Below, in pieces: positions 1 through 64,000 of a stretch of 64,000 nt of DNA. Within the stretch, counting starts at the first letter, position 1; each line of letters begins with the position of its first letter. The notes below the pieces were generated by a model. That model was not told the origin of the DNA. It saw only the letters and a program-made list of their open reading frames with translations, and searched no databases. The translations under genes and the position numbers were made by a program. The stretch comes from Streptomyces sp. NRRL S-646 (GTDB lineage: Bacteria > Actinomycetota > Actinomycetes > Streptomycetales > Streptomycetaceae), in contig NZ_JODC01000005.1 in assembly GCF_000720765.1 (NCBI RefSeq), forward strand, positions 620,001 through 684,000, written 5' to 3'.

Positions 1-1034
1 GCCTCCTCGTGCGCGGCCGACAACCGGTAGATCTTCGGGTACGTCGGCCACGGCTCGGCGTCCTCGTCTCGGTCGGCGCCGGGCTGGGCGTAGATGTCCA
101 ACTGCGTGACGGACGCGGCCCCTTCACGCACCGCGGTCCCCAGACAGTCCGCCCCCGTGTCTCCGCCCCCGACGATGACGACGTGCTTCCCGGCGGCGGA
201 CATCGGAGAGCTCTCCAAGTCCCCTTCACGCACCCGGTTGGACAGCGGCAGATACTCCATCGCCTGCTGTATCCCGGCCAACTCCCGCCCGGGTACGGGC
301 AGTTCACGCCACGCGGTCGCCCCCGTCGCGATCACCACGGCGTCGTACCGCGCCCGCAGCTCCGCCGCTCCGACGTCCCGCCCGACCGCCGTCGAGGTAC
401 GGAACTTGGTCCCCTCGGCCCGCATCTGCTCCAGCCGCCGGTCCAGATGGTGCTTCTCCATCTTGAACTCGGGGATGCCGTACCGCATCAGCCCGCCGAG
501 CCGGTCGTCCTTCTCGTACACGGCGACGGTGTGCCCGGCCCGCGTCAGCTGCTGAGCCGCGGCCAGCCCGGTGGGCCCGGACCCGATCACCGCGACGGTC
601 CGCCCGGACAGCCGGTCCGGCGGCCGCGGCGGTGCGAACCCCAGCTCCCAGGCCTGGTCCGCGATGGCGACCTCGACGTTCTTGATCGTGACCGCGGGCT
701 GGTTGATGGCGAGCACACACCCCGCCTCGCACGGCGCGGGACACAACCGCCCGGTGAACTCGGGGAAGTTGTTCGTGGCATGCAGCCGGTCGGCCGCCTG
801 CCGCCAGTCGTCCCGGCTGACCAGGTCGTTCCACTCCGGTATCAGATTCCCGAGCGGACAGGCGTCGTGGCAGAACGGTATGCCGCAGTCCATACAGCGG
901 TCGGCCTGCTTGTTGATGATGGGCAGCAGCGCCCCCGGGACGTAGACCTCGTCCCAGTCCTGGACCCGTTCCACGACCGGGCGGCGGGGCCAGTCCTGGC
1001 GAGGCGTGGTCATGAATCCCTTGGGATCGGCCAT
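1..1034 (-). CDS. gltD: Glutamate synthase small subunit (3' end beyond window)
   Basis: NADPH-dependent glutamate synthase beta subunit, which passes electrons from NADPH through FAD and Fe-S clusters to the large subunit for glutamine-dependent glutamate synthesis. The visible 344 residues begin MADPKGFMTTPRQDW. They carry the N-terminal ferredoxin-like cysteines (CMDCGIPFC near residues 45-55, then CPLGN and LCPAPCEAGC), the FAD-binding GSGPTGLAAA and the NADPH-binding GGGDTGADC. Family members are about 480-490 residues, so roughly 140 C-terminal residues lie outside the window to the left. The ATG at 1034 is the only start that leaves the conserved N-terminus intact. The large subunit gene is not in view. 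Confidence 0.95.
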   Translation of the reverse strand, partial: MADPKGFMTTPRQDWPRRPVVERVQDWDEVYVPGALLPIINKQADRCMDCGIPFCHDACPLGNLIPEWNDLVSRDDWRQAADRLHATNNFPEFTGRLCPAPCEAGCVLAINQPAVTIKNVEVAIADQAWELGFAPPRPPDRLSGRTVAVIGSGPTGLAAAQQLTRAGHTVAVYEKDDRLGGLMRYGIPEFKMEKHHLDRRLEQMRAEGTKFRTSTAVGRDVGAAELRARYDAVVIATGATAWRELPVPGRELAGIQQAMEYLPLSNRVREGDLESSPMSAAGKHVVIVGGGDTGADCLGTAVREGAASVTQLDIYAQPGADRDEDAEPWPTYPKIYRLSAAHEE

Positions 1035-1176
1035 GGCCGTGTTCCTTGCCTACGCGTACGACGAGCCGTGCGTCATCGGGCGGCACTCTTTCGGCCACGA
1101 TACGACTCCACGGCCCCGTGCGCAGAGGGGACGGACAGCGCTTTCCGCCCCGCCTTTCCCAGGATTCCTCCAGCAC

Positions 1177-1665
1177 TCAGGTCAGCGCCAGCACATACGC
1201 CACCGCGGAACCGGCCGAGGCGACCATCCGCACGTGATTCCAGAACGTCCACTCGCGTATGTACGACGGCCAGTACGCGGCGGCTTCCGGGGTGCCCGGG
1301 TCCAGCTTGGCCAGCGTGTCGTTGCGCGGCACGTTCGCAACCATGGTCACCCCGAACGAGCCGAACAGATACAGGGCGCTGCCCACCAGCAGCTCCACCC
1401 TCCCGTCGTCCGGCCACAGCACGAACGTCACCACGGCGAGCACCGCGCACAGCACCGCCGACCCCACGAACACCAGCATGAACGCCGGCATCACCGCGGT
1501 CACGTTGATCGCGTTCATCGCGGCCACGCCCTGCGCGGGCGGCAGCGCGGCGAGCCCCTTCATCACGAACGTCGAGAAGCCGCAGAAAACCCCGGCGACC
1601 AGACCGGTCCCGAGCACCCCCAGCACCGTCAGCCAGAAATACGGTCCATCGATCATGTCGTCCAC
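1177..1665 (-). CDS. DUF1772 / anthrone oxygenase-like membrane protein
   Basis: A 162-residue integral membrane protein with four hydrophobic segments, resembling DUF1772 proteins (some annotated as anthrone oxygenases). Visible family-like features are an N-terminal helix with a GFSTFVMKGLA stretch, a central AINVTAVMPAFM segment, a VANVPRN loop and a C-terminal WTFWNHVRM motif. It lies 142 bp from gltD on the same strand. Biochemical function cannot be assigned from sequence. The 21-bp repeat array begins about 160 bp upstream of its start. Confidence 0.75.
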   Translation of the reverse strand: MDDMIDGPYFWLTVLGVLGTGLVAGVFCGFSTFVMKGLAALPPAQGVAAMNAINVTAVMPAFMLVFVGSAVLCAVLAVVTFVLWPDDGRVELLVGSALYLFGSFGVTMVANVPRNDTLAKLDPGTPEAAAYWPSYIREWTFWNHVRMVASAGSAVAYVLALT

Positions 1666-1828
1666 TCCCGCCTAGAGCCGAGATCTTCCCCGGCACCTCC
1701 CGTCACCACAAGTGAATTCCCGTACGAGCACAGTGACCATGGCCGAGGAACGCGGTCACATACGCGAGCGTCCAGCCGTGATCCGGCGGCCGCCGCTCGC
1801 GAGCGCAGCGCCGGCGGGCCGCCTGCGG

Positions 1829-2426
1829 CCCGATCTCCCTTCGGCAAGGGCACCGCGCCTTTCGGCAACGGCACCGTGCCTTTCGCCGATGGTTCCGTGT
1901 CGTTCGCCGACCGTGCCAGGCCTGTCGTCGGCGCATCCGGGCCTGTCGTCGGCGTATCCGGACATCTCGTCGGCGTGCCCGGGTTTTCCGTCACTGAGTC
2001 ACGGCCTTTGGCCGACCGAGCCCGGTTCTTCGCCAACGAACCCCCGTCTCGCGTCAATGGCCCCGCCTTTCGTCAACCGACCTCGGCTCTCGCCGACGGC
2101 CTCCGCCGTTCTTCAATGGCCTTCGGCCTGTCGCCGACGGGCCTCGGCCTTTCTTGGAGCGACCGCGGCCTTTTGCCGACGGCTTCCCCCGTTCTTCAAT
2201 CGACCTCGGCCTGTCGCCGACGGCCTCCGCCCCTCGCCAATCGACCTCGGCCTGTCGCCGACCGGCTCTGGTCTTTCGTGGAGCGACCGCGGTCCTTCGT
2301 GAGCGGACCCGCTTTCCTGGACCGACCCGATCTTTTTCGTCAATGGCCCCCGCCTTTGGCTACGACCCCGGACTTTTGGCGACAGAACCCAGGCCCGTCG
2401 CCCACGGGCCCCGGTCTTTCGTCGAC
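1829..2426. repeat. Degenerate 21-bp tandem repeat array (about 29 units)
   Basis: Reading the sequence in steps of 21 gives a clear periodic array. Ten consecutive units from 1849 to 2058 are exactly 21 bp, and a further 18 units of 19-22 bp run to 2426. A typical unit has the form CCTCGGCCTGTCGCCGAC plus three variable bases. Two identical 21-mers sit at 2201-2221 and 2242-2262. Length changes of 1-2 bp in the right half break every reading frame, so long open frames here are probably a by-product of base composition. The array fills most of the 796-bp gap between the DUF1772 and DUF2293 genes. No promoter, RNA gene or mobile element was recognised in it. Confidence 0.8.
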
Positions 2427-2461
2427 CGATCCCGCCCTGCGCCGGCGGCCCCCGCCCCACG

Positions 2462-3157
2462 TCAACCGACCCCCGCCTCCTCCGATCGCCACCCCCGCAG
2501 CACCGTCTCCACCGCCGCCCCGATCCGTCGCCGGGCCTCGTGCCGCGGTACGCCGCTCATCAGCAGCTGGTCGTACGGCGTGTCCACGTGCCGTACGGAC
2601 GCCACGACCGCTGAGACCACCGCCCCCTCGGACAGGGCCTGCCCCGCCGCACTCCGGCCCACCCGCCCGCTGCCGCGCACCGACGCATGCGTCGCGATCG
2701 CCCGGGCCCGCTCCGTCGGGCAGCCGGGAAACAGCCGTCGTATCTCCGCCGCGAACGCCTCCGTGAACCGCAGGTCCTCCGCGATCCGCCGCCGGGCGTC
2801 CCGCACCCGGCGCCGCCGCCGCGCCTCCGCGTCCGCCAGGCACCGCTCCTCGGCCCGGGCGAGCCCCGCCTCCTCGACCAGGACGCCCTGCCGCTCGTAC
2901 CGCGACTTGCGCCGGTTGAAGCGCACCACGACCGCCGACAGCGCACTCTCCTCCCGTGACCGCCGGGTCAGCGCGGTGTCGCCGCGCGGCAGGAACACCA
3001 GATGCCCGAGGTCGGCACAGTCGAGACACCGCGGTGCCCCCTCCTCGAGCACCAGCAGCGGCAACGGCCCCGCATGACACTCCCCGCAGTGCCGTCTCTT
3101 GATCGGCTGGAAGACGACAAGCCCGGTGCGGGGCGCAGGCGTTGCGAGACGTGCCAT
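2462..3157 (-). CDS. DUF2293 domain protein
   Basis: A 231-residue protein starting MARLATPAPRTGLVVF. The N-terminal third has a likely zinc knuckle (RHCGECHAGPLPLL followed by CLDCADLGH near residues 25-55). A basic Arg-rich helical segment follows, then a C-terminal DUF2293 region with RRLFPGCP and HVDTPYDQLLMSGVPRHEAR. The family is common in actinobacteria and has no established function. Translation could start further upstream in the open frame, but the MARLATP start keeps 132 bp of shared upstream space with the divergent gene at 3290. Its 3' end lies 36 bp from the 21-bp repeat array. Confidence 0.75.
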   Translation of the reverse strand: MARLATPAPRTGLVVFQPIKRRHCGECHAGPLPLLVLEEGAPRCLDCADLGHLVFLPRGDTALTRRSREESALSAVVVRFNRRKSRYERQGVLVEEAGLARAEERCLADAEARRRRRVRDARRRIAEDLRFTEAFAAEIRRLFPGCPTERARAIATHASVRGSGRVGRSAAGQALSEGAVVSAVVASVRHVDTPYDQLLMSGVPRHEARRRIGAAVETVLRGWRSEEAGVG

Positions 3158-3289
3158 AAGTGTTTCCTTCCCCCCGACGGCACTCCGGACTACCGCGAAA
3201 TCGCGCCCACTGCACCCTCTCCCTCCGCTCCTCCTCCGTACTCCCCACCCATCGGGGCGAGGAGCATCCCGGCCGACGGCTGACGCATC

Positions 3290-3931
3290 ATGGGCCATGT
3301 GCGACTCGAAGCGATCACCTGGGACCGGCTCGGCGACCTCCTGGCCGAGCGCCTGCTCGACCTCAAACCGGCCGACGGCAGCCCCTGGCCCCGCATCGCC
3401 TTCGACGGAGCCCCGGCAGCCCGCCCGGGAGACCTCGCCGAACGCGTCGCCGAGGCCCTGCGCGTACGCGGCCGCCCCTCGCTGACTGTCGGCGCGGAGG
3501 GCTTTCTGCGGCCCGCCTCCGTCCGCCTCGAGTACGGCCACCATGACGTCGACGCCTATTACGACGGCTGGTTGGACACCGGCGCCCTGTGGCGCGAGGT
3601 GTTCGGCCCCCTCGAACCCGGGGGCGGCGGACGTGTCCTGCCCGACCTGTGGGACCCGGTCACCGACCGCGCCACCCGCACTCCCTACGCCCAACTCCCG
3701 CCCGGCGGCTTCCTGTTGCTGCACGGCCCCCTCCTGCTGCGCCACTGGTTCCCCTTCGACCTGACCGTCCACGTCCTCCTCTCACCCGGCGCCCTCCGCC
3801 GCCGCACCCCCGAGGCCGACCACTGGACACTCCCCGCCTTCGAGCGCTACGCGGGCGAGACCGACCCGGCCGGCACGGCCAACGTCCTGGTACGGGCCGA
3901 CGACCCGCGCCATCCCGCCTGGAGGGGCTGA
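3290..3931 (+). CDS. Uridine kinase-like P-loop protein with degenerate Walker A
   Basis: A 213-residue protein that resembles the actinobacterial proteins annotated as uridine kinase or nucleoside/phosphopantothenate kinase-like. The segment that should hold the P-loop reads IAFDGAPAARPGDLAE, keeping the leading DG but lacking the GKS/T signature. The downstream acceptor-site-like region (HHDVDAYYDGWLDTGALWREV) and the C-terminal HWFPFDLTVHVLLSP are retained. It is divergent from the DUF2293 gene and followed by 13-bp direct repeats. It may be a catalytically altered paralogue, so the kinase label should be treated as family membership only. Confidence 0.6.
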   Translation: MGHVRLEAITWDRLGDLLAERLLDLKPADGSPWPRIAFDGAPAARPGDLAERVAEALRVRGRPSLTVGAEGFLRPASVRLEYGHHDVDAYYDGWLDTGALWREVFGPLEPGGGGRVLPDLWDPVTDRATRTPYAQLPPGGFLLLHGPLLLRHWFPFDLTVHVLLSPGALRRRTPEADHWTLPAFERYAGETDPAGTANVLVRADDPRHPAWRG

Positions 3932-3947
3932 CCATTGGAGAGGCCGG

Positions 3948-3973
3948 TCGGCCATCCAGTTCGGCCATCCAGT
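3948..3973. repeat. 13-bp tandem direct repeat
   Basis: TCGGCCATCCAGT occurs twice back to back, followed by a third partial copy (TCGGCC), between the kinase-like gene and the F420/PPOX gene. It lies just upstream of the 16-bp palindrome at 4011. No known element was recognised. Confidence 0.7.
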
Positions 3974-4010
3974 TCGGCCGGCCGGTGAGGTTGATCGGCA
4001 AACCCCTTTT

Positions 4011-4026
4011 ATATGCACGTGCATAT
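4011..4026. promoter_or_regulatory. Perfect 16-bp palindrome, likely operator
   Basis: ATATGCACGTGCATAT is a perfect palindrome 15 nt upstream of the ATG at 4042, in an AT-rich pocket of otherwise GC-rich DNA. A TATAGT hexamer at 4024-4029 overlaps its right edge and could be the -10, with transcription starting just before the ATG. A dimeric repressor bound here would block the promoter. The cognate regulator is not identifiable in the window. Confidence 0.55.
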
Positions 4027-4041
4027 AGTTACTGTGGTCTC

Positions 4042-4455
4042 ATGACGACCTCCTCGAGTGATCCCGTCCCCTTCGCCGACTCCGTCCGCACCCTCCTCGA
4101 CGGCAAGAACTTCGCCAGCGTCGCCACCCTCGGCCCCGACGGCGCCCCGCAGAACTCGGTGGTCTGGATCAAGCGCGAGGGCGACACCGTGCTCTTCTCC
4201 TCCACCGACGGACGCCAGAAGGTGCGCAACCTCCGCCGCGACCCCCGCATCAGCCTCTCGGTCTTCGACCTCGCCGACCCCTACACCTCGGTCGAGATCC
4301 GCGGCACCGCCGAGATCCTTCCCGACGAGGGCAAGCGGCTCCCGTACGAGCTCTCGCACAAGTACCTCGGCATCGACCCGCCCGGAGAGAAGGACGATGA
4401 GACCCGCGTGATCATCCGCATCGTCCCGCGGAAGATCGTGGGTTTCTCTGCCTGA
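4042..4455 (+). CDS. PPOX-class F420-dependent oxidoreductase family protein
   Basis: A 137-residue split beta-barrel flavin/deazaflavin-binding protein of the PPOX (pyridoxamine 5'-phosphate oxidase-like) class. The expected pattern is visible: ASVATLGPDGAPQNSVVWIKREGDTVLFSST, then KVRNLRRDPRISLSVFD and the ending RIVPRKIVGFSA. This class in actinobacteria uses coenzyme F420 and acts as a cytosolic reductase. The substrate is unknown. The ATG at 4042 was chosen because the homologous core begins right after it. There is no Shine-Dalgarno sequence and the palindrome/promoter is immediately upstream, which suggests a leaderless or very short leader mRNA. Confidence 0.8.
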   Translation: MTTSSSDPVPFADSVRTLLDGKNFASVATLGPDGAPQNSVVWIKREGDTVLFSSTDGRQKVRNLRRDPRISLSVFDLADPYTSVEIRGTAEILPDEGKRLPYELSHKYLGIDPPGEKDDETRVIIRIVPRKIVGFSA

Positions 4456-4598
4456 GGTTTCTGAGACGGCGCTCCCCGGCCGCCCGTCACCGCAGAGTTC
4501 CGGGTGCAGGGGCCGGGCCGCGCGGCGAGAATGTAGGGCGCCGGGACTAGCGGTGCGTTCCCGCATCGCGCCGGCCGTCCGGCACCGGGAGGTACTCC

Positions 4599-5027
4599 AT
4601 GACCACCGCCTCAGACATCATGCACCGTGGTGCCCAGTGGATCCCCGCCCACGAGACACTGGACCGCGCGGCCCAGCTGATGCGCGAACTGAACGTCGGA
4701 GCCCTGCCCATCAGCGACCAGAACGAGCGGCTCTGCGGCATCCTCACCGACCGCGACATCGTCATCGGCTGCGTGGCCATGGGCCACGACCCGGCCAAGG
4801 TCACCGCCGGCGAGATGGCCCACGGCACCCCCCGCTGGATCGACGCGAACGCCGACGTCGGTGACGTGCTCCGGGAGATGCAGGACCACCAGATCCGCCG
4901 GCTCCCCGTCATCGAGAACAAGCGGCTGGTCGGCATGATCAGCGAGGCCGACGTGGCCCGTCATCTGACGGAGGAGCAGATCGCCGACTTCGCCCACAGC
5001 GTGTACGCACGGAGCACGACGCGCTGA
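4599..5027 (+). CDS. Two-CBS-domain protein (HRP1-like)
   Basis: A 142-residue soluble protein made almost entirely of two CBS domains. The first runs from DIMHRGAQWIPAHETLDRAAQLM to about residue 62, with GILTDRDIV. The second covers about residues 75-130, with RRLPVIENKRLVGMISEADVARH. Such Bateman modules bind adenine nucleotides and regulate partners, and the closest architectural match known to me is the mycobacterial hypoxic response protein 1. GGGAGG upstream of the ATG at 4599 gives a good ribosome site. It converges with corA, 18 bp away. Confidence 0.85.
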   Translation: MTTASDIMHRGAQWIPAHETLDRAAQLMRELNVGALPISDQNERLCGILTDRDIVIGCVAMGHDPAKVTAGEMAHGTPRWIDANADVGDVLREMQDHQIRRLPVIENKRLVGMISEADVARHLTEEQIADFAHSVYARSTTR

Positions 5028-5045
5028 CCTGCACGACGGAGCGCC

Positions 5046-6173
5046 TCACAGCCAGCCGCTGCGCCGGAAACCGCGGTACAGCACCAGGCAGGCCGCCACC
5101 ATCACGCCTATGACCAGGGGGTATCCGAACCTCCAGTGCAGCTCCGGCATGTGATCGAAGTTCATGCCGTACACACCGCAGACCATCGTCGGTACGGCGA
5201 TCACCGCGGCCCAGGCCGTGATCTTCCGCATGTCCTCGTTCTGCGCGACCGTGACCTGCGCCAGATGGGCCTGCAGGATCGAGTTGAGCAGTTCGTCGAA
5301 GGAGGCGATCTGCTCCTTCGCCCGCATGAGGTGGTCGAGGACGTCCCTGAAGTAGGCCTGTATCTCCGGGTCGACCACCCGGATCGGCCGGGTCGCAAGG
5401 TCCTCGACGGGGCGGCCGAGGGGGACCACGGCCCGCTTCAGCTCCAGGAGTTCACGCTTGAGCTGGTAGATCCGGCCGGGGTCGGCCCGCGCGCCGTTCT
5501 CCGCGAACACGTCCATCTCCACCTGGTCGATGTCCGCCTGCACCGAATCGGTGACGTGCAGATAGTCGTCGACCACATGGTCCGCGATCGCATGCAGCAC
5601 CGCGGCCGGTCCCTTCGCGAGCTGCTGGGGGTCGGCCTCCAGCTCCTCGCGCAGCGGGCCCAGCGAACCGTGCATCCCGTGCCGGACCGTGATCACGAAG
5701 TCCACGCCGACGAACACCATGATCTCGCCGGTGTTCACCACCTCGCTGGTCGCCGTCAGCTCCTCGTGCTCGACGTAGCAGACCGTCTTGAACACCGCGA
5801 ACAGCGTCTCGCCGTAGCGCTCCAGCTTGGGGCGCTGATGGGCCTCGACCGCGTCCTCGACCGCCAGCGGATGCAGATCGAAGAGCTCGGCGATACCCGC
5901 GAACTCCTGATCCGTCGGCTCGTGCAGACCCAGCCACACAAACCCGTCACCGTACTTCCGCACCCGCTCCACTGCGTCGACCAGATCACTGCCTCCGGGC
6001 ACCCGTGCGCCGTCCCGGTACGTCACACAGTTCACCACCGAGGAGCCCAGCGGGGACCGGGCCGGGTGACTCAGGTCGACGCGTGGCCGACGCCTGGCCA
6101 GCCGTGCCACCTTGCGCAGGCCGCCGACCCTGCTGAGGTGGGTGACCTTGCGCAGATTCCCTGCCATGGACAT
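5046..6173 (-). CDS. corA: CorA-family Mg2+/Co2+ transporter
   Basis: A 375-residue CorA-type divalent cation channel. It has a large cytoplasmic alpha/beta domain, a long helical stalk (about residues 200-300) and two C-terminal membrane helices. The signature YGMNF sits at the end of the first helix (about residue 338), followed by the loop DHMPELHW. The ATG at 6173 is preferred because AAGGAG lies 7 nt upstream. The open frame extends further upstream without a ribosome site. An N-terminal basic stretch of about 50 residues (RKVARLARRRPRVDL) precedes the conserved domain. Confidence 0.9.
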   Translation of the reverse strand: MSMAGNLRKVTHLSRVGGLRKVARLARRRPRVDLSHPARSPLGSSVVNCVTYRDGARVPGGSDLVDAVERVRKYGDGFVWLGLHEPTDQEFAGIAELFDLHPLAVEDAVEAHQRPKLERYGETLFAVFKTVCYVEHEELTATSEVVNTGEIMVFVGVDFVITVRHGMHGSLGPLREELEADPQQLAKGPAAVLHAIADHVVDDYLHVTDSVQADIDQVEMDVFAENGARADPGRIYQLKRELLELKRAVVPLGRPVEDLATRPIRVVDPEIQAYFRDVLDHLMRAKEQIASFDELLNSILQAHLAQVTVAQNEDMRKITAWAAVIAVPTMVCGVYGMNFDHMPELHWRFGYPLVIGVMVAACLVLYRGFRRSGWL

Positions 6174-6426
6174 CTGGATCTCCTTGCGTGGATCTCCGGG
6201 CTCGATGCGCGGTTCGCGGTTCGCCACCGTGGTGAGCCGCCTGTCTGTGCCTTGGCGCGCCAGTTTGCCAGGTCTGTGTAAGGGGCGGGTGAGCCTGTGG
6301 GAGCAGCTCATTCCGTTTGGTTCCCGCCTGTGGACGAAGGGGTTGGACAACGGAACGTCTGCCCGACTCGCCGTAGGTGACTCGTCGACCGCTTCCGGCA
6401 AGCCGGGCAACTGGGATGATCGCGTC

Positions 6427-7221
6427 ATGAAGCGATCCGACGGCTATCTTCTCGACAACCGGCAGACGGAGGCGGGAGAGCGCTTCGAGGCCTTCGCCAC
6501 CCTCTTCGACCCCACCACCTTCCGGCACCTGGAAGGGCTCGGCATCGGCTCCGGCCGGCGCTGCTGGGAGGTCGGCGCGGGCGGCACCTCCGTGGTGTCC
6601 TGGCTGGCAGAGAAGGTCGGCCCGAGCGGACAGGTACTCGCCACCGACATCGGCACATCGCTGCTCGCCTCCGTGGCCCGCCCGCCGGTGGAGGTACGCG
6701 TCCACGACGTGGGCGCCGAGGAACCGCCGGGCGAGGGCTTCGACCTGGTGCACGCCCGGCTGGTCCTTGTCCATGTGCCGGACCGTGAACGGGCGTTGCA
6801 GTCGATGATCAAGGCCCTGCGTCCCGGCGGCCGGCTACTGATCGAGGACGCCGACCCCGCCCTGCAGCCCTTGGTCTGCCCCGACGAACACGGTCCCGAG
6901 CAACGACTCGCCAACCGTCTGCGGCACGGATTCCGCCGGCTGCTCGCCGACCGTGGCGCCGACCTCTCCTACGGCCGCCGCCTGCCACGCCTGCTCCGCG
7001 AGGCCGGCCTGCGCGGCGTCGAGGCCGATGCGTACTTCCCCCTCACCTCCCCGGCCTGCGCCGTCCTCGAGTCGGCCACGATCCGCCAGATCCGCGACAC
7101 CCTCGTCACCGCGAACCTCGCCACGAACGAGGACATCGACCGCCACCTGGCGAACATCGAGGCCGGCGGGATGGACCTGGCCACGGCCCCGATGATCTCG
7201 GCGTGGGGGACCAAGGCGTAG
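6427..7221 (+). CDS. SAM-dependent methyltransferase
   Basis: A 264-residue class I methyltransferase. Motif I is CWEVGAGGTSVVSWLA (about residues 47-62), the acidic end of strand 2 is VLATDIGTS, motif IV is GFDLVHARLVLVHVPD, and LRPGGRLLIEDADP follows. The substrate is unknown. The start at MKRSDGYLLD is the first in-frame ATG after the 253-bp gap to corA. The spare C-terminal region (ILESATIRQIRDTL-like) is typical of actinobacterial small-molecule methyltransferases. No operon partner is apparent, since the next gene begins 65 bp downstream and is of a different kind. Confidence 0.8.
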   Translation: MKRSDGYLLDNRQTEAGERFEAFATLFDPTTFRHLEGLGIGSGRRCWEVGAGGTSVVSWLAEKVGPSGQVLATDIGTSLLASVARPPVEVRVHDVGAEEPPGEGFDLVHARLVLVHVPDRERALQSMIKALRPGGRLLIEDADPALQPLVCPDEHGPEQRLANRLRHGFRRLLADRGADLSYGRRLPRLLREAGLRGVEADAYFPLTSPACAVLESATIRQIRDTLVTANLATNEDIDRHLANIEAGGMDLATAPMISAWGTKA

Positions 7222-7286
7222 CCCCGCGGCCGGGAGCTCCGCGCACACCCTTGCGGTCCGGGGGAGGCGGTACCAGCCTGAAGAAC

Positions 7287-7715
7287 ATGACGGACAACAC
7301 GACACGTCTCGACCATGTCGTCCTGTGGGTACACGACCCGGTCGCCTCGGCCGACTTCTACGAGAAGGCGGTGGGACTGCGCCCCCTGAGGATCACCGAG
7401 TTCTCCGCGGGGAAGGCGTCGTTCCCCTCAGTACGGCTCAACGACGAGACCATCCTCGACCTCATGCCCCACTCCATGGCGGAGCACATGAAGATGCTCC
7501 CAGGCGCCGCCGACAGCGCGGGCCACCCCGTCAACCACGTCTGCCTGGCCCTGCCCGGCGACGACTTCGACGCCCTGCACAGCCGCCTCGAGGAACGCGC
7601 CGTCCCCGTCTCCGAGTTCTCCCACGACTCCTACGGCGCCCGCGGAAAGGCCAGGCGCAGCTTCTACTTCCGCGACCCGGACGGAAACGTCTTCGAAGCC
7701 CGGCACTACGACTAG
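7287..7715 (+). CDS. VOC/glyoxalase superfamily protein
   Basis: A 142-residue vicinal-oxygen-chelate fold protein. Both beta-alpha-beta-beta-beta modules are visible: LDHVVLWVHDPVASADFYEKAVGL at the start, then NHVCLALPGDDFDALHSRLEERAVPV and RRSFYFRDPDGNVFEARHYD. The candidate metal ligands are His10, His in the NHVCLA segment and Glu in FEARHYD. Members include glyoxalases, dioxygenases and resistance proteins, so the exact activity is not assignable. A strong palindromic terminator follows. Confidence 0.8.
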   Translation: MTDNTTRLDHVVLWVHDPVASADFYEKAVGLRPLRITEFSAGKASFPSVRLNDETILDLMPHSMAEHMKMLPGAADSAGHPVNHVCLALPGDDFDALHSRLEERAVPVSEFSHDSYGARGKARRSFYFRDPDGNVFEARHYD

Positions 7716-7737
7716 CGAGGTGCCCGGGCGGACCAGC

Positions 7738-7765
7738 GGGGTGCCCACGCGCGCGTGGGCACCCC
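7738..7765. terminator. Bidirectional terminator palindrome
   Basis: A perfect 28-bp inverted repeat (GGGGTGCCCACGCG and its complement, no loop bases beyond the centre) between the convergent VOC gene and formaldehyde dehydrogenase gene. It is likely used from both sides. Confidence 0.75.
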
Positions 7766-7796
7766 ATATCCCCTGCCTGTCCTGCTGCTCACGAGT

Positions 7797-9023
7797 TCAG
7801 ACGGGACGTACGCCGGCCAGTGCTCCGTGTGGATCGAGCACGTACTTGCGGCTGGCGCCCTGGTCGAACTCGGCGTAACCGCGCGGTGCGTCCTCCAGGC
7901 CGATGACGGTCGCGTTGACCGCCTTGGCGATGTGCACGCGCCCGTGCAGGATCGCCATCATCAGGCCCCGGTGGTACTTCATCACCGGGCACTGTCCGGT
8001 CGCGAAGTGATGGCTCTTGGCCCAGCCGAGCCCGAGCCGCACCTTCAGCGTTCCGGACTTCGCGTCCTCGTCGATCCCGCCGGGGTCGTCCGTGACATAC
8101 AGCCCGGGGATGCCCAGCGCACCGCCCGCCCGTGTGATGCCCATCAGCGAGTTGAGCACCGTCGCCGGCGCCTCGGGGGCGTCCTTGCCGTGTGCCCGTG
8201 CCTCGAAGCCGACCGCGTCGACCGCCGCGTCCACCTCGGGCTCGCCGAGGATCTGCACGAGCTGGTCCTCGACGCTTCCCTGGGAGACGTCGACGGTCTC
8301 GCAGCCGAAGCTCCGTGCCTGCGCGAGGCGTTCGGCATTGAGGTCGCCGACGACGACCACGGCGGCGCCCAGCAACTGCGCCGACGCGGCCGCGGCGAGA
8401 CCGACCGGACCCGCCCCGGCGATGTACACCGTCGAGCCGACCCCGGCGCCCGAGGACACCACGCCGTGGAAGCCGGTCGGGAAGATGTCCGACAGCATGG
8501 TCAGATCCAGCAGCTTCTCGCGCGCCTCCTCCCGGTCCGGGAACTTCAGCAGGTTGAAGTCCGCGTACGGGACCATGGCGTACTCGGCCTGACCGCCGAC
8601 CCAGCCGCCCATGTCGACATAGCCGTACGCCGCCCCGGGGCGGGCCGGGTTGACGTTCAGGCAGATGCCGGTCTTGCGCTCCTTGCAGTTGCGGCACCGC
8701 CCGCAGGCGATGTTGAACGGTACGGAGACGATGTCGCCGATGTCGATGAACTCGACGTCCGGACCCCGTTCGACGACCTCTCCGGTGATCTCGTGTCCGA
8801 GCGCCAGCCCCTCCGGTGCGGTCGTCCGCCCGCGCACCATGTGCTGGTCGCTTCCACAGATGTTGGTGGCGAGCACCTTGAGGATCACACCGTGCCGGCA
8901 CTTGCGGCCGACGTTCTCGGGTGCGACCCCCGGCCCGTCCTGGAGTTCAAGCGTCGGGTAGTCGATGGTCCTGACTTCCACCGCGCCCGGCTTGAGATAC
9001 GCGACTGCCCTGTTTCCGCTCAT
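7797..9023 (-). CDS. fdhA: Glutathione-independent formaldehyde dehydrogenase
   Basis: A 408-residue zinc-dependent medium-chain dehydrogenase of the glutathione-independent formaldehyde dehydrogenase type. It oxidises formaldehyde to formate, with NAD. Catalytic zinc ligands appear in NICGSDQHMV and GHEITGEV, and the structural zinc lobe is CGRCRNCKERKTGIC (about residues 105-120). The NAD-binding fold contains GAGPVGLAAAASAQLLGA. Length and the long insertion loops (DPGGIDEDAKSGTLKV) match this subfamily rather than ordinary alcohol dehydrogenases. It is transcribed toward the VOC gene. Confidence 0.9.
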   Translation of the reverse strand: MSGNRAVAYLKPGAVEVRTIDYPTLELQDGPGVAPENVGRKCRHGVILKVLATNICGSDQHMVRGRTTAPEGLALGHEITGEVVERGPDVEFIDIGDIVSVPFNIACGRCRNCKERKTGICLNVNPARPGAAYGYVDMGGWVGGQAEYAMVPYADFNLLKFPDREEAREKLLDLTMLSDIFPTGFHGVVSSGAGVGSTVYIAGAGPVGLAAAASAQLLGAAVVVVGDLNAERLAQARSFGCETVDVSQGSVEDQLVQILGEPEVDAAVDAVGFEARAHGKDAPEAPATVLNSLMGITRAGGALGIPGLYVTDDPGGIDEDAKSGTLKVRLGLGWAKSHHFATGQCPVMKYHRGLMMAILHGRVHIAKAVNATVIGLEDAPRGYAEFDQGASRKYVLDPHGALAGVRPV

Positions 9024-9140
9024 GCGTGATCGCCGTCCCTTCGGCTCCGAACCCTCGGATGCCAGTGGCTGTGCGCATGGCGGAGTCTGCTACCGCCTCC
9101 GCTTCCCGACCACCCTTCGCGCGCCCCCGGAGCCGGTGTC

Positions 9141-9695
9141 TCAGAACAGCGGCTCGGGCAGGACCCCCTCCAACGCGAGCAGCTTGCGCTTGGTCTCCAG
9201 CCCGCCCCCGAACCCGCCGATGCCCCCGTCGCTCTCCACCACCCGGTGGCAGGGCACGACGACCGGCAGCGGATTGGACCCCATCGCCATCCCCACCGCC
9301 TGGGCCGCGCCCGGCTGACCCACCCGCCCGGCCAGGTCGCCGTAGCCCACGACCGCGCCGTACGGCACCCCCGAGGCCAACTCGCGCAGCACCTGCCGGT
9401 TGAAGCCCGAGATCAGCGACCAGTCCAGCGGCAGCTCGAAGTCGCGCCGCTCGCCCGCGAAGTACGCCTCGACCTGCCGTATCGCCACGGCCAGCAGGGG
9501 CGAGTCGGGTGCCTCGACGGGCTCGCGGCCCAGCCGGGACGCCAGCCGCTCGAGCGCCTTGTCACGCACCCCGTCCGTGGCGTGGAACACGACGTTGACC
9601 AGGCCCTCGCGGGTCGCGGCCAGCAGCAGCGGACCGATCCCGGTGCCGACCACCGCCCACACGACCTGCTGTTCGTACTGCCCATCGCTGTCCAT
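9141..9695 (-). CDS. ogt: Methylated-DNA-[protein]-cysteine S-methyltransferase
   Basis: A 184-residue suicide repair protein that transfers the methyl group from O6-methylguanine in DNA to its own cysteine. The active-site motif PCHRVV is at about residue 147, preceded by the helix-turn-helix/wing region (LRELASGVPYGAVVGYGDLAGRVGQPGAAQAVG) and followed by GGIGGFGGGLETKRKLLALE. The ATG at 9695 lies 6 nt from the -10 of a PafBC-type DNA-damage promoter, so the mRNA is probably leaderless. No Shine-Dalgarno is present. Confidence 0.93.
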   Translation of the reverse strand: MDSDGQYEQQVVWAVVGTGIGPLLLAATREGLVNVVFHATDGVRDKALERLASRLGREPVEAPDSPLLAVAIRQVEAYFAGERRDFELPLDWSLISGFNRQVLRELASGVPYGAVVGYGDLAGRVGQPGAAQAVGMAMGSNPLPVVVPCHRVVESDGGIGGFGGGLETKRKLLALEGVLPEPLF

Positions 9696-9701
9696 GCGCC
9701 C

Positions 9702-9724
9702 ACCGTACGACCCGCCACTGACAT
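9702..9724 (-). promoter_or_regulatory. PafBC-type DNA-damage promoter of ogt
   Basis: On the minus strand, ATGTCAGTG (9724-9716), 8 bp, then TACGGT (9707-9702). This matches the RecA-NDp consensus TTGTCRGTG-N8-TAnnnT at 8 of 9 positions in the upstream element and all required -10 positions. The expected +1 coincides with the ogt ATG. Confidence 0.75.
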
Positions 9725-9741
9725 CGCCCGGGGAACGGGGC

Positions 9742-10617
9742 TCAGGGCGCCTGCAGGGCGGCCCGGACCACGTCGGGCTCGTTGGTGATGATGCCGTCCA
9801 CGCCGTACCGGGTGACCTGCCGGGCGGTGTCCGCGTCGTTCACGGTCCATGTGAAGACGTTGAGCGGTCTACCGTGCGGCCCCGTGAAGTCGTGCGCTGC
9901 GGAAACGTAACCCACCGAGATCGAGCCGAACGAGGGATTGATCCCGTCGGTGAAGCGCGCATAGGCGGGCAGGTCCGAGAGGTGCGGTGTCCCGAGGAAG
10001 CCCGTCCTGACGGCGGGCTTCAGGTCGTGGACGATGCGCAGGCTGTCCGCGCTGAAGCTCTGCACGACAAGCCGGTCGGCCAGGTGCTGCGGGTCGAGCC
10101 AGCCGTCGTTGCCGAGCACCTTCAGGGTCTGCTGTTCGATGCCCGGGTACAGCTCGGGATTCTTGATCTCGAGCAGCAGCTTCTGGTGGTTGTGCTCGAC
10201 ACGGCGCATGTACTCGTCCAGCGTCGGCACGCGCGCACCCGCATACCGGCGTCCGAACCAGCTTCCCGCGTCGAGGCGCGCGATCTCGGCCGCGGTGAAG
10301 TCCTTCACGTCCCAGGACGTCCGGCAGGGGAAGACCTCCTCGACGTCGGTCGTGCGCTGCAGGCTGTCGTCGTGGATGACGACGAGCTCACCGTCCTTGG
10401 TGCGCTGCACGTCGTTCTCCACCCACGCGATGCCCAGCCGGGCCGCTTTGTCGATGGAGGCCAGCGTGTTCTCGGGCGCATAGGCGGAGGCCCCCCGGTG
10501 CCCGATGACCAGGGGCAGTGCGTCGACGTCGCCGGCCCGCGCGGCGGAGCCGGGCAGCAGGAGGCCGGCGGTCCCCAGGAGCGCGGTGGTGATGGCGGCG
10601 ACTGCGCGCGCGTACAT
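9742..10617 (-). CDS. Secreted glycerophosphodiester phosphodiesterase
   Basis: A 291-residue exported GDPD-family enzyme that hydrolyses glycerophosphodiesters to glycerol 3-phosphate and an alcohol. A Sec signal peptide occupies about residues 1-28 (MYARAVAAITTALLGTAGLLLPGSAARA). The TIM-barrel signature follows: VIGHRGASAYAPENT (catalytic His, then Glu), then WVENDVQRTKDGELVVIHD with the metal-binding Glu/Asp and second catalytic His. GAGGAG about 6 nt upstream supports the ATG at 10617. It lies 46 bp from ogt on the same strand, but the ogt promoter between them implies separate transcription. Confidence 0.9.
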   Translation of the reverse strand: MYARAVAAITTALLGTAGLLLPGSAARAGDVDALPLVIGHRGASAYAPENTLASIDKAARLGIAWVENDVQRTKDGELVVIHDDSLQRTTDVEEVFPCRTSWDVKDFTAAEIARLDAGSWFGRRYAGARVPTLDEYMRRVEHNHQKLLLEIKNPELYPGIEQQTLKVLGNDGWLDPQHLADRLVVQSFSADSLRIVHDLKPAVRTGFLGTPHLSDLPAYARFTDGINPSFGSISVGYVSAAHDFTGPHGRPLNVFTWTVNDADTARQVTRYGVDGIITNEPDVVRAALQAP

Positions 10618-10897
10618 GCGTACTCCTCGTGTCGTATGAACACGGACAGCTCAACTGTGACAGCAGAGCGTCGACGACGGTGGGGTACAGAACGACCACA
10701 CAATGAATGGAGTCGCCCAAGTCCGCACACTGCGGCCGCACAACTGGGGTAACGACGTGTTTCTTTGCCGGAAAATCGTTCGACCATTCTGGTGGGGGTC
10801 ATACTCTCTGCCTCAACCCTGACCGCTCGGGCGGTCCTGGGAGGGGGCGCATTTCAGGGAATTCCGGGACGTAAGAGGGCGGGAAGGGCAGCCGCGC

Positions 10898-11764
10898 ATG
10901 CAAGGCACGGTCGACGGATTCAGCTACGGACTCGTCACACCGGTGGTGGCCTATCTCATGGCCTCCCTCGGTGGCGCCCTGGGGCTGCGTTGCACGACCA
11001 GATCCATGCTCGTCACCCGATCCTGGCGGCCCGGCTGGCTGGCCCTCGGGTCGGCGGCCATCGGCTCCGGCATATGGACCATGCACTTCGTCGCGATGAT
11101 GGGGTTCACCGTCAAACAGGCGCCGATCCACTACGACAAGGCGACCACGTTCGCCAGCCTCGGTGTCGCCATCGTCATGGTGGGCATCGGGATCTTCATC
11201 GTCGGTTACAAGGGGGCGAAGGGAACGGCCCTGTTCACAGGGGGCACGATCACCGGCCTGGGAATCGCCTCGATGCACTATCTGGGCATGGCGGGAATGC
11301 GCCTGAACGGAAAGCTGGAATACAACACGGTGACCGTCGCCGTCTCCGTCGTCATCGCGATGGTGGCCGCAACCGCCGCCCTGTGGGCGGCCGGACAGGT
11401 CAGGGGCTTCCTGTGGAGCGTGGGCGCGAGCCTCGTCATGGGGCTCGCTGTCAGCGGCATGCACTACACGGGCATGGCGGCCCTCAGCGTCCACCTCCAC
11501 GACACGGCCGCGCCCGCCTCCGGGGACTCGCCCGCCACGCTGCTGTGGCCCATGCTGATCGGCCCGCTCGCCTTCCTGCTGCTCGCCGCCGTGGTCGTGA
11601 TGTTCGACCCGCTGATGGTCATGGGCAAGGCCGCCCTGGCCCCCGCCGAGAACAAGCCGGGCGTCCCCGCCCACCCGGCCGTCCACCACCCGGCCCACCG
11701 CCCCCCGCTCCGCCCGGCCCGGCAGCCGGGCCGACGCAGCTCCCGCACCCCGCAGAACCGCTGA
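10898..11764 (+). CDS. MHYT-domain integral membrane protein
   Basis: A 288-residue membrane protein with seven predicted helices and three copies of the MHYT motif, visible as [22 protein letters not shown] and [11 protein letters not shown] (near residues 66, 126 and 187). This sensor domain is thought to coordinate copper and to sense O2, CO or NO, usually fused to GGDEF/EAL or kinase domains. Here it stands alone, ending in a Pro/Arg/His-rich cytoplasmic tail of about 60 residues. uvrB begins 40 bp downstream with its own promoter. Confidence 0.85.
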
Positions 11765-11774
11765 TCGGCCCGCG

Positions 11775-11797
11775 TTGTCAGTGCCGGGTCGTACGGT
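11775..11797 (+). promoter_or_regulatory. PafBC-type DNA-damage promoter of uvrB
   Basis: TTGTCAGTG (11775-11783), 8 bp, TACGGT (11792-11797). This is a perfect match to the RecA-NDp consensus. The ATG of uvrB at 11805 is 7 nt past the -10, so transcription should start at or next to the start codon. Confidence 0.85.
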
Positions 11798-11804
11798 TGA
11801 CTCC

Positions 11805-13955
11805 ATGCGGCCCGTTTCCAACATCGAACGCACGGTGGCGCCCTTCGAGGTCGTCAGCCCCTACCAGCCCAGCGGCGACCAGCCGCAGGCCATCGCCGAG
11901 CTGGCCCGGCGCATCGAGGCAGGCGAGAAGGACGTCGTCCTGCTCGGCGCGACCGGCACCGGCAAGTCCGCCACCACCGCGTGGATGATCGAGAAGCTTC
12001 AGCGCCCCACCCTCGTGATGGCGCCGAACAAGACCCTGGCCGCCCAGCTGGCGAACGAATTCCGCGAGCTGCTGCCGAACAACGCGGTCGAGTACTTCGT
12101 CTCGTACTACGACTACTACCAGCCCGAGGCCTACGTCCCGCAGTCGGACACCTACATCGAGAAGGACTCCTCGATCAACGAGGAGGTCGAGCGCCTGCGC
12201 CACTCCGCGACCAACTCGCTGCTCACCCGCCGCGACGTCGTCGTGGTCGCCTCGGTGTCCTGCATCTACGGCCTCGGCACGCCTCAGGAGTACGTGGACC
12301 GCATGGTCCCGCTCAGGGTCGGCGACGAGATCGACCGCGACCAGCTGCTGCGCCGCTTCGTCGACATCCAGTACACCCGCAACGACCTGGCCTTCACCCG
12401 GGGCACCTTCCGCGTCCGCGGCGACACCATCGAGATCTTCCCGGTCTACGAGGAACTCGCCGTCCGCATCGAGATGTTCGGCGACGAGATCGAGGCCCTC
12501 TCCACGCTCCACCCCCTCACCGGCGAGATCATCAGCGAGGACCAGCAGCTGTACATCTTCCCGGCCACCCACTACGTGGCGGGACCGGAGCGCCTGGAGC
12601 GGGCCGTCAACGACATCGAGAAGGAGCTCGGCGAGCGGCTGGCCGAGCTGGAGAAGCAGGGCAAGCTCCTGGAGGCCCAGCGCCTGCGGATGCGCACCAC
12701 GTACGACCTCGAGATGCTTCGCCAGATCGGCTCCTGCTCCGGCGTCGAGAACTACTCGATGCACTTCGACGGCCGTTCGCCCGGCTCCCCGCCGAACACC
12801 CTGCTCGACTACTTCCCGGACGACTTTCTGCTGGTCATCGACGAGTCCCACAACACCGTCCCGCAGATCGGCGCCATGTACGAGGGCGACGCCTCCCGCA
12901 AGCGCACCCTCGTCGAGCACGGCTTCCGCCTGCCCTCCGCCCTCGACAACCGGCCGCTGAAGTGGGAGGAGTTCCAGGAGCGCATCGGACAGACGGTCTA
13001 TCTCTCGGCGACCCCCGGCAAGTACGAGCTCTCGCGCGCGGACGGCGCCGTGGAGCAGATCATCCGCCCTACCGGTCTGATCGACCCGGAGGTCGTGGTC
13101 AAGCCCACCGAGGGCCAGATCGACGACCTGGTGCACGAGATCCGCACCCGCACCGAGAAGGACGAGCGCGTCCTGGTCACCACCCTCACCAAGAAGATGG
13201 CCGAGGATCTCACGGACTACTTCCTCGAGCTCGGCATCCAGGTCCGCTATCTGCACAGCGACGTCGACACCCTGCGCCGCGTCGAGTTGCTGCGCGAACT
13301 GCGCTCCGGCGAGTTCGACGTCCTGGTCGGCATCAACCTGCTGCGCGAGGGCCTCGACCTGCCCGAGGTGTCCCTGGTGGCCATCCTCGACGCCGACAAG
13401 GAAGGCTTCCTGCGCTCCGGCACGTCGCTGATCCAGACGATCGGCCGCGCCGCGCGCAACGTCTCCGGCCAGGTCCACATGTACGCCGACAAGATCACCC
13501 CGGCGATGGCGAAGGCCATCGACGAGACCAACCGCCGCCGGGAGAAGCAGGTCGCGTACAACACGGCGAACGGCATCGACCCACAGCCGCTCCGCAAGAA
13601 GATCAACGACATCGTCGCCCAGATCGCCCGCGAGGACGTCGACACGGAGCAGCTGCTCGGCTCGGGCTACCGCAAGCTGAAGGACGGCAAGGACGCGAAG
13701 GCACCCGTGCCCGCCCTCGGCTCCAAGGCGGCTGGCAGTGCCAAGACCGCCAAGGGCAAGGGCAAGGCCAAGGCCAAGGAGACGGTCCCGACCGACCGTC
13801 CCGCCGCCGAACTCGCCGACCAGATCGAGGAGATGACGGCGCGCATGCGCGCCGCTGCCGCCGACCTCCAGTTCGAGATCGCGGCGCGGCTGCGCGACGA
13901 GGTCTCCGAGATGAAGAAGGAACTGCGTCAGATGAGGGAGGCGGGGCTGGCCTGA
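11805..13955 (+). CDS. uvrB: Excinuclease ABC subunit B
   Basis: The 716-residue helicase-like subunit of nucleotide excision repair. It receives damaged DNA from UvrA and presents it to UvrC. Walker [14 protein letters not shown] is at about residues 46-58. The damage-verifying beta-hairpin region ([16 protein letters not shown]) and the DEAD-like VIDESH box follow. Helicase motifs include [13 protein letters not shown] and QTIGRAARN, and the C-terminal UVR motif ([14 protein letters not shown]) docks UvrC. An Ala/Lys-rich linker ([10 protein letters not shown]) sits before the UVR motif. The ATG at 11805 is preferred over upstream starts because it follows the PafBC-type promoter. Confidence 0.97.
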
Positions 13956-14113
13956 CCACGCTGCCGCCGCCGGACCTCGGCGTACGCGCTCTGTGTTGCA
14001 AGACCGACACAAAGTACGGGTCGGGGTGCGGCACTCTCGGCGGCCCTGCGTAGGGTTTTGGTCAACCGCGGACTCTGCGGCAACAGGGGACAGTTCGAGA
14101 GGGGAATCAGCGC

Positions 14114-14692
14114 GTGACCGTCAACATGACCAAGGGTCAGGCCATCAGTCTGCAGAAGAACGACGGAGGCAGCCTGACCGCGGTCCGCATGGGTCTCGGC
14201 TGGCAGGCGGCTCCCCGGCGCGGCCTGTTCGGCTCGCGCACCCGGGAGATCGACCTGGACGCCTCCGCCGTCCTGTTCGCCGACAAGCAGCCGGTCGACG
14301 TCGTTTTCTTCCGCCACCTGGTGAGCGACGACGGCTCCGTGCGCCACACCGGTGACAACCTCGTCGGCGGTGTCGGCCAGGGCGGCGACGACGAGGCGAT
14401 CCTCGTCGACCTGGCGCGCATCCCGGTCCACATCGACCAGATCGTCTTCACCGTGAACTCATTCACGGGCCAGACGTTCCAGGAGGTGCAGAACGCGTTC
14501 TGTCGCCTGGTCGACGAGACCAACGGCCAGGAGCTCGCCCGCTACACGCTGGCGGGCGGCGGCGCCTACACGGCCCAGATCATGGCGAAGGTGCACCGCT
14601 CGGGCCCGGGCTGGACGATGACGGCCCTCGGCACCCCGGCCAACGGCCGCACCTTCCAGGACCTGATGCCGGCGATCCTGCCGCACCTGTAG
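14114..14692 (+). CDS. terD: TerD-family stress protein
   Basis: A 192-residue TerD-domain protein from the tellurite/chemical-damage resistance family, whose members bind Ca2+ through a compact beta fold. Family motifs visible are MTKGQAISLQK at the N-terminus, REIDLDASAVLF, GDNLVGGVGQGGDDEAILVDLARIP and VNSFTGQTFQEVQNAFCRLVD. GAGAGGGG precedes the GTG at 14114, and an ATG four codons later is the alternative start. It is separated by a hairpin from a second gene with a TerD-like N-terminus and lies upstream of a terC gene. Confidence 0.9.
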   Translation: MTVNMTKGQAISLQKNDGGSLTAVRMGLGWQAAPRRGLFGSRTREIDLDASAVLFADKQPVDVVFFRHLVSDDGSVRHTGDNLVGGVGQGGDDEAILVDLARIPVHIDQIVFTVNSFTGQTFQEVQNAFCRLVDETNGQELARYTLAGGGAYTAQIMAKVHRSGPGWTMTALGTPANGRTFQDLMPAILPHL

Positions 14693-14700
14693 AGCCACCC

Positions 14701-14733
14701 CGCCAGGGCCTGCCGCAAAGACAGGCCCTGGCG
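14701..14733 (+). terminator. Hairpin between terD and the TerD-FtsK-like gene
   Basis: CGCCAGGGCCTG, a 9-nt loop, then the exact complement (12-bp stem). It is likely a terminator or attenuator after terD. Confidence 0.65.
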
Positions 14734-14775
14734 GCCCACGACAAGACACACCAGCGACACAGGGGGACGAGGGCG

Positions 14776-16776
14776 ATGACGGCCGAGCTGGTGCGGGGGC
14801 AGAACCACCCGCTCTCCCAGTCCCGTCTCGAGATCCGGGTTGCGGCCGGCACGCCGATCGTGGCCTCGGCCACGCTCAGCGACGAGAAGGGCAAGGCCCG
14901 CGGCGTCGAATGGGTGGCCCACCCGGGCGCGCCCACCCTGCCCGGGCTCGAGGTCTCCAAGCAGGCGGCCGCCGACCACCGTCTCGCGGTGGACCTGGAC
15001 GCCATGCCGGAGGCCGTGCACCGGGTCAATGTGCTGCTCGCCCTGCCCACGGCGGGCGGCGGAGGCCCGGTCCGCTTCGGCACGGTGACCGCCCCCTTCG
15101 TCGCGGTCACCGGCCTCGACGGCACCGAGGTCGCCAGCTACACGATCACCGGCCTGGACGCCGAGTGCGCAGTCGTCGCCCTGGAGCTCTACCGCCGGCA
15201 GGGCGCCTGGAAGGTGCGTGCAGTCGGCCAGGGCTACGCGGGCGGCCTCGCCGAGCTCCTCGCCGACCAGGGCCTGCCCGAGGCCCAACGCCTCGCGGGC
15301 ACCATCAACGAGGCTGTGGCCCAAGGCCTGGCCCGCTCGGTGCCTGCACCCCCGCAGCGCAGCGCGGACGGGGACCGCACACGCCAGGCCGCCGCACCGG
15401 CGCACGGGCCCGACCAGGGCGGCCCCGCGGCACCCCAGGGCGCCCCCGGTCCCGTACCCCCTCCGCCCACATCTCCGTACGGACCAGAGGGCACCCAGCC
15501 CGGATACCCGGCGGATCCTTCCGCGGTCACGCAGCCCTCCTCGCCCACCGCCGGCGGCCCGGTCGACTACAGCCATCCGGGCCGGCAGGCCGCCGCGCCG
15601 CCACCGCCCCCGCCGACCGTGCCCCCGGCCCCGCCCGGACAGCCCGCGCCGCCGGTCGCGGGCGACGCGACCGGCTGGTCCATGGACGAGCGGTTGTACA
15701 ACCAGGTCTGGGGCATGTTCGAAGACCTGGCCCGCACCACGGCCGCCTACCGCAGCGCCGTCGACTTCGCCGACTCGCGCATGGAGAAGGAGCTCGACCA
15801 GGCCCTTTCCGACCCGCGCAACAGAATCGGCGGACAGGGCGATGCCGCCCGGGAAGGGGCCCGCGCCAAGCACGCGCAGCTCGTCGACCAGGCCAGGGCG
15901 GCCCTCGACCGGGACCTCGCCCAGCTCGCCGCCGAGGCCGAGGTCGTCGAGCCCGCGCTGCCGCCCGCGTTCGCGCGCTGGGACAACCCCGTCTGGCACG
16001 GCTACCGGGTGCCGATGGAGATCCCCATGGCCCTGCGCCTGGGCGACCTCTCGCTGCCCGAGAGCGAGCTGCTGCGCATCCCGATGCTGGTCCGCCTGCC
16101 GCTCGAACGCGGTCTGTGGATCGACAGCGGACGTCCCGCATCACTCGACGACTCGTCCGCAAACGCCCATGAGCTGGGGCGCCTTGCCATGGACACCGCG
16201 GTGGCGCTCGCGGCACGGCTGCTCGCCGTCTATCCGGCGGACGAGTTCAGCGTGCATGTCATCGACCCGGCCGGCTCCGCAGGCCAGGCGCTCGCACCGC
16301 TGGTGCACAGCGGCGTGCTGGCGAGCCCGCCCGCCCTGGGCGCGACGGGCGTGACGGACGTCCTGACCCGGCTCACCCAGCGCGTCGACCTGGTGCAGAT
16401 GGCGGTGCGCGGCGGTGCCGCCGACTCGCTCCCGCCCGGCCTGGACACCGCCGAGCAGCTCCTGATCGTCAACGACTTCCCGCACGGCTTCGACGACCGG
16501 GCGGTGACCCAGCTGCGCTATCTCGCGGACGAGGGCCCGGCCGTCGGCGTCCACCTGATGATGGTCGCGGACCGCGAGGAGGCCGCCGGCTACGGGCCTC
16601 TCCTCGACCCCCTGTGGCGTTCGCTGCTGCGCCTCACCCCGCTGCCCGACGACCATCTCGCCGACCCGTGGGTCGGCCATGCCTGGACCTACGAGCCGGC
16701 CCTCGTGCCGCCCGGCAGCCAGGTGCTCCAGCAGGTGCTCACCCAGGTGGCAACGGCCCGCACCAAGTACCGGTAA
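14776..16776 (+). CDS. TerD-like N-domain fused to degenerate FtsK-like domain
   Basis: A 666-residue multidomain cytosolic protein. Residues 1-185 form a TerD-like domain (LTAELVRGQNHPLSQSRLEI-type start, later VTGLDGTEVASYTITGLDAECAVVALELYRRQGAWKVRAVGQGY). Residues about 190-310 are a Pro/Gln-rich linker. Residues about 315-400 are helical (WSMDERLYNQVWGMFEDLARTTAAY). The rest resembles an FtsK/SpoIIIE-type ATPase domain (FSVHVIDPAGSAGQ, LLIVNDFPHGFD, GVHLMMVADREEA) but has no Walker A GKS/T, suggesting a binding or scaffold role. GGGGACGAGGGCG precedes the ATG. Confidence 0.75.
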   Translation: MTAELVRGQNHPLSQSRLEIRVAAGTPIVASATLSDEKGKARGVEWVAHPGAPTLPGLEVSKQAAADHRLAVDLDAMPEAVHRVNVLLALPTAGGGGPVRFGTVTAPFVAVTGLDGTEVASYTITGLDAECAVVALELYRRQGAWKVRAVGQGYAGGLAELLADQGLPEAQRLAGTINEAVAQGLARSVPAPPQRSADGDRTRQAAAPAHGPDQGGPAAPQGAPGPVPPPPTSPYGPEGTQPGYPADPSAVTQPSSPTAGGPVDYSHPGRQAAAPPPPPPTVPPAPPGQPAPPVAGDATGWSMDERLYNQVWGMFEDLARTTAAYRSAVDFADSRMEKELDQALSDPRNRIGGQGDAAREGARAKHAQLVDQARAALDRDLAQLAAEAEVVEPALPPAFARWDNPVWHGYRVPMEIPMALRLGDLSLPESELLRIPMLVRLPLERGLWIDSGRPASLDDSSANAHELGRLAMDTAVALAARLLAVYPADEFSVHVIDPAGSAGQALAPLVHSGVLASPPALGATGVTDVLTRLTQRVDLVQMAVRGGAADSLPPGLDTAEQLLIVNDFPHGFDDRAVTQLRYLADEGPAVGVHLMMVADREEAAGYGPLLDPLWRSLLRLTPLPDDHLADPWVGHAWTYEPALVPPGSQVLQQVLTQVATARTKYR

Positions 16777-16819
16777 AGGCGCCTTGAACAGGCTCTTTGA
16801 CCTTTTCTTTGCTAATTGC

Positions 16820-16849
16820 TTTACCTTTCCTTGGTGATTGGGGTACTGT
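16820..16849 (+). promoter_or_regulatory. Possible promoter of the terC riboswitch leader
   Basis: TTTACC (16820-16825), an 18-bp spacer and TACTGT (16844-16849) lie just upstream of the conserved riboswitch start in an unusually AT-rich stretch. Confidence 0.4.
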
Positions 16850-16854
16850 AGTCC

Positions 16855-17003
16855 TCACGGAGGGGAGTACTCCCTGTCGACTGCGGCGTACCCGTCAATA
16901 CGGATCAGAACTGATCCCGGGGCGTCGGCCCACCCTGGGTGGAAGAGACCTCCGGCAGCGCGACGACGCTGGTCATCTGCCGTTACGTATTGCCGGAGGC
17001 GCA
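16855..17003 (+). promoter_or_regulatory. yybP-ykoY-type (Mn2+) riboswitch in the terC leader
   Basis: The 150-nt leader of terC contains the conserved GGGGAGTA element near 16863 and, downstream, CCACCCTGG followed by AGAGACCTCCGGC, matching the pattern I know for the yybP-ykoY Mn2+-sensing aptamer. CCTCCGGCA (16949-16957) is exactly complementary to TGCCGGAGG (16991-16999), which contains the Shine-Dalgarno sequence of the GTG start at 17004. The expression platform therefore appears to be RBS sequestration released by Mn2+ binding. Confidence 0.7.
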
Positions 17004-18005
17004 GTGGATGTTTCCCCGACCCTGTGGGTCCTTACCATCGTGGGCCTTGCCGCCCTGATCGCGGTCGACTTCTTCATCGGCCGCAAGCCGCACGACGTCT
17101 CGATCAAGGAAGCCGGGATCTGGACGGTCGTCTGGATCGCCCTGGCCGGGCTCTTCGGACTCGGTCTGCTCCTCTTCGGCGGCGGCCAGGCCGGCGGCGA
17201 GTTCTTCGCGGGCTTCATCACCGAGAAGTCCCTGAGCGTCGACAACCTCTTCGTCTTCGTCCTGATCATGGCGAAGTTCGCGGTGCCCTCCCAGTACCAG
17301 CAGCGGGTGCTGCTCGTCGGCGTCCTCATAGCCCTGGTCCTGCGGGCGATCTTCATCGCCGCCGGTGCGGCGATCCTCGCCAGCTTCGCGTGGGTCTTCT
17401 ACCTCTTCGGTGCCTTCCTCATCTGGACCGCCTGGAAGCTCATCCAGGAGGCCCGGGCCGATGAGGAGGACGAGGAGTTCGAGGAGAACAAGCTGCTCAA
17501 GGCCGCCGAGCGCCGCTTCGGCGTCGCCGACCGCTACCACGGCACGAAGCTGTGGATCGAGCAGAACGGCAAGCGGGTCATGACGCCGATGCTGGTCGTG
17601 ATGCTCGCGATCGGCACCACCGACGTCCTGTTCGCCCTCGACTCGATCCCCGCGATCTTCGGCCTGACCCAGGACCCGTACATCGTCTTCACCGCCAACG
17701 CCTTCGCGCTGATGGGCCTCAGGCAGCTGTACTTCCTGATCGGCGGCCTGTTGAAGAAGCTGGTCCACCTCAGCTACGGCCTATCGATCATCCTCGGCTT
17801 CATCGGCGTCAAGCTGGTGCTGCACGCGCTGCACGAGTCCGGCGTCCACGTCCCGGAGATCTCCATCCCGGTCTCCCTCGGCGTGATCTGCTCGGTCCTG
17901 ATCGTCACCACCATCACCAGCCTGAGGGCGACAAAGAAGCAGGCGGCGGCCGAGGCGGCGCAGGCGCAGAGCGAAGGCGCTGCGAAGGACAGCATCCAGG
18001 CCTGA
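17004..18005 (+). CDS. terC: TerC-family membrane protein (probable Mn2+ exporter)
   Basis: A 333-residue TerC/Alx-type integral membrane protein with about nine hydrophobic segments. Family motifs are DFFIGRKPHDVS, FFAGFITEKSLSVDNLFVFVLIMAKF and the acidic DVLFALDSIPAIFGLTQDPYIVFTANAFALMGLRQLYF. Family members export Mn2+ or support metalation of secreted proteins. An Asp/Glu-rich cytoplasmic loop (ADEEDEEFEENK) is notable. The GTG at 17004 is chosen because GGAGG lies 5 nt upstream and the long open leader before it is the riboswitch. A perfect 20-bp-stem terminator follows. Confidence 0.9.
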   Translation: MDVSPTLWVLTIVGLAALIAVDFFIGRKPHDVSIKEAGIWTVVWIALAGLFGLGLLLFGGGQAGGEFFAGFITEKSLSVDNLFVFVLIMAKFAVPSQYQQRVLLVGVLIALVLRAIFIAAGAAILASFAWVFYLFGAFLIWTAWKLIQEARADEEDEEFEENKLLKAAERRFGVADRYHGTKLWIEQNGKRVMTPMLVVMLAIGTTDVLFALDSIPAIFGLTQDPYIVFTANAFALMGLRQLYFLIGGLLKKLVHLSYGLSIILGFIGVKLVLHALHESGVHVPEISIPVSLGVICSVLIVTTITSLRATKKQAAAEAAQAQSEGAAKDSIQA

Positions 18006-18030
18006 CTGCGACGGACGTAGAAACAACCAC

Positions 18031-18075
18031 CACCGGGAGCGGTGCGCGGCGAATTGCCGCGCACCGCTCCCGGTG
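18031..18075 (+). terminator. Strong terminator after terC
   Basis: A perfect inverted repeat with 20-bp arms (18031-18050 and 18056-18075) and a GAATT loop, followed by a T-rich tail (CTTGCTTGTTTCC). This is the strongest terminator-like structure in the window. Confidence 0.85.
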
Positions 18076-18136
18076 CTTGCTTGTTTCCTGAGCGCGTTTC
18101 CCGGCCAGGGAGCGCCCTGGCCGCGTGGAGGTACCC

Positions 18137-18439
18137 ATGAAGTTCGTACAGATCATCACCTTCGAGACCGAGCGTCTGGAGGAGATGCAGCAACTGGTGC
18201 AGGAGGCGAGGGAGCGCAACGCCGGCCGGGCGGGCGGCCCCACGCACAGCATGCTCCTCAAAGACCGGGACAATCCCCGCCGCTATCTGGCGCTGATCGA
18301 ATTCGAGTCGTACGAGGACGCGATGCGGAACAGCAACGACCCCGAGACGGCCAAGATGGCGGAGCAGATGGGCGCGCTGAGCATTGGCGAGCGCACGTTC
18401 ACCAACTGCGACCTGCTGGAGATGAGCGAGCTCAAATAG
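18137..18439 (+). CDS. Small dimeric alpha/beta-barrel-like protein
   Basis: A 100-residue protein with the feel of the ABM/dimeric alpha-beta barrel superfamily. It opens with a hydrophobic strand (MKFVQIITFET), followed by a helix (LEEMQQLVQEARER), a strand segment (YLALIEFESYEDAMRNS) and a short C-terminal helix. No catalytic residues can be assigned. GGAGG upstream supports the ATG at 18137. It sits alone between two strong terminators, so it is transcribed as its own unit. Confidence 0.7.
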   Translation: MKFVQIITFETERLEEMQQLVQEARERNAGRAGGPTHSMLLKDRDNPRRYLALIEFESYEDAMRNSNDPETAKMAEQMGALSIGERTFTNCDLLEMSELK

Positions 18440-18456
18440 CCGCGCACCCCCCGAAG

Positions 18457-18485
18457 GGGCCCCGCACCGCCCGGGTGCGGGGCCC
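18457..18485 (+). terminator. Terminator hairpin
   Basis: GGGCCCCGCACC, a 5-nt loop (GCCCG), and the exact complement, 17 nt after the stop of the small barrel protein and just before chaA. Confidence 0.75.
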
Positions 18486-18509
18486 GTACGTCTCTGCCAC
18501 GATCGCTGC

Positions 18510-19610
18510 ATGATCGCTCGGCTCAGGTCGCTCACGACGCAGTGGACGTCCGTCGTGCCGGTGCTATCGATCGTCCTGCTGGCCTTCACCTGGGGGCGTG
18601 ATCTGCCCGCCGCGGTCGTCGCTGTGGTCACCCTCGTCCTCGCCGGCGCCGTCCTCGCCGCCGTGCACCACGCCGAGGTGGTCGCCCACCGGGTCGGCGA
18701 ACCCTTCGGCTCCCTCGTACTCGCGGTCGCCGTCACGGTCATCGAGGTCGCCCTGATCGTCACCCTGATGGCAGACGGCGGCGGCAAGAGCTCGACCCTG
18801 GCCAGGGACACGGTCTTCGCGGCGGTGATGATCACCTGCAACGGCATCGTCGGCCTCTGTCTGCTGGTCGCCTCCGTGCGTCACGGCACCGCGGTCTTCA
18901 ACCCCGAAGGCACCGGCGCCGCGCTCGCCACCGTCGCCACCCTGGCCACGCTCAGCCTGGTACTGCCGACGTTCACCACCAGCAAGCCGGGCCCGGAGTT
19001 CTCGGGCGTACAGCTGACCTTCGCCGCGATCTCCTCGCTGATCCTTTACGGCCTGTTCGTCGCGACCCAGACCGTGCGGCACCGCGACTACTTCCTGCCC
19101 ATCAGCCGCCAGGGCGGGGTGATCACCACCGACGACCACGCGGACACCCCGACCGTCCGCACCGCGTGGATCAGCCTGGCCCTGCTCGGTCTCGCGCTGA
19201 TCGGCGTGGTCGGCCTGGCCAAGGGTGTGTCGCCCACCATCGAGTCCGCAGTGGAGGCCGCCGGACTGCACCACGCGGTCGTCGGCGTGATCATCGCCCT
19301 GCTGGTGCTGCTCCCCGAGACCATCGCGGCCCTGCGCTCCGCCCGCCGCGACCGGGTGCAGACCAGCCTGAACCTGGCCCTCGGCTCCGCCATGGCCAGC
19401 ATCGGCCTGACCATCCCCGCCGTCGCCCTGGCATCCATCTGGCTCTCCGGCCCGCTCGTCCTCGGCCTCGGCTCCACCCACATGGTGCTGCTCGCCCTGA
19501 CCGTGGTGGTGAGCTCCCTGACCGTGGTGCCGGGCCGGGCCACGCCGCTGCAGGGCGGGGTCCATCTGGTGCTGTTCGCGGCGTACTTGGAGCTCGCCAT
19601 CAATCCATGA
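18510..19610 (+). CDS. chaA: Ca2+/H+ antiporter (ChaA-like)
   Basis: A 366-residue cation/proton antiporter of the CaCA superfamily with eleven hydrophobic segments. The two alpha-repeats are visible: GEPFGSLVLAVAVTVIEVALIV in the N-half and VIIALLVLLPETIAALRSARRDRVQTSLNLALGSAMASIGLTIP in the C-half, with the key acidic residues. It exports Ca2+ (and possibly other cations) at alkaline pH or under salt stress. The 3' end overlaps the convergent MFS gene by 11 bp. With terC and the Ca2+-binding TerD proteins next door, it fits a metal/stress group. Confidence 0.88.
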   Translation: MIARLRSLTTQWTSVVPVLSIVLLAFTWGRDLPAAVVAVVTLVLAGAVLAAVHHAEVVAHRVGEPFGSLVLAVAVTVIEVALIVTLMADGGGKSSTLARDTVFAAVMITCNGIVGLCLLVASVRHGTAVFNPEGTGAALATVATLATLSLVLPTFTTSKPGPEFSGVQLTFAAISSLILYGLFVATQTVRHRDYFLPISRQGGVITTDDHADTPTVRTAWISLALLGLALIGVVGLAKGVSPTIESAVEAAGLHHAVVGVIIALLVLLPETIAALRSARRDRVQTSLNLALGSAMASIGLTIPAVALASIWLSGPLVLGLGSTHMVLLALTVVVSSLTVVPGRATPLQGGVHLVLFAAYLELAINP

Positions 19611-20904
19611 CCGGCTCCGGGGCGACCACCGCCACCGGCCGCGTCTCCGGCAGCAGCGCGAAGCACCCGAGGCTCAGCAGCGCGATCCCCGTCAGATAGG
19701 CCCCCACGCCCCACGGGACCCGGCCGCTGTGCCCGACCAGCGCCGTCGCCGCGATCGGCGTGAGCGCGCCACCGAGTACCCCGCCGAGGTTGTAGCCGAC
19801 AGCCGCTCCCGTGCAGCGCACCCGCGGCTCGTACAGTTCGGACAGATACGCGGCGATCACCCCGGACATCGTGACGAACGCGAGCAGCGCCCCCAGGAAG
19901 CCGGCGAACATCAGCAGCGGCTCACCGGTCGCGAGGAGGTAGACCGTCGGAAACATCCAAGCGGTGGCGGCGGTGCACCCGGCCAGGCACATCGGCCGTC
20001 GCCCGTAGCGGTCCCCGAGCAGCGCGGCCAGCGGGGTGAGCGCGCCCATCACCACCACCGCGGCCATGATGCAGGTCAACATGACAGTACGGCTCACCCC
20101 GAGCCGCTCCGTCGCGTACGCGAGGGACCAGGTCGTCACGGTGTAGAAGATCGCGTACCCGACGGAGAGCGCCCCGGCCGTCAGCAGGACGAGCCGCCAG
20201 TGGCCGCGCACGACCTCCGCGAGCGGCACGCGCGCGTGGTCGTCGATCTCCAGGAAGCTGGGGCTCTCGGCGAGCGACGACCGCAGCCACAGCCCCGCCG
20301 CGGCCAGCACACCCGCCGCCCAGAACGGCACCCGCCATCCCCACTGGGCGAACTGCGCGTCGGACAGCGTCGCCGACAGCGCCAGCACCACACCATTGGC
20401 GAGCAGGAACCCCAGGGCGGGCCCGACCTGCGGGAAGCTCGACCACAGGGCACGCCGTTCGGCGGGCGCGTGCTCGGCGGTGAGCAGCACCGCCCCGCCC
20501 CACTCCCCGCCGAGCCCCAGCCCCTGCAGAAAACGCAGCACCAGGAGCAGTGCGGGGGCGGCCCCACCGATCGACTCGTACGTCGGCACACAGCCGACCG
20601 CGACCGTGGCAGCGCCGGTCAGCAGCAGCGAGCCGACCAGGACCGGCCGGCGTCCGCGCCGGTCCCCGATGTGCCCGAACAGCACCGAGCCCAGCGGCCG
20701 CGCCACGAACCCCACGCCGAACGTGACGAAGGCCGCGAGAGTGCCCGCCACCGGTGAGAACGCCGGGAAGAACAGCGGCCCCAGGACCAGCGCCGCGGCG
20801 GTCCCGTAGACGAAGAAGTCGTAGAACTCGATGGCCGTCCCGGCGAGCGAGGCGGCCGCGAGCCGCAGCATGGAGGGTCTCATTACGGTGCGTACGTCGT
20901 GCAT
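19600..20904 (-). CDS. MFS transporter, metabolite:H+ symporter (MHS) type
   Basis: A 434-residue twelve-helix major facilitator of the shikimate/alpha-ketoglutarate/proline permease group. Signatures are GTAIEFYDFFVYGTAAALVLGPLFFP at helix 1, GHIGDRRGRRPVL in the loop between helices 2 and 3, RFLQGLGLGGEWGGAVLL at helix 4 and DRYGRRPM in the second half. Substrates are probably organic acids or betaine-like compounds. The ATG at 20904 and another at 20883 (MRPSML) are both possible, and neither has a clear ribosome site. Confidence 0.82.
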   Translation of the reverse strand: MHDVRTVMRPSMLRLAAASLAGTAIEFYDFFVYGTAAALVLGPLFFPAFSPVAGTLAAFVTFGVGFVARPLGSVLFGHIGDRRGRRPVLVGSLLLTGAATVAVGCVPTYESIGGAAPALLLVLRFLQGLGLGGEWGGAVLLTAEHAPAERRALWSSFPQVGPALGFLLANGVVLALSATLSDAQFAQWGWRVPFWAAGVLAAAGLWLRSSLAESPSFLEIDDHARVPLAEVVRGHWRLVLLTAGALSVGYAIFYTVTTWSLAYATERLGVSRTVMLTCIMAAVVVMGALTPLAALLGDRYGRRPMCLAGCTAATAWMFPTVYLLATGEPLLMFAGFLGALLAFVTMSGVIAAYLSELYEPRVRCTGAAVGYNLGGVLGGALTPIAATALVGHSGRVPWGVGAYLTGIALLSLGCFALLPETRPVAVVAPEPVMD

Positions 20905-21097
20905 GCCGCGTCAACTACCCACGGTGACAGCGGGTTACGGGGACGCACGGGCGTGATCGGGCCTCGCCGGTACGGGAGGTGATGCGCCGGGCGGGCCGTC
21001 GGGAGTGCGGGCCGTCCCGCCGCGAATGCACCGTGATAAACCGGGTGCGAACAGCGGTCCTCGACGGATCGCCGCAAACCACCGGACCGGAGGAACC

Positions 21098-21571
21098 GTG
21101 CCCCGCACCCTGGCCAACGCCCCGATCATGATCCTCAACGGGCCCAACCTGAACCTGCTCGGCCAGCGCCAGCCGGAGATCTACGGCAAGGACACCCTCG
21201 CCGACGTCGAGGCCCTGTGCGCCAAGGCGGCCGCCGCGCACGGCGGCACGGTGGACTTCCGGCAGTCCAACCACGAGGGCGAGTTGGTCGACTGGATCCA
21301 CGAGGCACGGCTGAACCACTGCGGGATCGTCATCAACCCCGGGGCGTACTCCCACACGTCAGTTGCGATTCTGGACGCACTCAACACCTGCGACGGACTG
21401 CCCGTGCTGGAGGTGCACATCTCCAACATCCACCAGCGCGAGTCGTTCCGGCACCACTCGTACGTCTCCCTGCGCGCCGACGGCGTCATCGCCGGGTGCG
21501 GAGTACAGGGATACGTGTTCGGCGTGGAGCGTGTCGCGGCGCTGGTGGGGGTCGCTCAGGCCGACGCGTAA
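21098..21571 (+). CDS. aroQ: 3-dehydroquinate dehydratase, type II
   Basis: A 157-residue type II dehydroquinase that converts 3-dehydroquinate to 3-dehydroshikimate in the shikimate pathway. Hallmarks are [19 protein letters not shown] (with the catalytic Arg and Tyr), [32 protein letters not shown] and [26 protein letters not shown] sits 6 nt before the GTG at 21098. It stands alone, facing the amino acid ABC operon 25 bp downstream. Confidence 0.96.
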
Positions 21572-21596
21572 GCCCCGATCACCAGGCGCCCGAGTC

Positions 21597-22349
21597 TTAC
21601 AGCCGGCCCGCCTCCACGATCCGCCGCAGGAACCGCTGCGTGCGTTCCTGCTGCGGGTCGCCGAAGACCTGCTCGGCGGTTCCGCGCTCCAGGACCACCC
21701 CCGAGTCCAGAAAACAAACCTGGTCGGCGACGTCCCGGGCGAAGCCCATCTCGTGCGTGGCCAGCACCATGGTCATGCCGTCGTCCTTCAGGTCCCGCAC
21801 GACGGTGAGGACCTCGCCGACGAGCTCGGGGTCGAGGGCGGCGGTGATCTCGTCGAGCAGCAGCAGCCGCGGCCGTACGGCCAGAGCCCGCACGATCGCC
21901 ACCCGCTGCTGCTGACCGCCGCTCAGCCGGTCCGGGTACTCGCTCGCCTTGCCGCCCAGCCCGAGCCGGTCCAGCAGCTCCCGGGCACGCTCCTCGGCCT
22001 CCGCACGGGAGGCGCCGTGCACCCGCCGCGGGGCAAGGGTGACGTTGTCCAGGACCGTCATGTGCGGGAACAGGTTGTAGGCCTGGAAGACCACGCCGAT
22101 ACGGCGGCGAACCGCGTCCTGGTCGGCGCGCGGATCGGTGATCTCCTCGCCGTCCAACCAGATCGCCCCGTCGTCGATCTCCTCCAGGAGGTTCGCGCAC
22201 CGCAGCAGCGTCGACTTGCCCGAGCCGGAGGCGCCGATCAACGCGGTCACCGTGTGCGGCGCGACCTCCAGGTCGACATCGCGCAGGACGACCGAGTCGC
22301 CGAAGGTCTTGCGCACGGACTCCATGCGCAGCACGGGCGCGTCGCTCAT
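21597..22349 (-). CDS. Polar amino acid ABC transporter, ATP-binding subunit
   Basis: A 250-residue GlnQ-type ATPase. Walker A is [13 protein letters not shown] (about residue 40), followed by Q-loop FQAYNLFPHMTVLDN, signature LSGGQQQRVAI, Walker B LLLLDEITAALDPE and H-loop LATHEMGF. The start ATG overlaps the stop of the permease by 4 bp (ATGA), indicating translational coupling as the last gene of a three-gene operon. Confidence 0.93.
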   Translation of the reverse strand: MSDAPVLRMESVRKTFGDSVVLRDVDLEVAPHTVTALIGASGSGKSTLLRCANLLEEIDDGAIWLDGEEITDPRADQDAVRRRIGVVFQAYNLFPHMTVLDNVTLAPRRVHGASRAEAEERARELLDRLGLGGKASEYPDRLSGGQQQRVAIVRALAVRPRLLLLDEITAALDPELVGEVLTVVRDLKDDGMTMVLATHEMGFARDVADQVCFLDSGVVLERGTAEQVFGDPQQERTQRFLRRIVEAGRL

Positions 22350-23263
22350 ATCGATCCTCCCTGGGCCCGCCGGCGGTCCATCCGTGCCGTCACCCAGTCA
22401 GTGAAGCGGGTCATCGGGATGGTCAGCGCCACGAATACCAGACCCGCGACGATGTACGGCGTGTAGTTGAGGCTGCGCCCCACGATGATGTCCGCGGCCC
22501 GTACGGCGTCGATCGCGCCGCCGATCGAGACGAGTCCGGTGTCCTTCTGCAGCGACACCAGATCGTTCAGCAGGGGCGGCACCTGCCGGCGCACGGCCTG
22601 CGGCAGGACGACATGGCGCAGGGCCTGCCGGTTGGTGAGGCCGAGCGAGCGGGCCGCTGCGCGCTGCGAGGGGTGCACGGACTCGATGCCGGCACGGAAC
22701 ACCTCGGCCACATAGGCCGAATACGTCAGCGTGAGCGCCGTACCGCCGAGGAGCACCGGGTCCACGGTCACGCCCTGCAGCCGCAGCGCGGGAACACCCA
22801 GGACCACGATCATCAGGTTGATGATCAGCGGCAACCCGCGGAAGAAGTCGGTGTAGGCGGCCGCCAGCGCCCTCAGCGGGAAGAACACCGGACCGCGCAG
22901 GGTGCGCGCGATGGCGATCAGCATGCCGAGGACCAGCACCGCCGCGCCGCAGATCAGCAGCAGCCGGACGTTGAGCCAGAGCCCTTCGAGGACCTTGGGG
23001 AACGCCTCGCGCGCGTACTGCCCGTTGAAGAACGTCTCCTTGGTGCGCGGCCAGCCGGGCGCATTGACGACGATCAGATAGAGGACCACGCCTGTGACGA
23101 GGGTCGACAGCGCGGCGATCGCCGTCGCGCGGCGGGCACGCGCGCGCTTGAAGGCTTCACGCTCGATGCGCCGCTGCGACGGGACGTAGCCGTCGCCCCC
23201 GCCGGGCATGTCACCCTTGTCGTCCGCGTCCTCCCGGCCGGACTCCTCCTTGGCGACGGTCAC
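22346..23263 (-). CDS. Polar amino acid ABC transporter, permease subunit
   Basis: A 305-residue inner-membrane permease of the HisM/GlnP type. A basic cytoplasmic N-terminus (about 45 residues) is followed by a first helix, an external loop, and the conserved core YTDFFRGLPLIINLMIV and LTLTYSAYVAEVFRAGIESVHPSQRAAARSLGLTNRQALRHVVLPQA (EAA-type loop). The GTG at 23263 forms a GTGA overlap with the upstream binding-protein stop. An ATG further in (MPGGGDGY) is a less likely start. It pairs with the ATPase and binding protein on either side. Confidence 0.9.
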   Translation of the reverse strand: MTVAKEESGREDADDKGDMPGGGDGYVPSQRRIEREAFKRARARRATAIAALSTLVTGVVLYLIVVNAPGWPRTKETFFNGQYAREAFPKVLEGLWLNVRLLLICGAAVLVLGMLIAIARTLRGPVFFPLRALAAAYTDFFRGLPLIINLMIVVLGVPALRLQGVTVDPVLLGGTALTLTYSAYVAEVFRAGIESVHPSQRAAARSLGLTNRQALRHVVLPQAVRRQVPPLLNDLVSLQKDTGLVSIGGAIDAVRAADIIVGRSLNYTPYIVAGLVFVALTIPMTRFTDWVTARMDRRRAQGGSI

Positions 23264-24144
23264 TTGAGCACCGGAGCGTCGACGGCGTCCGAGAGCCACT
23301 GCTTCTCGATCTTCGCCAGCGTGCCGTCCTTGCGAAGGGCGTCGACGGCGCCCGTCACGCACGAGGTGAGGGCGCTGCCCTTGTCGAGTACGAGCCCGAA
23401 CTGCTCCGGCGTACCGCCCTGGTTCTCGAACTGCCCGACGATCCTGGCCTCGGTCACCTCGGCCGCGGTGATGTAGAACGCGGTCGGCAGATCGGTGACG
23501 ATGGCGTCGACCTGGCCGTTCTTCAGCGCGGACTTGGCCTGGTCGTTCTTGGCGTAGACCGCGGCCTCCTGCTTCGGCTTCACCACGTCGTCGATGTAGT
23601 CGAGGCTGGTGGTGCCGACCTGGGCGCCCAGCTTGAGGCCCTTGAGATCCGCGATGCTCGTCGCCTTCGCGGCCTTGGAGCCCTTCAGCGCGATGACGGC
23701 CTGGCGCACGTCGTAGTAGCCGGAGGAGAAGTCCACGGCCTTCTTGCGCTCGTTGCTGATCGACACCTGGTTGATGTCGAAGTCGAAGGTCTTCACGCCG
23801 GGCGCGAAGGCCTTGTTGAAGGGCACGCTCTGCCAGACGACGGCGCTCTTGTCGTAGCCGAGCTGCTGCGCCACCGCATAGGCGACCGCGGACTCGAAGC
23901 CCTTGCCGTTGGCGGGCTTGTCGTCCTTGAACCACGGCTCGTACGCGGGCTCGTCCGTGGCGATGGTCAGCTTGCCGGACGTCTTGGTGGCCAGCTTGCC
24001 CTTGGCGCAGGTCTTCGGGGCCGAACCGGACGGTGTGGCCGCGGCCTTGTCCTCCGGCTGCGGAGCGCAGCCGACAGCGGTGGCGAGCAGGCCTATGGTT
24101 GCCGCGGCGACGGCGCGGCGCAGTGCGCGAGGGGCAAGGTGCAT
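23260..24144 (-). CDS. Polar amino acid ABC transporter, substrate-binding lipoprotein
   Basis: A 294-residue extracellular solute-binding protein of family 3. It begins with a lipoprotein signal (RRAVAAATIGLLATAVGC, cysteine near residue 26). The mature part has the typical start KLTIATDEPAYEPWF, the GKGFESAVAYAVAQQLGY helix and the DFDINQVSISNERKKAVDFSSGYYD signature, ending DAVDAPVLK. The preferred ATG at 24144 leaves a standard signal peptide; an ATG at 24168 is possible. First gene of the operon. Specificity (glutamine, glutamate or cystine-like) is not assignable. Confidence 0.9.
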   Translation of the reverse strand: MHLAPRALRRAVAAATIGLLATAVGCAPQPEDKAAATPSGSAPKTCAKGKLATKTSGKLTIATDEPAYEPWFKDDKPANGKGFESAVAYAVAQQLGYDKSAVVWQSVPFNKAFAPGVKTFDFDINQVSISNERKKAVDFSSGYYDVRQAVIALKGSKAAKATSIADLKGLKLGAQVGTTSLDYIDDVVKPKQEAAVYAKNDQAKSALKNGQVDAIVTDLPTAFYITAAEVTEARIVGQFENQGGTPEQFGLVLDKGSALTSCVTGAVDALRKDGTLAKIEKQWLSDAVDAPVLK

Positions 24145-24595
24145 GGCGGGAGAGTGGCAGTCCAGCATCCCGTTTGTCGAGGTCACGACGGGAATTGTCC
24201 GCATAGTGGGAACGCGTGTTGCGGCCTTGTGAACACTTCCTGAGAGAACGCCGGGGCCGCCGGTCGAGGGCGGGGATCGAAAGACCGGCGGCCCATACCG
24301 CGCAGGAGCCGTCATCCTGTGCGGGGCTGCTTCCAGTTGACTGCGCAACAAGGTGCTCGGGGAGCGCGCGCAGGACTTCGGCTCGTGTGAATGGTTCACA
24401 CGGGGCACGTGAGCCAAGTCGGCGCGGGCGTACGGGGAGTTCACGCCGGATCGAGCGCCGAGGCGCGGGGCGCGACCCTTCGCGTCACGACGGGCGCGGC
24501 CGAGGTGTGACGCATCTGCCGCTCGGCGCGCTGTAGGGCATGACTCCCATGGGTCACGGGCCCGTCCTCTCGAGGCGGCAAGCGGGCCGACGCGT
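24145..24595. other. Non-coding upstream region of the amino acid ABC operon
   Basis: About 450 bp without a convincing gene; open frames here lack coding-like third-position bias. It holds a 19-bp inverted repeat (24384-24402), described separately. Nothing else recognisable was seen. Confidence 0.6.
24384..24402. promoter_or_regulatory. 19-bp inverted repeat, possible operator
   Basis: CGTGTGAA-TGG-TTCACACG has perfect 8-bp arms about 240 bp upstream of the amino acid binding-protein gene. Its size fits a dimeric repressor site of GntR or TetR type, but the regulator is unknown. Confidence 0.4.
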
Positions 24596-24633
24596 ACAGG
24601 GGCGGTCAGGTCGTGGAACCTGACCGCCCCTGT
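24596..24633 (-). terminator. Terminator of the MBL hydrolase gene
   Basis: Perfect inverted repeat with 16-bp arms (24596-24611 and 24618-24633) and a 6-nt loop, 17 bp beyond the stop of the minus-strand gene. Confidence 0.8.
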
Positions 24634-24649
24634 GTGCCGTTCGGCGTTC

Positions 24650-25306
24650 TCACCACCCGCGCGCGTGCCACTCCGGCAGATGCGGCCGCTCCGCGCCCAG
24701 GGTCGTGTCGTTGCCGTGTCCGGGGTAGACCCAGGTCTCGTCCGGCAGCACGTCGAAGATCTTCGTCTCGACGTCGTGGATCAGACTGGCAAACGCCTTC
24801 GGATCCTTACGGGTGTTGCCGACACCGCCGGGGAAGAGGCAGTCCCCCGTGAAGACATGGGGATGCCCGTGCGGGTCGTCGTAGACGAGGGCGATCGAGC
24901 CCGGAGTGTGCCCGACCAGGTGGCGCGCGGTGAGCTCCACGTGCCCCACCCGGATGGTGTCGCCGTCGTCGACGAGGACGTCGGTCGGCACCGGGATGCC
25001 GACGGCGTCCTCCCGGCCCGCGTACGTGCGGGCGCCGGTGCCCGTGACGACCTGGGCGAGCGCCTGCCAGTGGTCGCCGTGCTGATGGGTGGTGACGACG
25101 GAGGCGATGCCGTCGTCACCGATCATGCCGAGCAGCGTGTCCGCGTCGTTGGCCGCGTCGATCAGCAACTGCTCATCGGTGGCCCGGCAGCGCAGCAGAT
25201 AGGCGTTGTTGTCCATCGGGCCGACCGCGATCTTGGTGATCATCAGGTCCTTCAGCTCGTGCACATCCGCCGGGCCGCCGACCGTCACCTGTCCGCTGTA
25301 CGTCAT
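24650..25306 (-). CDS. MBL-fold metallo-hydrolase (glyoxalase II-like)
   Basis: A 218-residue metallo-beta-lactamase-fold hydrolase. Metal ligands are in THQHGDHWQ (about residues 73-81), HLVGHTPGS, GDCLFPGG and YPGHGNDTTLG, the order seen in hydroxyacylglutathione hydrolase-like proteins. In actinobacteria these may hydrolyse mycothiol or other thioesters or act as lactonases. A CTATAGG stretch 10-20 nt upstream of the ATG could be the -10 of a short-leader promoter. The next gene upstream is a mycothiol-dependent family member in the same orientation. Confidence 0.85.
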   Translation of the reverse strand: MTYSGQVTVGGPADVHELKDLMITKIAVGPMDNNAYLLRCRATDEQLLIDAANDADTLLGMIGDDGIASVVTTHQHGDHWQALAQVVTGTGARTYAGREDAVGIPVPTDVLVDDGDTIRVGHVELTARHLVGHTPGSIALVYDDPHGHPHVFTGDCLFPGGVGNTRKDPKAFASLIHDVETKIFDVLPDETWVYPGHGNDTTLGAERPHLPEWHARGW

Positions 25307-25361
25307 GGCGGCAGCCTATAGCGGGGGAGCGCGGCAGGAGCCCCCGCCATGGGCCGCGCGG

Positions 25362-26048
25362 TCACAACGGGGGGAGCGCCGGCAGCGGGCCGCCCTGCAC
25401 GGTGAGTCCGGAGCCGTCGCGGCGCCCGGCCAGCCAGCCGAGCAGATCCGGCGCCGGGCCCGAGACGGTGACCTCCGGCTCCGTCGCCTCCCGGCCCGTC
25501 CGCCACGCGCGCGTGCCGTCCGTCAGCCGGGTGGGGGGCACATCGGGGTGCCCGGAAAAGCGCGCGGCCAGGAAATCGATCTCCCGCTCCGAGAACTCCG
25601 CCGGCAGATCCTCCAGCTCGTACCCGATGCCGAGATCCACGTGGTGCAGCTCCACCTCGACCCACCGGCGGAACGGCACCCTGGACGCCGAGTCGGTGAC
25701 CCCGTTGCGCAGCTCCACCGTGCGCGACCAGTCCGCCGGCGCCGCTCCCGTCTCCTGGAAGCGGGCCGCGCTGTCGCGCAGATCGGCGAGCTGGACGTCG
25801 AGGGGGCGCGGGGCGTCCCGCTCGATGTCGGCGTCGCGGGCCTCCCCGGACGGATACATGGGACGGCCCTCGAGGACGTTCACGAGCGCGTCCGCGTTGC
25901 GGGCGAGGTGGGCGAGGACGTGGCCACGGGTCCAGCCGGGGAGCCGTGACGGCTCGGCCACCGACGCGTTGTCCAGTTTGGCGGCTGCGGTGAGCAGCCG
26001 GTCCGTTGCGTCACGTACAGACGCCAGGTCATCACCGTGATCAATCAT
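25362..26048 (-). CDS. Maleylpyruvate isomerase family / DinB-like mycothiol-dependent enzyme
   Basis: A 228-residue protein of the mycothiol-dependent maleylpyruvate isomerase N-terminal (DinB-like four-helix bundle) family. The metal-site histidines are seen in [20 protein letters not shown] and [18 protein letters not shown], and a C-terminal MDMPI-type domain (LTDGTRAW to LLGWLAGR) follows. It probably acts as a thiol-dependent isomerase or transferase, substrate unknown. TAGGGT 8 nt upstream of the ATG may be its -10, which would make the transcript nearly leaderless. Confidence 0.8.
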
Positions 26049-26193
26049 GCTGCTGACCCTAGCTTCGCCACACCTTTGGGTGAAGGTGGTGAAGCCGTGC
26101 CGTAAATCGAATGCGCGTGCTATATGGTCGGGCGTGGCGTCGGGCATGCTGGAGGGCCGGGGATTGTTATGCAACCCGGGAATCCGACCGGCG

Positions 26194-26216
26194 TTGTCAG
26201 TGGCTCCCCCTAGTCT
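26194..26216 (+). promoter_or_regulatory. PafBC-type DNA-damage promoter of uvrA
   Basis: TTGTCAGTG (26194-26202), 8 bp, TAGTCT (26211-26216): a perfect RecA-NDp consensus match. The implied +1 near 26223 leaves a leader of about 55 nt before the GTG at 26278. Confidence 0.88.
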
Positions 26217-26277
26217 GAGAAAGCACGGGGGCCTCGCCCCTGTCACTCCTCTCAAGCCAAGAAAGGTGCGGACCGGC

Positions 26278-29307
<3,030 letters not shown>

Positions 29308-29324
29308 ACAGGTCCGGAACAGTT

Positions 29325-29361
29325 CGGCGCCCCCGCGGGAGAACCCCCCTCGGGGGCGCCG
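29325..29361. terminator. Terminator between uvrA and the PfkB kinase
   Basis: CGGCGCCCCCG and its exact complement (11-bp stem, 15-nt loop) in the 102-bp convergent gap. Confidence 0.7.
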
Positions 29362-29409
29362 CTCGTTGCCGGCCGGGCTGCCGGGCCCGCGCACGGGATA
29401 AAACGGCCC

Positions 29410-30321
29410 CTACGCCTCGTCCACTTCGGACGCGTACGGCGGCTCCGCGCCCGCCCGGGAGCAGGTGATCGCGGCTGCCCGCGCCGCGAAGCGCAGCAGC
29501 CTGGTCCAGCCCTCGGCGCCCAGTCCCAGGAGCGCCTCGGAGGACAGGGCGTTTCGGGCGGCCAGACCATGCAGGAGCGCCGCGTTCACCGTGTCGCCGG
29601 CGCCTATGGTGTCGACGACGTCGACCTTCTCGCCCGGCGCGGGGTACACCGCCCCGTCCCGGGTGAAGGCGCTGAGCCCGTCGCCGCCATGAGTGATCAC
29701 GACCGCCGCGGGTCCGGCGGCCAGCCACTCCCGCGGGGAGCCGCCCAGCCACAGGGCGTCCTCCTCGGACATCTTGAGCAGCGACACCGAGGGCAGCCAG
29801 CTCCGGAAACGCGCCCGGTAGGCGTCCGCGTCGGGAATCAGGCCCGCCCGGATGTTGGGGTCGAGTGCGGTGAACACGCCCTGCGCGGCCGCGGTCCGCA
29901 GCAGGCTCTCGTAGGCCGTCGCCCCCGGCTCCAGGACGAGCGAGCAGGTGCCGAAGGACACGGCCCGCGTCCCGGCGGGGAGCGCCTCGGGCGCCGCGAA
30001 CAGCCGGTCGGCGGTGCCCTCGACGTAGAAGGAGTAGGCGGCGGATCCGTTTCCGTCGATCGTGGCGACCGCGAGGGTGGTCGGCTCCGCACCGCGCTGC
30101 ACGGCCGAGACGTCCACGCCCGCTGCACGGAGCCCGTCGAGCAACGCCTCGCCGAAGGCGTCGCGGGAGGTGCGGGAGCAGAACGCCGTGGGGGAGCCGA
30201 GACGGCCGAGGGCCACGGCCGTGTTGTACGGGCCGCCGCCGAGCACCGGCTTCAGGCCTGCGAGGGCCCCCGTACCCTGCGGTACCAGGTCGATCAGAGC
30301 CTCACCGGCGACGACGATCAC
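29410..30321 (-). CDS. PfkB-family carbohydrate kinase (fructokinase-like)
   Basis: A 303-residue ribokinase-superfamily sugar kinase. It starts VIVVAGEALIDLVPQ, with GGGPYNTAVALGRLG early on (PfkB signature 1) and the catalytic DTIGAGDTVNAALLHGL near residues 233-249. The likely role is fructose or related sugar phosphorylation. The GTG at 30321 overlaps the stop of the LacI-type regulator by 4 bp (GTGA), so the pair is a coupled operon and the kinase substrate is probably the regulator's inducer or a relative. Confidence 0.87.
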   Translation of the reverse strand: MIVVAGEALIDLVPQGTGALAGLKPVLGGGPYNTAVALGRLGSPTAFCSRTSRDAFGEALLDGLRAAGVDVSAVQRGAEPTTLAVATIDGNGSAAYSFYVEGTADRLFAAPEALPAGTRAVSFGTCSLVLEPGATAYESLLRTAAAQGVFTALDPNIRAGLIPDADAYRARFRSWLPSVSLLKMSEEDALWLGGSPREWLAAGPAAVVITHGGDGLSAFTRDGAVYPAPGEKVDVVDTIGAGDTVNAALLHGLAARNALSSEALLGLGAEGWTRLLRFAARAAAITCSRAGAEPPYASEVDEA

Positions 30322-31430
30322 GAGGCGGTTCCTTTCTCGCGCTTCCCGAACTTCTCGGGCTTCTCGGATTTCTCGAACTTCTCTGTCTGTTCGGGTTGTT
30401 CTGACCGCACCGGTTCGTCCGGGCAGCCGCACGAGGTCCGGTGGACGAAGGTGCAGGGGAGCCGCAGGGTGCGGGCGGGGCGGTCCGGGGAGGCGAGGCG
30501 TTCCAGGAGCACCCGTACCGCCTGGGCGCCGATCTCCCGGCTGGGCTGGGCGACGGCGGTCAGTCGGGGCGAGAACAGGTCTGCCCAGGCGAAGTCGTCG
30601 AAGCAGCACAGGGCCATGTCCTCGGGCACGGACAGACCGCGGTCGCGCAGGGCGCGCAGGGCACCGATGGTCATCGCGTTGTTGGCGGTGACGAGAGCGG
30701 TGGGCGGGGCGGCGAGGGAGAGAAGAGCCGTGGTGGCGCGCTCGGCGTCGGCGGATTCGGAGTTGCCGTGCACCAGAAGGCGTTCGTCGTGGGGGAGCCC
30801 GGAGGCGGCGAGGCCGTGGCGGTACCCGGCGACGCGTTCGCGGGTGGTACTGAGCCCGGGCCGGCCTGCGACGAGGGCGATCCGGCGATGGCCGAGCTCG
30901 GCGAGATGGGTGACCAGCCGGGTGGTGGGTTCGACGCTCTCGGCGCAGACCTGGTCGTAGGCAGGCGTGCCGTCGGCCGGGGTGGCGACGAGCCGGTCCA
31001 GGAAGACGGCCGGCACGCCGTGGCGGCCGAGGTAGGCGAGGAGGTCGCCCGGGTTCGCCGAAGGGGCGACGATCATGCCGTCGACCCGGCGTTCCTGGAG
31101 GAGCTGGACGACCTTGCGCTCGTGCTCCGGGTCGTCGTGCGGATCGGCGATGAGCAGGCTGTAGCCGTGTTCCAGGGCGCCCGCCTCGACGCCTTGGAGG
31201 ATCTCGGTAAAGTACGGGTTGCTGATCGCCGACACCGCGAGCCCGATGGAGCGGGTGCGCGAGGTCACCAGGGAGCGGGCGAGGGTGTTCGGGGTGTAGC
31301 CGAGCCGGTCGACGGCGTCCAGGACCGCCTGGCGGGTGTGGGGCAGGACGGGCCGGGTGTCGTTCAGGACGTGCGAGACGGTCGCCACGGACACCCCGGC
31401 GCTTCGAGCGACGTCGGCCATGGTCGCCAT
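30318..31430 (-). CDS. LacI-family transcriptional regulator
   Basis: A 370-residue LacI/GalR repressor. The N-terminal HTH and hinge helix are MADVARSAGVSVATVSHVLNDTRP and RLGYTPNTLARSLV. The sugar-binding core (ISNPYFTEILQGVEAGALEHGY to GAQAVRVLLERLASP) follows, then the effector-domain end RTLRLPCTFVHRTSCG. An extra C-terminal tail of about 30 residues is low-complexity and charged (EKFEKSEKPEKF). GGGGGA lies 6-10 nt upstream of the ATG at 31430. A 28-bp palindromic operator sits 80 bp upstream, suggesting autoregulation of this regulator-kinase operon. Confidence 0.9.
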   Translation of the reverse strand: MATMADVARSAGVSVATVSHVLNDTRPVLPHTRQAVLDAVDRLGYTPNTLARSLVTSRTRSIGLAVSAISNPYFTEILQGVEAGALEHGYSLLIADPHDDPEHERKVVQLLQERRVDGMIVAPSANPGDLLAYLGRHGVPAVFLDRLVATPADGTPAYDQVCAESVEPTTRLVTHLAELGHRRIALVAGRPGLSTTRERVAGYRHGLAASGLPHDERLLVHGNSESADAERATTALLSLAAPPTALVTANNAMTIGALRALRDRGLSVPEDMALCCFDDFAWADLFSPRLTAVAQPSREIGAQAVRVLLERLASPDRPARTLRLPCTFVHRTSCGCPDEPVRSEQPEQTEKFEKSEKPEKFGKREKGTAS

Positions 31431-31510
31431 CGCGTCCCCCTTCCTGGGCCCGGCCTCATTCGACGGCACCGCGTGCCTTCCGGCCGGGACGGTATCCCAT
31501 CCGGCGTCCC

Positions 31511-31538
31511 ACGTAAACGTTTGCGCAAACGTTTACGT
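31511..31538. promoter_or_regulatory. 28-bp perfect palindrome, LacI-type operator
   Basis: A perfect 28-bp inverted repeat containing two AAACGTTT cores (31515-31522 and 31527-31534) flanking a central TTGCGCAA. Both core types resemble LacI/GalR operator centres, so it may bind two dimers spaced 12 bp apart. It is just upstream of the lacI-type gene and 50 bp from the 3' end of the HTH gene. Confidence 0.8.
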
Positions 31539-31588
31539 CCAGTAATGAGGGAGAAGTGCGCCGATCTGGCCGGCCCGTCGGGCAGGGC

Positions 31589-32545
31589 TCACTCCCAGTC
31601 CCACCCGATGCCCACGATCCCCGTCCGCACCCGGGGCTCGACGAGGTGGACCGAGCGGTGGCGGCCGCTGAGGGGCAGTTCCTGGCGGCCGCTGCGCGGG
31701 GCCGCGGGCGAGTGCTGGGCGAAGCGGTGGCAGCGGGAGGGCAGGGCCTGCTCGTCGAAGCGCACCTGGAGCGCGTACTGCCCGCCGGCCGGCCCGAAGC
31801 CGCGGATGTACTCGCGGGACACGCCGGCGGTGCCGTCCTCGATGCCGTAGCGGAAGAGGAAGGTGTCCCCGGCCCGCAGGCGGGTGTCGAAGAGGAGCTC
31901 GGTCACGAGCACGCCGGTGTCGTGGTGCACGCGCACGCGTCCCGTGCGGCAGTTCTCCAGTGCGTGCACCCGCATGCGTTCCGGCGCGCACCCCGGGTCG
32001 CCGTGGTGGACGGCCACGAAGCGGTCGACGCCGTCCTTGTGGGCGCGCACTATGTGGTGGGACTCGCGCCCCGCCAGTTCGCGGTGCGCGCCGATGCGTA
32101 CCCGCTCGTGGTGCCCGAGGGTGTGCAGGCCGCCGTCCAGGGGCGAGCCCAGTTCCGCCAGCAGCCGCTCCAGGACGCCCGAGGCCTCCACCAGGGCGCG
32201 GTAGGAGCGGCCTGCGGGCCGCCCCGCGCACGAGGGTTCGTCGGTCTCGGCGAGCAGCCGGATCAGGGACTCCTCCGGCAGCTGGAGGATCTCCTCCAGC
32301 GCGCGTACCGCCCGCAGGGACTCGGGGCGCTGCGGGCGTCGGGCACCCTGCTGCCAGTAACTCAGGCTCGTCACACCGACCTTGACCCCGTAGCGCGACA
32401 GATGGTGCTGCACGCGCTGCAGCGGCAGTCCGCGGGCGGCGATCGCGGCACGCAGTGCGACATGGAAGGGGCCGCCTCGCAGGGCCGAGTCCAGTTCTGC
32501 GGTCGCGACGACGGCGACGTCCGCGTGCTGTGTGGCGTGCGGCAT
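31589..32545 (-). CDS. HTH (XRE-like) regulator with large effector domain
   Basis: A 318-residue actinobacterial regulator. The N-terminal part contains a helix-turn-helix-like region (LPLQRVQHHLSRYGVKVGVTSLSYWQQGARRPQRPESLRAVRALEEIL, about residues 40-88). The remaining two-thirds are a beta-rich domain of unknown ligand (RHELAGRESHHIVRAH-like, TGRVRVHHDTGVLVTELLFDTRLRAGDTFLFRYGIED). AAAGG about 9 nt upstream supports the ATG at 32545. Function beyond DNA binding is not assignable. It is divergent from uvrC across a 500-bp gap. Confidence 0.7.
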   Translation of the reverse strand: MPHATQHADVAVVATAELDSALRGGPFHVALRAAIAARGLPLQRVQHHLSRYGVKVGVTSLSYWQQGARRPQRPESLRAVRALEEILQLPEESLIRLLAETDEPSCAGRPAGRSYRALVEASGVLERLLAELGSPLDGGLHTLGHHERVRIGAHRELAGRESHHIVRAHKDGVDRFVAVHHGDPGCAPERMRVHALENCRTGRVRVHHDTGVLVTELLFDTRLRAGDTFLFRYGIEDGTAGVSREYIRGFGPAGGQYALQVRFDEQALPSRCHRFAQHSPAAPRSGRQELPLSGRHRSVHLVEPRVRTGIVGIGWDWE

Positions 32546-33010
32546 GCAGGGGCCTTTCTGTGAATGCTCGCTACGGCTGGTCGGGCCGGGTTCTGCGTGG
32601 TGTCGGGGCCACCCCGTCGGCGCCGTGGAGTCTTCACATCCGTACGCCGTCGTTCCCGGTCCCGAGTTCCCCCGCATTGAAGCGTGTTGACCTAGTCCCG
32701 ACAACACCTGAGACCCAACAGCGGTGTACTCCTGGCCGAGACCCGATCGGTGGCTCCAAGTCGGTGCGCCGGTCCCGTCGTTGCCGAGCACCTTTCCGGT
32801 GGGGCGGGCGGGAGACGCCGTTCGACCCCCGGCACGGGCCTCGCACACGGGCACGGCCCGCAGAGTGTGGGTCACCGAGCGGACGAGACGCCCCCAGCAG
32901 CCCGGGCAGACGCCGCCTCACCCAGGCCGGCGACGATCACCGCAGTGTCCTGGCTCTTGCGACGTTCCTCGAGTCCCGGTGGCCCGCGCGGCGGCGTTGT
33001 CCACAGGCCC
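32546..33010. other. Intergenic region between HTH regulator and uvrC
   Basis: About 465 bp. No gene was supported; short open frames lack ribosome sites and family motifs. A weak GTGTTG/CAACAC inverted repeat lies near 32685-32708. Only the uvrC promoter at its right end is convincing. Confidence 0.6.
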
Positions 33011-33016
33011 GCCGCA

Positions 33017-33039
33017 CTGTCAGCGCTCGCCAGTAGGGT
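33017..33039 (+). promoter_or_regulatory. PafBC-type DNA-damage promoter of uvrC
   Basis: CTGTCAGCG (33017-33025), 8 bp, TAGGGT (33034-33039). Two mismatches to TTGTCRGTG but exact spacing and -10. The ATG at 33047 is 7 nt past the -10, so the transcript should be leaderless. Confidence 0.65.
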
Positions 33040-33046
33040 GTGAGAC

Positions 33047-35077
33047 ATGGCCGATCCCTCCAGCTACCGCCCCAAGCCGGGACAGATCCCGGACTCGCCA
33101 GGGGTGTACAGGTTCCGTGACGAGCACCGCCGGGTGATCTACGTCGGAAAGGCGAAGAGCCTGCGCCAGCGCCTGGCGAACTACTTCCAGGACCTGGCCG
33201 GCCTCCACCCCCGCACCCGCTCCATGGTCACCACGGCTGCGTCCGTGGAGTGGACCGTGGTGTCCACGGAGGTCGAGGCCCTGCAGCTGGAGTACTCCTG
33301 GATCAAGGAGTACGACCCCCGGTTCAACGTCAAGTACCGCGACGACAAGAGCTACCCGTACCTCGCGGTGACGATGAACGAGGAGTTTCCGCGCGTCCAG
33401 GTGATGCGCGGCCACAAGCGCAAGGGGGTGCGCTACTTCGGGCCGTACGGGCACGCGTGGGCGATCCGCGACACCGTGGACCTCCTGCTGCGCGTCTTCC
33501 CGGTGCGGACCTGCTCGGCGGGTGTCTTCAAGAACGCCGCCCGCACCGGCCGCCCCTGTCTGCTCGGCTACATCGGCAAGTGCTCCGCCCCCTGCGTCGA
33601 GCGCGTCTCCGCCGAGGAGCACCGCGAACTGGCCGAGGAGTTCTGCGACTTCATGGCCGGCCGTACGGGGACGTACCTCCGCCGCCTCGAGAAGCAGATG
33701 ACCCAGGCGGCCGAGGAGATGGAGTACGAGCGGGCGGCCCGCCTGCGCGACGACATCGAGGCCCTGAAGAAGGCCATGGAGAAGAACGCGGTCGTGCTCG
33801 CCGACGCGACCGACGCCGACCTGATCGCGGTCGCCGAGGACGAGCTGGAGGCGGCCGTCCAGATCTTCCACGTGCGCGGCGGGCGGGTGCGCGGCCAGCG
33901 CGGCTGGGTCACCGACAAGGTCGAGGAGATCACCACCGGCGCCCTGGTCGAACACGCCCTGCAGCAGCTGTACGGCGAGGAGAAGGGCGACTCCGTCCCC
34001 AAGGAGGTCCTCGTCCCGGCCCTGCCCGACCCGGTCGAGCCCGTCCAGGAGTGGCTCACCGAGCGCCGCGGCTCGGGCGTCTCGCTGCGCATCCCGCAGC
34101 GCGGCGACAAGAAGGCCCTGATGGAGACGGTGGAGCGCAATGCCCAGCAGGCGCTCGTGCTGCACAAGACCAAGCGCGCCTCCGACCTGACCACGCGCTC
34201 GCGCGCCCTGGAGGAGATCGCCGAGGCTCTCGACCTGGAAAGCGCACCCCTCCGCATCGAGTGCTACGACATCTCGCACCTCCAGGGCGACGACGTCGTG
34301 GCCTCCATGGTCGTCTTCGAGGACGGGCTGCAGCGCAAGAGCGAGTACCGCCGCTTCCAGATCAAGGGCTTCGAAGGACAGGACGACGTCCGCTCCATGC
34401 ACGAGGTGATCAACCGCCGCTTCAAGCGGTACCTCGCGGAGAAGGAGAAGACGGGGGAGTGGGCCGACGGCGAGAACACGCTCACCGAGGAGGACGGCCG
34501 CCCCAAGAAGTTCGCCTACCCGCCCCAGCTCCTCGTCGTCGACGGCGGGCAGCCACAGGTCGCGGCCGCCAAGAAGGCCCTGGACGAGCTCGGTATCGAC
34601 GACGTCGCCGTGTGCGGCCTCGCCAAGCGCCTGGAGGAGGTGTGGCTGCCGGAGGACGACGACCCGGTGGTCCTGCCCCGCACCAGCGAGGGCCTCTACC
34701 TGCTGCAGCGCGTCCGCGACGAGGCCCACCGCTTTGCGATCACCTACCAGCGCACCAAGCGGGCCAAGCGCTTCCGCTCGAGCCCGCTGGACGACGTGCC
34801 GGGACTCGGGGACACACGCAAGCAGGCACTCCTGAAACATTTCGGTTCATTGAAGAAACTACGATCCGCCACCATCGACCAGATCTGCGAGGTTCCCGGC
34901 ATAGGCCGCAAGACGGCCGAGACGATCGCCGTGGCGCTCGCCCAGGCGGCCCCGGCCGCACCCGCCGTGAACACGGCGACTGGAGAGATCATGGAGGAGG
35001 AACCCGGAACAATGGGTTCCAGCGGGCAGTCCGTAACCATGGGCGCCCCGGACGAACGACGGGGGCAGGAGACATGA
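33047..35077 (+). CDS. uvrC: Excinuclease ABC subunit C
   Basis: A 676-residue dual-incision nuclease of nucleotide excision repair. The N-terminal GIY-YIG-type domain reads [25 protein letters not shown] (about residues 18-45). A UVR motif ([16 protein letters not shown]) mediates UvrB binding. The RNase H-like C-terminal nuclease contains [25 protein letters not shown] and [11 protein letters not shown], and tandem HhH motifs ([37 protein letters not shown]) are near the end. Its stop overlaps the ATG of rapZ (ATGA), and it leads the four-gene uvrC-rapZ-yvcK-whiA operon. Confidence 0.97.
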
Positions 35078-36030
35078 ATGTGAACGAGCACGACGGGCAA
35101 GAAAGCCAGGCCGGAGACGGAGCACAGGTGGCTACGGGCAGCGACACACCCGGGGCGGTGCCCGAGGCCGCCATTCCCGAGCTGGTGATCATCTCGGGTA
35201 TGTCCGGGGCGGGCAGGTCGACCGCCGCCAAGTGTCTGGAGGACCTCGGCTGGTTCGTCGTCGACAACCTGCCGCCCGCGCTGATCCCCACCATGGTGGA
35301 ACTCGGCGCCCGCTCGCAGGGCAACGTGGCGAGGATCGCGGTCGTCGTCGACGTCCGCGGCCGCCGCTTCTTCGACAACCTCCGCGAGTCCCTCGCCGAC
35401 CTGGAGGCCAAGCACGTCACCCGGCGGATCGTCTTCCTGGAGTCCTCCGACGACGCCCTGGTGCGCCGCTTCGAGTCGGTGCGCCGCCCGCACCCCCTGC
35501 AGGGCGACGGCCGCATCGTCGACGGCATCGCCGCCGAGCGCGAGCTGCTGCGCGAGCTGCGCGGCGACGCCGACCTGGTGATCGACACCTCCAGCCTGAA
35601 CGTGCACGAGCTGCGCGCCAAGATGGACGCCCAGTTCGCCGGCGAGGAGGAGCCCGAGCTGCGGGCCACCGTCATGTCCTTCGGTTTCAAGTACGGCCTC
35701 CCGGTCGACGCCGACCTGGTCGCGGACATGCGCTTCCTGCCCAACCCGCACTGGGTCCCCGAGCTGCGCCCCTTCACCGGCCTGAACGAAGAGGTCGCCG
35801 CGTACGTCTTCAACCAGCCCGGTGCCAAGGAGTTCCTCGACCGCTACGCCGAGCTGCTCCGCCTCATCGCGGCCGGCTACCGCCGCGAGGGCAAGCGCTA
35901 CGTGACCATCGCCATCGGCTGCACGGGCGGCAAGCACCGCTCGGTGGCCATGTCGGAGAAGCTCGCCGCACGTCTTGCGGCCGAGGGTGTGGAGACGGTG
36001 CTCGTGCACCGGGACATGGGACGCGAATGA
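35074..36030 (+). CDS. rapZ: RNase adaptor / nucleotide-binding protein RapZ (YvcJ)
   Basis: A 318-residue P-loop nucleotide-binding protein of the RapZ/YvcJ family. In enterobacteria the family controls GlmS through small RNAs; in Gram-positives it is linked to competence and cell-wall metabolism. Walker A is [14 protein letters not shown] (about residues 42-55), with Arg in place of the usual Lys. The conserved C-terminal motif [17 protein letters not shown] follows [26 protein letters not shown]. The first 30 residues are unstructured and variable. It overlaps uvrC and yvcK by 4 bp each. Confidence 0.93.
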
Positions 36031-37094
36031 CGGAGCGTTCTCCGCGGCTGAGCAGGCTGCGCCGGGTCGTGCCCGAGTCCCGCGCGGGCCGGCCCGTCGA
36101 GGCCCGCGGCGCCCGGCCGCGCCGCCGCGGCGCCCAGCCCAAGGTCGTCGCCCTCGGCGGCGGCATGGGCCTGTCCGCCTCGCTCGCCGCGCTGCGCCGG
36201 ATCACCGGCGACCTCACCGCCGTCGTCACCGTGGCCGACGACGGGGGCTCCAGCGGACGCCTGCGCGACGAGCTGGGCGTGCTGCCGCCCGGCGACCTGC
36301 GCAAGGCGCTGGCCGCGCTGTGCGGCGACGACGACTGGGGACAGACCTGGGCCCGGGTCATCCAGCACCGCTTCCAGTCCAAGGGCGACCTGCACGAACA
36401 CGCGGTCGGCAACCTGCTGATCGTCGCCCTGTGGGAACAGCTCGGCGACCATGTCCAGGCCCTCGACCTGGTCGGCAAGCTGCTCGGCGCGCACGGGCGC
36501 GTGCTGCCCATGTCCGCCGTACCCCTGGAGCTGCAGGCACTGGTCAAGGGGCACGCCCCGGAGCGGCCCGAGGACGTCGACACCGTGCGGGGACAGGCGA
36601 ACGTGGCGCTCACGCCGGGCGAGGTGCAGTCCGTGCACCTCGTGCCGCACGACCCGCCCGCCGTCCCCGAGGCCGTCGAGGCGGTGCTGGACGCCGACTG
36701 GGTCGTCCTCGGCCCCGGCTCCTGGTTCTCCTCGGTCATCCCGCACCTGCTCGTTCCCGAACTCCTGGACGCCCTCACCGAGACGAAGGCGCGCCGGGTA
36801 CTCTCGCTGAACCTCGCCCCGCAGCCCGGAGAAACCGAAGGCTTCTCCCCGCAGCGTCATTTGGAGGTTTTGGGACGACACGCCCCTAAACTCGCCCTGG
36901 ACGTGGTGCTGGCCGACGAGGCCGCCGTGCCTGACCGTGACGTGCTCACCGAGGCCGCCGAGCGGTTCGGTGCCGCGGTCGAGCTCGCGCCGGTGGCCCG
37001 GAGGGACGGAACTCCGCGGCACGACCCGGAGCTGCTGGCCGCCGCGTACGACCGTATTTTTCGGATGCATGGAAGGATCGGCCCATGGCGATGA
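36027..37094 (+). CDS. yvcK: YvcK-family UDP-sugar-binding/gluconeogenesis factor
   Basis: A 355-residue CofD-like fold protein of the YvcK/CuvA group, needed in other Gram-positives for growth on gluconeogenic carbon sources and for cell-wall homeostasis, probably through UDP-sugar binding. The glycine-rich N-terminal [20 protein letters not shown] (about residues 38-58), [33 protein letters not shown] and [20 protein letters not shown] are all present. The first 35 residues are Arg-rich. ATGA overlap with rapZ; the 3' end overlaps whiA by 10 bp. Confidence 0.93.
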
Positions 37095-38074
37095 CGGCAG
37101 CGGTGAAGGACGAGATCTCCCGGCTCCCCGTCACCCGGACCTGCTGCAGAAAGGCGGAGGTCTCCGCCATTCTGCGGTTCGCCGGCGGCCTCCACCTGGT
37201 CAGCGGGCGCATCGTGATCGAAGCGGAGCTGGACACCGCGATGGCGGCGCGGCGCCTGAAGCGGGACATCCTGGAGATCTTCGGTCACAGCTCCGAACTG
37301 ATCGTGATGGCGCCGGGCGGACTGCGCCGCGGTTCGCGCTATGTCGTACGGGTCGTCGCCGGCGGCGACCAGCTGGCCCGGCAGACCGGTCTCGTCGACG
37401 GCCGTGGCCGCCCGATCCGCGGTCTGCCCCCGCAGGTGGTCTCGGGGGCCACCTGCGATGCGGAGGCCGCCTGGCGAGGCGCCTTCCTGGCGCACGGCTC
37501 GCTGACCGAGCCCGGCCGCTCCTCCTCCCTGGAGGTGACCTGCCCCGGCCCGGAGGCCGCGCTCGCGCTGGTCGGCGCCGCCCGCCGGCTGTCGATCGCC
37601 GCGAAGGCGCGCGAGGTACGCGGCGTGGACCGCGTGGTCGTCCGCGACGGCGACGCGATCGGCGCCCTGCTCACCCGCCTCGGCGCGCACGAGTCGGTGC
37701 TGGCCTGGGAGGAGCGCCGGATGCGCCGCGAGGTGCGGGCCACGGCGAACCGTCTCGCCAACTTCGACGACGCCAACCTGCGCCGCTCCGCACGCGCGGC
37801 CGTCGCAGCCGGCGCCCGCGTCCAGCGCGCCCTGGAGATCCTCGGCGACGAGGTCCCCGAGCACCTCGCGGCCGCCGGGCGGCTGCGCATGGAGCACAAG
37901 CAGGCCTCGCTGGAGGAGCTGGGCGCGCTCGCCGACCCGCCGCTGACCAAGGACGCCGTCGCCGGCCGTATCCGCCGACTCCTTGCGATGGCCGACAAGC
38001 GCGCCTCCGACCTCGGCATTCCGGGCACGGAGTCCAGCATCACCGAGGAGATGGCCGACAACCTGGTCGGCTGA
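37085..38074 (+). CDS. whiA: Sporulation transcription factor WhiA
   Basis: A 329-residue WhiA regulator that, together with WhiB in Streptomyces, switches on septation and chromosome segregation genes in aerial hyphae. It has an LAGLIDADG-like N-terminal domain ([36 protein letters not shown]) and a C-terminal HTH ([38 protein letters not shown]). The start overlaps yvcK by 10 bp, with a second ATG two codons later. Strong taxonomic marker. A hairpin follows. Confidence 0.97.
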
Positions 38075-38106
38075 CCTCGCAGAAGTACACCTGAAGAACG
38101 CTCAAC

Positions 38107-38147
38107 ATGCCGGTGCCGGCGCCCACTTGGGACGCCGGCACCGGCAT
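38107..38147 (+). terminator. Terminator after whiA
   Basis: ATGCCGGTGCCGGCG and its complement (15-bp stem, 11-nt loop) 33 bp after the whiA stop. Confidence 0.75.
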
Positions 38148-38240
38148 TTGTCTGTCCGTGAGGCACTCTTGACTGGATCATGAAGTGTCATGAGCCTGGC
38201 AACAGTTCGCTGCTGTGGCGGACCATTGCTAGGGGGGTTC

Positions 38241-41195
38241 ATGAGACACAGAGCGAGATCGATCCTCGCTGTCGGCGCGCTCCTGCTCGGCGGAGCGAGC
38301 CTCGCGCCCATAGCCCAGGCGCAGAACGGAAGTTCGCAGGGATCCGACCCCAACGAGGTCAAGGTCTACCGCGCCGACGTCACCGCCAAGCAGGTACCCC
38401 TGCTGCTGGCGGCCGGACAGGACGGCCACGAACTCGGCGAGCACGTCCCGGAGAAGGGCACCGCCTCGGTCGAGGTCTACCTCACCGGCCAACAGGCCCA
38501 CAAGCTCGAGAAGCAGGGCGTCGCCCTCACCGAGCACACTCTTTCGGCCAGGGCCGAGAAGCGCGTGGACGCCGCCGCCCAGGGAGTGTTCCGCCCGTAC
38601 AGCGGAAGCGGTGGCCTCAAGGAGGAGATCGTCCGGACCGGACAGGAGAACCCCGCTCTCACGAAGGTCGTCTCCATCGGCAGGACCGTCAACGGACAGG
38701 ACATCCTCGCCCTCAAACTGACCAAGGGCGCGAAGAAGTCCAAGGACGGCTCGAAACCAGCCGTCCTCTACCTGTCCAACCAGCATGCGCGCGAGTGGAT
38801 CACGCCGGAGATGACCCGCCGGCTGATGCACTACTACCTGGACCACTACAAGACCGACCAGCGCATCAAGAAGATCGTGGACTCCACCGAGCTGTGGTTC
38901 GTGATCTCGGCCAACCCCGACGGCTACGACTACACCTTCAAGAACTCCGACACACGCCTGTGGCGCAAGAACCTGCGTGATGTCAACGGCGACGGTGTCA
39001 TCTCCACCGGTGACGGTGTCGACCTCAACCGCAACTTCGCCTACAAGTGGGGCTACGACGACGAGGGTTCGTCCCCCAACCCCACCAGCGAGACCTATCG
39101 CGGCGCGAGCCCCGCCTCCGAGCCCGAGACCAGGGCGCTGGACGCTTTCGAGAAGCGCATCGGCTTCAGGTACGCCATCAACTACCACTCCGCCGCCGAA
39201 CTCCTCCTCTACGGCGTCGGCTGGCAGGTGGCCACCCCGACGCCCGACGACGTGGTCTACAAGGCCCTCGCCGGTTCGCCGGATCACTCCGCGATCCCCG
39301 GCTACCGCCCGCAGGTCTCCTCCGAGCTGTACACCACCAACGGCGAGGCGGACGGGCACGCGGGGAACGTCAACGGCATGTCGATGTTCACCCCTGAGAT
39401 GTCGACGTGTCAGACGGCGTCGAACATCGACCCCAACGACCAGTGGAAGGCGGCCGACTGCCAGTCCGTCTTCAACTTCCCGGACGACGAGAAGCTGATC
39501 CAGCAGGAGTTCGAGAAGAACATCCCGTTCGCGCTGTCCGTCGCCGAGACCGCGCCGCACCCCGACACACCGTCCTCCTCGCTCGGCCTGACCGCCGCCG
39601 ACTTCACCCCGGCCACGTTCGCCACGTCGTACTCGCGCGGCGCCGCCCAGGAGGTCTCCGTCGTCGTACGCAAGGCCGTGCGCGACAAGGAGCTCAAGTA
39701 CCGCGTGAACGGTGGCCGTACGGAGGACCTGGCGCTCAAGGCCTGGAAGGGCGGCGAGACGTACGGCGGCGACGACAACCTGCACTTCGACGAGTACCGG
39801 GCCAAGGTCAGGGACGGCGACCCGGGCGACAAGGTCGAGGTGTGGTTCACCGGCAAGGGCAGGAGCGGCAAGAAGGTCTCCAGCGAGCACTTCACCTACA
39901 CCGTCGCCCAGCGGCCCAAGGCCGACACCCTCGTCGTCGCCGAGGAAGGTGCGGCTGCCACGCAGGCGCAGACCTATGTGGACGCGCTGAAAGCCAACGG
40001 CCGCAAGGCGATCGTCTGGGACGTCGCCACCCAGGGCGCGCCCGACGCGCTCGGCGTGCTCAAGCACTTCAGGACGGTCGTCCACTACACCGGTGCGAGT
40101 GTCCCGGGCAACGCCACCCAGCTCCAGCTGCGCGCGTACCTCAACGAGGGCGGCAAGCTGATCGAGGCGGGCGAGCAGGCCGGCGGCAGCGTCGACCTCG
40201 GCGGCGGCACCCTGTCGAACGACTTCAGCCAGTACTACCTGGGCGCCTACTCCCGTACGTCGACCCCCGGGGCCACCGGATTCACCGGCTCCGGCAAGCT
40301 CGACGGCTTCACCGGGGCGCTGGGTGCCGCCACCGGCAATCCGCTCGACAAGGCGGGTACCTACAGCGTCACCTCCGACTCGCTGCCCGCCGACAAGTAC
40401 CCGCAGTTCGCCAGCGCGGGCGCGGGCCAGTTCGCCGGGACCGTCAACCCGTACGGGCCGTACACCGGATCCTTCATGGCGGCCGCCGTCCACACCGACG
40501 ACGCATACAAGCGCCTCACCCGCACCATCGACCTCACCGGTGTCACCGCGGCTCAGCAGCCCACTCTGCGCAGCCAGTTGCTGTGGGACACCGAGCCCGG
40601 CTACGACCACGTCATCGTCGAGGCCCACACCACCGGCGCCGACGACTGGACGACCCTCCCGGAGAAGGGCGGCGCGACCAGGCAGACCGTGCCGAGCGAG
40701 TGCGGGGCGGGCTTCCTGGTGAACGAGCACCCGTGGCTCAAGCACTACCTGACCATCGCCAACAACGACTGCACCGCGACCGGCACGAGCGGCGCCTGGA
40801 ACAGCCTCACCGGCGCCTCCAACGGCTGGGAGCAGGTCAACTTCGACCTGAGCGCCTACGCCGGCAAGTCCGTCGAGGTCTCCATCAGCTACGTCACCGA
40901 CCCGGGTACCGGCGGCCACGGCGTCCTCGCCGACGACGCCTCGCTCGTTGTCGGCGGCACCGCGACGCAGACCGAGGGTTTCGAGACGTCGCTCGGCGCC
41001 TGGAGCGTGTCCGGACCGCCCGCGGGCAGCCCGGCCGTCCTCAAGGACTGGACGCGCACCGGCGCCCTGTTCAGGACATACGGAGCGATCACCACCGACC
41101 GGACCGTGCTGCTGGGCTTCGGCCTGGAGCACGTCACCGCGGCGGCAGACCGCGACGCCCTCATCAAGAAGGCCCTCGCGGCCCTCGAAGGGTGA
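38241..41195 (+). CDS. Secreted M14 zinc carboxypeptidase
   Basis: A 984-residue exported metallocarboxypeptidase. A Sec signal peptide ends near residue 27 (SLAPIAQA), a propeptide-like region runs to about 110, and the M14 catalytic domain covers about 115-460. Zinc ligands His182 and Glu185 lie in NQHAREWITPE, His316 in INYHSAAEL, and catalytic Glu386 in MFTPEMS. The substrate-site motif DLNRNFAYKWG is present. The remaining 500 residues contain several beta-rich modules, including a MAM/galactose-binding-like C-terminus (VTDPGTGGHGVLADDASLV). AGGGGGG upstream of the ATG at 38241. Followed by a strong terminator. Confidence 0.92.
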   Translation: MRHRARSILAVGALLLGGASLAPIAQAQNGSSQGSDPNEVKVYRADVTAKQVPLLLAAGQDGHELGEHVPEKGTASVEVYLTGQQAHKLEKQGVALTEHTLSARAEKRVDAAAQGVFRPYSGSGGLKEEIVRTGQENPALTKVVSIGRTVNGQDILALKLTKGAKKSKDGSKPAVLYLSNQHAREWITPEMTRRLMHYYLDHYKTDQRIKKIVDSTELWFVISANPDGYDYTFKNSDTRLWRKNLRDVNGDGVISTGDGVDLNRNFAYKWGYDDEGSSPNPTSETYRGASPASEPETRALDAFEKRIGFRYAINYHSAAELLLYGVGWQVATPTPDDVVYKALAGSPDHSAIPGYRPQVSSELYTTNGEADGHAGNVNGMSMFTPEMSTCQTASNIDPNDQWKAADCQSVFNFPDDEKLIQQEFEKNIPFALSVAETAPHPDTPSSSLGLTAADFTPATFATSYSRGAAQEVSVVVRKAVRDKELKYRVNGGRTEDLALKAWKGGETYGGDDNLHFDEYRAKVRDGDPGDKVEVWFTGKGRSGKKVSSEHFTYTVAQRPKADTLVVAEEGAAATQAQTYVDALKANGRKAIVWDVATQGAPDALGVLKHFRTVVHYTGASVPGNATQLQLRAYLNEGGKLIEAGEQAGGSVDLGGGTLSNDFSQYYLGAYSRTSTPGATGFTGSGKLDGFTGALGAATGNPLDKAGTYSVTSDSLPADKYPQFASAGAGQFAGTVNPYGPYTGSFMAAAVHTDDAYKRLTRTIDLTGVTAAQQPTLRSQLLWDTEPGYDHVIVEAHTTGADDWTTLPEKGGATRQTVPSECGAGFLVNEHPWLKHYLTIANNDCTATGTSGAWNSLTGASNGWEQVNFDLSAYAGKSVEVSISYVTDPGTGGHGVLADDASLVVGGTATQTEGFETSLGAWSVSGPPAGSPAVLKDWTRTGALFRTYGAITTDRTVLLGFGLEHVTAAADRDALIKKALAALEG

Positions 41196-41258
41196 ACACC
41201 ACGGTCAACGATGACTAGCTCTCCGTAGTCAAAAAGAGTGAGTCGATCTTTCGGCCCG

Positions 41259-41294
41259 GGCGGTCCGTACCCCTACTGGCGGGTACGGACCGCC
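41259..41294 (+). terminator. Terminator between carboxypeptidase and gap
   Basis: Perfect 14-bp arms (41259-41272 and 41281-41294) with an 8-nt loop, 63 bp after the carboxypeptidase stop. Confidence 0.8.
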
Positions 41295-41345
41295 TGCCCG
41301 TGTATGCGGCATCTCGATGTCACTGCGGGGCCCTCAGGGAGGTAG

Positions 41346-42434
<1,089 letters not shown>

Positions 42435-42468
42435 TCTGATCCACAGAGCAGGCAACTCGATGTGAACG

Positions 42469-42508
42469 CAGGGCTCGGGCAGCGCAGGGACGCGCCGCCC
42501 GGGCCCTG
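42469..42508 (+). terminator. Hairpin between gap and pgk
   Basis: CAGGGCTCGGGC pairs with GCCCGGGCCCTG (12 bp, one G-U) around a 16-nt loop. It may attenuate read-through so that gap is expressed more than pgk-tpiA. Confidence 0.6.
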
Positions 42509-42565
42509 ACTCACGTACGGATCAGCCCTCGTACGATCAGAGCAGCCCTCACCAGGAGTCCTCAC

Positions 42566-43777
42566 ATGAAGACGATCGACGAACTTCTCGCCGACGGCGT
42601 GGACGGCAAGCGGGTCTTCGTCCGCGCCGACCTCAACGTGCCGCTCGCCGACGGCCTCATCACCGACGACGGCCGTATCCGCGCCGTCCTGCCCACCGTC
42701 AAGGCCCTCGCGGACGCGGGCGCCAAGGTGGTCGTGGCCTCGCACCTCGGCCGACCCAAGGGTGCGCCGGACCCGGCGTTCTCCCTCCTTCCGGCCGCCG
42801 AGCGCCTCGGTGAACTCCTGGGCGCCCCCGTGGCCTTCGCCCAGGACACCGTCGGCCCCGCCGCCCACGCCGCCGTCGACGGTCTCGAGCCGGGCCAGGT
42901 CGCGGTCATCGAGAACCTGCGCTTCAACGCGGGCGAAACCTCCAAGGACGACGCCGAGCGCGGCGAGTTCGCGGACCAGCTGGCCGCCCTCGCCGACGTC
43001 TACGTCGGCGACGGCTTCGGCGCGGTGCACCGCAAGCACGCCTCGGTCTTCGACCTCCCGGCGCGCCTGCCGCACGCCGCCGGCTACCTCATCGCGAACG
43101 AGGTCGCCGTACTGAAGAAGCTCACCGAAGAGGTGCAGCGGCCCTACGTCGTCGCCCTCGGCGGCGCCAAGGTCTCCGACAAGCTCGCCGTCATCGACCA
43201 GCTGCTCGGCAAGGCCGACCGCCTCCTCATCGGCGGCGGCATGGCGTACACCTTCCTCAAGGCCAAGGGCTACGAGATCGGCAAGTCCCTCCTGCAGGAG
43301 GACCAGATCCCGGCGGTCCTGGAGTACATCGAGCGCGCGGAGAAGACCGGCGTCGAGCTGGTCCTGCCCGTCGATGTGCTGGTCGGCCCCGAGTTCCCGG
43401 ACCTGAAGACCAAGGCCCCGGCGAACCCGACGGCCGTCGCCGCGGACGCTGTGCCCGCCGACCAGATGGGCCTGGACATCGGTCCGGAGTCCCGCAAGCT
43501 GTACGCCTCGAAGATCACCGACGCCGCCACCGTCTTCTGGAACGGCCCGATGGGCGTCTTCGAGCACCCCGATTTCGCCGAGGGCACCAAGGCGGTCGCC
43601 CAGGCCCTCCTCGACTCCCCGGCCTTCACGGTCGTCGGCGGCGGCGACTCCGCCGCAGCCGTGCGCCTCCTGGGCTTCGACGAGAACGCATTCGGCCACA
43701 TTTCGACCGGTGGCGGCGCCTCCCTCGAATACCTCGAGGGCAAGACGCTCCCCGGCCTCGCCGCACTGGAGGACTGA
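42566..43777 (+). CDS. pgk: Phosphoglycerate kinase
   Basis: A 403-residue monomeric glycolytic kinase transferring phosphate from 1,3-bisphosphoglycerate to ADP. The signature [16 protein letters not shown] is at the N-terminus, with [39 protein letters not shown] and [11 protein letters not shown] in the expected order. AGGAG precedes the ATG. tpiA begins 5 bp downstream, so the two are co-transcribed. Confidence 0.97.
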
Positions 43778-43782
43778 CCTTA

Positions 43783-44559
43783 ATGAGCACGCGCACGCCG
43801 CTGATGGCGGGCAACTGGAAGATGAACCTCAACCACCTCGAGGCCATCGCCCACGTCCAGAAGCTCGCCTTCGCCCTCGCGGACAAGGACTACGAGGCCG
43901 TCGAGGTCGCCGTCCTGCCGCCCTTCACCGACCTGCGCTCCGTGCAGACCCTGGTCGACGGCGACAAACTCAAGATCAAGTACGGCGCCCAGGACCTCTC
44001 GGCCCACGACTCCGGCGCCTACACCGGCGAGATCTCCGGCTCGATGCTGGCCAAGCTGAAGTGCACCTACGTGGCGATCGGCCACTCCGAGCGCCGCCAG
44101 TACCACAACGAGACCGACGAGCTGGTCAACGCCAAGGTCAAGGCCGCCTACAAGCACGGCCTGACCCCGATCCTGTGCGTCGGCGAGGAGCTCGAGGTCC
44201 GTGAGGCGGGCAACCACGTCACGCACACGCTCGCCCAGGTCGAGGGCGGTCTGAAGGACCTCCCGGCCGAGCAGGCCGGGACCGTCGTGATCGCCTACGA
44301 GCCCGTCTGGGCCATCGGCACCGGCAAGGTCTGCGGCGCCGAGGACGCCCAGGAGGTCTGCGCCGCCATCCGTGGCAAGATCGCCGAGCTGTACACCCAG
44401 GAGCTGGCCGACCAGGTCCGCATCCAGTACGGCGGCTCCGTCAAGTCCGGCAACGTCGCGGAGATCATGGCGCAGGCCGACATCGACGGCGCCCTGGTCG
44501 GGGGCGCCTCGCTGGACGCGGACGAGTTCGTCAAGATCGTGCGCTTCCGCGACCAGTGA
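43783..44559 (+). CDS. tpiA: Triosephosphate isomerase
   Basis: A 258-residue TIM-barrel enzyme interconverting dihydroxyacetone phosphate and glyceraldehyde 3-phosphate. Substrate-site [11 protein letters not shown], the electrophilic His in [15 protein letters not shown], the catalytic-Glu loop [16 protein letters not shown] and the phosphate-binding YGGSVKSGN are all visible. Start ATG at 43783 follows the pgk stop by 5 bp. A hairpin separates it from secG. Confidence 0.97.
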
Positions 44560-44604
44560 CACGAGCTGGGAGTATGCGGTAGCGGCGATACGTCGTACCC
44601 TTGC

Positions 44605-44632
44605 GGGGGCACAGCTCGGTTGCTGTGCCCCC
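44605..44632 (+). terminator. Hairpin between tpiA and secG
   Basis: GGGGGCACAGC and its exact complement (11-bp stem, 6-nt loop), 46 bp after the tpiA stop, followed by a T-containing tail. Confidence 0.7.
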
Positions 44633-44667
44633 GTCGTTCATCCGAATCCGAGGAAGTTGGTCCAGCC

Positions 44668-44904
44668 GTGGTTTTGGGGTTCTCGATCGCCCTGATCGTC
44701 TTCAGCCTGCTGCTGATGCTGCTGGTGCTGATGCACAAGGGGAAGGGCGGCGGCCTCTCCGACATGTTCGGTGGCGGCATGCAGTCGTCCGTCGGCGGCT
44801 CCTCGGTCGCCGAGCGCAACCTCGACCGCATCACCGTGGTGATCGGTCTGCTCTGGTTCGCGTGCATTGTCGTACTCGGCATCATCATGAAGTCGAACAG
44901 CTGA
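44668..44904 (+). CDS. secG: Preprotein translocase subunit SecG
   Basis: A 78-residue membrane protein of the Sec translocon. Two hydrophobic helices (LGFSIALIVFSLLLMLLVLMHKGKG and ITVVIGLLWFACIVVLGIIM) flank the conserved GGGLSDMFGGGMQSS loop. The GTG at 44668 with AGGAAG upstream is preferred because the conserved region starts immediately. Its position right after gap-pgk-tpiA is typical in actinobacteria. Confidence 0.93.
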   Translation: MVLGFSIALIVFSLLLMLLVLMHKGKGGGLSDMFGGGMQSSVGGSSVAERNLDRITVVIGLLWFACIVVLGIIMKSNS

Positions 44905-45062
44905 GCAGCGACGCACACAGCACGTACATTCCGCACGTAAGGCCCCATGTTCGGTACGCGCAGCTGAGCGCGGCCTATCATGGGGCTTGCGTCTAGGTGT
45001 GGGGGGTGTAACTCCAATCACTGGACGCGCGTTGGGCCTTACGTAGACTGAGGCGCTCGCAA

Positions 45063-45087
45063 CGAAGCGAAACGCCGACTCGCTTCG
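45063..45087. promoter_or_regulatory. Inverted repeat upstream of the RbpA-like gene
   Basis: CGAAGCGA and TCGCTTCG with a 9-nt spacer, about 30 bp before the GTG at 45116. It could be a leader hairpin or an operator. Confidence 0.35.
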
Positions 45088-45115
45088 CGGCACCATCACG
45101 CAGGGAGTTACGACC

Positions 45116-45451
45116 GTGGCAAGTGGCAACGCGATCCGAGGAAGCCGGGTCGGGGCGGGGCCGATGGGCGAGGCCGAGCGCGGCGAGTCCGCGCCGCGTC
45201 TGCGCATCTCCTTCTGGTGCTCGAACGGGCACGAGACGCAGCCCAGCTTCGCCAGCGACGCGCAGGTTCCCGAGACCTGGGACTGCCCGCGCTGCGGCTT
45301 CCCCGCCGGACAGGACCGGGACAACCCGCCGGACCCGCCGCGCACCGAGCCCTACAAGACGCACCTCGCGTACGTACGGGAACGGCGCAGTGACGCGGAC
45401 GGCGAGGCGATCCTCGCCGAGGCGCTCGCCAAACTGCGGGGCGAGATCTAG
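45116..45451 (+). CDS. RbpA-family RNA polymerase-binding protein
   Basis: A 111-residue protein matching the actinobacterial RbpA family, which binds RNA polymerase and the principal sigma factor and stabilises the open complex. The N-terminal basic region (AIRGSRVG) is followed by a zinc-like core FWCSNGHETQPSFASDAQVPETWDCPRCGFPA and a C-terminal sigma-interaction-like helix (HLAYVRERRSDADGEAILAEALAKLRGE). It differs from my recollection of S. coelicolor RbpA in core details, so it may be the second paralogue. The GTG at 45116 is 6 nt after GGGAG. Confidence 0.75.
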   Translation: MASGNAIRGSRVGAGPMGEAERGESAPRLRISFWCSNGHETQPSFASDAQVPETWDCPRCGFPAGQDRDNPPDPPRTEPYKTHLAYVRERRSDADGEAILAEALAKLRGEI

Positions 45452-45529
45452 GAGTTGAGAGCCGGCCGGGCACCGAGGGGTGTCTGGCCGGAGCTGTTTC
45501 GTACCCGGCCCCGGCCGCCTCCGGACCGA

Positions 45530-45552
45530 TTGTCAGTGGTGCCCTCTACGGT
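45530..45552 (+). promoter_or_regulatory. PafBC-type DNA-damage promoter of an MFS exporter
   Basis: TTGTCAGTG (45530-45538), 8 bp, TACGGT (45547-45552): a perfect consensus match. The implied +1 near 45559 gives a 24-nt leader carrying a GAGGGGGAG ribosome site before the GTG at 45583. Confidence 0.82.
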
Positions 45553-45582
45553 TTGTGCATCGGCAGATCGTGAGGGGGAGTT

Positions 45583-46851
45583 GTGGCGACGGTCGAGGAG
45601 GCGGGCAGTCTTGCGCCCGCGTGGCGTGGGGGATTCGGGCTGCTGTGGACGGCCGCGGTGGTGTCCCGGTTCGGAGACGCGCTGCGAGGTGCGGCGCTGC
45701 CCCTGCTTGCCGCTTCCCTGACCGACCGCCCCCTGCTCATCGCGTCCGTGACCGCCTGCGGCTATCTGCCCTGGATCGTCTTCGGACTCCTCGGCGGCGC
45801 GGTCGCGGACCGGGTGGACCAGCGGCGCGCCATGTGGACGGTGGATGCGGTACGAGGAGTGCTCGTCGCCGCCTTCGCCGTGGCCGTCGCCCTCGGTCAG
45901 GCCTCGATCGCGCTGCTCATCGCGCTCGCCTTCGTGCTGACCACTCTCCAGACGCTCTTCGACAACGCTTCCACGGCCCTGCTGCCCGCCCTGGTGGACC
46001 AGGGGGCGCTCGGCAGTGCCAATGCCCGGCTGATGACGGGACAGCAGATCGCGGGCGGCCTGATAGGGGCACCGGCGGTGCCGCTGCTGCTCGCCGCCGG
46101 GGCCGCCGTTCCCTTCGCGGCCGACGCCGGGACCTTCCTGGTGGCCGCCGCGCTGGTCGCCTCGCTGCGCACCGCGGCACCCGAGCGCGGGCCGAAACCG
46201 GCGGGAAGCACCCTGCGCCGAGAGATCGCGGAGGGGCTGCGCACCCTGTGGCGCGACCGGGCCCTGCGCGGACTGTGCGCCGCGACCGCCCTGTGCAACA
46301 TCGGCATGGGCGCTCTCATCGCCACCTTGGTCGTCCTGGTGACCGGCTGGCTGGACGCCGGCACCACCGGATACGCGGCGGCCACCACCGCCTACACCGT
46401 CGGCGGCCTGGTCGGGGGAGCCGCGAACCGGCAGGTCACCGCCCGACTCGGGCCCATGCGGGCCGTACTGCTCGCCGGCCTGGTGCAGATAGGCGCCCTC
46501 GTCGTCATGGGCAGTGTGCGCAGCCTGACCGCGATGGCGGCATCACTCGCGGTGTTCGGCTTCATGGGAATGGTGTGGAACGTCAACACGACCACGCTGA
46601 TGCAGCAGCGCACCCCCGCCGACCTGCTCGGCCGGGTCAGCTCCGCCTTCCGTACCCTGGCCGTCGCCGGGGCTCCGTCGGGCGCGCTGCTCGGCGGCGC
46701 GGTCGCCACCGCCTGGGGGCTGAACACGCCGGCCCTGCTCACCGCCGCCTTCTTCGTTCTGTCGGTCCTCGCCCTGATACCTGCCCGCAAGCCGGACGTA
46801 CCTGTGGTTGCGCCGCACGGCGACACCACGACCGCTCATGTCACGCGCTGA
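45583..46851 (+). CDS. MFS transporter (MFS_3 / EntS-like), DNA-damage promoter
   Basis: A 422-residue twelve-helix facilitator of the MFS_3 type (siderophore or drug exporters such as EntS). Features are WTAAVVSRFGDALRGAALPLLAASLT at helix 1, GGAVADRVDQRRAMWTVDAVRG in the loop between helices 2 and 3, TLFDNASTALLPALVDQGALGSANARLM and RVSSAFRTLAVAGAPSGALLGGAVA. The GTG at 45583 has a strong GAGGGGGAG ribosome site. Its promoter is of the PafBC type, so the exporter is predicted to be induced by DNA damage, an unexpected link. Cargo is unknown. Confidence 0.85.
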   Translation: MATVEEAGSLAPAWRGGFGLLWTAAVVSRFGDALRGAALPLLAASLTDRPLLIASVTACGYLPWIVFGLLGGAVADRVDQRRAMWTVDAVRGVLVAAFAVAVALGQASIALLIALAFVLTTLQTLFDNASTALLPALVDQGALGSANARLMTGQQIAGGLIGAPAVPLLLAAGAAVPFAADAGTFLVAAALVASLRTAAPERGPKPAGSTLRREIAEGLRTLWRDRALRGLCAATALCNIGMGALIATLVVLVTGWLDAGTTGYAAATTAYTVGGLVGGAANRQVTARLGPMRAVLLAGLVQIGALVVMGSVRSLTAMAASLAVFGFMGMVWNVNTTTLMQQRTPADLLGRVSSAFRTLAVAGAPSGALLGGAVATAWGLNTPALLTAAFFVLSVLALIPARKPDVPVVAPHGDTTTAHVTR

Positions 46852-46907
46852 TCAACTAGGTTGGGACCGGCAGCGGGGCAAGGCAGGAAAGAAGGCTGAA
46901 GTCCGAA

Positions 46908-48563
46908 ATGAACGCAGACGTCCGTAACAGACTCAACCAGACGCCCGAGTGGACCGCGCTGGCCAAGCACCGCGAGGAGCTCGGCGAAGTGCGGCTGCGG
47001 GACCTATTCGCCGCCGACCCGGGACGCGGCGCCGGGTACACACTCCAGGTCGGCGACCTGTACATCGACTACTCCAAGCACCTCGTCACCGACGAGACCC
47101 TGCGGCTGCTGCGCGAGCTGGCCGCCGCCACCGACGTCTTCGGCCTGCGGGACGCCATGTTCCGCGGCGAGAAGATCAACACGACCGAGGATCGCGCCGT
47201 ACTGCACACCGCGCTGCGCGCCCCGCGTGACGCGGTGATCGAGGTCGACGGGGAGAACGTCGTCCCGGGTGTGCACGCGGTGCTCGACAAGATGGCCGAG
47301 TTCGCCGAGCGGGTCCGCTCCGGCGCCTGGACGGGCCACACCGGCAAGCGCATCAAGAATGTCGTCAACATCGGCATCGGCGGCTCCGACCTGGGCCCGG
47401 CGATGGCGTACGAGGTGCTGCGCAGCTACACCGACCGCGACCTCACGGTCCGCTTCGTGTCGAACGTCGACGGCGCCGACCTGCACGAGGCGATCCGTGA
47501 CCTGGACGCGGCGGAGACCCTGTTCGTCATCGCCTCCAAGACCTTCACCACCATCGAGACGATCACAAACGCGACCTCGGCGCGCGAGTGGCTGCTCGGT
47601 GAGCTGAAAGCCGGTCAGGAGGCCGTCGCCCAGCACTTCGTGGCGCTGTCGACCAACGCCGGGAAGGTGTCGGAGTTCGGCATCGACACGGCCAACATGT
47701 TCGAGTTCTGGGACTGGGTCGGCGGCCGGTACTCGTACGACTCGGCGATCGGGCTGGCGCTGATGATCGCCATCGGCCCGGATCGCTTCCGGGAGATGCT
47801 CGACGGGTTCCGGCTGGTGGACGAGCACTTCAGGTCGGCGCCCGCGGAGTCCAACGTGCCGTTGCTCCTTGGCCTGTTGGGCGTCTGGTACGGCAACTTC
47901 CATGACGCCCAGTCGCATGCGGTGCTGCCGTACAGCCACTACCTCTCCAAGTTCACCGCCTATCTGCAGCAGCTGGACATGGAGTCCAACGGCAAGTGCG
48001 TGGGCCGGGACGGGCAGGAGGTGGAGTGGCAGACGGGGCCGGTGGTGTGGGGCACGCCGGGCACCAACGGCCAGCACGCCTACTACCAGCTGATCCACCA
48101 GGGCACGAAGCTGATCCCGGCGGACTTCATCGGGTTCGCCGAGCCGGTGGCCGAGCTGAGCGACGGGCTCAAGGCGCAGCACGACCTGCTGATGGCGAAC
48201 TTCTTCGCCCAGACGCAGGCCCTCGCCTTCGGCAAGACACCGGACGAGGTGCGGGCCGAGGGCGTGCCGGAGGAGCTGGTGGCGCACAAGACGTTCAAGG
48301 GCAATCACCCGACGACGACGATCCTGGCGCGCGAGCTGACGCCGTCCGTGCTGGGCCAGTTGGTCGCGCTGTACGAGCACAAGGTGTTCGTGCAGGGCGC
48401 GGTGTGGAACATCGACTCCTTCGACCAGTGGGGCGTCGAGCTCGGCAAGGTGCTGGCCAAGCGGGTCGAGCCCGCACTGACCGAGGGGGCGGCGGTGGCG
48501 GGCCTGGACGAGTCCAGCAAGGCGCTGGTCGCCAAGTACCGGGAGTTGCGGGGCCGGGCGTAA
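46908..48563 (+). CDS. pgi: Glucose-6-phosphate isomerase
   Basis: A 551-residue phosphoglucose isomerase (glucose 6-phosphate to fructose 6-phosphate). Conserved blocks are [71 protein letters not shown] and [18 protein letters not shown] with the catalytic residues, ending [19 protein letters not shown] upstream of the ATG. Transcribed opposite to the pgl-opcA-zwf-tal operon, with which it shares the glucose 6-phosphate branch point. Confidence 0.97.
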
Positions 48564-48581
48564 CACCGTCCCTGCGGTAGG

Positions 48582-48614
48582 GGGAAGCGAGCGGCGCGTG
48601 ACCGTCCGCTTCCC
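48582..48614. terminator. Hairpin between pgi and the FtsX permease
   Basis: GGGAAGCG (48582-48589) pairs with CGCTTCCC (48607-48614), extended by imperfect pairs, in the 106-bp convergent gap. Confidence 0.55.
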
Positions 48615-48669
48615 GTCGCCGTGCAACCCGTAGGATTTCTAAGGCAGTTGATGCGCCCGGCCGCCCCGG

Positions 48670-51516
48670 TCAGGCCACGGCGCTGAGGGTGTCCGCGAGC
48701 CGTCGTCTTGCCGCGCGTGCCGCCGGGAGGGCGGCGAGTGCGGCCGCGCCGAGCACCGCGGCGGCACCGAAGAGCAGGAGCAGTACCGGCGAGGGGCTCT
48801 GGGCGATCCCCGCGCCGATGCCGCTCGATCTGCCCTGGGAGTCGATCAGCCAGTGTGCGAGGGGGGTGCCAAGAGCCGTACCGGCGAGGACGGCGGCCAG
48901 GGCCGTGCAGCCGGTGGCCGTGACGGTGATCGCGGTGATCTGGCGCGGGGACAGCCCGATGGCCTTGAGGGCCAGCAGGTCGCGTTCGCCCTCGCGGACC
49001 GTGCCGCCGATCGCGGTGAGCAGTTCGACGAGCCCGATGAGAGCCAGGACGGCGATCAGGCCGACGACGACCGAGCGCAGGGGCGAGAGCCCGTCGGCCG
49101 GGTTGGTCACGGCGTGCACGTCGAGCCGGCCGTGCCCGGCGGCGGCCAGCCTGCCGGCGACGGCGTGCGGGTCGGCTCCGGGGCGCAGGCGGAGCTGGTA
49201 GAGGGTGGGGGTGAGACGCGGGTCGTTCTCGCGGAGGGTGTCGAGCGAGGTGGAGATGACCCGGCCGGCGTTCTCCGGTTCGATGCTGCGGCCCACGATG
49301 TGCAGGATCTGCGGCTGGTCGCCGACCGTCATCCGCACCCAGTCACCGACGCGCACGTCCAGCAGGTCCAGGAGGCCCTGTCCGGCAACCGCCTCGTCGC
49401 TGCCGCGGGCGGGGCGACCCTCGGCAAGGGTGTACGGGTAGGGGTTGTGGCTGGTGCCGAGGCCGCGCAGGGCGATCGTGGCCGTCTGGCCCGGCACCAG
49501 GGCGGCGACCTCGACACCCGGGTAGGCGGAGGCGACCTGCGGGTCGCGTTGCAACAGTGCGCGGGTGGCCCTGTCGCTCAGACCCGCGTCGGCGTGGACG
49601 GTGAGCGCGGCCGGCAGCCCGATCTGCTCGGGCCTGCTGTGGAAACGGTCGATGGTGGTCCAGGCACTCATCGCCACGACGATGAGCAGCAGCGGCAGCG
49701 CCAGCCGGGCCACGGTGGCCAGGGACCGCAGCCGACGGACAGAGGCCGTGTGCCAGCCCAGCACCAAGGCGGGCGGCACCCCCAGACCCAGAGCCCGCCG
49801 GGCCATGCCGGAGAGGTGCCCGCCGGAGGGTGCGCTCTGCTGCAGGCTCGCGGCGTGGCGCGCGGGCTCGCCGGCCTGCCCGGTCACCGCAGCCGCGGCC
49901 GGACGACTGAACACCCCTCGCGCCGGACTGGAAGGCGCATGCCCCGCCGAAGCGACGGTCCGCCGCTTCAGCCCCAGGACCCGCCGGGCCATCCCCCGCA
50001 GCCCCCTGCCTCCCGTAACCGCAGGCCGGGGGGCGGCGGAGTGCAGGGCTGGGGATATGTGTGCAGGTTCGGAGCGGCCGTCGGTGGGAGCTTGGGGTTG
50101 GGGATGGGGTGTCCGGCGGGAGTCGTGTGGCAGTTGGTGGGCCGGTGGTGTTGGGGCTTGCAGTCTCAGGGTTCGGCGGGTCCTCTCCAGCAGCCCCCTG
50201 CCTCCCGTGGCCGCTGGTCGGGGGGTGGTGGGGGGTGAGTTCGGGGGTGCCGGGTGGGCGGGGCGGCCGTCGGTGGGAGCTTGGGGTTGGGGGTCGGGTG
50301 TCCGGCGGGCGTCGTGTGGCAGTCGGTAGGGCGGGGGAGTTGCGGCTTGCAGGCCGAGCGCTCTGCGAGCCAGGAACAGCCCTGTACCCCCCGCACCCGC
50401 AGGGCGGGCCACCGGGACCGGTGGTACGCGGCCCGCTCGCCAGGCTGCGAGGGCCGTTGTTGCGCCGATGAAGAGCACGGCGCCCGCCGGGATGGCGAAC
50501 AGGGTCGGTGTGTGGCCGGGCAGGCCCTGCCATACGCCGAGGGCGTCTCCGAGGCGGCCGGGGAAGCGGCTGCCCAGGGACTGGGTGAGTGTTGCCGCGG
50601 CTGCGGCGCCCAGTACGGCGTACGCGATGTGCTGGAACAGGAACACGCGGACGACCTGGGCCGGGGTGAAGCCGATCGCCTTCAGGACCGAGATGTCGCG
50701 CAGGTGGCCGCGGATGCGGGTGGCGATCGCGCCGTGGACAGCGAGGCCCGCGGCGACCAGTGCGCCCAGGCCGAAGAGGCCCAGGACCTGGCCCAGCAGC
50801 CTGTTGTCGCCCTGTGCCTCGGCGCGGGCCTGCTGCCAGGTGGAGACCTCGCCGATGGCGCCCGCACCGAGGACGGTGACGGCGCGCTGGACGGCGTAGT
50901 CCGTGTCGTCGGGGTCGGTGAGGCGCAGGCCGATGACCTGGCCGGTGGGGTGGGGCACGGCGGAGGGGAGGGCCCAGACCAGGCCCGGCTGCTCGTTCGC
51001 GCGGTAGCGGGGCTCCGCGCTGTCGGCCACGCCCACGACGGTCACCATCCGTGTCGTGCCCGGCAGGGTGAGCGTGTCACCCGGTTCGGCGAGCAGAGCG
51101 CGGGCGAGCCGGCTCTCCAGGACCACGCCGTCGGGGGTGGCGGCCGTCAGCCAGTGGCCGGCGGTGAGCAACGGGCGGCCGACGTGGGGGCGCTCGGGCG
51201 TCGCGCGCAGTTCGACCGAGGCGCGGGTGCCGCGTGAGGCGAGGGTGGCGACGGCGGTGGGGTAGGGGCCGGCGACGGATTGCACCCCGTCCAGGCCGGC
51301 CAGCTTCCCCACCTGGGCGGACTTGTCCGTGTGGATCCAGACGTGCGCGCCGCGCTCCTGGGTGAAGATCCGCTGCCAGGGGTTGGTGGCGTACCCGAAC
51401 AGGGCCGTCGCCAGCAGGAGCGACACCACGATCCCGGCGGTGGCGAGAACCAGAAACAGCGCCTCGCCGCGGTGCGTGCGCAGATCGGAGTGCGCCCAGC
51501 GCAGGGTTGCTCGCAT
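48670..51516 (-). CDS. FtsX-family ABC exporter permease with internal duplication
   Basis: A 948-residue double FtsX/MacB-type permease (two four-helix FtsX domains with large extracellular loops), partner of the ATPase upstream. The first FtsX core (LGALVAAGLAVHGAIATRIRGHLRDISVLKAIGFTPAQVVRVFLFQHIAY) is near residues 250-310 and the second (ALIGLVELLTAIGGTVREGERDLLALKAIGLSPRQITAI) near 820-860. Between them lies a repetitive Pro/Arg/His-rich linker of about 200 residues built from 62-64-residue units, each starting with an ARRALGLQ-like motif. The linker looks newly expanded. Substrate unknown. Confidence 0.85.
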   Translation of the reverse strand: MRATLRWAHSDLRTHRGEALFLVLATAGIVVSLLLATALFGYATNPWQRIFTQERGAHVWIHTDKSAQVGKLAGLDGVQSVAGPYPTAVATLASRGTRASVELRATPERPHVGRPLLTAGHWLTAATPDGVVLESRLARALLAEPGDTLTLPGTTRMVTVVGVADSAEPRYRANEQPGLVWALPSAVPHPTGQVIGLRLTDPDDTDYAVQRAVTVLGAGAIGEVSTWQQARAEAQGDNRLLGQVLGLFGLGALVAAGLAVHGAIATRIRGHLRDISVLKAIGFTPAQVVRVFLFQHIAYAVLGAAAAATLTQSLGSRFPGRLGDALGVWQGLPGHTPTLFAIPAGAVLFIGATTALAAWRAGRVPPVPVARPAGAGGTGLFLARRALGLQAATPPPYRLPHDARRTPDPQPQAPTDGRPAHPAPPNSPPTTPRPAATGGRGLLERTRRTLRLQAPTPPAHQLPHDSRRTPHPQPQAPTDGRSEPAHISPALHSAAPRPAVTGGRGLRGMARRVLGLKRRTVASAGHAPSSPARGVFSRPAAAAVTGQAGEPARHAASLQQSAPSGGHLSGMARRALGLGVPPALVLGWHTASVRRLRSLATVARLALPLLLIVVAMSAWTTIDRFHSRPEQIGLPAALTVHADAGLSDRATRALLQRDPQVASAYPGVEVAALVPGQTATIALRGLGTSHNPYPYTLAEGRPARGSDEAVAGQGLLDLLDVRVGDWVRMTVGDQPQILHIVGRSIEPENAGRVISTSLDTLRENDPRLTPTLYQLRLRPGADPHAVAGRLAAAGHGRLDVHAVTNPADGLSPLRSVVVGLIAVLALIGLVELLTAIGGTVREGERDLLALKAIGLSPRQITAITVTATGCTALAAVLAGTALGTPLAHWLIDSQGRSSGIGAGIAQSPSPVLLLLFGAAAVLGAAALAALPAARAARRRLADTLSAVA
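49780..50372. repeat. Intragenic ~189-bp tandem repeat in the FtsX permease gene
   Basis: The segment encoding ARRALGLQ-like motifs recurs at about 50350-50371, 50161-50182, 49970-49990 and 49780-49803. The distances are 189, about 192 and about 186 bp, all multiples of three. The first two units are close copies (for example GCGGCCGTCGGTGGGAGCTT at 50263 and 50074). The later ones have diverged. The array adds about 190 residues to the protein. Confidence 0.8.
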
Positions 51517-51555
51517 ACGGCTCAGGCCTTCCGGGGATCGTCGTACACCCGCATG

Positions 51556-52308
51556 TCAGTCCCTGAGCTCCAGCACCCCGGATATCCCGGTCCTGCGGGA
51601 CGCCCCGGTGCCGTCCAGTTCCGCGTCGTCGGCGATCCGGCCGTCGAAGAAGCTGATCACACGGTCCGCGGCGCTCGCCAGCCGGGCGTCATGGGTGACC
51701 AGCACGATCGTCTGGCCGCGCTGGTGGAAGCGGGACAGCAGCCGCATCACCTCGCGGGTGCCCTTGCTGTCCAGGCTGCCCGCGGGCTCGTCGGCCAGGA
51801 GGAGGGGCGGGTGGTTGACCAGGGCACGGGCGAGTGCGACCCGCTGCTGTTCGCCGCCGGACAGCTCGCCCGGCATGCTCCGCTCCTTGCCGCCAAGACC
51901 CAGTTCGCCGAGCAACTGCTCCCGCTCGGTCCGCGCCTGCTTCGGTGCGACCCCCGCGAGCAGGGCCGGCAGTTCCACGTTGTCGGCGACCGACAGATTG
52001 GAGACGAGGTTGAAGAACTGGAAGACGATCCCGATCCGCTTCCTGCGTTCCACCGCCCAGCGCGCCTCGCTCCACGCATCCGTGCGCTCACCGTCCAGCC
52101 GGATGCTGCCGCCGTCCGGCCGCTGCAGCCCGCCCAGCAGATGCAGCAAGGTCGACTTGCCGGCGCCGGACGGGCCGGTGACGGCCACGAACTCGCCCTG
52201 CCGGACGCACAGGTCGACCCCGCGCACGGCATGCGCCGGCGCGCCCTCGCCGTAGTGCGTCTTGACCAGGCCTTCCGCGTGCAGCACGGGAGCGGGACTG
52301 TCGCTCAC
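51556..52308 (-). CDS. ABC exporter ATPase (LolD/MacB type)
   Basis: A 250-residue ATP-binding subunit. Walker A GPSGAGKSTLLHLLGG (about residue 40), Q-loop FQFFNLVSNLSVADN, signature LSGGEQQRVALARAL, Walker B LLLADEPAGSLD and H-loop VLVTHDARLA are in order. The GTG at 52308 makes a GTGA overlap with the padR-type gene upstream and removes a non-conserved extension. The permease gene begins 40 bp downstream, so regulator, ATPase and permease form one unit. Confidence 0.92.
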   Translation of the reverse strand: MSDSPAPVLHAEGLVKTHYGEGAPAHAVRGVDLCVRQGEFVAVTGPSGAGKSTLLHLLGGLQRPDGGSIRLDGERTDAWSEARWAVERRKRIGIVFQFFNLVSNLSVADNVELPALLAGVAPKQARTEREQLLGELGLGGKERSMPGELSGGEQQRVALARALVNHPPLLLADEPAGSLDSKGTREVMRLLSRFHQRGQTIVLVTHDARLASAADRVISFFDGRIADDAELDGTGASRRTGISGVLELRD

Positions 52309-52820
52309 TCCAGCTCCTCCAGCTCTTCCTGGCACCGTTCCAGCCAGTCGAGGTCGGCCTGCAGGTGCAGCATCGCGCCCTCGATCAGCAGATGGGCGAT
52401 GCGGTTGTCGCGGTCTTCGGCGGCGGCCAGCTTCGACAGGTCGCGCATGGTGTTGAGGTACTGGCGCCGCTGCTTGTTGATCAGGGCGATCTGCTCGGCG
52501 AGACCGGTCTGCGGAGCGAGCGCCAGCTTCATGAAGAACTCGTCCCGCACCCGCGGCTCGTCCTCGGGCTCCTCGAACCAGGCGCGCAGCGCCTCCCGCC
52601 CGGTGTCGGTGAGGTGGTAGACCTTTTTGTTGGGTCGGCTCGACTGCTCGACGTCCTCGCCCTCGATCAGCCCTTGCTTCTCGAGGCGGCCGAGGGTTAC
52701 GTAGATCTGGCCGACGTTCGGCTGAGGGTACGCGGAGCCCAGCAGTTGCTCAAGGTCCTGCTTGAGCTCGTAGCCGTGGGCCGGACCGCGTGCCAGGAGT
52801 GCCAGGAGGGGCAGGCGCAC
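52305..52820 (-). CDS. PadR-family transcriptional regulator
   Basis: A 171-residue PadR repressor. The winged helix is MRLPLLALLARGPAHGYELKQDLEQLLGSAYPQPNVGQIYVTLGRLEKQGLIEGE, with the wing RPNKKVYHLTDTGREAL (about residues 1-80). The C-terminal half is a helical dimerisation domain (EQIALINKQRRQYLNTMRDLSKL). PadR proteins of this size commonly repress an adjacent ABC exporter and are released by its substrate. The palindrome ATACCTAACAGGTAT lies 50 bp upstream and two related sites are found near 54.2-54.3 kb. Confidence 0.9.
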   Translation of the reverse strand: MRLPLLALLARGPAHGYELKQDLEQLLGSAYPQPNVGQIYVTLGRLEKQGLIEGEDVEQSSRPNKKVYHLTDTGREALRAWFEEPEDEPRVRDEFFMKLALAPQTGLAEQIALINKQRRQYLNTMRDLSKLAAAEDRDNRIAHLLIEGAMLHLQADLDWLERCQEELEELE

Positions 52821-52870
52821 TCGTGCTGTCCTCCTGTCCTCGTAATGTGCTCCAGGCCCTAGTATCGCGC

Positions 52871-52885
52871 ATACCTAACAGGTAT
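52871..52885. promoter_or_regulatory. Palindromic operator site 1
   Basis: ATACCT-AAC-AGGTAT, perfect 6-bp arms, in the 121-bp gap between the divergent padR-type gene and the solute-binding protein gene. The best candidate for the PadR autoregulatory operator. Confidence 0.65.
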
Positions 52886-52941
52886 ACATGGCCTCTGACT
52901 CCGGGCGAAGATGCCCGGCGCCGGTGTACAGGGAGGAACCT

Positions 52942-54213
52942 ATGCGGTGGATCCATGCCGCGGGTAGGGGACTCCTTGTTCTCGTCGTGGTCATGACCGG
53001 ATATGTCGCCTCCGGCGCCCGCGCCGAGGAGGGCACGGCGGGCGGCCGCGGACCGTTGACGCTCGCCACCGCCGGAGACCTCACCAACTACCTCGACCCC
53101 CTCCTCCAGGGCTGGAACCGCACCCACCCCGGCGAGAAGGTCACCCTCGTCGAGCTCCCGGACTCCGCCGACGAGACCCATGCGCAGATGGTCACCGACC
53201 TGCGCGGCGGCGACCGCAGCCGCTTCGACGTCCTCAACATCGACGTCAGCTGGACCTCGGAGTTCGCGGCGGCGGGCTGGATACGCCCGCTGCCCCGCGA
53301 CCGCTTCCCGACGAAGAGCTTCCTGAAGCCGGTCGTGGACACGGCGACCTACGACGGCCATCTGTACGCCGTCCCGTACGTCACCAACGCCGGACTGCTC
53401 CTCTACCGCAAGGACATCCTCGCCAAGGAGGGCGTCCCGCCGCCGCGCACCTGGGCCGAGCTGGAGTACGACGCGAAGACCATCGCGCCGAAGTACGGAC
53501 TCGACGGCTACGCAGGGCAGTTCCTCCCGTACGAGGGCCTCACCGTCAACGCCGCCGAGGCCGTCTACTCCGCGGGCGGCAGCATCCTCGGCGACGAGGG
53601 CGCACGCGTCACCGTCAACTCGGCGGCCGCCCGCGAGGGCATCGGCTTCCTCGCCCGCGGCGTGCGCGAGGGCTGGATCCCGAAGAAGGCGCTGATGTAC
53701 AAGGAGGAGGAGTCCAAGCAGGCCTTCCAGGACGGCCGTCTGCTCTTCCTCCGCAACTGGCCCTACGCCTACGTCGGCGCCTCGGCCAAGGGCTCCCCGG
53801 TCGCCGGCAGGATCGGCGCCGTACCGCTGCCCGGCCCGGACGGGCCCGGCAGGAGCGTCCTCGGCGGCTCCAACCTGGCCGTCAACACGCACGCACAGCA
53901 CCCCGACTCCGCCGCGCGCCTGCTCGCGTACCTCACCAGTGAGCCCGTCCAGCGTCAGGTCCTCACCCGCGGCGCGCTGCCGCCCGTACGGGCCGCGCTG
54001 TACCAGGACCCCGAGCTGATACGGCGGTTCCCGTATCTGCCGACCCTGCGCACGAGTGTCCTGCACGCCGCGCCGCGCCCCAAGAGCCCGCGCTACGACC
54101 AGGTCAGCCTGGTGGTGCAGGCGGTCGTGCGCGACGCCATGACCGGGCACGAGACCCCGGCCGCGGCGGTGCAGAGGCTGGCGCGGGAGCTGGCAGCTGT
54201 CTCCAGCCGCTAG
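52942..54213 (+). CDS. Extracellular sugar-type solute-binding protein (orphan)
   Basis: A 423-residue family 1 extracellular solute-binding protein. A Sec signal peptide (MRWIHAAGRGLLVLVVVMTGYVASGARA) lacks a lipobox cysteine, unlike the lipoprotein encoded at 56037. The mature protein begins GPLTLATAGDLTNYLDPLL, with VVDTATYDGHLYAVPYVTNAGLLLYRKDI and GRLLFLRNWPYAYVGAS typical of trehalose/maltose-like binders. GGAGG upstream supports the ATG at 52942. It is divergent from the padR-type gene and followed at once by operator site 2. No permease is immediately adjacent. Confidence 0.85.
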   Translation: MRWIHAAGRGLLVLVVVMTGYVASGARAEEGTAGGRGPLTLATAGDLTNYLDPLLQGWNRTHPGEKVTLVELPDSADETHAQMVTDLRGGDRSRFDVLNIDVSWTSEFAAAGWIRPLPRDRFPTKSFLKPVVDTATYDGHLYAVPYVTNAGLLLYRKDILAKEGVPPPRTWAELEYDAKTIAPKYGLDGYAGQFLPYEGLTVNAAEAVYSAGGSILGDEGARVTVNSAAAREGIGFLARGVREGWIPKKALMYKEEESKQAFQDGRLLFLRNWPYAYVGASAKGSPVAGRIGAVPLPGPDGPGRSVLGGSNLAVNTHAQHPDSAARLLAYLTSEPVQRQVLTRGALPPVRAALYQDPELIRRFPYLPTLRTSVLHAAPRPKSPRYDQVSLVVQAVVRDAMTGHETPAAAVQRLARELAAVSSR

Positions 54214-54228
54214 TTACTTGTTAGGTAA
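54214..54228. promoter_or_regulatory. Palindromic operator site 2
   Basis: TTACTTGTTAGGTAA, beginning directly after the stop codon of the solute-binding protein gene, matches the reverse complement of site 1 at 12 of 15 positions. Confidence 0.6.
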
Positions 54229-54311
54229 CGCGGAAGTCTCATCTGGCTTCAGAATGCCCCCTTAAGTCCGCTTTTGCTATGCCGACTCAGCAGTAGCTTC
54301 CGTTTCTTTCA

Positions 54312-54342
54312 TTGACACCCTCACGACACGCCTACCTAACAT
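54312..54342 (+). promoter_or_regulatory. Promoter of the glucosidase operon
   Basis: TTGACA (54312-54317) and TAACAT (54337-54342) with a 19-bp spacer. The predicted +1 is the A of the ATG at 54349, implying leaderless translation. No Shine-Dalgarno sequence is present. Confidence 0.5.
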
Positions 54343-54346
54343 GCAT
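54332..54346. promoter_or_regulatory. Palindromic operator site 3
   Basis: CTACCTAACATGCAT matches site 1 at 12 of 15 positions and overlaps the -10 and start region of the glucosidase gene. It also overlaps a longer perfect palindrome, AACATGCATGCATGTT (54338-54353), that spans the start codon. Confidence 0.6.
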
Positions 54347-54348
54347 GC

Positions 54349-55974
54349 ATGTTGAGTAAGTACCGCTGGTGGCGCGACGCGGTGATCTACCAGGTGTACG
54401 TCCGCAGCTTCCTGGACAGCACCGGCGACGGCATCGGCGATCTGGCCGGGGTCCGCGCCGGACTGCCGTACCTGAAGAAGCTGGGCGTCGACGGGATCTG
54501 GCTGAGCCCCTTCTATCCGTCCCCGCAGCACGACCACGGCTACGACGTGGCCGACTACTGCGGCGTCGACCCGCTCTTCGGCGACCTCGCCGAGTTCGAC
54601 CTGCTGATGGCGGCCGCCCGGAAGCTCGGCGTCAAGGTGCTGCTGGACGTCGTGCCCAACCACTGCTCCAGCGAGCACCCGTGGTTCCAGGAGGCCCTCG
54701 CCTCGGAACCCGGCAGCGCGGCCCGCGCCCGCTTCCACTTCGCCGACGGCCGCGGCGCCGACGGCGGCGAACCGCCCAACAACTGGCACTCCATGTTCGG
54801 CGGCCCCGCCTGGACCCGGGTGACCGAGCCGGACGGCCGCCCCGGCCAGTGGTACCTGCACATGTTCGCGCCCGAACAGCCCGACTGGAACTGGCGCAAC
54901 CCCGAGACCGGCGCCGAGTTCGACCGGGTCCTGCGCTTCTGGCTCGACCGTGGCATCGACGGCTTCCGCATCGACGTCGCCGCCGGCCTCTACAAGCACC
55001 CCGAACTGCCCGACTCCGACGACCCCGAGGCCGACGCCCGCACCCGCGACTCCGTCAACCCGCTCGCCTGGAACCAGCCCGAGGTGCACGACGTGTGGCG
55101 GCACTGGAGGGCGGTGTGCGAGGAGTACACGGCACGCGACGGCCGCGAGCGGCTGCTGGTCGGTGAGGTGTCGGTGCCGACCGCACGCGAACACGCGCAG
55201 TACGTCCGCCCGGACGAACTCCACCAGGCCTTCTTCTTCGACCTGCTCAGCGCACCCTGGAACGCCGACGCCTTCCGCAAGGTCATCACCGAGGCCATGC
55301 AGGACATCGCCGGCACGGGCTCGACGGTCACCTGGGTCCTCAACAACCACGACCAGGTCCGCACCGTCACCCGCTACGGCGAACCCGCGCCGGAGGGCAG
55401 CGGCCTGGGCACGGCCCGCGCCCGCGCCGCCGCACTGCTGATGCTGGCGCTGCCCGGAGCCGCGTACATCTATCAGGGCGAGGAACTGGGCCTGCCCGAG
55501 GTCGTCGACCTGCCTGACGACGTGCTCACCGACCCGATCTTCCGCCGCACCGGAAGCCGTGCCCGTATCCGCGACGGCTGCCGGGTCCCGCTGCCGTGGT
55601 CCGGACAGGCCTCACCCTTCGGCTTCACCTCCGGCGCCGAAAGCGCGCGGCCGTGGCTGCCGCAGCCTTCGTATTTCGCCGAGTACGCCACCGACCGCGC
55701 CCTCGCAGACACCCGCTCCTTCTGGCACCTGTACCGCGACGGCCTCCAACTGCGCGCCGCACTGCCCCAGTTGGGCGAGGGAACGCTCGACTGGCTGGAC
55801 ACCCCGCCGGGCGTCCTCGCCTTCGTCCGCGGCGACGGCCTCGTCTGCGCCGTCAACTTCGGTACGGCACCCATGCCCGCACCGGTCTCCGGCACCCCGC
55901 TGCTGTCCAGCGGCCCCTGCACGGCGGGGGTGCTGCCCGGTTCGACGGCGGCCTGGTGGATCAACGACCTCTGA
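54349..55974 (+). CDS. GH13 alpha-glucosidase
   Basis: A 541-residue glycoside hydrolase family 13 enzyme acting on maltose/isomalto-type oligosaccharides in the cytoplasm (no signal peptide). GH13 landmarks are DGIWLSPFYPSPQHDHGYDVADY, LLDVVPNHCS, GIDGFRIDVAAG with the nucleophile Asp (about residue 210), LLVGEVSVP with the acid/base Glu (about 272) and WVLNNHDQVR with the third Asp. The domain order fits AglA-type alpha-glucosidase. It precedes a complete MalEFG-type importer, so it likely hydrolyses the imported sugar. Confidence 0.9.
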   Translation: MLSKYRWWRDAVIYQVYVRSFLDSTGDGIGDLAGVRAGLPYLKKLGVDGIWLSPFYPSPQHDHGYDVADYCGVDPLFGDLAEFDLLMAAARKLGVKVLLDVVPNHCSSEHPWFQEALASEPGSAARARFHFADGRGADGGEPPNNWHSMFGGPAWTRVTEPDGRPGQWYLHMFAPEQPDWNWRNPETGAEFDRVLRFWLDRGIDGFRIDVAAGLYKHPELPDSDDPEADARTRDSVNPLAWNQPEVHDVWRHWRAVCEEYTARDGRERLLVGEVSVPTAREHAQYVRPDELHQAFFFDLLSAPWNADAFRKVITEAMQDIAGTGSTVTWVLNNHDQVRTVTRYGEPAPEGSGLGTARARAAALLMLALPGAAYIYQGEELGLPEVVDLPDDVLTDPIFRRTGSRARIRDGCRVPLPWSGQASPFGFTSGAESARPWLPQPSYFAEYATDRALADTRSFWHLYRDGLQLRAALPQLGEGTLDWLDTPPGVLAFVRGDGLVCAVNFGTAPMPAPVSGTPLLSSGPCTAGVLPGSTAAWWINDL

Positions 55975-56036
55975 CCACCACCGCCCACCACCCCTGATTG
56001 TTCGTCAGTTTCCCACCCCTTGAAGGGACATCAACG

Positions 56037-57365
56037 ATGATGCGACGACGCACGACCCTGCTCACCGGCTGCACCGCCCTTGCCCTCGCGCTCGGCGCCA
56101 CCGCCTGCGGAGGCGGCGGCCCGGTCTCGGCCGGTGGCGGCGACAAGTCGCTGGGCGGCCAGACCGTCACGGTGGCCGGGGTCTGGACCGGCAGCGAGCA
56201 GAAGAACTTCCAGAAGGTCCTCGACGCCTTCAGCGCGAAGACCGGTGCCAAGACGCAGTTCATCTCCACCGGCGACAACGTCTCCACCGTCGTCGGCAGC
56301 AAGATCGAAGGCGGCAACGCGCCCGACGTGGTGATGGTCCCGCAGGTGGGTGTGCTTCAGCAGTTCGCGAAGAAGGGCTGGCTCAAGCCGCTGTCCGCCA
56401 CCACCGACAAGGCCGTCGACGCGGGCTACGCCCCCGTCTGGAAGAAGTACGGCAGCGTCGACGGCACCCTCTACGGCCTCTACTTCAAGGCCGCCCACAA
56501 GTCGACGGTCTGGTACAGCCCCGAAGCCCTCACCCAGGCGGGCGTCAAGCCGCCGAAGACCTATGACGCGATGCTGAAGGCCGGACACACCGTCTCCGAC
56601 TCCGGGCTCGCAGCCTTCTCCGTCGCCGGGCAGGACGGCTGGACCCTCACCGACTGGTTCGAGAACATCTACCTCTCCCAGGCGGGCCCCGAGAAGTACG
56701 ACGCCCTGGCCGCCCACAAGCTGAAGTGGACCGACGCCTCGGTGGTCAAGGCGCTCGGCACCCTCGGCAAGCTGTTCAAGGACAAGCAGCTGATAGCCGG
56801 CGGCCAGAAGGAGGCCCTCAACACCGACTTCCCGGGCTCGGTGCAGAAGGTGTTCGGACCCAAGCCCGAGGCCGGCATGGTCTACGAGGGCGACTTCGTC
56901 GCCGGCGTCGCCCACGACCAGTTCGGCAAGACCATCGGCAAGGACGCGAACTTCTTCCCCTTCCCCGCGGTCGACGGCGGCAAGGCGCCGGTGGTCAGCG
57001 GCGGTGACGCGGCCGTCGTCCTCAAGGACGGCAAGAACGCCAAGGCCGGCATGAAGCTCCTGGAGTACCTGGCGACCCCGGAGGCCGCCGCCGTGTGGGC
57101 GAAGGCCGGCGGCTTCCTGTCCCCGAACAAGAAGCTGTCTCTCGATTCCTACGGCGACGACGTCACCCGTGCCACTGCCAAGTCCCTTGTCTCCGCCGGG
57201 GATTCGGTCCGCTTCGACATGTCCGACCAGGCGCCGGCGGCGTTCGGCGGCACGAAGGGCGCGGGCGAGTGGAAGCTGCTCCAGGACTTCCTGAGCGACC
57301 CGTCGAACCCGAAGGGCACCGCGGCACAGCTGGAGGCCGCGGCGGCCAAGGCCTACAAGGGCTGA
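56037..57365 (+). CDS. Maltose/trehalose-type ABC importer, binding lipoprotein
   Basis: A 442-residue family 1 binding protein anchored as a lipoprotein: the signal MMRRRTTLLTGCTALALALGA ends at a TAC lipobox cysteine (about residue 24). The mature part begins LGGQTVTVAGVWTGSEQKNFQKVLDAF, with DVVMVPQVGVLQQFAKKGWLKPL and GGDAAVVLKDGKNAKAGMKLLEYLATPEAAA. GAAGGG lies about 8 nt upstream of the ATG at 56037. The permease gene follows 6 bp after the stop. Confidence 0.92.
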   Translation: MMRRRTTLLTGCTALALALGATACGGGGPVSAGGGDKSLGGQTVTVAGVWTGSEQKNFQKVLDAFSAKTGAKTQFISTGDNVSTVVGSKIEGGNAPDVVMVPQVGVLQQFAKKGWLKPLSATTDKAVDAGYAPVWKKYGSVDGTLYGLYFKAAHKSTVWYSPEALTQAGVKPPKTYDAMLKAGHTVSDSGLAAFSVAGQDGWTLTDWFENIYLSQAGPEKYDALAAHKLKWTDASVVKALGTLGKLFKDKQLIAGGQKEALNTDFPGSVQKVFGPKPEAGMVYEGDFVAGVAHDQFGKTIGKDANFFPFPAVDGGKAPVVSGGDAAVVLKDGKNAKAGMKLLEYLATPEAAAVWAKAGGFLSPNKKLSLDSYGDDVTRATAKSLVSAGDSVRFDMSDQAPAAFGGTKGAGEWKLLQDFLSDPSNPKGTAAQLEAAAAKAYKG

Positions 57366-57371
57366 CGCGCC

Positions 57372-58733
57372 ATGACCGCGACTCTGGTGAAAGAGACAAG
57401 TCCGCCCGCGATCGCGGGCGTCGAGCGGGCCCGGCGCTCCCGCCGCCGGGCCCGGATCATCGCCCTGCTCTTCGTCTTCCCGGCGCTGCTCCTGCTGGGT
57501 GCGCTCGTCGTGTACCCCGTGCTGTTCTCGATCGGCCGCAGTTTCTTCGACGCGTCCGGGACGCGCTTCGTGGGCGGCGAGAACTACACCGAGATGTTCC
57601 GGGATCCGGCGACCCTCAAAGCCGTACGGAACACGGCCATCTGGGTCGTCGTGGCGCCTGCGCTGCTGACCGGCCTGGGCCTGATCCTCGCCGTACTGGT
57701 GGAGAAGGTCCGCTGGGCGACGGCCTTCAAACTCCTGCTGTTCATGCCGATGGCGGTGTCCTTCCTGGCGGCGGGCATCATCTTCCGGCTCGCCTACGAC
57801 GAGGACCCGAACAAGGGCGTGCTCAACGCGGCCGTGGTCTCAGTGCACGACGCCTTCAAGGGCACGTCGGAGTACCCGACCGCGCGGGCCCGCGTGGGCC
57901 AGGGGCTGAAGGCGGGGCCGGACGGCTCGTACCGGACGAGCGGGAGCGTGTCGCCGGGGCAGTCGGTGACGCTCGGGCTGGTGGGCGTCGCCCCCAAGGA
58001 CCTGCCGGGCGGTGCCGAGCGCGCGTACGGCGCCGCGCACCGCAAGGCCGCGGCCGACGAGGTGAGCGGGGTGGTCTACCTGGACTTCACCCCCGGCGGG
58101 GGCGGGAAGCAGGGCAGGGTCGACCCGCGGGAGAGCGGGCTGCCGGAGATGAAGGTCGAGGCGGTGGGGGACGACGGGACGACGGTCGGGCGTACGACGA
58201 CCGCGGCTGACGGCTCCTTCCACTTCGCGGGGCTGAAGTCCGGCTCGTACACGGTGGAGTTGCCCGCGTCGAACTTCGCGCAGCCGTACCAGGGTGTCTC
58301 GTGGCTCGGGCCGATGCTCGTCACGCCGGCGATCATCGGGGCGTATCTGTGGATCTGGACCGGGTTCGCGATGGTGCTGATCGGCGCCGGGCTCGCGACG
58401 CTGCCGCGCGATGCGCTGGAGGCGGCGCGGATGGACGGCGCCAACGAGTGGCAGATCTTCCGGCGGATCACGGTGCCGTTGCTGGCTCCGGTGCTCACGG
58501 TCGTCTTCGTGACCCTCGTGATCAACGTGATGAAGGTGTTCGACCTCGTCTACATCATCGCGCCCGGGCCGGTGCAGGAGGACGCGACCGTGCTCGCCAC
58601 CCAGATGTGGCTGGTGTCCTTCGGCGGCGGCAACAACCAGGGGCTGGGGAGTGCGCTGGGCGTGCTGCTCCTGCTTCTCGTGGTCCCCGCCATGGTCTTC
58701 AACGTCCGTCGTTTCCGGAGGAGTCAGCGATGA
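57372..58733 (+). CDS. MalF-like permease with Ig-like extracellular insertion
   Basis: A 453-residue sugar ABC permease. The helices match MalF (ARIIALLFVFPALLLLGALVVYPVLFSIGRSF, AVRNTAIWVVVAPALLTGLGLILAVLVEK, ALEAARMDGANEWQIFRRITVPLLAP as EAA loop near residue 350). Between the third and fourth helix it carries about 150 extra residues (155-305) on the outer side. This includes a carboxypeptidase-regulatory/Ig-like beta sandwich: GLPEMKVEAVGDDGTTVGRT then TAADGSFHFAGLKSGSYTVE. Typical permeases are about 300 residues. The insertion occupies the place of the MalF P2 loop in E. coli, which touches the binding protein. Confidence 0.9.
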   Translation: MTATLVKETSPPAIAGVERARRSRRRARIIALLFVFPALLLLGALVVYPVLFSIGRSFFDASGTRFVGGENYTEMFRDPATLKAVRNTAIWVVVAPALLTGLGLILAVLVEKVRWATAFKLLLFMPMAVSFLAAGIIFRLAYDEDPNKGVLNAAVVSVHDAFKGTSEYPTARARVGQGLKAGPDGSYRTSGSVSPGQSVTLGLVGVAPKDLPGGAERAYGAAHRKAAADEVSGVVYLDFTPGGGGKQGRVDPRESGLPEMKVEAVGDDGTTVGRTTTAADGSFHFAGLKSGSYTVELPASNFAQPYQGVSWLGPMLVTPAIIGAYLWIWTGFAMVLIGAGLATLPRDALEAARMDGANEWQIFRRITVPLLAPVLTVVFVTLVINVMKVFDLVYIIAPGPVQEDATVLATQMWLVSFGGGNNQGLGSALGVLLLLLVVPAMVFNVRRFRRSQR

Positions 58734-59569
58734 ACGCGGTCAGGCGTGGCCTGGGGAACGGGCTGGTGCAGGCTTTCCTGGTGGTGATCGGCCTGGTGTG
58801 GCTGACGCCGCTCGCGGGGTTGTTCCTGTCGTCGTTGCGGTCCTCGCAGGACTCGGCGAGCAGCGGCTGGTGGACGGTGTTCAGCAGCCCGGGCCGGCTG
58901 TCCTTCGACAACTACTCGGCGCTGCTGAAGAACTCCGGGATGACGCAGGCCTTCTGGAACACCGTACTGATCTCCGTGCCGGCGACGGTGCTGGTCGTGG
59001 TGCTGGCGGCGCTGGCCGGATATGCCTTCGCCTGGCTGGACTTCCCCGGGCGGGAGCCCGTCTTCCTGGTCGTGGTGGCCCTGTTGGTGGTGCCGGTGCA
59101 GATCGGGCTGCTGCCGGTGGCCAAACTCTTCGGTGAGCTCGGGCTGTTCGGGACGATTCCGGGGGTCGTGCTGTTCCATGTGGCGTACGGGCTGCCGTTC
59201 GCGGTGTTCCTGCTGAGGAACTACTTCGCCGAGATGCCGAAGGAGATGCTGGAGGCTGCTCGTATGGACGGCGGGAGCGAGTGGCGGATCTTTACGCGGT
59301 TGGTGCTGCCGGTGGGGCGGCCGGCGATTGCGTCGCTGGCGATCTTCCAGTTTCTGTGGGTGTGGAACGACATGCTGGTGGCGCTGTTGTTCGCGGACAG
59401 TTCGTCGCAGCCGTTGACGGTGCAACTTCAGTCGCAGATACGGCAGTTCGGGAGCAACATCGATGTGCTGGCGCCGGGGGCGTTTGTGTCGCTGGTGGTG
59501 CCGGTGGTGGTGTTCTTCGCGTTTCAGAAGCACTTTGTGCAGGGGGTTATGGCGGGGTCTGTGAAGTGA
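58730..59569 (+). CDS. MalG-like sugar ABC permease
   Basis: A 279-residue permease with six helices. The conserved EAA loop EAARMDGGSEWRIFTRLVLP is at about residues 175-194, and the C-terminal VWNDMLVALLFADSSSQPLTVQLQ and ALQKHFVQGVMAGSVK-type ending match MalG. The ATG at 58730 overlaps the malF-like stop (ATGA). GGAGGAG lies just upstream. Last gene of the operon; no ATPase is encoded here, so a shared MsiK-type ATPase elsewhere would be required. Confidence 0.92.
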   Translation: MNAVRRGLGNGLVQAFLVVIGLVWLTPLAGLFLSSLRSSQDSASSGWWTVFSSPGRLSFDNYSALLKNSGMTQAFWNTVLISVPATVLVVVLAALAGYAFAWLDFPGREPVFLVVVALLVVPVQIGLLPVAKLFGELGLFGTIPGVVLFHVAYGLPFAVFLLRNYFAEMPKEMLEAARMDGGSEWRIFTRLVLPVGRPAIASLAIFQFLWVWNDMLVALLFADSSSQPLTVQLQSQIRQFGSNIDVLAPGAFVSLVVPVVVFFAFQKHFVQGVMAGSVK

Positions 59570-59594
59570 GGGGGTGCGGCGGAGGGCTTTTCGC

Positions 59595-59745
59595 CCCCGC
59601 CGCCCCTTCCCATTCCCGTCCCCTGGGGGCTGCCTCCCCCAGACCCCCGCTTTCGGCCTGAACGGCCTCGTCCTCAAACGCCGGACGGGCTCAAAAGATC
59701 AAACCCCGGCCGGCGAAATTCAGCCCCTCCGGCGTTTGAGGAGCG
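59595..59745. repeat. Streptomyces-type intergenic palindromic repeat
   Basis: An inverted repeat with perfect 15-bp arms, TCCTCAAACGCCGGA (59671-59685) and its complement (59728-59742), extends to 21 bp with one mismatch. It is flanked by G/C-run motifs (CCTGGGGGCTGCCTCCCCCAG). I recall the GGCGTTTGAGGA core as widespread in Streptomyces intergenic spaces. The repeat fills most of the 235-bp gap before pgl. Confidence 0.75.
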
Positions 59746-59804
59746 GGGGTCCGGGGGCCGGCCCCCGGGTCGGGACGGGTAGGGGCGGCGGGGGCGAAGA
59801 CCGC

Positions 59805-60587
59805 TTAGGCCGAAGCCGGCGGATACAGCGAGCGGGGCAGCTGTGACGCCGCCGCGCCGTCCAGCAGCCACAGCGTGCGGGAGCGCCCGCGGGCCCCCGC
59901 CGCAGGGGCCTGCACCTCACCCGCCCCCGACAGAGCGATCGCCGCCGCCTGCGCCTTGTCCTCGCCGGCCGCCAGCAGCCAGACCTCGCGAGCCGCACGG
60001 ATGGCCGGCAACGTAAGCGTCACCCGCGTCGGCGGAGGCTTCGGCGCGCCGTGGACACCCACGACCGTGCGGTCCGTCTCCCGGACCGCGGGCAGCTCCG
60101 GGAACAGCGACGCCACATGCGTGTCCGGGCCCACGCCGAGCATCAGGACGTCGAAGGTGGGCACGGCACCGTGGTTCTCGGGACCGGCCGCCCGGGCCAG
60201 TTCCTGCGCGTACCCCTCCGCCGCCGCCTCGACGTCGGCACCGTAGGGACCGTCCGACGCCGGCATGGCGTGCACCCGCTTCGGATCCAGCGGGACGGAG
60301 TCCAGCAGGGCCTCGCGGGCCTGCGTGACATTGCGGTCCGGGTCGCCCTCGGGCAGGAAGCGCTCGTCCCCCCACCACAGGTCCAGGCGGCCCCAGTCGA
60401 TCGCGTCCCGGGCCGGTGCGGCGGCCAGCGCGGCCAGCAGGCCGTTTCCGTTGCGGCCACCCGTCAGGACCACGGACGCATAGCCCCGGGAGGCCTGCGC
60501 GTCCACGATCTTCGTGATGAGACGGGCCGCGGCGGCCTGCGCCATCAGTTCCTTGTCGTGGTGCACGACCAGCTGCGGAGTGCTCAC
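59805..60587 (-). CDS. pgl: 6-Phosphogluconolactonase
   Basis: A 260-residue DevB-type lactonase, hydrolysing 6-phosphogluconolactone in the oxidative pentose phosphate pathway. Motifs VLTGGRNGNGLLAALA, LDLWWGDERFLPEGDPDRN and FDVLMLGVGPDTHVASLFPELPAV are the family signatures. The GTG at 60587 overlaps the opcA stop (GTGA), indicating coupled translation as the last gene of the tal-zwf-opcA-pgl operon. Confidence 0.95.
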   Translation of the reverse strand: MSTPQLVVHHDKELMAQAAAARLITKIVDAQASRGYASVVLTGGRNGNGLLAALAAAPARDAIDWGRLDLWWGDERFLPEGDPDRNVTQAREALLDSVPLDPKRVHAMPASDGPYGADVEAAAEGYAQELARAAGPENHGAVPTFDVLMLGVGPDTHVASLFPELPAVRETDRTVVGVHGAPKPPPTRVTLTLPAIRAAREVWLLAAGEDKAQAAAIALSGAGEVQAPAAGARGRSRTLWLLDGAAASQLPRSLYPPASA

Positions 60588-61669
60588 TTCGCCGCCGCCT
60601 TCGTCGCCTTGTCCTTCGCCGCGTCGTTCACCGGCGCCTCCGCCTCCTCCTGCGGTGCGGAAGCTTCCGCAGCAGCTTCGACGGCGGCCTCTTCTCCTTT
60701 GGGAGCCACCTCCGGTTCGGCGGCCGCCTCCGGCGCGGGCAGTGAAGGGTTCAGCCGGTCCACCCCGAACCGCAGCGCCGACGCATACGTGTCGTCCGGA
60801 TCCAGCCGCCGCAGCTCCTCCGCGATCAGCTCGGCCGTCTCACGCCGCTTCAGCGCCACCGCACGGTCCGGCTGGCCCTGGATGGAGAGAGTGGCCAGCG
60901 AGCCGTCCGCACGGTCCAGGACGATCTGGCCGGTGTTCGTGGCCATACGGACCGCCGTCAGGCCCGGCCCGTTCGACAGCGACCGCTTCACCGGCACGTC
61001 CAGCCGGTCCGCCAGCCACATCGCCAGCAGCTCGCAGCTCGGGTTGAACTCCTCGCCCTCCACCTCGACGGCCTCCACCTCGCAGGTGACCTGGTCGAGA
61101 GCGGCGGCCAGCATCGAACGCCAGGGCGTGATGCGGGTCCAGGACAGGTCGGTGTCGCCGGGGGTGTAGGTGTCGGCGCGGGACGTCAGCTCCCGTACCG
61201 GCTGCTCCGCGGCGTACGTGTCCGTCACCCGGCGCTGGGCGAGTGCGCCCAGGGGGTCGTTCGCCGGGTCGAGGGGCGCGTTCACCGGCCACCAGACCAC
61301 CACCGGGGCGTCCGGCAGCAGCAGGGGCAGGACCACCGACTGCGCGTGGTCCACGATCTCGCCGTACAGGCGCAGGACGACCGTCTCGCCGGTGCCCGCG
61401 TCCGCGCCCACCCGCACCTCGGCGTCCAGCCGGGACTGCGTACGGTCGCGGGGCGAGCGGGAGACACGCTTGATCACCACGAGGGTGCGCGACGGGTGCT
61501 CGTGCGAGGCGTCGTTCGCGGCCTTCAGGGCGTCGTACGCGTTCTCCTCGTCCGTCACGATGACCAGCGTGAGCACCATGCCGACGGCCGGCGTGCCGAT
61601 GGCACGGCGGCCCTGCACCAGCGCCTTGTTGACCTTGCTGGCCGTGGTGTCCGTGAGGTCTATCTTCAT
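60584..61669 (-). CDS. opcA: Glucose-6-phosphate dehydrogenase assembly protein OpcA
   Basis: A 361-residue OpcA protein, required in actinobacteria and cyanobacteria for active multimeric Zwf. It begins MKIDLTDTTASKVNKALVQGRRAIGTPAVGMVLTLVIVTD, with PLLLPDAPVVVWWPVNAP and WSRITPWR-like segments; TRITPWRSMLAAALDQV is seen here. A C-terminal Ala/Glu-rich tail of about 50 residues (EAAVEAAAEASAPQEEAEAP) is probably disordered. The ATG at 61669 overlaps the zwf stop (ATGA). The open frame extends upstream, but this start gives the conserved N-terminus. Confidence 0.95.
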   Translation of the reverse strand: MKIDLTDTTASKVNKALVQGRRAIGTPAVGMVLTLVIVTDEENAYDALKAANDASHEHPSRTLVVIKRVSRSPRDRTQSRLDAEVRVGADAGTGETVVLRLYGEIVDHAQSVVLPLLLPDAPVVVWWPVNAPLDPANDPLGALAQRRVTDTYAAEQPVRELTSRADTYTPGDTDLSWTRITPWRSMLAAALDQVTCEVEAVEVEGEEFNPSCELLAMWLADRLDVPVKRSLSNGPGLTAVRMATNTGQIVLDRADGSLATLSIQGQPDRAVALKRRETAELIAEELRRLDPDDTYASALRFGVDRLNPSLPAPEAAAEPEVAPKGEEAAVEAAAEASAPQEEAEAPVNDAAKDKATKAAAK

Positions 61670-63189
61670 GGCCGGCGCCAGCTCCGTCCGTCTCGCTCGA
61701 GCATTTCGTCCGCCTCGACGGGCCCCCATGTGCCGGACGCGTACTGCGCCGGCCTGCCGTTCTGGTCCCAGAACTGCTCGATCGGGTCGAGGATCCGCCA
61801 GGACAGCTCGACCTCCTCGGTGCGCGGGAAGAGGTTCGAGTCGCCGAGCAGGACGTCCAGGATCAGACGCTCGTACGCCTCCGGGGACGACTCGGTGAAG
61901 GACTCGCCGTAGGCGAAGTCCATCGACACGTCCCGGATCTCCATCGAGGTGCCCGGCACCTTCGAGCCGAAGCGCACCGTCACGCCCTCGTCCGGCTGGA
62001 CGCGGATGACGATCGCGTTCTTGCCCAGCTCCTCCGTCGCCGTGTGGTCGAAGGGGGAGTGCGGGGCCCGCTGGAAGACGACGGCGATCTCGGTGACGCG
62101 CCGGCCCAGACGCTTGCCGGTGCGGAGGTAGAACGGCACGCCCGCCCAACGGCGGTTGTCCACCTCCAGCTTGATCGCCGCGTACGTGTCCGTCTTCGAC
62201 TTGGCGTCGATGCCCTCCTCCTGGAGGTACCCGACCGCCTTCTCGCCGCCCTGCCAGCCCTCCGCGTACTGCCCGCGCACGGTGGCCCGGCCCAGGTCCT
62301 TCGGCAGCCGAACGGCCCCGAGCACCTTGGTCTTCTCGGCGGCCAGCGCGTCCGCGTCGAAGGAGGCGGGCTCCTCCATGGCCGTAAGAGCCATCAGCTG
62401 GAGGAGGTGGTTCTGGATGACGTCACGGGCGGCACCGATGCCGTCGTAGTAACCGGCCCGGCCGCCGATGCCGATGTCCTCGGCCATCGTGATCTGCACA
62501 TGGTCCACGAAGGACCGGTTCCAGATCGGCTCGAACATCGTGTTGGCGAATCGCAGCGCCAGGATGTTCTGGACGGTCTCCTTGCCCAGGTAGTGGTCGA
62601 TGCGGAAGACCTGGTCCGGGGCGAAGACCTCGTGGACGACCTTGTTCAGCTCCTCGGCCGACTTCAGGTCGTGACCGAACGGCTTCTCGATGACCGCACG
62701 GCGCCAGGAGCCGCCGGTCTGGTCGGCGAGACCGTGCTTCTTCAGCTGCTGGATGACGACCGGGAAGGAGCGCGGCGGAACGGAGAGGTAGAAGGCGAAG
62801 TTGCCGCCCGTGCCCTGTGCCTTGTCGAGCTCCTCGATGGTGCCGCGCAGCCGCTCGAACGCATCGTCGTCGTCGAAGGTGCCCTGCACGAAGCGCATCC
62901 CCTGGATGAGCTGCTGCCAGACCTCTTCGCGGAACGGCGTACGGGCGTGCGCCTTGACGGCGTCGTGGACCTCGGCCGCGAAGTCCTCGTGCTGCCACTC
63001 GCGGCGGGCGAACCCGACCAGCGAGAAGCCCGGCGGCAGCAGACCCCGGTTGGCGAGGTCGTACACGGCGGGCATGAGCTTCTTCCGTGACAAATCGCCC
63101 GTGACGCCGAAGATGACCAGGCCCGACGGCCCCGCGATTCGCGGGAGCCGTCGGTCTGCAGGGTCACGCAGCGGGTTGCTGCTCGACAA
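61666..63189 (-). CDS. zwf: Glucose-6-phosphate 1-dehydrogenase
   Basis: A 507-residue NADP-dependent dehydrogenase making 6-phosphogluconolactone. The NADP fold starts GPSGLVIFGVTGDLSRKKLMPAVYDLANRGLLP, and the catalytic FRIDHYLGKETVQN block is near residues 190-203. The start is the TTG at 63189: GGAGGG lies 8 nt upstream, inside the end of tal, and no ATG or GTG fits better. The coupled opcA gene overlaps its 3' end. Confidence 0.95.
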   Translation of the reverse strand: MSSSNPLRDPADRRLPRIAGPSGLVIFGVTGDLSRKKLMPAVYDLANRGLLPPGFSLVGFARREWQHEDFAAEVHDAVKAHARTPFREEVWQQLIQGMRFVQGTFDDDDAFERLRGTIEELDKAQGTGGNFAFYLSVPPRSFPVVIQQLKKHGLADQTGGSWRRAVIEKPFGHDLKSAEELNKVVHEVFAPDQVFRIDHYLGKETVQNILALRFANTMFEPIWNRSFVDHVQITMAEDIGIGGRAGYYDGIGAARDVIQNHLLQLMALTAMEEPASFDADALAAEKTKVLGAVRLPKDLGRATVRGQYAEGWQGGEKAVGYLQEEGIDAKSKTDTYAAIKLEVDNRRWAGVPFYLRTGKRLGRRVTEIAVVFQRAPHSPFDHTATEELGKNAIVIRVQPDEGVTVRFGSKVPGTSMEIRDVSMDFAYGESFTESSPEAYERLILDVLLGDSNLFPRTEEVELSWRILDPIEQFWDQNGRPAQYASGTWGPVEADEMLERDGRSWRRP

Positions 63190-63193
63190 GGTT

Positions 63194-64000
63194 TCAGCCC
63201 TCCGAGGGGGCGAGGCGCTCCAGCTCCGCCTCGGTCGACTTGAGCAGGTCGTTCCAGGACGCCTCGAACTTCTCGACGCCCTCGTCCTCCAGGACCTGGA
63301 CCACGTCGTCGTACGAGATCCCGAGCTTCTCGACGGCGTCGAGGTCGGCGCGGGCCTGCTCGTACGTACCGGCGACGGCGTTGCCGGTGATCGAGCCGTG
63401 CTCCTCGGTGGCCTGCAGGGTGGCCTCCGGCATGGTGTTCACCGTGTTCGGCGCCACCAGGTCGTCGACGTAGAGGGTCGGCTTGTAGGCCGGGTCCTTC
63501 ACGCCGGTGGACGCCCACAGCGGACGCTGCTTGCGGGCGCCCGCGTTCTCCAGCTTGCTCCAGCGGTCGGAGGAGAAGACCTCCTCGTACGCCTGGTAGG
63601 CCAGACGCGCGTTGGCGACGGCGGCCTTGCCGCGCAGCGCCTTGGCGTCGTCGGTGCCGAGCGCGTCGAGCCGCTGGTCGATCTCGGTGTCCACGCGGGA
63701 CACGAAGAAGGACGCGACCGAGCGGATCAGCGAGAGGTCCAGGCCGCGCTCCTTGGCCTTCTCCAGGCCGGAGAGGTAGGCGTCCATGACCTCGCGGTAG
63801 CGCTCCAGCGAGAAGATCAGCGTGACGTTGACGCTGATGCCGAGGCCGATGACCTCGGTGATCGCCGGCAGGCCCGCCTTGGTGGCCGGGATCTTGATGA
63901 GCGTGTTCGGACGGTCGACGAGCCAGGCCAGCTGCTTGGCCTCGGCGACCGTCGCCTTGGTGTTGTGCGCCAGACGCGGGTCGACCTCGATCGACACGCG
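63194..64000 (-). CDS. tal: Transaldolase (5' end beyond window)
   Basis: The C-terminal 268 residues of a transaldolase of the larger actinobacterial type (about 370 residues), moving a dihydroxyacetone unit between sugar phosphates. The Schiff-base lysine region [14 protein letters not shown] is visible, followed by [41 protein letters not shown] and the late [31 protein letters not shown]. The N-terminus lies outside the right edge of the window. zwf starts 4 bp after its stop. Confidence 0.95.

Follow-up and report, generated by a model that had tools for sequence, protein, structure and literature searches.

An MFS exporter gene of Streptomyces carries a conserved promoter element of the PafBC type and is a predicted member of a DNA-damage regulon

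We analysed a stretch of 64,000 nucleotides from Streptomyces sp. NRRL S-646 (the window), in which a gene for an exporter of the major facilitator superfamily (MFS; 45583..46851, + strand; GTG start, 422 aa) has forward-strand neighbours on both sides. Upstream lies a gene for an RbpA-family RNA polymerase-binding protein (45116..45451, +; Pfam PF13397, E 6.8e-43), followed by a hairpin with a 13-bp stem (45462..45491, +). The 46-nt hairpin stretch has a folding energy of −31.7 kcal/mol (z −5.3), a value matched by 0 of 200 shuffles, and the hairpin may terminate the RbpA-family transcript, which would make the exporter a separate unit. Downstream, pgi (46908..48563, +; NF001211, 825 bits over a cut-off of 492) begins 56 nt after the exporter, and read-through from the exporter into pgi is possible. 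Given this strong hairpin on the upstream side and pgi downstream, the exporter probably has a promoter of its own.

A candidate for that promoter is the 23-mer TTGTCAGTGGTGCCCTCTACGGT (45530-45552, +), whose last T is separated by 30 nt from the GTG at 45583. It consists of an upstream box of the PafBC/RecA-NDp type, identified by sequence match (TTGTCAGTG; 45530..45538, +), a spacer of 8 nt (GTGCCCTC; 45539..45546, +) and the −10 hexamer TACGGT (45547..45552, +). The sequence-only reading that preceded this work had placed TTGTCAGTG-N8-TACGGT at exactly this distance before the exporter, and the site is there. All parts of the regulon's element, that is, a TTGTCRGTG box, an 8-nt spacer and TAN3T, are found at the exporter; TTGTCRGTG-N8-TAN3T is reportedly the consensus of RecA-NDp promoters given by Gamulin in 2004. 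The predicted placement is suited to transcription of the exporter, with a likely ribosome-binding site, recognized by inspection, between element and start codon (GAGGGGGAG; 45572..45580, +).

The window contains two copies of the exact form TTGTCAGTG-N8-TACGGT (at 11775 and 45530), compared with none in 100 dinucleotide shuffles. Its other copy lies before uvrB (11775..11797, +), 7 nt from the ATG, and uvrA carries the same element (26194..26216, +) with TAGTCT as the −10 hexamer, 49 nt from its predicted start. The exporter promoter had been described as identical in form to those of uvrA and uvrB; this is correct for uvrB, which shares TACGGT, but not for uvrA, although the uvrA and uvrB sites alike fit the common pattern TTGTCRGTG-N8-TAN3T. 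An ogt-type methylated-DNA methyltransferase gene (9141..9695, −) is preceded by a one-mismatch element, ATGTCAGTG-N8-TACGGT (9702..9724, −), 6 nt from its ATG. Counting this last one, the window holds four sites of the element type.

Genome-wide, TTGTCRGTG-N8-TAN3T is found 38 times in the 10.7-Mb assembly and the reversed pattern not at all. The same search in 101 same-genus genomes, our own included, gave 2564 matches (9 to 44 per genome), whereas the reversal gave 9. In the wider class, a match was present in only 150 of 196 genomes, and many genomes outside the genus had between 0 and 3. We rejected a chance motif on the basis of the empty shuffles in the window and the rarity of the reversed pattern in genome and genus. 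An in-frame ATG or GTG follows the last T by 5–9 nt at 22 of the 38 sites, recA and uvrB among them; this count takes one open reading frame per site, chosen by third-position G+C, so that some gene assignments may err, and at three sites (L010, L017 and L022) the chosen frame lies more than 250 nt away. Such spacing is the geometry that leaderless promoters would give, and transferring it to the exporter site we expect transcription to start near 45559.

Pfam and NCBIfam scans assigned a repair or replication role to 11 of the 38 chosen reading frames, several of them with scores under the NCBIfam cut-offs. These encode RecA, UvrA, UvrB, DnaX, a uracil-DNA glycosylase family protein, a RadA-type protein, an AlkZ-like glycosylase, a DinG/YoaA-like helicase, a RecD2-like protein, a Hel308-like helicase and a RarA/MgsA-type ATPase. 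Beyond these 11, ThyX and ribosomal protein S6 are also behind the element. Transporters account for three of the 38, namely the present MFS exporter, a TcmA-like MFS pump (L004, contig 5) and an ABC exporter (L116, contig 31), and many of the remaining frames are without a clear damage connection. One of the 38 sites (L003) precedes a gene with a weak SWIM zinc-finger match.

The element at the two additional exporters is conserved as well, but more loosely than at the present one. A site with at most one mismatch was found in 23 of 30 loci for the TcmA-like pump and in 25 of 30 for the ABC exporter, own genome included in each case; the 30 are the most similar of 50 and of 46 matching genomes, respectively, from 61 genomes searched. 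The genome also encodes the expected regulator. Nine proteins match the WYL domain, and two encoded by adjacent genes are PafB and PafC: PafC matches one chain of structure 7p5x (E 1.4e-50), PafB matches the other, annotated as a 'transcriptional regulator-like protein' (E 4.4e-57), and each also matches the PafBC fusion 6sj9. With PafB alone as the query, a homologue was present in 26 of 26 chosen genomes. According to passages of PMC11804915, single-stranded DNA activates mycobacterial PafBC, which works at a −26 motif through sigma adaptation.

The exporter itself is an MFS protein by its scores over the Pfam gathering thresholds of MFS_1 (86.9 over 33.4 bits) and MFS_3 (79.2 over 27 bits). 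Every subfamily or drug-specific model listed in the NCBIfam scan remained below its own cut-off, including the H+ antiporter subfamily TIGR00900 (174.5 bits against a curated cut-off of 319.6) and the EntS equivalog (65.8 bits against 324). Of the earlier label 'EntS-like facilitator', the MFS family therefore stands and EntS does not, and we rejected orthology to EntS on this score. The protein resembles MFS_3/TIGR00900-type exporters such as Tet(V), Tap, Mef(A) and EntS in its MFS_1 and MFS_3 domains and in a partial match to each model, but differs from them in falling under every NCBIfam cut-off listed. A sequence search of solved structures returned no relative at E 0.001. Over the 43 orthologue rows compared, which include one short fragment, 69 positions are near-invariant, including D76, R77 and R82.

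We consider it possible, at a little under an even chance, that the exporter expels a genotoxin as its putative function and cargo class. A competing account accepts a real damage-regulated promoter but has the exporter carry a normal metabolite, such as a siderophore, a nucleoside or a signal, with protection arising indirectly, for example through less reactive iron. EntS is among the better-scoring models and no drug-specific model reaches its cut-off for the exporter, both of which suit a metabolite; the EntS score falls short of its cut-off too, however, and toxic-compound efflux appears to fit better with a TcmA-like MFS pump and an ABC exporter that bear the same element. We regard the metabolite account as possible but well short of an even chance. 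Damage-regulon membership combined with a protective exporter of unspecified cargo is a combination that we hold to be likely.

Conservation of the element was assessed at the orthologous loci. Among named Streptomyces loci (the best 80 of 141 relatives, of which S. guryensis is closest at 95% identity), all 80 had the site, 77 in exact form and 3 with a single mismatch. Further same-genus orthologues, drawn from a 151-genome sample that includes our own genome and may overlap in species with the named loci, had the site in 51 of 53 cases (exact in 48, with a single mismatch in 3) and lacked it in 2, and five additional same-genus loci comprised four exact sites and one with a single mismatch. 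The counts exclude the window itself (L128) and a repeat of an already sampled genome (L200, the same genome as L163); the 51 include two broken copies that keep the site, one with a frame break (L180) and one with an internal deletion (L181). A scan of other Streptomyces genomes had been proposed by the sequence-only reading, which named absence of the motif from all orthologous loci as counting against it; the scan found the motif kept.

The conservation is concentrated on the element. In 127 other distinct intergenic regions compared with the window, identity averaged 98.4% in the core columns (the box and the fixed −10 positions), 89% in the spacer together with the free −10 positions, and 64% in the flanks. 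Genus g108 of the same family has an exact site in five of five orthologues (64–67% identity), while a sixth genome of that genus (G515) yielded only a 41% homologue without the site. Among 21 distant MFS homologues (31–43% identity; grouped with these is L217, the best match in its genome at 41%), none had a site with fewer than three mismatches, and one (L197) had exactly three. In a tree of 67 proteins, which is midpoint-rooted, carries a long-branch warning and omits L176 (whose piece before an in-frame stop is shorter than 230 residues), the site-bearing orthologues together with L178 and L179 form one group with 100/100 support. L178 and L179 are apparently intact sister copies with 56% identity that lack the upstream box.

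A family of the same class, here termed f16, extends the association to a different locus. It contains 13 exporter orthologues (55–65% identity), and in the stretches examined, some of them ended by contig ends, neither the RbpA-family gene nor pgi lies beside them. Upstream, 2 of the 13 have the exact element, 10 have TTGTCGGAC-N8-TAN3T and one has CTGTCGGAG, in most cases with a start codon 7–8 nt on. Seven f16 genomes contain 24 instances of the pattern TTGTCGGAC-N8-TAN3T and none of its reversal, compared with 2 and 0 instances of the pattern in two same-genus genomes; the pattern is seemingly a lineage-specific form of the element (L229–L254, mostly in f16 genomes). Of the 24 variant sites, 5 lie before uvrA, 2 before radA-like genes and 5 before the exporter, with the other 12 preceding different or unassigned genes; one uvrA and one of the two radA-like genes were assigned by Pfam scan and the remaining uvrA genes by near-identical first residues. 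That repair genes and the exporter share the variant argues for common regulation, and we regard this as the strongest single argument. In an f16 genome, a weak SWIM zinc-finger gene is again found behind the variant (L248). In the window's own genome, a match of the TTGTCGGAC type (L242; contig 24, 67683-67705, −), conceivably a second promoter, lies 168 nt before the recA site. In the class-wide scan with TTGTCRGTG-N8-TAN3T, two genomes have unusually many matches (63 in G264 and 119 in G282). In G264, the 23-mer TTGTCGGTGCCCGCCCGTAGGGT is common to 10 of the 20 matches listed and looks like a dispersed repeat, which calls for caution in counting sites in f16.

These data bear on whether the site could instead be a housekeeping promoter, or that of another sigma factor, that only resembles the element. 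The two divergent orthologues L178 and L179 would suit such a promoter, as they retain TACGGT alone, a few nucleotides before an ATG. A 9-nt box held at a fixed 8-nt spacing, the enrichment of the pattern, the repair genes among its targets and, in another family, a variant that stands alike before uvrA, radA-like genes and the exporter all speak against it, and we consider a mere resemblance very unlikely.

A further possibility is that the promoter serves pgi, with the exporter as a passenger and damage boosting glucose-6-phosphate isomerase through read-through, for which the short distance between the two genes would be favourable. Within the 151-genome sample, 97 genomes had no listed orthologue of the exporter, so that it does not count among the core components of the response. 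Twenty of the 97 were checked. In all 20, the RbpA-family gene adjoins pgi with no exporter between them, and in 17 the sequence read before pgi, up to 1.5 kb, contains neither an exact nor a one-mismatch site. This argues that the exporter, and not pgi, is the selected target. Of the three exceptions, G030 (exact site) and G014 (one mismatch) hold close copies of the 23-mer of the window, which look like remains of gene loss; the third (G007) has TTGTCGGTG-N8-TACGGT 84 nt before pgi and no exporter, as a promoter for pgi would predict. The sites between the RbpA-family gene and pgi in exporter-less genomes are L315, L318 and L333. Given that the site is absent along with the exporter in 17 of 20 genomes and that the f16 exporters carry the element with no pgi found alongside, we consider pgi as the true target improbable, slightly more so than a mere resemblance.

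Streptomyces recA is also under LexA control, and SOS boxes take the palindromic forms CGAAC-N4-GTTCG and GAAC-N4-GTTC. LexA control of the exporter in place of PafBC is nevertheless extremely unlikely, as a scan of 45001-46000 for these two palindromes found neither; weaker or asymmetric boxes are also known, some of them in passages of PMC9380542.

We conclude that the exporter very probably belongs to the RecA/LexA-independent, PafBC-type DNA-damage regulon, as judged from its upstream sequence. The comparison supports this proposal of the sequence-only reading through the enrichment of the element at repair genes, the conservation of the footprint, the joint presence and absence of site and exporter, and the recurrence of the pair at a different locus in another family. 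On the mechanism described in the mycobacterial papers, damage would generate single-stranded DNA, which would activate PafBC; PafBC would in turn enable the housekeeping RNA polymerase to employ the TTGTCAGTG box as a substitute for a −35 element. The exporter, sitting behind its own promoter of this PafBC (RecA-NDp) type, would then be co-produced with UvrA, UvrB, RecA, RadA and others, and its likely task would be to keep down the amount in the cell of a small molecule that damages DNA or is associated with damage.

The system resembles mycobacterial RecA-NDp/PafBC promoters in the form TTGTCRGTG-N8-TAN3T, in its repair-gene targets and in adjacent PafB and PafC, and differs in that the element here lies on an exporter and that the regulation is predicted from sequence. 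The element had been introduced as one that drives damage induction in mycobacteria, to which it is not confined. Passages of PMC2375139 cite Ahel 2002 for the same element at the promoter of recA in S. rimosus, along with Studholme et al. on the motif in Streptomyces, and report 67 S. coelicolor genes with recA-type motifs found by SIGffRid, the gene list being in the supplement. The S. coelicolor macrodomain gene SCO6735 also lies behind the element and is reported as UV-inducible in passages of PMC5087735. As those sources describe them, S. rimosus recA and SCO6735 share the element with the exporter in Streptomyces but encode a recombinase and an ADP-ribose hydrolase, and no transporter; the SIGffRid set, likewise obtained by computation with related motifs, includes repair genes. 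Passages of PMC9380542 describe a first search that pointed to a lack of conservation of the M. smegmatis PafBC motif in S. venezuelae. Our genus-wide site counts disagree with this for the genus at large.

In the open-access literature, we recognized no paper that places the exporter in a damage regulon, the 67-gene SIGffRid list lying outside this comparison. The motif has long been known in Streptomyces, and the exporter would very likely be a new addition to a known regulon. The locus tag SCO1943, which we take to be the S. coelicolor orthologue, appeared in 0 open-access papers, a result that says little because the tag is a guess.

We tentatively propose that in Streptomyces and in a distant actinobacterial family DNA repair is coupled to an efflux arm, in which damage read by PafBC would switch on an MFS exporter that expels the cell's own or competitors' genotoxins without a drug-specific regulator. 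In Streptomyces, this coupling may take in the second MFS pump and the ABC exporter, a suggestion that we advance with equal reserve. Passages of PMC9380542 state that the existence of a RecA/LexA-independent damage response in Streptomyces remains to be shown; the site counts, the named targets and the variant in another family open such a response to direct testing. Should the exporters prove responsive, major antibiotic-producing bacteria would in effect be using their sensing of damage to detect drugs as well, with a bearing on self-resistance and on unexplored genotoxin-making clusters. The conserved pairing of element and exporter suggests that antibiotic makers may switch on efflux alongside DNA repair when their DNA is damaged.
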